Below are positions 1 through 34,892 of a stretch of DNA of 34,892 bases, one piece after another (the stretch's first letter is position 1; every line of letters begins with the position of its first letter). Source of the DNA: Candidatus Heimdallarchaeota archaeon (GTDB lineage: Archaea; Asgardarchaeota; Heimdallarchaeia; Heimdallarchaeales; Heimdallarchaeaceae). The stretch lies in assembly GCA_030608385.1 (NCBI GenBank), contig JAUWEG010000017.1, positions 1-34,892 of the forward strand, in the 5' to 3' direction. The translations under genes were made by a program, and so were the position numbers. The notes under the pieces were generated by a model. That model worked only from the letters and a program-made list of their open reading frames with translations, had not been told where the DNA came from and did no database searches.

Positions 1-645
1 GTCCTTCTACCACCTGCAAGAATAAGGGAATCTGCAAAATCACTTTTAAAAAACTATAATGATAAAGAATTATTTGAAATTCATCCTCATGGTTACAATC
101 ATGTCGAATGGTCTTCGGGTTTTAGGAGATTTTCTTTTGAAAAAACATCAGAATTTATAGAGAAGATTTTCATAGAATACAATCAAATATTCAATTCTGT
201 ACCCATAACAAATGCAGCACCAAACTTCCAGACAAACAAGTTTTATTTTCAAATCATGAAAGAAAAGGGAGTAGAATTCTTAGCTGACTATAAGTATTCA
301 GAACCGTTCCAATTACAATTTGAAACTAGAGAAAAGAAGTCACAACAGATTCTCCAACTTCCTGTTACTGAGCCAACTTTTGAAGAGTTGTTACAAAAAG
401 GAAAAGGTATCGAAGAAATAAAGAAAATATATAGAAAAAATTTCAAGAAATATATAGATCAAAGCACTGACTATGTTTGTTTTTATCTGCATGCAATTTA
501 TGAACCTTTTAAACTGCGAAAACTGTTGGAAGATCTCTTTAACCTAGTAATTAAGCTTGATATGAAACCGGTTACTCATAAAAGCTTTAAGGATGTCGTT
601 AAGAAAACTTCAGCTATTCGCTATGAAGAATTAATACAGAGGTAA
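1..645 (+). CDS. ArnD-like polysaccharide deacetylase (NodB fold), 5'-truncated
   Basis: The reading frame is open from base 1, so the ATG at 256 in the ORF track is internal and the true start lies outside the window. The visible 214 residues resemble the C-terminal two thirds of the ArnD-type carbohydrate esterase family, which removes formyl or acetyl groups from lipid-linked or nucleotide sugars. Support comes from the HPHGYNH motif (second metal-binding motif of NodB folds), the following W, an 'NAAPNFQTNKF' stretch that matches the AAPGW region of ArnD, and 'LPVTEPTFEEL', like the IPVT-PT segment of that family. The stop lies 4 bases before the GT4 gene, so the two are probably co-transcribed and act on the same glycan. 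The substrate cannot be read from the sequence. Confidence 0.75.
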   Translation, partial: VLLPPARIRESAKSLLKNYNDKELFEIHPHGYNHVEWSSGFRRFSFEKTSEFIEKIFIEYNQIFNSVPITNAAPNFQTNKFYFQIMKEKGVEFLADYKYSEPFQLQFETREKKSQQILQLPVTEPTFEELLQKGKGIEEIKKIYRKNFKKYIDQSTDYVCFYLHAIYEPFKLRKLLEDLFNLVIKLDMKPVTHKSFKDVVKKTSAIRYEELIQR

Positions 646-649
646 TATA

Positions 650-1795
650 ATGAATAAGAAAAAAGTATGCTTTCTAACTCAAGAATACAGAAAGGGAGCA
701 ACTTGGATTTATTGTTTCCAATTGGCCAAGATTTTAAACGAAGAAGGAGATTGGGAAGCACATATTATCTCAGCAGCTAAGGATTGTGAATCAGCTAGTG
801 GAAAAATAGAAGTGCCGTTTTTGTCCTTAATTAAAACCTCTTCCTCAAGATATTTCTATTCTAGAAACTACTGGAAGAAGTCAAAAGAAATTGTTAATAA
901 ACTAAATCCAGATGTTGTTCAAGGAAATATGAACCTACTATCTTCATTAGGAATTAAGAATAAATATCCTATTGTTGAAACCGTTCATACCACTTTTAGT
1001 AGGGAAAAACGAGGAGTTGACAAATTACCTTTCAAACAACTAAGCTGGGTTGAACGAAGGGTTCGTCTTTTATTTCCATTATTGAAATTCGTTGAAAAAC
1101 GAGTTCTAAAAAGAGCTAATCATTTAATTGCAGTTAGTGAAGCTATTAAAGAGGAATTAGTAAAATACTACTCCATTGAAGAAGAACAAATAACTGTCAT
1201 CCCAAATGGTGTAGATACTAAAATTCACTATAAAACAGATGAAAAAATCTACATGAAGAAAAATAAGGAATTGGTTTTAGGTTTTCTTGGAAGAATGACA
1301 GCAGGAAAAGGAGCTCATTTAATTCTGCCAATAATTAAGAAAATTAAGGAAAAAATTCCTGATGTTAAACTACTCATTGCAGGAGATGATCTGAACTCAA
1401 GAAAGAAAATATTAAGCCAGATTAATAGATTGGGACTAAATGAGAATATCATAGATTTTGGATATATTTACGATAACCATAAGAAGAATACATTCTTCAG
1501 TTCTATTGATCTATTGTTACTTCCTTCTAGTCATGAAGGTATGAGTTTGGTACTGTTAGAAGCTATGGCTTGTCAAACCCCAGTATTAACAACCCCTGAA
1601 GCAAATACTTTCGACCACAAAAATACCTTGATAATCACACCTAGATCTGTTAATCACTTTGCTACAAAAGCAATCGAAATCTATAACAACCCAAAAATGG
1701 TTGAGGAAATTCAAAAAAGGTCTAAGGAAGTAGTAGAACAGCTTTCATGGCAAAAAACCGCAGAAAGAACAAAAATTGTTTTTGAAAATCTATAA
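650..1795 (+). CDS. GT4-family glycosyltransferase (GT-B fold)
   Basis: This 381-residue protein has the two-domain GT-B layout of family 4 retaining glycosyltransferases. The N-terminal half is the acceptor domain, with HTTFSRE and AVSEAIKEEL near residues 110-165. The C-terminal half is the nucleotide-sugar domain, with the VIPNGVDT hinge, FLGRMTAGKG (donor phosphate-binding region) and the EGMSLVLLEAMA E-x7-E motif near residue 300. There is no signal peptide or membrane segment, so it is probably a cytosolic or membrane-peripheral enzyme building a lipid-linked or surface glycan. It follows the deacetylase by 4 bases. Its last 6 bases overlap the convergent archaeosortase gene. Donor and acceptor sugars are unknown. 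Confidence 0.88.
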   Translation: MNKKKVCFLTQEYRKGATWIYCFQLAKILNEEGDWEAHIISAAKDCESASGKIEVPFLSLIKTSSSRYFYSRNYWKKSKEIVNKLNPDVVQGNMNLLSSLGIKNKYPIVETVHTTFSREKRGVDKLPFKQLSWVERRVRLLFPLLKFVEKRVLKRANHLIAVSEAIKEELVKYYSIEEEQITVIPNGVDTKIHYKTDEKIYMKKNKELVLGFLGRMTAGKGAHLILPIIKKIKEKIPDVKLLIAGDDLNSRKKILSQINRLGLNENIIDFGYIYDNHKKNTFFSSIDLLLLPSSHEGMSLVLLEAMACQTPVLTTPEANTFDHKNTLIITPRSVNHFATKAIEIYNNPKMVEEIQKRSKEVVEQLSWQKTAERTKIVFENL

Positions 1796-2809
1796 AGAAG
1801 AACTAGAATCATCAATATCGCTTTCAGAAGTCTTTTCTTCTACGTTTTCTGTTCTTATTTCGCGCTTTTTTTGTTTTTTCTTCTTTCTTCGTTCTATTCG
1901 TTTTTGTTTTCTTAGTTCTCTAATCTCCTTTTTCTCACTCAAAGGAAGTATAAACAACCAGAAAACAGGTATCCATAAAATAAGCATAATGTAGCCGAGG
2001 TAATTATGTACTGGTTCTCCAACCTCTCTTCCATAGAAGTAGTATAATGAAATTACTATGATGATTCGTAAAATATTGATGAAGTAGGTTCCAAAAATTC
2101 CAATTAATGTAACAAGTCCTGTTCTATAATTCCAACGTAGTCTTTTCCTTGCTTCAAATAACATGATTAGGAATATGGCTGTAAAGATTGTAAGTGAATG
2201 AATTCCACTACACCTAGCATCAATGAGTATTGCTGCTTCTCCGCTAGGAGCTGTCATAAAATCAATTTTAGTCATATAACTCGTTGTTAACCAAGTAACA
2301 TCACTAATATTCATACCAAAAGCAATCAATAAAGAGGACACTATAGTTCCAGTTAGCTTTGTTAGCCATCTAGCTATCCCTAAATCAAAGAGAAAGGTAT
2401 CTAAACCTGAAAAAATAAGGGCATAAAAAACGGCTGTTAAAATAACCATATACAAGCCAGGGGTTCTGTATTTCTTGAAAAAAGAATCATCCCATGAAAC
2501 ATAGAGAACCATGATAAGAGCAAAAACTAAACCCATAGGAACAAGAGCGACTGTAGGAATGGGGAGGGACAGAAACATTGCTTTCTCTTCTTCACGAAAT
2601 GTTTCAAAGAGAACGTAAAGATAAACAACAAGTCCTAGAAGAACAAAAGAAACAGAATATCTCAGATATCTATTTTTTAGATAAGGTAAAGCAGGAGCTA
2701 TTTTCCCATTAATTTTTGAAAAGATATTTTGAGTCTTTACAAAACGATTCTTCTTGGTTTCATCATGGGAGCTTGTTTCATTAAAATCATCTTGTTTCAT
2801 GTCTACCAT
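1790..2809 (-). CDS. Archaeosortase/exosortase family transpeptidase
   Basis: A polytopic membrane protein with about seven to eight hydrophobic helices carrying the exosortase/archaeosortase triad: Cys in ARCSGIHS (about residue 200), Arg in NILRI (about 250) and His in VHNYLGY (about 270). These enzymes recognise a C-terminal tripartite signal (short motif, membrane helix, basic cluster) on exported proteins, cleave it and usually attach the product to a lipid. The ORF-track start at 2821 is a TTG; the ATG at 2809 is preceded by GGTGGG and is preferred (339 residues). Odd feature: a C-terminal cytoplasmic tail of about 50 residues, first strongly Lys/Arg-rich, then acidic and serine-rich. 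It lies convergent to the glycan genes. The specific archaeosortase subtype and its sorting signal are not identified. Confidence 0.85.
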   Translation of the reverse strand: MVDMKQDDFNETSSHDETKKNRFVKTQNIFSKINGKIAPALPYLKNRYLRYSVSFVLLGLVVYLYVLFETFREEEKAMFLSLPIPTVALVPMGLVFALIMVLYVSWDDSFFKKYRTPGLYMVILTAVFYALIFSGLDTFLFDLGIARWLTKLTGTIVSSLLIAFGMNISDVTWLTTSYMTKIDFMTAPSGEAAILIDARCSGIHSLTIFTAIFLIMLFEARKRLRWNYRTGLVTLIGIFGTYFINILRIIIVISLYYFYGREVGEPVHNYLGYIMLILWIPVFWLFILPLSEKKEIRELRKQKRIERRKKKKQKKREIRTENVEEKTSESDIDDSSSSL

Positions 2810-2817
2810 CTTTCCCA

Positions 2818-2876
2818 CCAATATTGGATTTCAGTATAGAGATTTAATCTCAAAGTTAACACTTCAGTATTGGATT
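2818..2876 (-). promoter_or_regulatory. Candidate operator region upstream of the archaeosortase
   Basis: The 5' flank of the archaeosortase holds a perfect palindrome CCAATATTGG (2818-2827), a 5-3-5 inverted repeat GAGATTTAATCTC (2839-2851), and two repeated words, TATTGGATT (2822 and 2868) and TTCAGTAT (2830 and 2863), in swapped order. The next upstream gene encodes a ribbon-helix-helix protein, a family that binds such short symmetric sites. The operator role is inference. Confidence 0.35.
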
Positions 2877-2987
2877 ATCTCCAAGACACATTTAATTTGA
2901 TTGTATATTACTAAAAAATCTCACTCTGTTAAACCTAACGTTTCTTCAAATGCCCCTTATAACTGGAAATAGATGAGATTGAAGATC

Positions 2988-3197
2988 CTAATCATCTTCA
3001 AAAATGATGTTATTATATTTGTTGTCAATATTTGGGAAACGAAAATCAGTTGATTGTTTTGATGCATAGTGTTCCCTATAAAAATCTCTAAGTGCGAGCC
3101 TTATTGCTTCAGATCTTGAAGCATATCTACCCTGTAGGACCATTTCATCCAGAATTTCAACAAACTCACTTGGCAATCTTATTGAAATTAAATTCAT
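2988..3197 (-). CDS. Ribbon-helix-helix (CopG/Arc/MetJ-type) transcriptional regulator
   Basis: A 69-residue protein whose first 45 residues form a typical ribbon-helix-helix: beta strand LISIRLP, helix EFVEILDEMV, turn GRYASRSEAIR and helix ALRDFYREHY. Such proteins dimerise and insert the paired strands into the major groove of short palindromic operators, often repressing their own gene. The last 20 residues are polar and acidic (ends FEDD). No toxin gene is adjacent, so this looks like a stand-alone regulator, not an antitoxin. A 13-base inverted repeat lies 27 bases upstream of the start, and related palindromes lie before the downstream archaeosortase gene. The target set is unknown. 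Confidence 0.85.
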   Translation of the reverse strand: MNLISIRLPSEFVEILDEMVLQGRYASRSEAIRLALRDFYREHYASKQSTDFRFPNIDNKYNNIIFEDD

Positions 3198-3223
3198 TTG
3201 TTAACCCCTAAACAAATTTTAAT

Positions 3224-3236
3224 CACCATATTGGTG
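3224..3236. promoter_or_regulatory. Inverted repeat upstream of the ribbon-helix-helix gene
   Basis: CACCATATTGGTG is a perfect 5-3-5 inverted repeat 27 bases upstream of the regulator start codon. Its core resembles CCAATATTGG at the archaeosortase start. It is a plausible autoregulatory operator; this is inference from position and symmetry. Confidence 0.35.
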
Positions 3237-3401
3237 TACGATTTTGCATTTATAGATTTGTAACACTCTTCATTCTTGATGATTCAGTAGTTTGTTATCA
3301 AGTAAACATGTTATTTAAGGTTTGTGTCGGATGTAGAGAGAATTCAGAAAAGAAATAGAAAAGTTCTACCTCTTAGGCAATCTGTAAAGTTCTTAAATTT
3401 A

Positions 3402-3971
3402 CTATATCATATTTTCCTTGTCACATTTCTCACATGTAAGTATAGTACCAGAAGGTAAATAATCATCTGATTTGGTTATAACATGACCACAATAACAAAC
3501 ATATCCTTTCAATCTTGCGGGATTACCAAAAACTAAAGCATGCGCTGGTACATCTTTTGAAACAAGACTTCCTGCACCTATCATTGCATATTCTCCCACA
3601 GTTATTCCGCACACTACAGTAACATTAGCGCCTATTGAAGCACCTTTTTTGACTAGGGTTGGTACTAACTCCCATTCAGGATTCGCAGCTCGTGGCAGGT
3701 AATCATTTGTAAAACAAACATGGGGACCAACAAATACATCGTCCTCAAGAGTTACACCATGGTATACTGAAACGAAATTTTGTATCTTCACATTGTCTCC
3801 AATCATAACCTCAAAATCAACAAAAACAGATTTTCCAAAGATACAATTTTTTCCAATAGTTGTACCCTTTCTCACTTGTACTTGATGCCAAATTTTTGTT
3901 CCATCTCCAATTGTGACATCATCCTCGATAAAAGCTGTAGGATGTACAAAATAACTCATATTGTTATTCAT
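3402..3971 (-). CDS. Left-handed beta-helix sugar N-acyltransferase (WbpD/WlbB-like)
   Basis: A 189-residue hexapeptide-repeat acyltransferase. The chain has the [LIV]-G-x4 periodicity of a left-handed beta-helix (FIEDDVTIGDGTKIW, TTIGKNCIFGKSVF, ASIGANVTVVCGITVGEYAMIGAGSLV). The sequence VSVYHGVTLEDDVFVGPHVCFTNDYLPR matches the active-site region of the family that N-acetylates UDP- or dTDP-amino sugars such as UDP-GlcNAc(3N)A. The last 35 residues hold CYCG and CEKC, a small metal-binding knuckle common at the C-terminus of WlbB-type enzymes. It probably makes an acetylated amino sugar for N-glycans or surface polysaccharide, in keeping with the glycan enzymes at the left end. A second in-frame ATG (3959) gives MSYFVHP and may be the real start. 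The exact sugar is not determined. Confidence 0.85.
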   Translation of the reverse strand: MNNNMSYFVHPTAFIEDDVTIGDGTKIWHQVQVRKGTTIGKNCIFGKSVFVDFEVMIGDNVKIQNFVSVYHGVTLEDDVFVGPHVCFTNDYLPRAANPEWELVPTLVKKGASIGANVTVVCGITVGEYAMIGAGSLVSKDVPAHALVFGNPARLKGYVCYCGHVITKSDDYLPSGTILTCEKCDKENMI

Positions 3972-4017
3972 ATTGTGAAATCCTAATCTTAAGATAAAAA
4001 ACTTTACCTTGTATTGT

Positions 4018-4773
4018 TTAGTTATTTCTTCTACAAATGCAATTTACATCTCTCTCAACTTCGAAGGTTTCGAAGCTGTTGTATTGTAAATCAGCGTGTA
4101 GTATCTTGTTAGCAAGTAGTTTATCTTTATCTTTGAAAACCAGATATTTTATAGCTTCATTGGCTTCTATTAAACCAAAAAATCCTGCTGTTGTCCCCAT
4201 AACTCCCTCTTCTCCAGTAGTGGGATAAGTACCAGGTGTGGGTATTTCTTTGAACACACATCTGTAACAAGCTGTTTCTTTAGGTAAAACAGTTATCATT
4301 TGTCCTTCAAACTGGAATACACCCCCTATCACAAAAGGTACCTCCAATTTGATACACATATCATTTACAAGGAATTTTGTTTCAAAATTATCACTCGCTT
4401 CTACTACAAAATCATAACCAGAGATTATTTTTTCTGCATTGCTTTCATTAAGATGAGTTTTGTGTAATATTATTTCTATATCTGAATTGAGTTGAGAAAG
4501 TTTGTTGAATGCTGAATCTATTTTAGTTTTATCCAGATCAGTTTCATAATGTAAAATTTGACGATTTAAATTGGACAATTCTACTCTATCTTGATCTAGT
4601 AATCCTAAATTTCCAACCCCAGCTGAAGCTAAGTAATATACAACGCTAGAACCTAACCCGCCTAAACCTATTACCAAAACTTTACTTGATTTCAGTGTTT
4701 TTTGACCCTCAACACCGATGTTTGAGATTATAATTTGACGATTGTATTTCTCTAACTCATCTTTACTAAGCAT
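4018..4773 (-). CDS. ThiF/MoeB/HesA-family E1-like adenylyltransferase
   Basis: A 251-residue E1-like enzyme that should adenylate the C-terminus of a ubiquitin-like or sulfur-carrier protein. The nucleotide-binding site is intact: GLGGLGS near residue 37, then the LLDQDRVELSNLNRQ segment containing the catalytic Arg, and EASDNFETK with the Mg/ATP-binding Asp. The first zinc pair is present (CYRC). The second, near the C-terminus, is CIC instead of CxxC, which leaves the zinc site uncertain. Where MoeB and ThiF carry a conserved Cys (TCVEAGV or NCRTAGV), this protein reads PTTGEEGVMG with no cysteine. There is no rhodanese domain and no ThiS/MoaD/ubiquitin-like gene in the window, so the partner is unknown. 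It lies 46 bases upstream of the acetyltransferase on the same strand. Confidence 0.88.
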   Translation of the reverse strand: MLSKDELEKYNRQIIISNIGVEGQKTLKSSKVLVIGLGGLGSSVVYYLASAGVGNLGLLDQDRVELSNLNRQILHYETDLDKTKIDSAFNKLSQLNSDIEIILHKTHLNESNAEKIISGYDFVVEASDNFETKFLVNDMCIKLEVPFVIGGVFQFEGQMITVLPKETACYRCVFKEIPTPGTYPTTGEEGVMGTTAGFFGLIEANEAIKYLVFKDKDKLLANKILHADLQYNSFETFEVERDVNCICRRNN

Positions 4774-4846
4774 TTTGAAGTCAACCTACCAGTAAAACTT
4801 GAATTCAATAAATCTTTCTTATGATTAGTAGAAAATAAGAACTCTA

Positions 4847-5251
4847 CTAAATACTTGCCACGTATTCCTTTTCTATTAGTCTGCGAAACTCTTCTATTTT
4901 CACATGAAGTTTTTTAGCCTCTTTTTCTATAATATTGGGGAGTTTTTCATATCCTAATGCTTTTTCATAGCATTTTGAGAAATAGTTGAGTTGAAAAACA
5001 AGCTGTACAATTCGTGCATATTGAAAAACTTGGTCAGGATTGGTCACTAATGCTACTTTCAAAGAAATCTCATTCTGCTCTTCAGGGCTCAAATCTATGT
5101 TTAATCCTTCACGATTACATTGATCAAATAATTTATTGAGCATAAGCCTACCTTTCTTCAAAACCTGAGCAAGGTCTTGTGCAACGTCAGAAAGACCTGG
5201 AACTTCTTTTCCTATTGTTTCCGCGCTCTCAGTTATACTTTCAAGATGCAT
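4847..5251 (-). CDS. Uncharacterised helical protein
   Basis: This protein was not recognised. It is about 134 residues, soluble, and predicted almost entirely helical. An N-terminal amphipathic stretch is followed by helices with regular heptad-like hydrophobics (LMLNKLFDQC, YARIVQLVFQLNYF, IIEKEAKKLHVKIEEFRRLIEKEY). It has two separated cysteines and no zinc motif. The ORF-track start at 5260 is GTG; the ATG at 5251 is preferred because a TATA-like ACTTATAAG at 5289-5297 would place transcription about 12 bases upstream. It lies between the ribophorin I homologue and the E1-like gene, all on the minus strand, but it has its own promoter and the gene before it ends in a T tract. No function can be inferred. 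Confidence 0.7.
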   Translation of the reverse strand: MHLESITESAETIGKEVPGLSDVAQDLAQVLKKGRLMLNKLFDQCNREGLNIDLSPEEQNEISLKVALVTNPDQVFQYARIVQLVFQLNYFSKCYEKALGYEKLPNIIEKEAKKLHVKIEEFRRLIEKEYVASI

Positions 5252-5288
5252 GATTCCCACTTTAGTAAAATAAAAATCGCGGAGCTTC

Positions 5289-5297
5289 TTATAAGTT
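5289..5297 (-). promoter_or_regulatory. TATA box of the helical-protein gene
   Basis: On the minus strand the sequence reads AAAAAACTTATAAG. It lies 38-46 bases before the preferred ATG at 5251, the right spacing for an archaeal promoter giving a short leader. Confidence 0.45.
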
Positions 5298-5315
5298 TTT
5301 TCAGAAATAAGATAA

Positions 5316-5335
5316 ATAAAAAGAAAAGAAAAAAG
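5316..5335 (-). terminator. T-rich terminator after the ribophorin I homologue
   Basis: Just past the stop codon, the minus strand reads CCCTTTTTTCTTTTCTTTTT. Runs of U of this kind are the usual archaeal termination signal and are the preferred target of aCPSF1, which is also encoded in this window. Confidence 0.5.
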
Positions 5336-5346
5336 GGAATAATGAA

Positions 5347-7440
5347 TTAAGGTTCTAAAAGCATTCTTAGGCTGATTAAGTGACTATTAATTTCGTTCTT
5401 TAGTTTCTCAATGGTTTGCTGCCTTTCTCGGAAGAGTTTCATATATGACTCTCTGGTCATGTTCTTCTTGACCCTGTATTCTTGCTGAAGCATGCGAAGA
5501 TTTCTTCTTTCTTCGTAAAGTTTTCTTTCAGCAATCTCGATCTTTTGGACATATTCCTTATATCTTCCACCAAAAGCTATCAGAGATTCTTTTGTCTTCT
5601 TCAAATCTTCTTCCTCTATTCTTTGGCGTTTCTCGAGTTTGGCAATCAAATCTTTGCCTGCTTTAGCTTTCAATTTCTTTGCAGCTAATTTTGACCTAGT
5701 TTCCCGTAATCTCTCACGAATAGATAGAATTTCTTCATATTGTTTAACAAATTCCTCTATTTCATCTACCGGAATGAATTCTTTATCCGATTCATCTACC
5801 ACTAAATCTTTAGCTTTCTTTGTTGACCACCTAATACCAAGATAGACTGCAAATACTACACCTACAACAATTACTTGTAATAAATAAGTAATCAACATGT
5901 TCAACCTCGAATAGCGGTAACTGATTATTACAGGAGCATTGTCATTTCCTGAAAAAGTAGTGAACTTAAAGCTCATAATACGTCTGAATCCAAGTGTAGT
6001 GAATTCGAATTTTTTATCATAACTTATATACATATCTTGATAGGGATCAGGATTATTGTATTGAATTTCTTGGTATACAGCTCCCTTAGGTAGAATAACA
6101 TCTACTTTGAGTTCATCAATGGTCCAATTCACGATAGAACATGGCTCAAACGAAAACTTATAGTTAATAGAGCCTGTTTCTTTTGTTAAGAAGGTATCCA
6201 AAGGAACTCTATAAATTATGGTGAATGTCATTTGGTCCCCATAGAACAATGGTGTTCTTGGAAATATTACCAAAGCATCATGGCCTGGAAAAACGCTAGG
6301 GCGTTGATTATATGCCCCTGGAGTAAATATTTGATTCTCAACTTGATAAATTTGATTTAATGAACCTACTTCATCATATAGATCTATGATGGTTGCATTT
6401 ATTGGTATAATTATAGGAAAGGCGTTCAGAGCATATGGTTTTAGATCTATTTCATTATAATCATCTGGTTTCTTAGGACCAAGAAAAACTAATGTTTGAG
6501 ATTCTGTTATCTTAACCAAACCAAAAGGATCAATTTCAATTTTCCGATACACATTAGATGATTTAAACAGAATTGTGTTAGCAGGATTTTCTACATCACC
6601 GGAAGCACTAACTGATGATAAATAGACGTTCAACATCAAATCATCTTCATATGATTGAGTATAATTAAATGGCTCTCTAGTTATGTTAGACCACTTTAGA
6701 AGACCAGTTTCGGCATCAGTGATTAATATTATGCCTTCTGTAGAATTGTTAGGAGTTATTGTATGTTCCGCATCGTCTAAGAAAATATCTCCTCCTTGTT
6801 TTTCTATCCAGACTAATCCATCAACTATTGGAATATTATTGATTAAAGGGTAAACTAATTCCTCATACTTGAGCACTTGTTCAGTATTAACAATTGTATA
6901 TGTATAAGGATATGCAAATTCAATATAGACATTGATGAAATATTGAGCTCCTTGACCAATACTTGTTAAGTCTAGGTTAAATGGAACCGTGAAGGTTGTG
7001 TAATTAATATATTTCTGAAAAGTATAGGTTCTCTTAGCAGTTGAGTTCCCTATACCTTCATATGATGCATTCGAAACACGGAAACTTGCAAATGTAATAT
7101 TATCAACATGAATGTTAGGCAGAGTGTAATTGAAATATGTCATCACGCTTTCATTCCCAATGATATTTACTTCAATAGAATCTATTAAACCCAGAGTGCC
7201 AAAAGTCTGCATTTCTACTGTTCTATTAACAACAGCAGTTGCGTTAAACCCATAGGTGTAATTAGATGAAAGGGAATAAACTTCTTCACTAATTGGGGGG
7301 ATGGGATTGCTTAGATTGGTTGGTTCAGTTACCATGATATCGTTGGAGTAACCTTGAACTAATCCGGACATTGTTATTAATGACATTGAAATTACAACTA
7401 ATATAGTCAAAGTAAACATCGTACTTCTGATTTTCTTCAT
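5347..7440 (-). CDS. Ribophorin I (OST1)-like oligosaccharyltransferase subunit
   Basis: A 697-residue type I membrane protein: signal peptide (1-30), a beta-rich ectodomain of about 480 residues with roughly fifteen N-x-S/T sequons, one membrane helix near 515-540 ([19 protein letters not shown]) and about 150 residues of cytoplasmic coiled coil. This is the layout of eukaryotic ribophorin I, a non-catalytic subunit that presents acceptor polypeptide to STT3. Segments match human RPN1 as recalled: [22 protein letters not shown] versus [34 protein letters not shown] versus IDSLTVKIILPEGA, and [13 protein letters not shown] versus IEVSHWGNIAVEE. The basic C-terminal helix ending in ISLRMLLEP parallels the RPN1 end. 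A GAGGT lies 7-8 bases before the ATG. Glycan enzymes nearby suit a role in N-glycosylation. No STT3 is in the window. Family membership is well supported; the archaeal function is inference. Confidence 0.85.
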   Translation of the reverse strand: [697 protein letters not shown]

Positions 7441-7612
7441 AAATGAAACCTCGTGTTTCTAATCTTTGTGCCAATGAGGAGGAATGATTTTAAATATTTT
7501 GGCTTCTTATACATTTTATTTTTTTAAATTTAAATCACAGCACTTTTGAAAATAGGATAAAACTTTGATTAGAGGGTTTCAAAATAAAAATTTGCAGTAA
7601 AAAGTCACTAAT

Positions 7613-7622
7613 GCATATAAAA
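7613..7622 (+). promoter_or_regulatory. TATA box of the deoC-mutS-mutL run
   Basis: GCATATAAAA lies 38-56 bases before the candidate deoC starts (TTG 7660 or GTG 7669). It is the best TATA match in the 219-base divergent region between the ribophorin I homologue and deoC, which otherwise holds only AT-rich sequence. Confidence 0.45.
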
Positions 7623-7659
7623 ACAAAACATTCGGAATATTTTTGTATTTTCAATATAT

Positions 7660-8484
7660 TTGTATATTGTGTATTCCCTAAAAATATCTCCTGAAAAACT
7701 TGCACGTATGATTGATCATACAAATCTTAAAGCATTTGCTACAAAGAAAGACATTAGCAAATTGTGTGAAGAAGCGCTAAAATACAATTTTGCTGCCGTT
7801 TGTGTTAATTCTGAACATATATCCTTTTGTAGAGAAATTCTAAAAAAATCTGAGGTTAATATTGCAGCAGTTGTTGGTTTTCCGTTGGGAGCTTCTACAT
7901 CAAAAACAAAAGAAACTGAAACTTTGGAAGCAATTAGTTATGGTGCAAATGAAATCGATATGGTTATGGACATAGGTAGTTTCAGAGAAAATAACTATTT
8001 CGCTGTAGGTAAGGATATCAGCAGAGTAGTTCAAGCTGCAGATGGTGTAATTGTAAAAGTGATATTAGAAACAGGATTTCTAACTGATGATCAGATTGTT
8101 AAAGCCAGTCAAATTTCGAAAAGTTCAGGTGCTCATTATGTAAAAACATCAACAGGTTTTGGACCGATGGGAGCTTTTATTGATCACATTGCTCTTATGC
8201 GACAAGCTGTTGGTAAAGATCTAAGCGTAAAAGCAGCAGGGGGAATAAAAACTGCAAGAACCGCTGTACGGCTGGTCAATGCAAGTGCAGACAGATTAGG
8301 TGCTAGTGCCGGAGTTGCCATAATAAATCAACTGAAGAAAATTATTGAAGAAGGGGGATGGTTCTACTTAAGCGAAGATAATCCTGAAGACATATACTCT
8401 TGGGGTGCAGCAGATCCTAAGAAACAACCAAAAGATGTATATGATTTTTATATTCAAAAGAAAAAAGAATTTAAGAGAAGATAG
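7660..8484 (+). CDS. deoC: Deoxyribose-phosphate aldolase
   Basis: A class I aldolase that splits 2-deoxyribose-5-phosphate into glyceraldehyde-3-phosphate and acetaldehyde in deoxynucleoside breakdown. Diagnostic motifs are IDHTNLK at the N-terminus, the Schiff-base lysine in YVKTSTGF (about residue 165) and the second catalytic lysine in VKAAGGIK (about 195). The core ends near residue 228; a further 45-residue tail (SEDNPEDIYSWG to the lysine-rich end) is longer than in typical DeoC. No ATG is available before the conserved core: 7660 is TTG and 7669 GTG, and either could be the start. The gene ends 15 bases before mutS and seems to lead that operon. Confidence 0.92.
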   Translation: MYIVYSLKISPEKLARMIDHTNLKAFATKKDISKLCEEALKYNFAAVCVNSEHISFCREILKKSEVNIAAVVGFPLGASTSKTKETETLEAISYGANEIDMVMDIGSFRENNYFAVGKDISRVVQAADGVIVKVILETGFLTDDQIVKASQISKSSGAHYVKTSTGFGPMGAFIDHIALMRQAVGKDLSVKAAGGIKTARTAVRLVNASADRLGASAGVAIINQLKKIIEEGGWFYLSEDNPEDIYSWGAADPKKQPKDVYDFYIQKKKEFKRR

Positions 8485-8499
8485 CTAAAGAGAGTAGAA

Positions 8500-11157
8500 A
8501 TGATGAAGCGTTTTGATGATAGAAAGCTTATGCCTAAACTAACCCCAATGATGCAACAATGGCAGGATATTAAAAAACAATATTCTGAGTATATCATATT
8601 TTTCAGAGCGGGGGATTTCTATGAAACATTTAATGAAGATGCACAAATAGCTTCTCGAGTTCTTAATATTACTCTCACAGCTCGCACACTAGGAGAAAAG
8701 AAATTTCCTTTAGCAGGTGTTCCATATCATGCAGTGGATGCATATATTGCCAAAATGGTAGAAAATGGGTACAAAGTTGCAATGGTTGAACAATTGGAGG
8801 ATCCACAAACAACTAAGAAAATTGTAAAAAGAGGAGTTGTGCAATTAATCTCAAGAGGAACAATCACTTTACCAGAATCTCTAGCAAAGGGGCATAATAA
8901 TTACTTAGCAGCAATTTACAAGGAAGGAAATTTGATAGGTCTTTCAGCTCTAGATTTATCTACAGGTGAGTTTTTAGTTACAGATTTTGAAGGTGAAAAA
9001 GCAAAAAATCTACTAGAAGTAGAATTAACCCGCCTTAACCCATCAGAAATCATAGTAACCCAAGAATTTTGGGCAAAACTGAATATCTATTTTAATCAGC
9101 AAAAGTGTACTATCACATATAGAGATGATTATTTTTTTGATATTGAGCAAGGACTTCAGAATCTTCATAGATTATTCGATGTTCTAAGCTTGGATGGATA
9201 TGGGGTAAATGAATACGTTCCTTCGATAGGAGCAGCAGGAGCTACACTCAAATACATTAAAGAAACTCAAATGAGAGAAAATTTTCCAAATATCACAAAA
9301 ATCAGTCAAATCAAGAGTCAAGACTATATGTTACTTGATTTCAGTACTATTAGAAATCTTGAACTGATAGAAAATTTACGTGACAGAACAGAATATGGAA
9401 CACTGAGGCAAGTTCTTGACAACACTAAAACACCAGTGGGATCAAGATTGCTCACAACATGGATACTACGTCCTAGTCTTAATCTTTCAATAATTCAAGA
9501 GAGAATTGATGCAACAGAAGAATTATCCTCAGATTCAGTATCTAGAGAAGAATTGAGAAACATACTTGGAAGAATGAGTGATATTGAACGTTTGATAGGA
9601 AGAATATGTCTTGGAAGAAGTAAACCACGAGATTTAACCGCTTTGAAAAGTTCATTGGAATTGATACCAGATATTAAATCAGTTCTTTCAGAATTCAAAG
9701 CATCTCTCATAAAAGATATCAAAAAGAATATTGATCCATTGCCAGAAGTGGTAAATATAATCGCTACAGGAATTGAAGACGAAGTTCCCGTGAGTATTAA
9801 AGATGGTAATGTTATTAGAGACGGATATAATGAAGAGCTGGACGAGCTAAGGAAAATACAAAGAGGGGGAAAATCATTTCTTACTTCTTTAGAAGCAAGA
9901 GAGAAAGTTCGAACTGGAATAAAGACTTTAAAAATTCGTTACAACAAAGTATTTGGTTATTATATTGAAGTCCCAAAGGCCTCAGCAGTTAATGTCCCTC
10001 AAGAATATGAAAGAAAACAAACACTTGTGAATGCTGAGAGATATATTACCCCAGAACTAAAAGAATATGAAGAAAAGATTCTAAACGCTGAAGAAAAAAT
10101 ACTAGTTTTAGAAGAAGAATTATTCGACCAATTGTTGGAGGAAATAACTCAATATGCCAAACCAATCCAACAAAATGCCAATTACTGCGCAGTAATTGAT
10201 GTTATAGGAACCTTTGCACAAAATGCAGTGTATTATGATTACTCAAAGCCAGAAATTACGAAAGAAAGCATTATTGAAATAAAGGACGGGAGACATCCTG
10301 TTGTTGAAAGACTATTGGAACAAACATCCTTTATTCCTAATGATACATTACTGAAAAATGATTCAGAAAGAATATTAATTATCACAGGTCCAAACATGGG
10401 AGGAAAAAGTACATTACTGAGACAAGTTGCTTTAGTAGTTTTAATGGCTCAAATTGGTAGTTTTGTACCTGCAAGCTTTGCAAGAATCGGACTAACTGAT
10501 AGAATTTTTACAAGAATAGGTGCTCATGATGTTTTAGTAGAAAATCGTTCAACATTCATGGTAGAAATGTATGAATGTGCTAATATCCTCAATAATGCTA
10601 CAGAAAAAAGCTTAGTGATTCTAGATGAAGTTGGTAGAGGAACATCAACATATGATGGGGTTGCCATAGCTTGGTCAATAACAGAATACCTTCATGATCA
10701 TATTGGTAAGAATGGACCACGAACACTTTTTGCAACACACTATCATGAGTTAATAGAATTGGAAGAAAAAATGCCTAGAATAAAAAATTATCATGTTTCT
10801 ATCAAGAATGTTAATGGAGATATTCACTTCCTCTACAAAGTGAAAGAAGGAGGAATAAGTGAGAGTTTTGGAATTCATGTTGCTTCACTAGCAGGATTAC
10901 CAGAAGACGTTATCACAAATGCAGATAATCGCTTATCATTATTACATGAACAAGAGTTAGAAAAAAGTACCACTAAGAAAAGTGAAACTATTAAGACTAA
11001 ATCTTCAAAATCAAAAGTTTCTACTATTTATTCAGCATATGAAGAAATTGTTGAGAATGTTTCTAGATTGAATTTAGAAGATACAACACCAGTAGAAGCA
11101 TTCAATATCCTAAATGATTTAGTTAAGAAAAGTAAAAAAACTTTGAAAGAGAAATAA
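8500..11157 (+). CDS. mutS: DNA mismatch repair ATPase MutS (bacterial MutS1 type)
   Basis: The 885-residue protein recognises mismatches and starts methyl-independent mismatch repair with MutL. The mismatch-binding domain has the Phe-x-Glu motif in GDFYETFNEDA (about residue 40), so it is a MutS1 repair protein, not the endonuclease-fused MutS2. Connector, lever and clamp domains follow (clamp about 430-540). The ABC ATPase has Walker A TGPNMGGKST (about 628), STFMVEM (signature region), Walker B LVILDEVGRGTST (about 704) and ATHYHEL. The C-terminal 60 residues resemble the MutS tetramerisation tail. Length is normal for the family. MutS1/MutL is patchy in archaea and usually attributed to transfer from bacteria. 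It is 49 bases upstream of mutL. Confidence 0.97.
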   Translation: MMKRFDDRKLMPKLTPMMQQWQDIKKQYSEYIIFFRAGDFYETFNEDAQIASRVLNITLTARTLGEKKFPLAGVPYHAVDAYIAKMVENGYKVAMVEQLEDPQTTKKIVKRGVVQLISRGTITLPESLAKGHNNYLAAIYKEGNLIGLSALDLSTGEFLVTDFEGEKAKNLLEVELTRLNPSEIIVTQEFWAKLNIYFNQQKCTITYRDDYFFDIEQGLQNLHRLFDVLSLDGYGVNEYVPSIGAAGATLKYIKETQMRENFPNITKISQIKSQDYMLLDFSTIRNLELIENLRDRTEYGTLRQVLDNTKTPVGSRLLTTWILRPSLNLSIIQERIDATEELSSDSVSREELRNILGRMSDIERLIGRICLGRSKPRDLTALKSSLELIPDIKSVLSEFKASLIKDIKKNIDPLPEVVNIIATGIEDEVPVSIKDGNVIRDGYNEELDELRKIQRGGKSFLTSLEAREKVRTGIKTLKIRYNKVFGYYIEVPKASAVNVPQEYERKQTLVNAERYITPELKEYEEKILNAEEKILVLEEELFDQLLEEITQYAKPIQQNANYCAVIDVIGTFAQNAVYYDYSKPEITKESIIEIKDGRHPVVERLLEQTSFIPNDTLLKNDSERILIITGPNMGGKSTLLRQVALVVLMAQIGSFVPASFARIGLTDRIFTRIGAHDVLVENRSTFMVEMYECANILNNATEKSLVILDEVGRGTSTYDGVAIAWSITEYLHDHIGKNGPRTLFATHYHELIELEEKMPRIKNYHVSIKNVNGDIHFLYKVKEGGISESFGIHVASLAGLPEDVITNADNRLSLLHEQELEKSTTKKSETIKTKSSKSKVSTIYSAYEEIVENVSRLNLEDTTPVEAFNILNDLVKKSKKTLKEK

Positions 11158-11206
11158 CAGTAAATATTGCTTTAATTGCCTTAAAACAAAGAACATCTGT
11201 GATTCT

Positions 11207-13021
11207 ATGAGTAGAAAAATAGTCAAACTAGATAAGCTTACTATAAACAAGATAGCTGCTGGAGAGGTTATTGAACGACCAGCGTCTGTTGTTAAAGAAC
11301 TTGTAGAAAATTCAATTGACGCACAGAGTAGCAAAATCACAATAAACATTCAAGAGGGAGGGAAAAAAAGTGTAGAAGTTATAGATGATGGAATAGGGAT
11401 GGAATCTACTGATGCAAGATTGTCAATTAATCGGCACACTACCAGCAAAATAAATAATGCAGATGATCTATTTTCAATTTATAGTTTAGGATTTCGAGGA
11501 GAGGCTTTAGCAAGTATTGTTAGTGTTGCTCAGGTTGAGATAATCACCAAAACAGAAGAGTCAGATTTAGGAATTCACTTAGTGATTGAGGGGGGAGAAA
11601 TTGTTTCAGACAAACAAGCCTCCGCACCGAAAGGAACACGCATTAGTGTAAAAAATCTCTTCTTCAATGTTCCCGTTAGAAGAAAATTTCTTAAAACAAT
11701 ATCTACTGAAATCAATCACATTACAGAATATGTAACTAAACTAGCACTTGCAAATCCTAGCATTTCTTTCACCCTTACTCATAATGGAAAGGATATACTT
11801 ACAGCTCCCAAAGGTGATTTGATTGTACAAATTACCGCAATCTTTGGTGAAAATATAGCCAGAGCTTGTTTACCCATCAATAAGAAAGAAAATGAATACA
11901 GTGTTACAGGTTTTATTACTAAACCAGAATTTTCCCGAAAATCCAAAGACTATCTGTATATCTTTGTCAATGGAAGGTCTGTAACCAACAAAGTCATATC
12001 TGAAGCAGTTTCGCGAGGATATGGTACCGCAGTTCCCCATAATAGATATCCCATAATTTTTCTATATTTCGACTTACCGCCAGATGAAGTTGATGTCAAT
12101 GTACATCCAACTAAGAAAGAAATCAGATTTAGCAATGAAGCTAAAGTATATGCACTAATTGAAACGGCTATCAGAGAATCATTAGAAAGAAGTGGGTTAA
12201 AATTATTCGAAACAGTTATTGAAACAAGGCACAAACCAACAACTCTAACTTCGGTTGGAACCAAAAGTCATGAATCTGAAAAGAGAAAATTACCTACTCC
12301 TATAAGTCCGAGAGAAAGACCAGATTACAAAATAGTAAAAAGTAAGGAACAGAGAATTGATAAATTTCTTCCAACAATGGATAAAAACATAGAATTACAA
12401 GAAGAAGGCTTTGAACGAAAGAAGAGTATTAGAATTCTTGGGATTATCAAGGACACTTACATTGTTGCTGAAACCCAAGAAGGATTGTTCTTATGTGATC
12501 AACATGCTGCTCATGAAAAAATAAATTATGAGAGATATATTAAACAAATAAAAAAGAAAAGTGTCTCAATTCAGCAGTTACTTGCTCCTATTTCAGTTAC
12601 ACTAAAACCCTCTGAATTTGAAATAATAGAAAGTATAGAGGAAAATCTCAAAACATTTGGTTTTGAAATTGAAGTTTTTGGTAAGAATGAAATATTAATT
12701 CGGTCAATTCCATCTATTATGGGTGTAACTATAGAATTCAATGTAGCAAAGGACATGATTGATATTTTTAAAACAAATGTTTCAGAGATAAAAGAAAAAT
12801 TGGATTTAGAAGATTTAGGGTTTGTAAAAGACATAATATCCATCTTTGCATGTAGAAGATCAATTAAAGCTGGGGATAAAATCACATTAGATAGAGCGGA
12901 ATTGCTTTTGAAAGAGTTACTAGAACTAGAAGAACCTTTCACCTGTCCCCATGGAAGACCAACCATCATTATACTAAATGAAAAATACATAGAAGAGCTT
13001 TTTAAGAGAGATTATAGATAA
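11207..13021 (+). CDS. mutL: DNA mismatch repair endonuclease MutL
   Basis: The 604-residue partner of MutS. The N-terminal GHKL ATPase shows IAAGEVIERPASVVKELVENS (motif I with the catalytic Glu), DDGIGM and GFRGEAL; DVNVHPTKKEIRF closes the transducer domain near 300. A variable linker spans about 330-405. The C-terminal domain carries the endonuclease metal motif DQHAAHEKINYE (about 430), with ACRRSIK and CPHGRPT (about 580), so this is the nicking MutL found in organisms without MutH. No MutH or Dam gene is visible in the window. The gene lies within the deoC-mutS-mutL run. Confidence 0.97.
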   Translation: MSRKIVKLDKLTINKIAAGEVIERPASVVKELVENSIDAQSSKITINIQEGGKKSVEVIDDGIGMESTDARLSINRHTTSKINNADDLFSIYSLGFRGEALASIVSVAQVEIITKTEESDLGIHLVIEGGEIVSDKQASAPKGTRISVKNLFFNVPVRRKFLKTISTEINHITEYVTKLALANPSISFTLTHNGKDILTAPKGDLIVQITAIFGENIARACLPINKKENEYSVTGFITKPEFSRKSKDYLYIFVNGRSVTNKVISEAVSRGYGTAVPHNRYPIIFLYFDLPPDEVDVNVHPTKKEIRFSNEAKVYALIETAIRESLERSGLKLFETVIETRHKPTTLTSVGTKSHESEKRKLPTPISPRERPDYKIVKSKEQRIDKFLPTMDKNIELQEEGFERKKSIRILGIIKDTYIVAETQEGLFLCDQHAAHEKINYERYIKQIKKKSVSIQQLLAPISVTLKPSEFEIIESIEENLKTFGFEIEVFGKNEILIRSIPSIMGVTIEFNVAKDMIDIFKTNVSEIKEKLDLEDLGFVKDIISIFACRRSIKAGDKITLDRAELLLKELLELEEPFTCPHGRPTIIILNEKYIEELFKRDYR

Positions 13022-13034
13022 GACAGGTGAAAAA

Positions 13035-13334
13035 ATGCCAAACAAGAAAGTGACAAAAGCTAAGAATCTGATAAATAAAATTGATAGGGCCGCAGGTATT
13101 CAACTTACAATGATTTTACTGATTGTTGTAGCTTATGGAATATTCTTGTCTGTACAAAAATTTCTCTTTGATTTTGAAAGTTTTAGAACAAAGATAGTTA
13201 TAATTAATGTCTTACTAGCGGCAGGGATTCTTATTGAAATAGTGTATTTTATTTGGCACACATACAAAACAGACAATAAGAAGAATGTGGAGATAAAAAC
13301 TGATTCAAATGAAAAAACAGAGAAGAGTGGATGA
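13035..13334 (+). CDS. Small two-helix membrane protein
   Basis: A 99-residue protein that was not recognised. A basic N-terminus (20 residues) precedes two membrane helices (IQLTMILLIVVAYGIFLSV and IVIINVLLAAGILIEIVYFIW), and a polar lysine- and glutamate-rich tail follows. The start is supported by AGGTGA six bases before the ATG. It begins 13 bases after mutL and is very likely the last gene of that transcript, but nothing in it suggests a repair role. It converges on the Trm112-like gene 9 bases away. Confidence 0.7.
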   Translation: MPNKKVTKAKNLINKIDRAAGIQLTMILLIVVAYGIFLSVQKFLFDFESFRTKIVIINVLLAAGILIEIVYFIWHTYKTDNKKNVEIKTDSNEKTEKSG

Positions 13335-13343
13335 TTTCAAAAA

Positions 13344-13736
13344 TTATTTTCTTTTTCTCCCGTAAATTTCCTTGAGTTGTTGTTCAGTAAGCATAACGGG
13401 AATACTTTCTTTTATATCAAATTGATGATTTTCATCATGAGAACAATATAGCTTCCCACTTTGAATTTCAATTTTGAAACATTCTTGACAATCCTTTAAC
13501 GATACATGTTTTTTGATTTCATCTATTTCTTTTATCCTTTCTTCCCCATTATCACTTATTTCTACGAGTTGGAATTGAAGAAAATTGCAATAATAGTTAC
13601 AAACAACTTCAGTTTGTTCATTTTGCAAAGGGATTGAAATTTTCTCTAATGTCTTTACTTCCTCTGCAATTTCCAATTTCAAAGGCCATGATTTATCAAT
13701 TGGACATGCCAATAAGTCCATCAATCTATGTTTCAT
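13344..13736 (-). CDS. Trm112-like methyltransferase activator
   Basis: A 130-residue protein with the ends expected of Trm112: MKHRLMDLLACPIDKSWPLKLEI at the N-terminus and SIPVMLTEQQLKEIYG at the C-terminus, separated by the mid-domain insert seen in eukaryotic and archaeal members. Trm112 is a small obligate partner that stabilises several SAM-dependent methyltransferases acting on tRNA, rRNA and release factor. Cysteines occur at CPID, CNYYC, CQEC and YCSHDENH. The first pair is CPID, not the zinc-type CPxC, so metal binding may be lost or altered. The Trm112-dependent methyltransferases themselves are not obvious in the window. The family call is good; the partners are unknown. Confidence 0.72.
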   Translation of the reverse strand: MKHRLMDLLACPIDKSWPLKLEIAEEVKTLEKISIPLQNEQTEVVCNYYCNFLQFQLVEISDNGEERIKEIDEIKKHVSLKDCQECFKIEIQSGKLYCSHDENHQFDIKESIPVMLTEQQLKEIYGRKRK

Positions 13737-13804
13737 TATAGTCCCTTTTTAGCAAATCAATAATAATGTTTCCTTTAAGATTTCAAATTAAAATGTACAT
13801 ATTG

Positions 13805-14536
13805 CTATTTCCGCATTACTCCAGTAATAAATTCGCTATCTAGTTTTTCATAACGTTCTATCGAACCAATATCTTCCCAATACACATCATCTGGAATATA
13901 AGCGTACATCTGTTCATTTTCTACAAACTTGGGAAATATGTCTTTTGATAAATCAATGCTTGTACTGGAATCAAACTCATTAAGATAATTGAATACAATT
14001 GGATCTAAAATACTAATTCCAGTATTAACCAGTAAAGGTATTTGGGGTTTCTCCACAAATTTTTTGACTTTATTAGATGTATCGACTTCAGCAGTACCAA
14101 CGCGTATTTTCCAACCCCTAGACGCTAAAATGGTTGCCCATTTTCCATGATTGGTGTGATAATTTACCATCTCAGAGAAATTTACGTTGGTTATAATATC
14201 AGAATAATAAATTATCATTTTTCTCTCCCCAATATATTCTTGAGCATTGAGTAAAGCAGTACCTGTCCCTACAGGTCCTGGTTTATCAGGAACATAAATC
14301 AAATTCATCCCCAGTTTCTCACCATCTCCAAAGTATCCTTGTATCTGCTCTTTTTTGTAATTCACCAACAAAATTATATCGTTAATACCGTGTTTCTTGA
14401 AATGTTTAAGCACATACTCTAGAATAGGAACTTGATCTTCCCCAATAGGCATCATAACCTTCTGCATATAGTAAGTTAAAGGTCTCATTCGAGTACCTTC
14501 TCCTCCACAGAATAGTATACCAACAGTATCCGTCAT
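13805..14536 (-). CDS. Sugar-phosphate nucleotidyltransferase
   Basis: A 243-residue enzyme of the glucose-1-phosphate thymidylyl/uridylyl or mannose-1-phosphate guanylyl transferase family, which makes NDP-sugars for glycan synthesis. It has the signature loop GGEGTRMRPLT and the following lysine (QKVMMPIG, where the family usually has PKPMLPV), then GPVGTGTALLNA, the metal-binding Asp in IIYYSDIITN (usually GD), VEKPQIP and NTGISIL. There is no C-terminal left-handed beta-helix, so it is the short single-domain form. It is probably a supplier for the glycosylation genes at the left of the window. Base and sugar specificity cannot be assigned; the altered Pro and Gly are noted as oddities. 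Confidence 0.85.
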   Translation of the reverse strand: MTDTVGILFCGGEGTRMRPLTYYMQKVMMPIGEDQVPILEYVLKHFKKHGINDIILLVNYKKEQIQGYFGDGEKLGMNLIYVPDKPGPVGTGTALLNAQEYIGERKMIIYYSDIITNVNFSEMVNYHTNHGKWATILASRGWKIRVGTAEVDTSNKVKKFVEKPQIPLLVNTGISILDPIVFNYLNEFDSSTSIDLSKDIFPKFVENEQMYAYIPDDVYWEDIGSIERYEKLDSEFITGVMRK

Positions 14537-14638
14537 CTCTATGAACGAGTAAATAAGTTATTGATATTTGTTGTGCACTGCTCATAAATTTGTCTTCGAA
14601 GCTGAGATTTGTCTTTTCAGCTTAAGAAATTCTTATTA

Positions 14639-14648
14639 ACATATAAAA
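14639..14648 (+). promoter_or_regulatory. TATA box of the 217-residue orphan gene
   Basis: ACATATAAAA lies 15-24 bases before the ATG at 14663. The spacing implies a leaderless or nearly leaderless transcript. In the same 126-base divergent region, AAGCTGA/TCAGCTT form a weak 7-base inverted repeat (14599-14623). Confidence 0.4.
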
Positions 14649-14662
14649 CAAGTACATAAAAC

Positions 14663-15316
14663 ATGGATGCAACCAAAACATCTACACTGGATGAAATTGT
14701 ACTTAAGTTACGGGAACACATCGAGATGTCCTATTGGGATGGCAGGGGAAATAGACAAACATTTAGAGAGGATGTCAAAAAACTCGTAGCTGATGAAAAG
14801 CTAACAAAAGATGAATATAATTATTTGCTAAAAAATGAGAGACGGGTTTTAGTCAAAACACAACTCATACATTTAATTCCTGAATTACAATCACAAGATG
14901 TTTTTGAAAATACGCTAAAACACCTTTCTAATGTCGTTTTTGGGAAAAAATATAAGGAAGCTGAAACAAAAAAAGGAGATTTAGAGAATCAAATCATTCG
15001 TCAGATTGCTCAACATCTAAATTCAACTTTACATCCTCAGATATCTACAGTAAATGACGGGTTTGGGATAATTAGGCATCTCATAAGCGAGAGCGTAGAT
15101 ATTTCTCAAGAACTTCTCAAGATTTCTAATCAGTTAATAGAAATTAGAGATGCTCTATTGGAAAAAGGTCATAACCCAATGCTACTTCGTGAAATCGAAC
15201 AATTATCTACAAAATTAATTTTTGCCTCTAAAAGCAGTAATCCTGAAGATATTCCAAGCAAGGAAGAAATATTAAATATGTTAAATGAAATACAAATTAG
15301 TTCAGGAATTGAGTAA
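14663..15316 (+). CDS. Uncharacterised helical protein
   Basis: A 217-residue soluble protein that was not recognised. It has no signal peptide, membrane helix, zinc motif or nucleotide-binding loop. The N-terminal 60 residues are charged and contain a YWDGRGNRQTFRED stretch followed by a helix-turn-helix-like LVADEKLTKDEYNYLL. The middle and C-terminal parts are predicted helical with heptad-like repeats (VDISQELLKISNQLIEIRDALLEKG), suggesting oligomerisation. It has its own promoter and stands between divergent and downstream genes (nucleotidyltransferase and metK) without tight linkage. No function is proposed. Confidence 0.7.
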   Translation: MDATKTSTLDEIVLKLREHIEMSYWDGRGNRQTFREDVKKLVADEKLTKDEYNYLLKNERRVLVKTQLIHLIPELQSQDVFENTLKHLSNVVFGKKYKEAETKKGDLENQIIRQIAQHLNSTLHPQISTVNDGFGIIRHLISESVDISQELLKISNQLIEIRDALLEKGHNPMLLREIEQLSTKLIFASKSSNPEDIPSKEEILNMLNEIQISSGIE

Positions 15317-15416
15317 AAGCATTGCTCGATTCTTTTATGATTTTGTTCAGAACAACATTACTTTCTTATAGCAAGCATTAAAAAGTGAAAGTAAGTTTCA
15401 TTTTATAAGTTATTTT

Positions 15417-15420
15417 GGAG
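15417..15420 (+). promoter_or_regulatory. Ribosome binding site that fixes the metK start
   Basis: GGAG sits 10 bases before a TTG codon at 15431. The nearby ATG at 15423 is in another frame, so the TTG is the start. Confidence 0.5.
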
Positions 15421-15430
15421 AGATGAAAAA

Positions 15431-16600
15431 TTGGATTCCTACAAGATTGTTGCCTCAGAATCAGTAACAGAAGGTCACCCCGATAAAATATGTGATCAAA
15501 TTTCAGACACCATTTTAGACGCCATTTTGGCTGAAGATCCAGATGCTCATGTTGCTTGTGAATGTTTTGTAACAACTGGATTAGTCCTAATTGGTGGGGA
15601 GATAACCACTACTAAACCTGTAATCTTGAACTATGAAGAGATTGTCAGAAATACAATCAAGGAAATAGGTTATGATGATTCTAGTATTGGTTTTGATTAT
15701 AGGGGGTGTGCAGTCATTAACACTATACACTCACAATCACCTGACATAGCTATAGGAGTCAGAACAGAGGAACAAAAAGAACAGGGAGCAGGAGATCAGG
15801 GGATCATGTATGGATACGCTACAAATGAAACGCCTGAATACATGCCCTTACCCATAGTTCTAGCACACAAGCTAACACACAGATTAACTGAAGTTAGGAA
15901 GAAAGGAATTTTAACTTTTTTAAGACCTGATGGAAAATCTTTGGTTGCGGTAGAGTATAAGAATGATATTCCTTTTAGAATAGAAGCTATTGTTATTGCA
16001 GCACAACATATTGAAGAAACCACTATTGACGAAATCAAAGCAGGTATTCAAAAAGAAGTAATAGAAAAGGTTGTATCAAAAGAATTACTAGATGATAGAA
16101 CTAAGATTATCATCAACCGAACAGGTCGTTTTGTAACCGGTGGACCTCATGGTGATGCAGGGTTAACTGGTAGAAAAATTATTGTAGACACATATGGAGG
16201 AGTAGATTCCCATGGGGGAGGAGCATTTTCAGGAAAAGATCCTTCCAAAGTAGATCGTTCTGCATCTTATGCAGCTAGATACACAGCTAAAAATGTTGTT
16301 GCATCAGGATTAGCAGATAAATGTGAAATACAAGTATCCTATGCCATTGGAGAACCAAATCCATTAGCTGTTAATGTTGAATGCTTTGGAACTGAGAAGG
16401 TAGATATAAAGAAATTAAAAAAGGCAATTCTTAAGATATTTGATTTCAAGCCTGGCTCAATAATTGAGCACCTTAAACTGAAAAGACCGATTTATAGGAA
16501 AACTTCTTGTTATGGTCATTTTGGTAGAGACTTACCAGAATTTACTTGGGAAAAAACAGACAAGATTAATGAGTTAAAAAGAGAAGTAAATCTTCAATAA
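15431..16600 (+). CDS. metK: S-adenosylmethionine synthetase, bacterial/eukaryotic MetK type
   Basis: The 389-residue enzyme condenses methionine and ATP to S-adenosylmethionine. Classical MAT motifs are all present: SVTEGHPDKICDQISD at the N-terminus, GAGDQGIMYGYA (about residue 118), GRFVTGGPHGDAGLTGRK (about 235) and GGGAFSGKDPSKVDRS (about 262). This is the bacterial and eukaryotic family. Most archaea use a distantly related archaeal MAT, so its presence suggests an old transfer. Translation starts at a TTG. T-rich terminator tracts follow the gene. SAM made here would serve, among others, the RNA methyltransferases of this region. Confidence 0.96.
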   Translation: MDSYKIVASESVTEGHPDKICDQISDTILDAILAEDPDAHVACECFVTTGLVLIGGEITTTKPVILNYEEIVRNTIKEIGYDDSSIGFDYRGCAVINTIHSQSPDIAIGVRTEEQKEQGAGDQGIMYGYATNETPEYMPLPIVLAHKLTHRLTEVRKKGILTFLRPDGKSLVAVEYKNDIPFRIEAIVIAAQHIEETTIDEIKAGIQKEVIEKVVSKELLDDRTKIIINRTGRFVTGGPHGDAGLTGRKIIVDTYGGVDSHGGGAFSGKDPSKVDRSASYAARYTAKNVVASGLADKCEIQVSYAIGEPNPLAVNVECFGTEKVDIKKLKKAILKIFDFKPGSIIEHLKLKRPIYRKTSCYGHFGRDLPEFTWEKTDKINELKREVNLQ

Positions 16601-16610
16601 ACACACATTC

Positions 16611-16649
16611 CTTTTTTCTTTTCGATTCAAAAACTTTTTTTATTCTTCT
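16611..16649 (+). terminator. T-rich terminator after metK
   Basis: Two T tracts, CTTTTTTCTTTT and ACTTTTTTTATTCTT, follow the metK stop with no stable hairpin. This is the normal form of archaeal intrinsic or aCPSF1-assisted termination. Confidence 0.5.
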
Positions 16650-16668
16650 ACTTCTGTTGTTCGAAAGC

Positions 16669-17331
16669 ATGAATAACAGCAGAAGTTTCAGTGTTGAAAA
16701 ATCAATTCAAAAAATTCTTACTGAAGAAAAACCTAAAACTGTAAGAAAGCTTATTCAAAGGACACTAGAACTTACAGAAGCAAATGAAAAACAAGTCTAT
16801 CAAACAATTAAAGACTTGGAAAAAAGAAACGCTATTCACCTAGGTTCACCTAAAATTTCTAGAAAATTACCTAAAACTATACCAGATTTTTTGTTTAAGT
16901 TGCATTATTTTTCTGTCGAATTTTGGCTTACTTTAGGTCTTTGCATTCTTTTCTTTATTACAGTACTTCTAATTCCAGAAACCTCGCCTTTGTTGTTTTT
17001 AAGAGTTATAATAGGAGGAATATTTGGAGTTTTGATACCAGGTTGGACAATGACTAATCTTATCTTTCCAAGATTATATGAAGCAATTGATCAATATGAG
17101 CGGATTTTGATATCTTTAGGAATTAATATTGGAATAATGATTTTTTCAGGGTTGATACTAAATCAGATATGGGTTATGGAAACACCTTCGTTTGTCATAA
17201 TAATTGGATCTCTTACAGTTTTTATCTTATTCTTAACTGCCCTATTACGCATTCTAATAGGTGCGGGGAAATTAGAGTTCAATATTTCATTATCTAGATT
17301 CAATATTTTCAAAAAGGGTGATACAAAATGA
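16669..17331 (+). CDS. Winged-helix plus DUF1616-type membrane protein
   Basis: A 220-residue membrane protein; the ATG at 16669 is preferred over the upstream TTG at 16657. Residues 10-60 look like a winged helix (VRKLIQRTLELTEANEKQVYQTIKDLEKRNAIHL). Four membrane helices follow. The second and third pair, RVIIGGIFGVLIPGWTMTNLIFP and YERILISLGINIGIMIFSGLIL, match the DUF1616 family (LPGY-LFP then a D/ER-LALS-GLS segment). DUF1616 proteins usually carry an extracytoplasmic domain after the last helices; here the protein stops, and that domain is found two genes on at 17849. It overlaps the next gene by 4 bases (ATGA). It may be a membrane-bound regulator or scaffold; the function is unknown. 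Confidence 0.72.
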   Translation: MNNSRSFSVEKSIQKILTEEKPKTVRKLIQRTLELTEANEKQVYQTIKDLEKRNAIHLGSPKISRKLPKTIPDFLFKLHYFSVEFWLTLGLCILFFITVLLIPETSPLLFLRVIIGGIFGVLIPGWTMTNLIFPRLYEAIDQYERILISLGINIGIMIFSGLILNQIWVMETPSFVIIIGSLTVFILFLTALLRILIGAGKLEFNISLSRFNIFKKGDTK

Positions 17332-17852
17332 AGAGGTATCAGAAATTCATTTTGATTCTGTGTGTATTTTGTATCACTACAATAGTGCATAATCAAATAC
17401 CAATTGTTCAAGGCCAAGCTGAACAAGAAGCATCTGCAGCCATTCAAGAAGCGGATGAAAAACTTACTTATGTATTGGAACTACTTGAAGAAATCTCCAT
17501 TTATGATGAAGATATTCGCAACTTGATACTACAAACCGATGATGCACGACAATTGATCAAAGAAGCTAAGGATAACTATGCAAGTAGTAACTTCACAATT
17601 TCTTATCAAAAAGCAACCGGAGCGATTCTACAACTTGATTCTATTATTGGAAAAATCGATTCTAAAATTCAAAGTAAGACTCAGAACAAGATAATTATTT
17701 TTTCACTTGTGGGTGTGCTGGCTGGTTTAGGAGCAATAATGTTTAGTTTTCTCTTCATTAGCAAAATATATCCCTGGTACGAGAAGAAGAAAATCGAAGA
17801 ATACAGTAAGCTTGAGATTAATTATAATAATTTCAAAGGGGATATGAAATGA
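17328..17852 (+). CDS. Signal-peptide, helical, single-pass membrane protein
   Basis: A 174-residue protein that was not recognised. It has an N-terminal signal peptide (KRYQKFILILCVFCITTIVHN, likely cut near VQGQA), an external helical segment of about 95 residues with spaced alanine and leucine repeats (AIQEADEKLTYVLELLEEI, ARQLIKEAKDNY), one membrane helix near residue 125-148 and a short basic and aromatic cytoplasmic tail. The external part resembles a two-helix bundle. Its start overlaps the stop of the DUF1616 gene and its stop overlaps the start of the next gene, so the three proteins are translationally coupled and probably form a membrane complex. Confidence 0.7.
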   Translation: MKRYQKFILILCVFCITTIVHNQIPIVQGQAEQEASAAIQEADEKLTYVLELLEEISIYDEDIRNLILQTDDARQLIKEAKDNYASSNFTISYQKATGAILQLDSIIGKIDSKIQSKTQNKIIIFSLVGVLAGLGAIMFSFLFISKIYPWYEKKKIEEYSKLEINYNNFKGDMK

Positions 17853-18475
17853 CAAAAGAGAAGAAGAGCTTGATTAAGAAGGTCAATTCTAAGCTCACCC
17901 AGTCCCAAGTAAATAGGATAATATCATTGTCAATCATTCTTGTTGTTGTTGCATCTGTAATTGGAATTTCATCAAGTGTATTTTTCCAAAAAAAACCAGA
18001 TGGATTCTCAGAGTTATCTCTTCTAATGTATAATGATTTGACTGAAATTTTTGAAGCGAACAACTATCCAATACAAATTTATTCTTATGAAAATGTTTCA
18101 GTCTATTTTATGGTTAAAAATTTCGAGAATAGTGTAAAATATTATCAATTGCAAATAAAGGTAGTAGAACTTACTCAAAACGTTAGTTCACAGCAACCAA
18201 TTTCTGCTATATCGTCCTTTTTTCTCTATGCAAATGATACATTTGAAAAAATCTTATCACCAGCTACAAACGCGGAAAAAAAAGAAACTGGATTGTTTGC
18301 TGGAGACTACATCTGGGAACCAACTGAACTTGTATTATATTTAAATTCTGAAGTTGTAAGTAAACTCACTAGTCCAAATTTCCTCAAGATTGTGTTTGAG
18401 CTTTGGGAATTCAATACAGAAAAAGAGAATTTCCAATACACAGGAGTATTTGCTTTCCTTGAATTAGAGTACTAG
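17849..18475 (+). CDS. Membrane-anchored DUF1616-like ectodomain protein
   Basis: A 208-residue protein with a basic cytoplasmic N-terminus, one membrane helix (IISLSIILVVVASVIGISS, about 25-43) and an external beta-sandwich-like domain. The start of that domain, FSELSLLMYNDLTEIFEANNYPIQIYSYENVSVYFMVKNFE, has the pattern of the extracytoplasmic part of DUF1616 proteins (F/YTEFY-L-G-NYP-V-ENVTV-V-I-N-E). It has several N-x-S/T sequons. With the gene at 16669 it would rebuild a full DUF1616 protein from two chains. It follows the coiled protein with a 4-base overlap and ends 8 bases before the phosphoesterase. Homology is remembered pattern, not computed. Confidence 0.6.
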   Translation: MTKEKKSLIKKVNSKLTQSQVNRIISLSIILVVVASVIGISSSVFFQKKPDGFSELSLLMYNDLTEIFEANNYPIQIYSYENVSVYFMVKNFENSVKYYQLQIKVVELTQNVSSQQPISAISSFFLYANDTFEKILSPATNAEKKETGLFAGDYIWEPTELVLYLNSEVVSKLTSPNFLKIVFELWEFNTEKENFQYTGVFAFLELEY

Positions 18476-18483
18476 GTGATATC

Positions 18484-19131
18484 TTGAAAGTTAAAATACT
18501 AATTTTGTCTGATATCCATAGCCAAAATATCACTTTACTCAATATTCTTCACTCAGCTAAAAATCTCAAAAAACCACCAACCCATTGCTTAATTGCTGGA
18601 GATATAACCAATTTTGGCACCATTGCAGATATGGATCAAATCTTAAACACAGTTAATGATTACTTCAAAAATGTATTTTTTGTAATTGGAAATTGTGATC
18701 CTTATGCCAGAAATGAAGAATTTGAAACAAAAGCAATTAATGTAGAATCAAAAATTCAAGAAATTGAATTCTTTAAGATTATAGGATTTGGAACGCATAA
18801 ACCAAAATTAAAACAAAAACTGTTAAATAAGTTGAAAAAATCAAAAGACAAAGTTTGCCTTCTTACACATGTGCCGCCCCACAATACACAAGCAGACATG
18901 GTTTCGTTGAATCGACATATTGGTTCGATTGAATTGAGAAAATTTGTTGAAAAAAATTCTCACATATTTTTGGTTGTATCAGGACACATTCATAATTCGC
19001 CTACTATAACTAAATTAAATGAATGTACAGTGGTTAATCCAGGCCCTGTCACAACAGGTAATTTTGCGATTATAGAGGTTGATTCAGATTTCAAAATAGA
19101 GGGAAAAATATACAATTTATATGAGATGTAG
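18484..19131 (+). CDS. Calcineurin-like metallophosphoesterase (YfcE/MJ0936-like)
   Basis: A 215-residue enzyme with all five motifs of the binuclear metallophosphoesterase fold: SDIHS, GDITNFG, GNCD, THVPPH and SGHIHNSP, plus the family's NPGP near the end. Such proteins hydrolyse phosphodiesters or phosphomonoesters, often with Mn or Ni. The start is a TTG at 18484, preceded by AGGTGAT, which overlaps the stop of the gene before. It comes 8 bases after the DUF1616-type operon and just before an HD phosphohydrolase, so the pair may share a transcript. Its substrate is unknown. Confidence 0.9.
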   Translation: MKVKILILSDIHSQNITLLNILHSAKNLKKPPTHCLIAGDITNFGTIADMDQILNTVNDYFKNVFFVIGNCDPYARNEEFETKAINVESKIQEIEFFKIIGFGTHKPKLKQKLLNKLKKSKDKVCLLTHVPPHNTQADMVSLNRHIGSIELRKFVEKNSHIFLVVSGHIHNSPTITKLNECTVVNPGPVTTGNFAIIEVDSDFKIEGKIYNLYEM

Positions 19132-19135
19132 AAAA

Positions 19136-19798
19136 ATGAAACAAGAAAATTATAAGCTTAAGTTTTTATCCAACTTAACAGAATTGAAAGAAGTGCTCCA
19201 AAAGGCACACAAGTATGTTAAAAAACAATTTCAGCTTTATGAAGACAAAATGTCACATTCATTTGATCACATAATCCGAGTTACAAATACGTGTTTAGAA
19301 CTAGCGCCAAAACTTGATGCACATTTGGATGTATTACTTATTGCATCTATTTTTCATGATGTGGGAAGACCCATTGAGGAAATAAATGGAAAGTGTCACG
19401 CAGAAATAAGTGCTGAAAAAGCAGTTGAATTTCTAGATGGATTGAATCTCACCTTGCTAAAACAAGATGTGACTGAAGCTATTCTTTCCCACAGATTCAG
19501 TAAAAATATTGCTCCAAAGACAATAGAAGCAAAAATACTACAAGATGCTGATGCGCTTGATGCATTAGGAGCAATTGGTCTTTACAGAACCATCAGCTTC
19601 AGCTGTGAGAGGGGGCTTAATATGAAAGAGGCCTTAGTTCATTTTGATGAAAAGCTCTTCAAACTCCCTTCAAGGATGCATTTCTCTATAACTAAAAATA
19701 TAGCAGAAGATAAATGTAGTATTCTAAATGAATTTATTAAAAAAGTTGGAGAAGAGTCAAGTAACATTCACTTCAATACCTTTATGAATAAAGTATAG
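19136..19798 (+). CDS. HD-domain phosphohydrolase
   Basis: A 220-residue HD superfamily protein. Metal-binding residues are in SHSFDHIIRV, IFHDVGRP (the HD pair, about residue 75), ILSHRFS and LQDADALDALGAIG, the pattern of the YedJ/YpgQ-like phosphohydrolases, some of which act on nucleotides. The track start at 19121 overlaps the phosphoesterase; the ATG at 19136, 4 bases after its stop, is preferred. The HD and preceding metallophosphoesterase genes are adjacent and on one strand, suggesting linked roles in nucleotide or phosphate metabolism. The substrate is not deducible. Confidence 0.87.
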   Translation: MKQENYKLKFLSNLTELKEVLQKAHKYVKKQFQLYEDKMSHSFDHIIRVTNTCLELAPKLDAHLDVLLIASIFHDVGRPIEEINGKCHAEISAEKAVEFLDGLNLTLLKQDVTEAILSHRFSKNIAPKTIEAKILQDADALDALGAIGLYRTISFSCERGLNMKEALVHFDEKLFKLPSRMHFSITKNIAEDKCSILNEFIKKVGEESSNIHFNTFMNKV

Positions 19799-19882
19799 TC
19801 AAAAATATTAGGTTTCAAAGCAGAATTTTAAATATAGCTAAATGCATAGATTCTACTTGGATAACATTGTAATGGTGAACTT

Positions 19883-20578
19883 ATGGCAACTCTTGAACAA
19901 GGGAATATGGTAAACATAAATTATACTGGGAGAACAATAGAAGACAATAAAGTATTTGATACTACATTTGAAAACATAGCAAAAAAAGAAGATATTTTTG
20001 ATGAGAAGGTGGTTTATCGACCTTTTACTCTTATAATTGGAAAAAATTGGTTACCTGTAGGTCTTGAAGAGGAATTAGTGGGGATGAAGGAGGGGCAGAA
20101 GAAAACAATTGAAGTTGAAGCAAAAAAAGGATTTGGATTAAGAGATCGTTCTCAAATTAGGTTAATTCAAAGAAGAGAGTTTCAAAGACATCAAATCAAA
20201 CCAAAGGAAGATATGAAAGCAGAGATTGGCGGTCAAATCGGACGTATCTTGAAGGTTTCAAGTAGTAGAGTAAAAGTAGACTTTAATCATGATTTAGCAG
20301 GAATGGATTTAGTTTATGAAATTGAAATTGTAAAGAAAGTTACTGAGGTTAAAGAGCAGTTCATATGCTTACTCGAAAAAAGATTACCTGGAGTTGATTT
20401 TGCTTCGACAAAAATAGAGATTAAAGGAAAAATCATTGAAGTAGAATTACCAAAAGACACTAGATTCATGGAGTATATACAGTTTATTCGAAATGGCGTT
20501 ACAAGAGATTTAGGAGAAATATCTAATAAGTATGATAAGGTCTCTTTTATAGAATATTATGATGTTGAAAGGAAATAA
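19883..20578 (+). CDS. FKBP-type peptidyl-prolyl isomerase with IF and C-terminal domains
   Basis: A 231-residue archaeal long-form FKBP. Residues 1-90 show VNINYTGRTIEDNKVFDTT, LIIGKNWLPVGLEEELVGM and KKGFGLRDRSQI of the FKBP core. The chaperone insert (IF) follows, closed by NHDLAGMDLVYEIEIVKKV as in SlyD. A C-terminal domain of about 65 residues is like that of the methanogen FKBP26 proteins. It is cytosolic, without a signal peptide, and probably both an isomerase and holdase. It has its own TATA-like TTTTAAATATA at 19826-19836. Convergent with the UPF0179 gene (10 bases apart). Confidence 0.92.
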   Translation: MATLEQGNMVNINYTGRTIEDNKVFDTTFENIAKKEDIFDEKVVYRPFTLIIGKNWLPVGLEEELVGMKEGQKKTIEVEAKKGFGLRDRSQIRLIQRREFQRHQIKPKEDMKAEIGGQIGRILKVSSSRVKVDFNHDLAGMDLVYEIEIVKKVTEVKEQFICLLEKRLPGVDFASTKIEIKGKIIEVELPKDTRFMEYIQFIRNGVTRDLGEISNKYDKVSFIEYYDVERK

Positions 20579-20588
20579 ATTTATCCAT

Positions 20589-21026
20589 TCATTTATTTAC
20601 TTTACTTGCTTCAACCAAAACCAGATTATACCCGAGTGGACAGTTGATATCTTTCATACTCTTAATAATTTTAATTTTTGAAGATTCTGTATATTTTATC
20701 GGAACACAAAAATCATAATTTTCACACAATATCTCTGAACAATTAATAGGTTTTCGAGTTGTTATTAGGTTATTCAAATATTTTTGTTTTTCAATTGCTA
20801 TTACGTCACTTATCTTTTGTACCTCACAGACAATCATGATACCATTATCAATCAGACAGGGATGTTCTTTATCTCTAATATCTACAACTTCATAAGAAGA
20901 ACCTATTTCAAGCTGCTCAATGCAAACTTGTATAAATTGGCAGTTTTTACAGGTTTGTGTTTCACCTTGATGAATAAAGCAATAGCCTATTTTTGCTACA
21001 TCCTTTGGTATAAATGAAATCAACAT
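20589..21026 (-). CDS. UPF0179 family protein
   Basis: A 145-residue protein with the cysteine layout of archaeal UPF0179: FIHQGETQTCKNCQFIQVC near residue 18, then EHPC, CSEILCENYDFC and INCPLGYNL. The eight or so spaced cysteines suggest a zinc or iron-sulfur site. Members are found almost only in archaea and have no known function. There is no signal or membrane segment. It lies between the convergent FKBP gene and G1PDH, on the same strand as the latter, 49 bases after it. Confidence 0.82.
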   Translation of the reverse strand: MLISFIPKDVAKIGYCFIHQGETQTCKNCQFIQVCIEQLEIGSSYEVVDIRDKEHPCLIDNGIMIVCEVQKISDVIAIEKQKYLNNLITTRKPINCSEILCENYDFCVPIKYTESSKIKIIKSMKDINCPLGYNLVLVEASKVNK

Positions 21027-21075
21027 ATCTAAGTAGATTTAGAAATTGTCTTTTTTAATATTCTCAAATGTATGT

Positions 21076-22146
21076 TTAACTAATCACTCCTGTAACACTA
21101 GCAATATTAACAGCTGCTTCATGAGTTAATCCATCCTTTCCTAGAATTGTAAATCTCTGAGGACGGATTGTATGAGCTATTTCTAGAGCTTGGATAATTT
21201 CCTCATCCTTTAAGCCAAAATCTTTTGCTCTTGTCGACAAACCTAAATTACTCATCACGGATTTAATATTTTCCCAATCTAAATCGTGTAGGTAGGCCAT
21301 CATAATTGTCCCTAGAGCACATTGTTCCCCATGTAAGGCTGGTTTTTCAGCAAATGAATCTAAAGCATGACTAAACATATGTTCAGATCCACTTCCTGGT
21401 CTAGATGATCCAGCAACACACATTGCTAAGGAACTACTGATTAGAGCTTTTACAACAATCCTACTATAACCTTCAGCCTGACTTTTAATAAGATCTGCAT
21501 TTTTAGTAATCAATTGTACGGTCATATCTGAGAGTGCAATTGAATATTCACTAATTGGTTCATTTTTCAGTCGGTGAGAGAGTAACCAATCTTTAATTGC
21601 TGTTTTCTTAGCGATGATATCACCACAACCAGCTGCGGTAAACTTGTAAGGAGATTTATCAAGAATTTTCGTATCAGCAACAACAGCAATTGGAGGTAAA
21701 GCTTGAATAGAATGTCTCTTATTTGATCCTATAATTGAAGCTCTTGAACTAGCTACACCATCATGACTTGCAATTGTTGGTATTGAAATGAATCTTTGAT
21801 TGGATTTGAAAGCCACAGATTTAGCGATATCAATTGGTTTTCCTCCTCCTAGACCAATAACAAAATCGGGTTGGGTTTCTTCGTGTATCCTTAACTGCTT
21901 ATCTACTTCATCTAATGTACTATCCTGAATAGTACTTGTATATACACTATGATTTTCACTGTCGGATAGAATATCTTCTACTTCTTTTCCTATTCGTAAT
22001 CTCAGGAAATCATCTGTAATCAGTAAAGCTTTGCTACCTAATGATAAACGATCAATGATTTCCGGTAAGCTGTTTAGCATATCGGCTCCCAAGCACAAAA
22101 GAGTTGGTAATTCTATGAATTTAAATTCATTAGTAATATTAGCCAT
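21076..22146 (-). CDS. egsA: sn-glycerol-1-phosphate dehydrogenase
   Basis: The 356-residue enzyme reduces dihydroxyacetone phosphate to sn-glycerol-1-phosphate with NAD(P)H, the step that sets the stereochemistry of archaeal membrane lipids. It has the nucleotide-binding loop GLGGGKPIDIAK, IPTIASHDGVASSRAS, AAGCGDIIAKKTAIKDWLL, and the zinc ligands in SHDG, GSEHMFSHAL and LHGEQCALG. Length and motif order are typical of archaeal G1PDH, as opposed to glycerol dehydrogenase. This is the strongest single marker that the organism is an archaeon. Confidence 0.95.
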   Translation of the reverse strand: MANITNEFKFIELPTLLCLGADMLNSLPEIIDRLSLGSKALLITDDFLRLRIGKEVEDILSDSENHSVYTSTIQDSTLDEVDKQLRIHEETQPDFVIGLGGGKPIDIAKSVAFKSNQRFISIPTIASHDGVASSRASIIGSNKRHSIQALPPIAVVADTKILDKSPYKFTAAGCGDIIAKKTAIKDWLLSHRLKNEPISEYSIALSDMTVQLITKNADLIKSQAEGYSRIVVKALISSSLAMCVAGSSRPGSGSEHMFSHALDSFAEKPALHGEQCALGTIMMAYLHDLDWENIKSVMSNLGLSTRAKDFGLKDEEIIQALEIAHTIRPQRFTILGKDGLTHEAAVNIASVTGVIS

Positions 22147-22209
22147 TCTAAGAAATTATTCTAATGGGTTACTTTTATATTTTGACTTGAAATTGTTATA
22201 AAAATCAAG

Positions 22210-23184
22210 TTGATAGTATTGTCTCTCCAAAAAGAATATGATGTCTTCGAATTAGGTAGTAAATTGGGTTATTTACCATATATGATTGATAGGTTCATAG
22301 AAATGCTTGGAGAATGTGAAACAAAAGAATTAATCAAATTTAATGAAACTACTCTACCTCAATCCATTCGATTGAATTCACTTAGAAATTCTTTTGAAAA
22401 CTCTGAGAGATTATTGAAAAAGAAAGGAATTCAGCTGGAGAAAAACACGGAATTTCCAGAATCTAGAACTATTACAAAATCACCCCATCCTATTGGAGCA
22501 ACGCCTGAATATCTCAATGGCTTCTACATATTACAAGGTAAGAACTCTATCTACCCTCCACGAATTTTAGACCCACAAGAAGGTGAACTTATAGGAGATT
22601 TTGCTGCGGCCCCTGGAGGAAAAACATCTCACTTAGCACAGTTAATGAACAATAAGGGAATCATAATTGGGTTGGAAATAAGCGCTAACCGTTGTAGAAG
22701 CCTAAAATCTAATTTATCGAGAATGGGAGTCGAAAACACAGCTGTTTTCAAAATGGATGCACGTAATGCAAAAGATTTCAATCTACAATTTGATAAGATT
22801 CTTCTTGATGCTCCATGCTCAGGTTCAGGAATTATAATAAATGATCCAACTAGAAAGAAAAGCAAATCTTTGAAAGACATCTTACATTATCATGATTATC
22901 AAGTTTCATTACTGACAACTGCTCTTAATGTTCTAAAAACTAATGGGGAACTTGTTTATTGTACCTGTTCTTTGGAACCTGAAGAAAATGAATTGGTAAT
23001 CTCTGACATTTTGAAAAAAGTTGATGTAAAATTAAGTGAGATTGAAGTTAAAGGGAAACCTGGAATAACAAAATTCCTTGATATGGATTTAGAAAAAAAT
23101 CTCACAAAAACAAGAAGATTATATCCACATGAAACAAATGGAGAAGGATTCTTCATTGCTAAACTGGTGAAAAATTATGAATAA
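22210..23184 (+). CDS. NOL1/NOP2/Sun (NSUN)-type RNA m5C methyltransferase
   Basis: A 324-residue SAM-dependent RNA cytosine-C5 methyltransferase. The N-terminal helical domain holds PQSIRLNSLRNS, followed by GFYILQGKNSIYPPRILDP. The Rossmann core has FAAAPGGKTSHLAQ (SAM binding, about residue 135), LDAPCSGSG with the PCS cysteine (about 198) and the nucleophile in YCTCSLEPEENE (about 255); RLYPHETNGEGFFIAKL closes it. There is no PUA domain within the chain, but the next gene supplies one and overlaps by 8 bases, so the two may act together. No ATG is in frame before the core; 22210 and 22219 are TTG. Target RNA (tRNA or rRNA) unknown. Confidence 0.92.
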   Translation: MIVLSLQKEYDVFELGSKLGYLPYMIDRFIEMLGECETKELIKFNETTLPQSIRLNSLRNSFENSERLLKKKGIQLEKNTEFPESRTITKSPHPIGATPEYLNGFYILQGKNSIYPPRILDPQEGELIGDFAAAPGGKTSHLAQLMNNKGIIIGLEISANRCRSLKSNLSRMGVENTAVFKMDARNAKDFNLQFDKILLDAPCSGSGIIINDPTRKKSKSLKDILHYHDYQVSLLTTALNVLKTNGELVYCTCSLEPEENELVISDILKKVDVKLSEIEVKGKPGITKFLDMDLEKNLTKTRRLYPHETNGEGFFIAKLVKNYE

Positions 23185-23722
23185 ACCAACATTTCGAATT
23201 AGAACGAAAGAAGAAAATAAGCTTATTATGGATACAATGGAAGCTGATTTTGGTTCAAATGTTCTAGTAGCATTCAAAGAATATGATTTTTGGATAAAGG
23301 AAGGCAAAGTAAAAGAAGTATTCACAGTTCCTAAAGAGAGTTCAGATTTAATCACAAAAATCTCCATTTTAGAACCTTATTCAGCAGGGATACCTATAGG
23401 AAGTATTTTGTCAAATTCATTTCATCTTGAAATCGAAGGAGCGTACATGATTTCCAACTACACATCAAAGAAAATTACTGTTAAAACTGTTCAATTCCTA
23501 TATGGTAAACCTATATTCAAAGAGAATATTACCAAATATGAGGAAGATTTTGATAAAAACGACCAAATAATAGTTATAGGAGAAAATAAGCTCTTTTACG
23601 GGGTTGGAAGGGCAGAAATTAGCAGTAGAGAACTTTCCTCTCTAGAAGAAAACACAATTGTAATAAAAGGATCAAGAAAAAAGCCATTAGATGTTGGCTG
23701 GTATTTAAGAGGAGGAAGTTGA
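23177..23722 (+). CDS. Nip7-like PUA-domain RNA-binding protein
   Basis: A 181-residue protein resembling Nip7, a ribosome-biogenesis factor. The N-terminal half (FRIRTKEENKLIMDTMEADFG) corresponds to the Nip7 alpha/beta domain. The C-terminal PUA domain has FLYGKPIFKENITKY, NDQIIVIGENKLFYGVGRAEIS and a final LDVGWYLRGG, close in pattern to Nip7's FLYGNHVLKSGLGR, PLGFGVA and DIGEYVR. It overlaps the RNA methyltransferase by 8 bases (ATG within the end of that gene), a strong hint of coupled translation and joint action on rRNA or tRNA. It could instead be a PUA-only partner of that enzyme. Confidence 0.75.
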   Translation: MNKPTFRIRTKEENKLIMDTMEADFGSNVLVAFKEYDFWIKEGKVKEVFTVPKESSDLITKISILEPYSAGIPIGSILSNSFHLEIEGAYMISNYTSKKITVKTVQFLYGKPIFKENITKYEEDFDKNDQIIVIGENKLFYGVGRAEISSRELSSLEENTIVIKGSRKKPLDVGWYLRGGS

Positions 23723-23785
23723 AGATTGCTCTTTTGTAGTATAATCAAACTAAAGGAAATCAAGATATAACAAGCAAAAACAAAA

Positions 23786-23796
23786 AGTATTTAAAC
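23786..23796 (+). promoter_or_regulatory. TATA box of the aCPSF1 gene
   Basis: AGTATTTAAAC lies about 70-115 bases before the candidate TTG starts, so the transcript would have a leader of roughly 45-80 bases. A short ATG frame of 22 codons (23842-23910) lies in that leader. Confidence 0.4.
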
Positions 23797-23866
23797 ATAG
23801 TTTAGAGAATTAATTTAGTTTTAAACTTTGTTTAAGCAAATATGAGGGCTTGTTCTTCAAAAATAT

Positions 23867-25810
23867 TTGGTTTTAAGGAATACAGTAGGTTTGAACACTT
23901 TGAGTTATAAAGAAGTATTAGAGAAAATATCCGAAGACATACATAACGAACTCCCTGAAAACTCTGCAATTACTACTATAGAATTTGAGGGACCAGAGGT
24001 TGCAGTTTATTCTAAGAAACCCAGGGTGTTAGTTGACGATGAAACAATTGTAAAGGAATTAGCTAAGAAATTAAGGAAAAGAATAGTTATTCGTTCAGAT
24101 CCTAGTGTAAGACTACCAAAGGATGAAACAATTTTCGCGATAAATGAATTAGTTGGAAAAGAGGGAGAGATAACTAATATCGATTTTGATGAACTAGTTG
24201 GTGAAGTAATTATAGAAGCATTGAAACCCGGTGTCATAATAGGGAAATCAGGTGAAATGTTACGTAATATAATTGCAAAAACATTATGGCGACCAAGAGT
24301 CATGAGAACCCCTCCAATCGAATCAAGGGTTATAAAAACTATAAGACACCTTTATCAAGAACATTCAAAGAAACGTCAAGAAGTCCTTAGAACCGTTGGA
24401 AAGAGGATTCACAGACCAATAATTTACAGAGATGATACAATAAGAGTTACAGCGCTAGGTGGTTATGCAGAAGTAGGTAGAAGTTCTTCCTTAGTACAAA
24501 CTGGAGAAAGCAGAATACTAGTTGATTGTGGAATCAATGTTGGGAGTAACACCCCAAATAATACATTCCCAAGATTTGATTTACCAGAATTTGACATTGA
24601 ACAACTTGATGCAGTTGTGATATCACATGCTCATCTTGATCATTCAGGTTTTGTTCCTTATCTGTTTAAGTATGGATACAAAGGTGCAATATACACTACA
24701 CGACCTACTAGAGATTTAATGACTATGTTACAAATTGATTATCTTGATGTAGCAAATAAAGAAGGTAAAACATTACCTTATGAACAAAGGGATATCAGAA
24801 ATTCAGTCTTACATACAATTGTTTTAGATTATGGAGAAGTAACAGATATAACGCCAGATATACGACTAACTTTTCATAATGCAGGTCACATAATTGGAAG
24901 TGCTATTCCTCACCTTCATATTGGAGAAGGAGTCTACAATGTTGCTTTCGCTCAAGATATAAAATTTGCTAAATCCAATCTATTAGATGCGGCTAATGCA
25001 AGGTTTCCAAGATTAGAAACATTATTTATTGAATCAACTTACGGCAAACCACAAGATATTCTTCCTTCAAGAATTGAATGTGAAAAAATGTTGAGAAACA
25101 TAATATATGATACTATTAAAAAAGGAGGTAAAGTTCTAATTCCGGTACTTGCAGTTGGAAGGGCTCAAGAAATACTTGTAGTTTTGGAAGGGCTAATGAG
25201 AAATGGAGAACTCCCAAAGATTCCAATATATACTGATGGTATGATAAGAGAAGCTTCAGCAATTACAACAGCTCATCCAGAATTCTTATCAAAGAATTTA
25301 AGAGAAAGAATTTTCCATGAAGGAGAGAATCCTTTCCTAGCTGAGCAGATGAAACATGTAGGAGCTAGTGAAGAAAGGGAGTTAATTATTGAAGGCGACC
25401 CATCAATAATCTTGGCTACAAGTGGTATGATGAATGGAGGGCCCAGTGTTCAATATTTCAAAGCACTTTGTTCAGATCCAAATAATGCACTAATCTTTGT
25501 AAGCTATCAGGGTAAAGGAACTTTAGGCAGCAAAATCAAAAAAGGGATTACAGAAATTCAAATGGTTGAAAATAGAAAAACTGTGATGTATCATATTGAA
25601 ATGGCTGTTCACAGTATTTCTGGTTTTACAGGTCATAGTGATAGAAGGGAGTTAGAAAATTATATCAACAAAGTTACTCCAAAACCAGAAAGAGTTGTTG
25701 TTATTCATGGTGAAGAATCAAAAGTAACAAAGTTTGCGTCTTGGATATACAAAACCACAAAAAGAGAAAGTCTTGCACCTCCTAATGGAACAACTATCAG
25801 ATTAAAATGA
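23867..25810 (+). CDS. aCPSF1/FttA: KH-domain beta-CASP ribonuclease, transcription termination factor
   Basis: Archaeal homologue of the 3'-end cleavage factor CPSF73. It cuts nascent RNA at U-tracts and ends transcription. Two N-terminal KH-like domains (about 1-170; VIIGKSGEMLRNII is the GxxG loop) precede the metallo-beta-lactamase/beta-CASP core: HAHLDHSG (about residue 254), HNAGHIIGS, FAQDIKFA (metal Asp), ESTYGK, ATSGMMNGGPSVQY, GFTGHSDRRE and VIHGEE. Length is normal. No ATG fits: starts at TTG 23867, 23891 or 23900 are possible. The last gives MSYKEVLEKI, closest to the family's usual beginning, and AGGT lies 9 bases before it. Convergent with the MCT-1-like gene, 8 bases apart. Confidence 0.95.
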   Translation: MVLRNTVGLNTLSYKEVLEKISEDIHNELPENSAITTIEFEGPEVAVYSKKPRVLVDDETIVKELAKKLRKRIVIRSDPSVRLPKDETIFAINELVGKEGEITNIDFDELVGEVIIEALKPGVIIGKSGEMLRNIIAKTLWRPRVMRTPPIESRVIKTIRHLYQEHSKKRQEVLRTVGKRIHRPIIYRDDTIRVTALGGYAEVGRSSSLVQTGESRILVDCGINVGSNTPNNTFPRFDLPEFDIEQLDAVVISHAHLDHSGFVPYLFKYGYKGAIYTTRPTRDLMTMLQIDYLDVANKEGKTLPYEQRDIRNSVLHTIVLDYGEVTDITPDIRLTFHNAGHIIGSAIPHLHIGEGVYNVAFAQDIKFAKSNLLDAANARFPRLETLFIESTYGKPQDILPSRIECEKMLRNIIYDTIKKGGKVLIPVLAVGRAQEILVVLEGLMRNGELPKIPIYTDGMIREASAITTAHPEFLSKNLRERIFHEGENPFLAEQMKHVGASEERELIIEGDPSIILATSGMMNGGPSVQYFKALCSDPNNALIFVSYQGKGTLGSKIKKGITEIQMVENRKTVMYHIEMAVHSISGFTGHSDRRELENYINKVTPKPERVVVIHGEESKVTKFASWIYKTTKRESLAPPNGTTIRLK

Positions 25811-25818
25811 ATAAACAT

Positions 25819-26310
25819 CTAGAATTGAAATTCCCAAATGGAATCTCTGAGATGATGGAGATTCTTAATGACCTTCCCTTTCTTAGATTTTGAAAAGTCT
25901 TTTGAAGAAATTAATGATTTACCTATGCCAATTATAGAATTCGCCCTCTCTTCATGAATGACAACAATTGAACCTTCTTTTATCTCCTCGTCAAAAAAGA
26001 CAATTCCGGGAGACATAACATCAGCTCCATTAGTAATAAACCTGATTGCCCCTATATCAACTACAATTTTAGGGAGGGAATGAGTATGTTGTCGCAAAAA
26101 ATGGATTGTAGGTATTTTCATATTTTCATGGTCAAAAACCCATATTTTACGATTATTGACAATAAAAGTACCAATATCTGTTTTAACTTCTTCAATTATT
26201 ATATCTTTTTGCAGAGAATTTGTTATTTCTTCACCGAAAAATTCTGTTAAATGAGCGATTAATGCTCTTTTATCCTTTTTTGATAAGTGATTTCTTGTTT
26301 TAATTTGCAT
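25819..26310 (-). CDS. MCT-1/Tma20-like PUA-domain protein
   Basis: A 163-residue protein similar to MCT-1 (MCTS1/Tma20), a eukaryotic 40S-binding factor in ribosome recycling and reinitiation. The N-terminal domain (TRNHLSKKDKRALIAHL) precedes a PUA domain with VDIGAIRFITNGADVMSPGI, IVVIHEERANSIIGIGKSLIS and a closing IKNLHHLRDSIWEFQF. Human MCT-1 has the same order (GAIKFVLSGANIMCPGL, ALCVGVMKMS, GIGIENIHYLNDGLWHMK). The TTG at 26325 in the track is less likely than the ATG at 26310. It follows the HTH gene by 21 bases on the same strand. Confidence 0.85.
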   Translation of the reverse strand: MQIKTRNHLSKKDKRALIAHLTEFFGEEITNSLQKDIIIEEVKTDIGTFIVNNRKIWVFDHENMKIPTIHFLRQHTHSLPKIVVDIGAIRFITNGADVMSPGIVFFDEEIKEGSIVVIHEERANSIIGIGKSLISSKDFSKSKKGKVIKNLHHLRDSIWEFQF

Positions 26311-26331
26311 ATTAGTACATTCCAAAAATCA

Positions 26332-26775
26332 TCATTTTTGCAATCTTTCAAGAATAGAACTATAAGACTTCTTTATTGCTTCATATCTATCTTTTGAAGA
26401 CATCCCTAGAACATACATCTGTTCTTCATTTTCTAATCTTCGTGTATATTCTTCTCTCAATGAAGAAACGAATGTATCAATCGCATCCCTTACATTGGAA
26501 AGCAAATCTAGTCCAGGCGAGGGTATGGTATAAATATATTTCAAGGTTGGATAAGTGTCAGCTTTTCTCTCTATTAATCCAATCTCTAACATTTGCTTGA
26601 GATGTTTTTCAACAGCAGGTCTCGAAATACCTAATTCTTTTGTAAGTTCATCTGCCGTTAATTTCATATTTCCTAAAAGGGTAAGGATTTTTCTCCTAGT
26701 ACCATCGCGGAAAATTGAATAAATGACATCTACAATGGGGTTCTCCTTTTGAGAATCATCTAAAATCTCAGGCAT
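26332..26775 (-). CDS. Winged-helix (ArsR-like) transcriptional regulator
   Basis: A 147-residue DNA-binding protein. Residues 18-80 form a winged helix: IFRDGTRRKILTLLG, TADELTKELGISRPAVEKHLKQM and a beta wing ending in KYIYTIP. The C-terminal 60 residues are helical and charged (LREEYTRRLENEEQ, EAIKKSYSSILERLQK), probably for dimerisation. There are no ligand-binding cysteines, so metal sensing is unlikely. It is divergent from the bactofilin-like gene across a 145-base region filled with TTTAA-type repeats, which may be its operators, and 21 bases from the MCT-1-like gene it may share a transcript with. Confidence 0.85.
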   Translation of the reverse strand: MPEILDDSQKENPIVDVIYSIFRDGTRRKILTLLGNMKLTADELTKELGISRPAVEKHLKQMLEIGLIERKADTYPTLKYIYTIPSPGLDLLSNVRDAIDTFVSSLREEYTRRLENEEQMYVLGMSSKDRYEAIKKSYSSILERLQK

Positions 26776-26793
26776 ATATCGACATCTGGTTTT

Positions 26794-26860
26794 CTACTTA
26801 AATTGTTGTCGGTTTAAACTTCTCGGTTTAAGCTTATAACTTAAGATTTAAGTTTATTAC
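26794..26860. promoter_or_regulatory. Repeat cluster between divergent HTH and bactofilin-like genes
   Basis: Several related words lie close together: TACTTAAA, CGGTTTAAACTTCT, CGGTTTAAGCTTAT, AACTTAAGA, TTTAAGTTTA. Two copies of TCGGTTTAA are 14 bases apart, and TTAAG/CTTAA are inverted repeats of each other. The position between a regulator and its divergent neighbour suggests operator sites. This is inference. Confidence 0.4.
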
Positions 26861-26880
26861 CTAATTGATTAAAAAAAACA

Positions 26881-26914
26881 TTATATAAAATGTTGATAAA
26901 TTAGTTTTAAGGTG
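26881..26914 (+). promoter_or_regulatory. Promoter and ribosome binding site of the bactofilin-like gene
   Basis: TTATATAAA at 26881-26889 is a strong TATA box. AAGGTG at 26909-26914 precedes the ATG (26921) by 6 bases, so the start is secure and the leader is very short. Confidence 0.55.
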
Positions 26915-26920
26915 TAAGTA

Positions 26921-27823
26921 ATGAGTCAAAATGACATAAGAATGTATAAAGAACTCTTAGATCTCCTAGATAAGAGGAAAGAAGAAGGCGCAATCGACAA
27001 AGCTAGCTATGAAGAATTAAAGGAAAGATACACTGAAAAATTAAGTTCAGCTAGACAAGAATTAGAATTTAGAAAAGATGCACCTGACATAAAAGTATCA
27101 GGATCAAAAGCTTTCACACAAGATTCTATTACTGTTTCTGGTGCTGCCACAATATCTGGAGGGAAAGTGACAAGAGATATAAGAATCTTTGGATCGGGTA
27201 AAATCTCTGGAGATATTGAATGTAAAGCATTGCGATGTTCTGGATCAGTTAAAGTTTATGGAAATGTACTCGCACATGGTGAAGTAAAGTGCTCAGGTTC
27301 ATTTAAATGCGAGAAAGATTTACATACTGATGAAAATGCCTCGTTTAGTGGTTCAGCAAGAGTTTCAGGAGAAACCGTGGTTCAGGGACATCTTTCTGTA
27401 ACTGGATCCTATAGAAGCGAAAAGAATACACAGGCCATTAGAGGAGCTACCCTCACTGGTTCTTCTATAATAGGAGCTAATCTACTTTCTGAAGATACAA
27501 TTAAAATTGGAGGAAAAGCACGTATTGAGAAAAACATCTTGTGCGATAATGTATTAATCGAAGGTCGAAGAACCGTTTTTGAATCTTGGTTTTTCAGGAA
27601 AGCTAAAAAAATAGTAACTGTTTATGGAAGCATCATTGCACAAAATGAAGTAGATGTTCAAGATGTTAAAGTATTTAAGAATATTAAGGGAAGGGTTGTA
27701 AAACTAGGCCCTAATACTTTGGTAGAGGGGAGAGTATTTTATGTTGAAGATTTGTTCATGGCAGATAGTGTGAAGTTGATGAAAGACCCTAAGAAAGTAT
27801 CCCAAGAAGAAATTAAACTCTAG
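26921..27823 (+). CDS. Bactofilin-like beta-solenoid protein with SHOCT-like N-terminus
   Basis: A 300-residue protein. The first 45 residues (YKELLDLLDKRKEEGAIDKASYEELKERY) resemble a SHOCT short helical oligomerisation motif. From about residue 55 the chain is a run of short glycine- and valine-rich turns (VSGSKAF, VSGAATISGG, IFGSGKISGD, CSGSVKVYGNVLAHGE, FSGSARVSGE), as in bactofilin/polymer-forming cytoskeletal beta-helices. A break near 215-230 (WFFRKAKK) is followed by a second set of turns. There is no signal or membrane helix, so it is probably a cytosolic filament-forming scaffold. It is longer than typical bactofilins. Divergent from the HTH regulator. Confidence 0.8.
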   Translation: MSQNDIRMYKELLDLLDKRKEEGAIDKASYEELKERYTEKLSSARQELEFRKDAPDIKVSGSKAFTQDSITVSGAATISGGKVTRDIRIFGSGKISGDIECKALRCSGSVKVYGNVLAHGEVKCSGSFKCEKDLHTDENASFSGSARVSGETVVQGHLSVTGSYRSEKNTQAIRGATLTGSSIIGANLLSEDTIKIGGKARIEKNILCDNVLIEGRRTVFESWFFRKAKKIVTVYGSIIAQNEVDVQDVKVFKNIKGRVVKLGPNTLVEGRVFYVEDLFMADSVKLMKDPKKVSQEEIKL

Positions 27824-27888
27824 ATATTTTCTTTGATATCTCTCTCTTTCTTTTCCAGTTTCAACTATTCTGTTTCCGAAGATAGAAT

Positions 27889-29406
27889 CTAGATTTGATA
27901 TAAAGGTGAGAATTTTTCCTTTAAATATTCTATATGATATCTTGGTTTCAGGTCTTCTCCTGTGATACTTTTAACCATATCGAGACAATCCAAAGTTCCA
28001 CCCCTCTGATGGATATTTAATCCAAGCCATTGACGGATGGGCTTGAATTTACCATTTTGTAGAGATGTTTTCCAATCAGGAAAATCTTGAGACATTTTAG
28101 CTGCTATTTGAGAAGAGATTAAGTCACCTATCCCATAACCAAAGAAGTAACCGTAATATTGTGAATACCAGTGTAAATCTTGCATCAATCCTAAAGTATC
28201 GTTTGGAACATCAACTCCTAAATAGTGCTTGTATTTTTCGTTCCAAACCTGAGGTAATTCTTTCGTATCTATCTTCCCAGCAAACCAATCTCTCTCTATT
28301 TCAAACCGAATTATGATATGCAAAATATAAGTAACCTCATCAGCTTGTATTCTAATAAAACTAGGATTTACAGCATTAAGAGCAAAATAGAAATCTTCCA
28401 AAGAAATATTCTTGAAAACATCTGCAGTATCTTTTTGAAACTGAGGGTAATAATAATTCCAAAACTCTTTTGAGCTAGCAATAATGTTTTCAAGAAATCT
28501 AGATTGTGATTCCCCAAAACTTGGAGACGACATGCGATATATAGGTTGATTAAACCATTCATCCTTCCCTTGTAATCCATGAATGGCATGACCACATTCA
28601 TGTGCCCCCGCAAGAAAAGCAGATAAAACATGGTCTTCGTGATATTTTACAGTAACCCTGACATCCTTAAAACCACCACCAATCGTTAAAGGATGTTCAA
28701 CCTCAGCAATATTTCCAACTGCATTATCTGAATAGAAATCATATTCTAAGAAGCGTGCAAGGCTTTCAACCATTTTCACCTGAGCTGAACGTGAAACGTT
28801 CCTACTAAGAAATGATCTATCAGGTTTTACTTCTGATTCAGAGCATTTCTTGATAAAAGGAATAAGAAAGGTCTTTACTTCATCAAAGAGATTAGAAAGT
28901 ATTTTTACACTAAAACCCTTATCTCGACTATCTATAAGTGCATTAAAAGGATCATCCATATTTTTTGATTTAGCCAAGAGAGAGGTAGACTCTACATTGA
29001 GAGCAAATAAATTTTCTAAATCAGGAAGAACCATTTGAAAGTCAGATTTTGCCTTAGCTTTTTTCCAAACTTCAAGAGTTTTGTTTGATTGATTAGCAAG
29101 TTTTCCTACTAACTCAGATGGAAGAATTGTTCTGTCATCATAATCTCTTCTAATCAATTCTATATTTCTTCTTTGAAAATCATCAAGGGAATTGTCTTTT
29201 TCACATGTTTCCAATAATGTACCTATTTCTGATTTGGTAGTTAAGCCATGAATTTTTTGACTAATATATTGAAATTGTTTTGCTCTATACCCTACTGCAG
29301 CGGGGGGCATGTGTGTATTCATATCCCAATAAAGAACTCCACTAATTGAATTTAATAATTGTATTTCTTGATAATTTTCTAATATGTCATCATATGCTTT
29401 GCTCAT
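27889..29406 (-). CDS. Carboxypeptidase Taq (M32) family metallopeptidase
   Basis: A 505-residue zinc carboxypeptidase that removes C-terminal residues from peptides in the cytosol. The zinc motif is HECGHAIHG (about residue 268), in place of the usual HEAGHALY, with the third ligand and active-site region in GESQSRFLENI (about 297). Other M32 signatures seen are the N-terminal YWDMNTHMPP, IRIQADEVTY (family: RTEADE) and HWYSQYYGYFFGYGIGDLIS. Length matches family M32. There is no signal peptide. It is a single gene, 66 bases from the convergent bactofilin-like gene and 76 bases downstream of the enolase on the same strand. Confidence 0.95.
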   Translation of the reverse strand: MSKAYDDILENYQEIQLLNSISGVLYWDMNTHMPPAAVGYRAKQFQYISQKIHGLTTKSEIGTLLETCEKDNSLDDFQRRNIELIRRDYDDRTILPSELVGKLANQSNKTLEVWKKAKAKSDFQMVLPDLENLFALNVESTSLLAKSKNMDDPFNALIDSRDKGFSVKILSNLFDEVKTFLIPFIKKCSESEVKPDRSFLSRNVSRSAQVKMVESLARFLEYDFYSDNAVGNIAEVEHPLTIGGGFKDVRVTVKYHEDHVLSAFLAGAHECGHAIHGLQGKDEWFNQPIYRMSSPSFGESQSRFLENIIASSKEFWNYYYPQFQKDTADVFKNISLEDFYFALNAVNPSFIRIQADEVTYILHIIIRFEIERDWFAGKIDTKELPQVWNEKYKHYLGVDVPNDTLGLMQDLHWYSQYYGYFFGYGIGDLISSQIAAKMSQDFPDWKTSLQNGKFKPIRQWLGLNIHQRGGTLDCLDMVKSITGEDLKPRYHIEYLKEKFSPLYQI

Positions 29407-29482
29407 TTAATATCACTTACAAAAAGACGAATGGTATTCAAAAATATTATCCCCTGAATAGAAAAAGTAAGTAGGAAACAGA

Positions 29483-30733
29483 TTATTTGCTTCCAAGATA
29501 TTTTGCTTTGTCTCCTAGCTGCTCTTCAATACGTAGTAGTTGGTTATATTTTGCAGTACGTTCTCCTCTTGCAGGAGCACCAGTTTTTATTCTCTCAGCT
29601 CCAAGAGCTACAGCTAAATCAGCAATGAATGCATCTTCTGTTTCTCCTGATCTGTGAGAGATATTTATACCCCAACCATTGTTACGTGCTAGATTGGCAG
29701 CTTGAATAGATTCAGTTAATGTCCCGATTTGATTGACTTTCAGTAAAAGATAATTTGCAGCTTTCTTATCAATCGCCATCTGTATTCTCTTTGGATTTGT
29801 TACAGTTAAATCATCTGCAACTACAGATATATCAGGTACTTTTGCATGTAATTTTGCAAAAGACTCAAAATCATTTTCATCAAATGGATCTTCAATTGAA
29901 ATTATTGGATATTGATTAACTAAATCGACATAATAGTCGACAAGCTCACTACCAGTTAGTTTCTTTCCATCAACTTCATACAAAGAATCTTCAAAGAATT
30001 CAGATGCCGCAGAATCCAATCCAATAGAGATTTGTTTTCCAGGTTTATAACCTGCATCTTTAATGGCTTCAACTAGCATATCAAGTGCTTCAGGTGCAGT
30101 ATCAACTGGACTACCAAAACCCCCCTCATCACCTAGATTAATTGCTGAGGGTCCAAATTTCTTTAAATTGTTCCTTAGAACTTGATAAACCTCGCATATT
30201 GATCTCAAAGCTTCGCTGTATCTTTTGAAACCATGAGGAATAAGCATAAATTCTTGGATTTTCAAATTACCTCCTGCATGTTCCCCACCATTGATAACAT
30301 TTAACATAGGAACAGGTAAACTTGTTGCATCCTTATTCATATATTCATAAATTGGAAGGTTCAATCCATTCGCTGCAGCTTTACATACAGCTAATGAAAC
30401 ACCAAGCATTGCATTTGCTCCAAGTTTAGATTTATTTTCAGTTCCATCAATTTCCAACATTAGATTGTCAATTGCTTCTTGCTCAGTTACTTCCATTCCT
30501 ATAACTTTGGGGGCAATGAGTTTGTTTATGTTTTCAATGGCTTTTAAAACACCCTTTCCAAGAAATCTTTTGTCTTTGTCTCGTAATTCAAGTGCTTCGT
30601 GCTCACCAGTAGAAGCACCAGAAGGAACTAAAGCACGACCAAAGCCTTCAGATGTATAAACATCCACCTCAACAGTAGGATTTCCTCTTGAGTCTATTAT
30701 TTCACGAGGAATAATCTTTGTTATTTTAACCAT
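29483..30733 (-). CDS. eno: Enolase (phosphopyruvate hydratase)
   Basis: A 416-residue glycolytic/gluconeogenic enzyme that interconverts 2-phosphoglycerate and phosphoenolpyruvate. All catalytic motifs are intact: [35 protein letters not shown] (general acid/base Glu), [12 protein letters not shown] and VVADDLT (Mg ligands), [10 protein letters not shown] (catalytic Lys) and [12 protein letters not shown]. The ORF-track start at 30754 adds seven residues before [12 protein letters not shown]; the ATG at 30733 is the family-standard start. Located 54 bases downstream of the thiL gene on the same strand. Confidence 0.97.
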
Positions 30734-30787
30734 AGTAATCAAAGATAAAAACAAAGTACAATTATTAAGGATTTTTCAAGGTATATC

Positions 30788-31786
30788 TCAAGTTTTGAAA
30801 TGTTCAAAACCCTCATTTGACATATTATGCATTGAAAATTTTTGCTCTGAAATAATTATTTTTTTATGGTTTTTATTGAAATGGCCAATCTTTCTTACAA
30901 ACAATTTTTTCTCTTTGGCCTGTTTTAACAATTCTTCCTCCATCTCTGGAATAATAGAGAAAATAAGTTCAAACTCTTCTCCTCCATTAAATGTTAAATC
31001 TAATGGATTCAGTTTTTTAGTATTAGCGTAAGATTCTACTAGAGAATGAATAGGAACTTTAGTGACATTAATTCCCATTTTATTTATATCTGATAATTCT
31101 TTCAAAGTTATAAAAAGACCATCCGAACTATCTATACATGTATTGATTGAAATTTTGCTAAAAAGATCTAAATATTCGATTTTCGCTTTTGGTTCAAATA
31201 TAGAAGACAGTACTATTTCTTGCAAATCAACTGGAACTTTTTGATTTTTCAGAAGTAGATTATAACCAAGGGACGTTAGTCCAAAAAAACCTGTTGAAAA
31301 AAGTAAATCTCCATTATTGGCACCTTTTCTGGGAAGTAATTTCTCTCGCTCACAAACACCAAATGAAACAATATCTACAATAATATCAGCTGTTTCATTT
31401 AAATCCCCTCCAAGGTATAAAATATCATATTCAGTACATTGATCTCTTATCCCTTGAATTATATCCATTGCTCTAGATATTTCTAAATTTGAAGGGAACC
31501 CAATGCTTGCAAGACAACCTAAAGGTTTTGTGCCTTTTGCAACAATGTCGCTAACAGACATTGTCACAGCTTTTTGCCCTATTTGTTTGTCTGACATTCC
31601 TGGAAGAACATCAGTTTCAAACACCAACATATCTGCATTAATTACAAGAATTTTTCCTGATTCTAACGCAAAAGTCGAAGCATCTTCATTGTAATCGAGG
31701 ATAGGAGTATCTACCAGATTAGCTATTTTCGATAAAAAAAGCTTCTCTCCAATCTGTTTCATTTTACGGGTTGTTTGTTCTTTCAT
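30788..31786 (-). CDS. thiL: Thiamine-monophosphate kinase
   Basis: A 332-residue ATP-dependent kinase that turns thiamine monophosphate into the cofactor thiamine diphosphate. It has the PurM/ThiL fold motifs: DYNEDASTF (first metal Asp), NADMLVFETDVLPGM, the VTMSVSDIVAKGTKPL segment, YLGGDLNETADI, STGFFGLTSLGYNLL, ISINTCIDSSDGL and FNGGEEFELIF (usually GGEDYEL). All metal-binding Asp positions are kept. It is probably co-transcribed with enolase. No other thiamine gene is seen in the window; no TPP riboswitch is visible upstream. Confidence 0.92.
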   Translation of the reverse strand: MKEQTTRKMKQIGEKLFLSKIANLVDTPILDYNEDASTFALESGKILVINADMLVFETDVLPGMSDKQIGQKAVTMSVSDIVAKGTKPLGCLASIGFPSNLEISRAMDIIQGIRDQCTEYDILYLGGDLNETADIIVDIVSFGVCEREKLLPRKGANNGDLLFSTGFFGLTSLGYNLLLKNQKVPVDLQEIVLSSIFEPKAKIEYLDLFSKISINTCIDSSDGLFITLKELSDINKMGINVTKVPIHSLVESYANTKKLNPLDLTFNGGEEFELIFSIIPEMEEELLKQAKEKKLFVRKIGHFNKNHKKIIISEQKFSMHNMSNEGFEHFKT

Positions 31787-31888
31787 TTAATTCCCCTAAT
31801 ATATGTTATTTGTGACATTTCAAAAGAATTTCTAATTAGTTGAAGAGATCTTAAAACAAAAATGAAAGAAAGGAGACTGAAGAAACTG

Positions 31889-32716
31889 CTATGTTAACAC
31901 TCCTGAAAAGTAGAAGAAGAATACAAAAAGTGCTACTGGCATTGCTATTGCAACAAAAGCATTAACCCAAGCCATTTTTCCTATGATTCTTAATGATATA
32001 GAGGAATAGATAATAAATACAAGCCACAAGACTACCATTATTCCCTTAAATATCCACATAGCTGGAGAACCATACAAGTTATCTATATAACCGGTAAAAT
32101 CTCCAAAATCTACCTGGTCTGAATCCCCTAAACCCCCAGATGGCCCCATTAACGTGAGAAATATACCAAAAAATTCTCCTATAGTAATAGCTGCAAGTGA
32201 ATAACCAATTATTGATCTGAATTGTTTTGTTGTTGCCTCGGAGCCAAGTATTGCTGCAAATTTTGCCATTAACCAAGTTGCAATAAATAGGAAAATTTTA
32301 TACATCAACCAAACTACTAACGGCATTATAACTAGAGTAACTAAAAACAAAATGAATCCCATTGATATTGTCATTGACCACTTGTCAGGATCAGAACTTC
32401 CAATTAAGAAAGAGGTTGAATATACAACTCCTGATTTTACCATAACCATATAATATCGCAAAGAGAGAAATAGAGAAAATAGGAATAAAATGATATTGCC
32501 ACCTTTTTTTTCAGTAGCAATTGCGATTTCTTCACTGGTTCTAAAAGGATGTCTAAAATATGCATACAACCGTATGAAGACTTCTCTTAATGAGGGTTTG
32601 AATGAAAATTTCTTCAACTCATACTCCAGAAGTCCAAAACCACAAAATGGGCAAACAGAGTATTCTAATGGAACAGTCTCAGAACAGCTTGGGCATTTTT
32701 GTGTACTTTCACTCAT
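31889..32716 (-). CDS. Zinc-ribbon plus Yip1-like membrane protein
   Basis: A 275-residue membrane protein. It opens with a short zinc ribbon (KCPSCSETVPL and VCPFCGFG, about 7-30) followed by FIRLYAYFRHPFRTSEEIA and five to six hydrophobic helices. The layout (P-containing amphipathic start, then RSIIGYSLAAITIGEFFGIFL in the centre and helices to the end) matches the Yip1 family, whose eukaryotic members act in ER-Golgi traffic and whose prokaryotic members are uncharacterised. The TTG at 32725 is less likely than the ATG at 32716. It lies 99 bases downstream of the anchored surface protein and 102 bases upstream of thiL, all on the minus strand. Role unknown. Confidence 0.65.
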   Translation of the reverse strand: MSESTQKCPSCSETVPLEYSVCPFCGFGLLEYELKKFSFKPSLREVFIRLYAYFRHPFRTSEEIAIATEKKGGNIILFLFSLFLSLRYYMVMVKSGVVYSTSFLIGSSDPDKWSMTISMGFILFLVTLVIMPLVVWLMYKIFLFIATWLMAKFAAILGSEATTKQFRSIIGYSLAAITIGEFFGIFLTLMGPSGGLGDSDQVDFGDFTGYIDNLYGSPAMWIFKGIMVVLWLVFIIYSSISLRIIGKMAWVNAFVAIAMPVALFVFFFYFSGVLT

Positions 32717-32815
32717 GTTGCTCAAATCTTTATATTGGTTTAGGTTTAATATTTATTGTGGCTAGTTAATGAAAACTTTTGTGTTAAATGTAATGAGAAG
32801 TTGAAGTATAAAAAA

Positions 32816-33568
32816 TCATCTTTTTCTTTTGTTAGACCTCTTCTTCATAATTTTAAAGAAGGATATTAGAAGAAATATTACTAATAAGGAAGATAAATCC
32901 ATAAAGACGGTCTTAGTTTGGCTTTCAATTTCTAAACTAGTTAAAATTAGTTCTATAGATAGTTCATATAATCCATATGATGTGTGTGCTTTGAGTAAAA
33001 CTCCTGTAGAACGATGATAGTATAAAGTTGAAAACTGTCCATAATAATCACTAGTTTGAAATAAAATAACTTCATAAACTTCATTTTCTCCATTAATGAT
33101 CTGTTCAAAATTACTTATCTCATTAATAGATGTATTAGTTTGCTGAATTTGTGATTCAATATTTTCCCAGTTAGATGAATTAGCATAGAAACCACCATTC
33201 CAAGGGTAAATCCCAATAGTCAAACCAAATGCTAAATCAACATTCCTAACATTATAAAAGGAACTGTTTGTCAAAGCATTTCCAAGAAATAATGTTCCAT
33301 TGATATCAGTTTCAGTAATCGAGGTTATATTGTATCTAATTTGATCGTTAGGAACAACTGACCAGTTCCCAAAATATGTACCTGGAGGCCAAGTTCCATA
33401 AAATACGTTCTCGGTACCACTTGATTCTAGAACTTCATAAGTAAGCAAATCACCTACACCTAATTCAGTATTTGATGCAACTGAAGTTAAACTAAAAAAT
33501 GTAAGCATAAACAGAAAAATTACACACAGAAAGAACATCGAAATTTTATTGGTTTTGTTATATTTCAT
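32816..33568 (-). CDS. Secreted protein with C-terminal membrane anchor and basic tail
   Basis: A 250-residue protein that was not recognised. An N-terminal signal peptide (KISMFFLCVIFLFMLTFFSLTSVASN) precedes a beta-rich external domain of about 185 residues with seven or so N-x-S/T sequons (GNWS, YNIT, INGT, TNSS, ANSS, TNTS). One membrane helix near residue 222-240 (LSSLLVIFLLISFFKIM) ends in a cluster of Lys and Arg (KKRSNKRKR). The hydrophobic helix plus basic terminus has the shape of a sortase-type C-terminal signal, but no PGF or PEF motif is seen before it. A plain type I anchor is equally possible. It is a likely N-glycoprotein. Confidence 0.65.
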   Translation of the reverse strand: MKYNKTNKISMFFLCVIFLFMLTFFSLTSVASNTELGVGDLLTYEVLESSGTENVFYGTWPPGTYFGNWSVVPNDQIRYNITSITETDINGTLFLGNALTNSSFYNVRNVDLAFGLTIGIYPWNGGFYANSSNWENIESQIQQTNTSINEISNFEQIINGENEVYEVILFQTSDYYGQFSTLYYHRSTGVLLKAHTSYGLYELSIELILTSLEIESQTKTVFMDLSSLLVIFLLISFFKIMKKRSNKRKR

Positions 33569-33622
33569 ATTGAACCCTAGGAAAGTTATTACATATTTAA
33601 TATAATATGTTTAAATTTATTG

Positions 33623-33715
33623 TGGCGGATCAGGCAGGATTCGAACCTGCGACCTCCAGCTGTCTCCAGTATAAACTTCCGAAGGCTGGTGCCTTATCCA
33701 CTAGACTACTGATCC
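33623..33715 (-). tRNA. tRNA-Arg (anticodon TCG) with intron and encoded CCA
   Basis: On the minus strand the acceptor stem GGATCAG/CTGATCC, D stem GTCT/AGGC, anticodon stem CCAGC/GCTGG and T arm GCAGG-TTCGAAT-CCTGC are all perfect or nearly so; discriminator is G and CCA is encoded. The anticodon TCG lies at 33680-33682. A 17-base intron (33662-33678) interrupts the loop after position 37. It folds as a canonical bulge-helix-bulge: bulge ACA, 4-bp helix CTTC/GGAG, bulge GGA, inner stem AGT/ACT. TATA-like sequence at 33731-33742 lies upstream. Confidence 0.95.
33662..33678 (-). other. tRNA-Arg intron (17 bases)
   Basis: The intron sits between positions 37 and 38 (cuts at GG^A and AC^A). Removing it restores a 7-base anticodon loop CTTCGGA. 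The cut sites match the splicing endonuclease rule of two nucleotides into each 3-base bulge. Confidence 0.9.
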
Positions 33716-33829
33716 CATACTAATTTTCATTTTTATTATACTTTTTATCTTTTCTGTTGAAAGCTTAACAATTGTTCATTACAATATTACGTTTAGAACT
33801 AAAAGGGATTTTGGAATATGAGAAAGAGA

Positions 33830-34870
33830 TTATCGAGGAATGCCATTTTCAATCCAGGAATTTATGAGTCTCTCGAACTCCTTTTTCTTCTTTATAGATT
33901 GAGTTTGATATGCGTAAATCTGTGACATTGCTAATCCACCAAGTTCAATATAAGCCTCATCCATATCACATATTGCTGCGATTCTAGCTTTCCAATTCTC
34001 ATCAGTATCTGCTTGTTGTGCATAAGACATGAATAATTTCAATATTTTTTCAATCTTTGAAGAAACAGCTGATTCATCGGTAACAGGTTTTGTGGTAACA
34101 TTTATTTTAGCAGGTTTAGATTCTTCTCTAGGTGTTGGTTTAGGCTCAGGTTTGGGTTCAGCTTTTGGAGCTGGCATAGAAGAAGGCTTTTCGACTTCTT
34201 GTGATTCATCAAAAATATTTTCTTTAATTATAGGTCTTGACGAGTTTGCTGATTGTGAAGGTATTGATTCTTTTTGAGGTTCTTCTCTAATTGGTGCAGA
34301 TTCCTTCTTTTTAGAAACTGAAGAGGGTGTTGCAAATTTTATCTGATCTGGCGAAATTGTATCAGATGCTTTGGATGCAGGTATAGAACCTGTAGAAGTT
34401 GTAACAGATGCAACCTTTGAGGAAGTTGTAAAAGCACCCTTTGGTGCAGACAATGTTATGTGAGGAATCTGTCTTGCATTAATGATTGCATCTAAACCTA
34501 TGTCAATTGGTTCAACTAATGGTTTTAGAGCGGGCGTTTCTGCCCCAAGTTTTAGTATTTTTTCTTTCAAGGTTTGACTTCCAGCTGTCATAAGACTAAG
34601 TTTCTTTCTAAGCTCTTGGTTTTCTTCTCGCAGTTTTTCTTCTCCTTTTTCAGCTTCAGTTTCAATCGATTCAATTGAACCCATCAGAGCATGCATTTGC
34701 AGTTGAAGTTCTTCTCTTTCAGCGTTAAACAAATCTTGTTGTAATCGTGTGTCTTCTATTTCTTTATCCAGATCTACCTTCTCTTTTTGCAAGTCTTCAA
34801 CTAATTTAGATAGATGATCTAATTCTGTTGTTAGTTCACGAACTTTTTCATCTGATTGTGTTTGAGACAT
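33830..34870 (-). CDS. Coiled-coil protein with Pro/Glu/Lys linker and C-terminal helical domain
   Basis: A 346-residue cytosolic protein that was not recognised. Residues 1-110 are a coiled coil (VRELTTELDHLSKLVEDLQ, EELQLQMHALMGSI). Residues about 140-250 form a low-complexity linker, rich in Ser and then Pro/Glu/Lys (PKAEPKPEPKPTPREESKP). The last 80 residues form a compact helical domain (KIEKILKLFMSYAQQAD, LGGLAMSQIYAYQTQS). The frame stays open through the last 22 bases to the window edge (FEKLQEK before the ATG at 34870), so the true start may be further upstream. The layout suggests an oligomeric adaptor. Confidence 0.7.
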   Translation of the reverse strand: MSQTQSDEKVRELTTELDHLSKLVEDLQKEKVDLDKEIEDTRLQQDLFNAEREELQLQMHALMGSIESIETEAEKGEEKLREENQELRKKLSLMTAGSQTLKEKILKLGAETPALKPLVEPIDIGLDAIINARQIPHITLSAPKGAFTTSSKVASVTTSTGSIPASKASDTISPDQIKFATPSSVSKKKESAPIREEPQKESIPSQSANSSRPIIKENIFDESQEVEKPSSMPAPKAEPKPEPKPTPREESKPAKINVTTKPVTDESAVSSKIEKILKLFMSYAQQADTDENWKARIAAICDMDEAYIELGGLAMSQIYAYQTQSIKKKKEFERLINSWIENGIPR

Positions 34871-34892
34871 TTTTTCTTGAAGTTTCTCAAAA

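Follow-up and report, generated by a model that had tools for sequence, protein, structure and literature searches.

Three overlapping genes in the window, the whole 34,892-nucleotide stretch of Candidatus Heimdallarchaeota DNA that was analysed, appear to encode a single membrane complex, a split Asgard form of the DUF1616 protein, which most likely builds or anchors the cell surface and carries a head that docks a cytosolic partner; we hold this reading with moderate confidence. In this reading the membrane base would be made by the four helices of gene 1, whose winged-helix head would lie in the cytosol, the fifth helix and the DUF1616 ectodomain would come from gene 3, and gene 2 may stand next to gene 3 as an anchored helical stalk. 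What the complex builds or anchors would be surface glycoconjugates or sorted surface proteins. The head probably docks its partner instead of reading DNA, and candidates for this partner include the MoxR ATPase, a glycosyltransferase and a sugar-nucleotide enzyme. DUF1616 is a widespread archaeal family without known function, and a natural split reveals which of its parts can be separated, names gene 2 as a partner and offers links to archaeosortase, MoxR and glycan genes that can be put to the test.

Gene 1 (16669-17331, + strand) has an ATG start, with an in-frame TTG at 16657 as a possible alternative, and encodes 220 aa comprising a winged-helix-like domain (about residues 8-62) and the four-helix N-terminal half of DUF1616. 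Gene 2 (17328-17852, +) encodes 174 aa without a named family, for which hydropathy predicts a signal peptide, an extracellular alpha-helical domain, one membrane helix and a cytosolic tail. Gene 3 (17849-18475, +) encodes 208 aa, a membrane helix followed by the C-terminal DUF1616 ectodomain. Both junctions on this strand are ATGA stop/start overlaps in the sequence (17328-17331 for genes 1/2 and 17849-17852 for genes 2/3), and the open reading frames and junctions were as the initial annotation had described them, namely a signal-peptide helical protein joined on both sides by 4-base overlaps. The interval between metK and gene 1 (16603-16668, +) contains a BRE/TATA-like element read directly from the sequence, TTCAAAAACTTTTTTTATT, which is probably the operon promoter. 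In 11 genus relatives, much of whose intergenic region had diverged, a similar motif was kept with a comparable spacing, and the operon is therefore probably transcribed separately from metK.

Eight bases 3' of gene 3 lies a YfcE-like metallophosphoesterase gene (18484-19131, +; Pfam Metallophos, E 6e-15), which is overlapped by the gene for an HD-domain protein (19121-19798, +; Pfam HD, E 6e-17). Both are probably on the same transcript as genes 1-3. Relatives in the window's family (f1) share the order of both genes, and the phosphoesterase arrangement was absent from other lineages. A sugar-nucleotide (NTP) transferase gene (13805-14536, -; Pfam NTP_transferase, E 2e-38) is situated 2.1 kb upstream, outside the operon; the neighbours are otherwise housekeeping genes (metK, the phosphoesterase and HD genes, and FKBP). 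Elsewhere in the window, full-length mismatch-repair genes for MutS (885 aa) and MutL (604 aa) stand in tandem at 8500-13021 (+), and a bactofilin-domain protein is encoded at 26921-27823 (+; Pfam E 2e-8).

Genes 1 and 3 both exceeded the curated cut-off of 31.6 bits for the Pfam DUF1616 family (PF07760). Gene 1 matched positions 7-118 of the 307 (E 9.5e-8; 32.0 bits, just above the cut-off) and gene 3 matched positions 135-251 of 307 (E 1.6e-10; 41.1 bits). When the gene families were compared profile to profile with an alignment of six haloarchaeal and methanogen proteins in which DUF1616 is fused, the gene 1 family aligned to columns 44-159 (99.7%) and the gene 3 family to columns 183-345 (98.9%). 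The matches do not overlap and jointly span most of the fused protein, in keeping with the earlier assignment of DUF1616 membrane helices lacking an ectodomain to gene 1 and of a DUF1616-like ectodomain on its own membrane helix to gene 3. The cut separates helix 4 from helix 5 within the loop on the cytoplasmic side, with the topology inferred from hydropathy, so that each half retains a sensible topology. The membrane half and ectodomain are joined in the fused proteins L140-L155, the short L156 entry has the C-terminal part only, and in the window they are two proteins, which is why we describe a split variant and not an ordinary PF07760 member. One genome of a second Heimdall family (f7), G056, also carries a long fused DUF1616 paralogue (L063), demonstrating that both forms can coexist in one genome.

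Residues N91, E184 and W186 of gene 3 were invariant in an alignment of 34 homologues. The ectodomain was recognized by its sequence match to the corresponding part of DUF1616; its AlphaFold model shows strands at a pLDDT of 40, and this model and that of gene 1 (pLDDT 46), both built on an alignment limited to the window with its near relatives, were of too low a quality to be used. A search of solved structures with genes 1, 2 and 3 gave no convincing match for any of them, and viral contigs searched with the fused DUF1616 alignment yielded no relative.

The distribution of the genes was assessed in 228 Asgard genomes, 117 of which had PF07760 matches. The gene 1 profile matched in 60 genomes, 49 of them with small proteins of the gene 1 kind, and the gene 2 profile in 51, or 44 after filtering; weak matches to long proteins were set aside in the counts of 49 and 44. 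Both genes were found in 40 genomes, gene 1 only in nine, gene 2 only in four and neither in 175 (Fisher P 3e-31 by genome, a figure that takes no account of relatedness, and P = 1.7e-4 at family level). The split form is thus present in Heimdallarchaeota and in several further groups of Asgard archaea. The three-gene order, for which the Asgard genomes were searched as had been proposed, was kept in the window's family, including its genus relatives, and in family f7, and gene 2-gene 3 pairs extended into further families. Gene 1 is divergent from genes 2-3 in families f10 and f11 and occupies a separate locus in f15, f26 and f27, where genes 2 and 3 are still together, as they are in f16. 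In the conserved set gene 2 is immediately 5' of gene 3, and such conservation in many genomes rules out chance as the source of the arrangement. In family f19 gene 3 as a rule occurs without genes 1 and 2 and adjoins a sugar-nucleotide epimerase gene in the loci read, and the complex is thus not obligatory.

In three family f10 loci (L072, L074 and L075) genes 2 and 3 form a single open reading frame of 337-340 aa. Because canonical DUF1616 is equivalent to a fusion of genes 1 and 3, gene 3 is tied by fusion to both of its partners, which argues for one complex and upholds the membrane-spanning complex suggested by the initial annotation. This constitutes good evidence for a likely association of the three products, from which we infer a physical complex.

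Gene 2 gave no family above cut-off in Pfam or NCBIfam, and its family gave no profile-profile match to the fused DUF1616 alignment; as judged by sequence comparison it is unrelated to DUF1616. Matches in Pfam and NCBIfam to LcrG, ETRAMP and similar families scored under the cut-off and were rejected, and structural matches to designed helical proteins and haemolysin E were taken as coiled-coil noise. In family f20, the 165-aa gene that follows gene 1 was considered as a diverged gene 2 and discarded, having neither similarity nor a membrane helix. Such soluble proteins of 160-165 aa without a family match are encoded directly 3' of gene 1 in that family (L089, 2641-3138; L087, 1297-1779), and it is a guess that they might be longin-like. 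A gene 2-like helical segment was also seen near a membrane helix in long secreted proteins, protease-like and phosphodiesterase-like (L163 and L165), and the segment may therefore be a general archaeal stalk module.

Glycan genes were found around the loci of several families. The family f11 loci contain GT4 glycosyltransferases and a sugar-nucleotide transferase (and, in L078, a UDP-GlcNAc 2-epimerase), the f10 loci GT4, GT2 and type I phosphodiesterases, the f15 loci sugar epimerases, the f26 loci sugar-nucleotide transferases, an epimerase and a PMT-type glycosyltransferase, and the f27 loci a polysaccharide flippase. When three glycan Pfam families were counted genome-wide, 14 members lay within ~4 kb of nine loci against 1.25 expected, and at least one was present at six of the nine loci (P 1.6e-4, an indicative value since the genomes were chosen after the neighbourhoods had been seen). 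None of the three families occurred within 4 kb in the tested f7 and f10 genomes. Fused DUF1616 relatives on haloarchaeal plasmids are also located among glycosyltransferase, flippase and DUF58/MoxR genes; no gene 2 homologue was found near these plasmid DUF1616 genes.

Exosortase systems are known to be located with glycan genes. In family f7 the order archaeosortase-gene 1-gene 2-gene 3 was observed in eight of nine genomes, which belong to one genus (two of the eight cut by contig ends inside gene 1), and the gene directly upstream of gene 1 encodes a heimdallarchaeosortase (heimosortase NF045528, E 5e-75). This protein is a tandem (L066, 1255-2724, and orthologues in the family), in which the first domain retains the exosortase Cys, Arg and His and looks active, and the second is degenerate, without the catalytic Cys and His. 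For the question of how Asgard archaea, relatives of eukaryotes, build their surface, the f7 operon provides a concrete gene set to test. The heimosortase of the window's genome is on contig C107, apart from genes 1-3, and in further Heimdall genomes the sortase is present where these three genes are lacking. The window itself encodes an exosortase/archaeosortase-family protein (1790-2821, -), above cut-off for TIGR04178 and Exosortase_EpsH and distinct from the heimosortase equivalog. Its gene is convergent with that of a GT4 glycosyltransferase (650-1795, +), and the protein represents a second sortase-type system in this genome. In G002, of family f9, a DUF4350-MoxR-DUF58-gene 1 run is followed by a polysaccharide flippase gene on the opposite strand. 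The glycan, archaeosortase and MoxR neighbours point to the assembly of surface glycoconjugates and sorted proteins rather than to gene regulation, and a surface-assembly role, offered by the initial annotation as an alternative, fits these neighbourhoods and is most likely.

The winged helix that had been assigned to gene 1 is likely. Several gene 1 homologues gave weak matches to different winged-helix Pfam families (z-alpha, 2e-4; GMT-wHTH; DnaD_N; TrmB), and an N-terminal winged-helix-like domain was recognizable in all 30 aligned Asgard gene 1 proteins; the window protein had no winged-helix match in Pfam and, with its poor AlphaFold model, leaves the fold short of proof. Fused haloarchaeal and methanogen DUF1616 proteins have no such head, as they begin shortly upstream of helix 1, which leaves no room for it. 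The same head was found on long proteins of ~775-821 aa that also carry the DUF1616 N-terminal half (L095, 449-2776; L172, 4280-6742), the first of which is polytopic, with many more membrane helices, and sits in a glycosyltransferase cluster.

A winged-helix-like domain joined directly to membrane helices is what would be expected of a one-component membrane regulator of the ToxR/CadC kind, in which the ectodomain of genes 2-3 senses the envelope and gene 1 signals to a DNA-binding winged helix controlling surface genes. The net charge of the head, +2 to +8 in the window's family, and the divergent orientation of gene 1 in f10 and f11, a layout common for regulators, are consistent with such signalling, which had been the other proposal of the initial annotation. 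However, part of family f7 has a charge as low as -6, helix 3 is for the most part neutral to acidic and lacks conservation, being variable in one clade, and inspection by eye of the sequence upstream of gene 1 revealed no operator-like repeat. Taken with the occurrence of the head on long proteins, of which L095 is polytopic and lies in a glycan cluster, these features suggest that the head, which could bind DNA, is better suited to docking a cytosolic partner; together with the glycan, archaeosortase and MoxR neighbours they make signalling less likely than surface assembly, and we regard a regulator as unlikely. The three proteins may instead be subunits of the predicted DUF4350-MoxR-vWA secretion or remodelling complex (Makarova et al. 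2015), acting in trans from their own operon in Heimdallarchaeota. DUF1616 is a proposed component of that complex (PMC5898192), the G002 run joins gene 1 to it, and a DUF4350-MoxR-DUF58 operon is present on contig C214 of the window's genome (MoxR being read from sequence). Yet this operon is unlinked to genes 1-3, among the Asgard gene 1 loci that were read a single one showed the linkage, and DUF4350-type matches were present in 212 of the 228 Asgard genomes with or without DUF1616, so that co-occurrence is uninformative; the secretion function is itself a prediction, also in PMC5898192. Membership of this complex we would likewise place among the unlikely explanations.

It could also be that the genes are linked and their products do not interact, with genes 1 and 3 acting separately and the overlaps reflecting only compact genomes. 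The solitary gene 3 of many f19 genomes, the distant gene 1 of f15, f26 and f27, and the phosphoesterase and HD reading frames, packed as tightly downstream, agree with this, but the two kinds of fusion and the conserved co-occurrence make it very improbable. The preferred reading, of one surface-building complex, has points against it as well: the closest glycan gene in the window's family is 2.1 kb off on the opposite strand among housekeeping neighbours, the heimosortase and MoxR operon are on other contigs, f19 has gene 3 without genes 1 and 2, and the counted glycan families are missing near the tested f7 and f10 loci. An extension of it, in which an Asgard-specific machine of split DUF1616 core, head and stalk couples sugar-coat synthesis to archaeosortase anchoring and the degenerate second sortase domain of f7 is a docking unit, is speculative and seems quite doubtful.

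The system had been proposed as possibly undescribed, and for DUF1616 itself this does not stand. The family is arCOG02884, annotated as a 'membrane protein with extracellular Ig-like domain, predicted component of a putative secretion system' (PMC6393860), and Makarova, Galperin and Koonin (2015) proposed it as part of the predicted DUF4350/MoxR/vWA-DUF58 complex (PMC5898192). Relative to the literature covered, the novel elements are the split itself, the winged-helix head, gene 2 and the genomic contexts (the f7 archaeosortase operon, the G002 run and glycan genes in most lineages). In a literature search whose coverage excluded most subscription journals, no description of a split DUF1616 and no joint mention of Heimdallarchaeota and sortase were found.

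Compared with the fused proteins of the family, such as HVO_2173 and MMP0360, genes 1 and 3 match the N- and C-terminal parts in the same order of helices and ectodomain, and N-glycosylation of Haloferax HVO_2173 (PMC8241124) places that ectodomain outside the cell. The Asgard form differs in being cut in the cytoplasmic loop, in its additional winged-helix-like head and in the unrelated gene 2 lying in between. With the DUF4350-MoxR-vWA complex (PMC5898192) it has DUF1616 in common, and gene 1 follows DUF4350-MoxR-DUF58 in G002, whereas the window operon is unlinked, and the model as published, on our reading, includes neither gene 2 nor the winged helix. To the archaeosortase/exosortase systems (NF045528, TIGR04178) it is linked in f7, where a heimosortase adjoins gene 1 upstream, although that sortase is a tandem with a degenerate second domain and the heimosortase of the window's family is encoded elsewhere. 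ToxR/CadC-type regulators likewise combine a membrane protein and its ectodomain with a winged-helix-like head; here, in contrast, there are four membrane helices, an unconserved recognition helix, a variable charge and neighbours of surface biogenesis.
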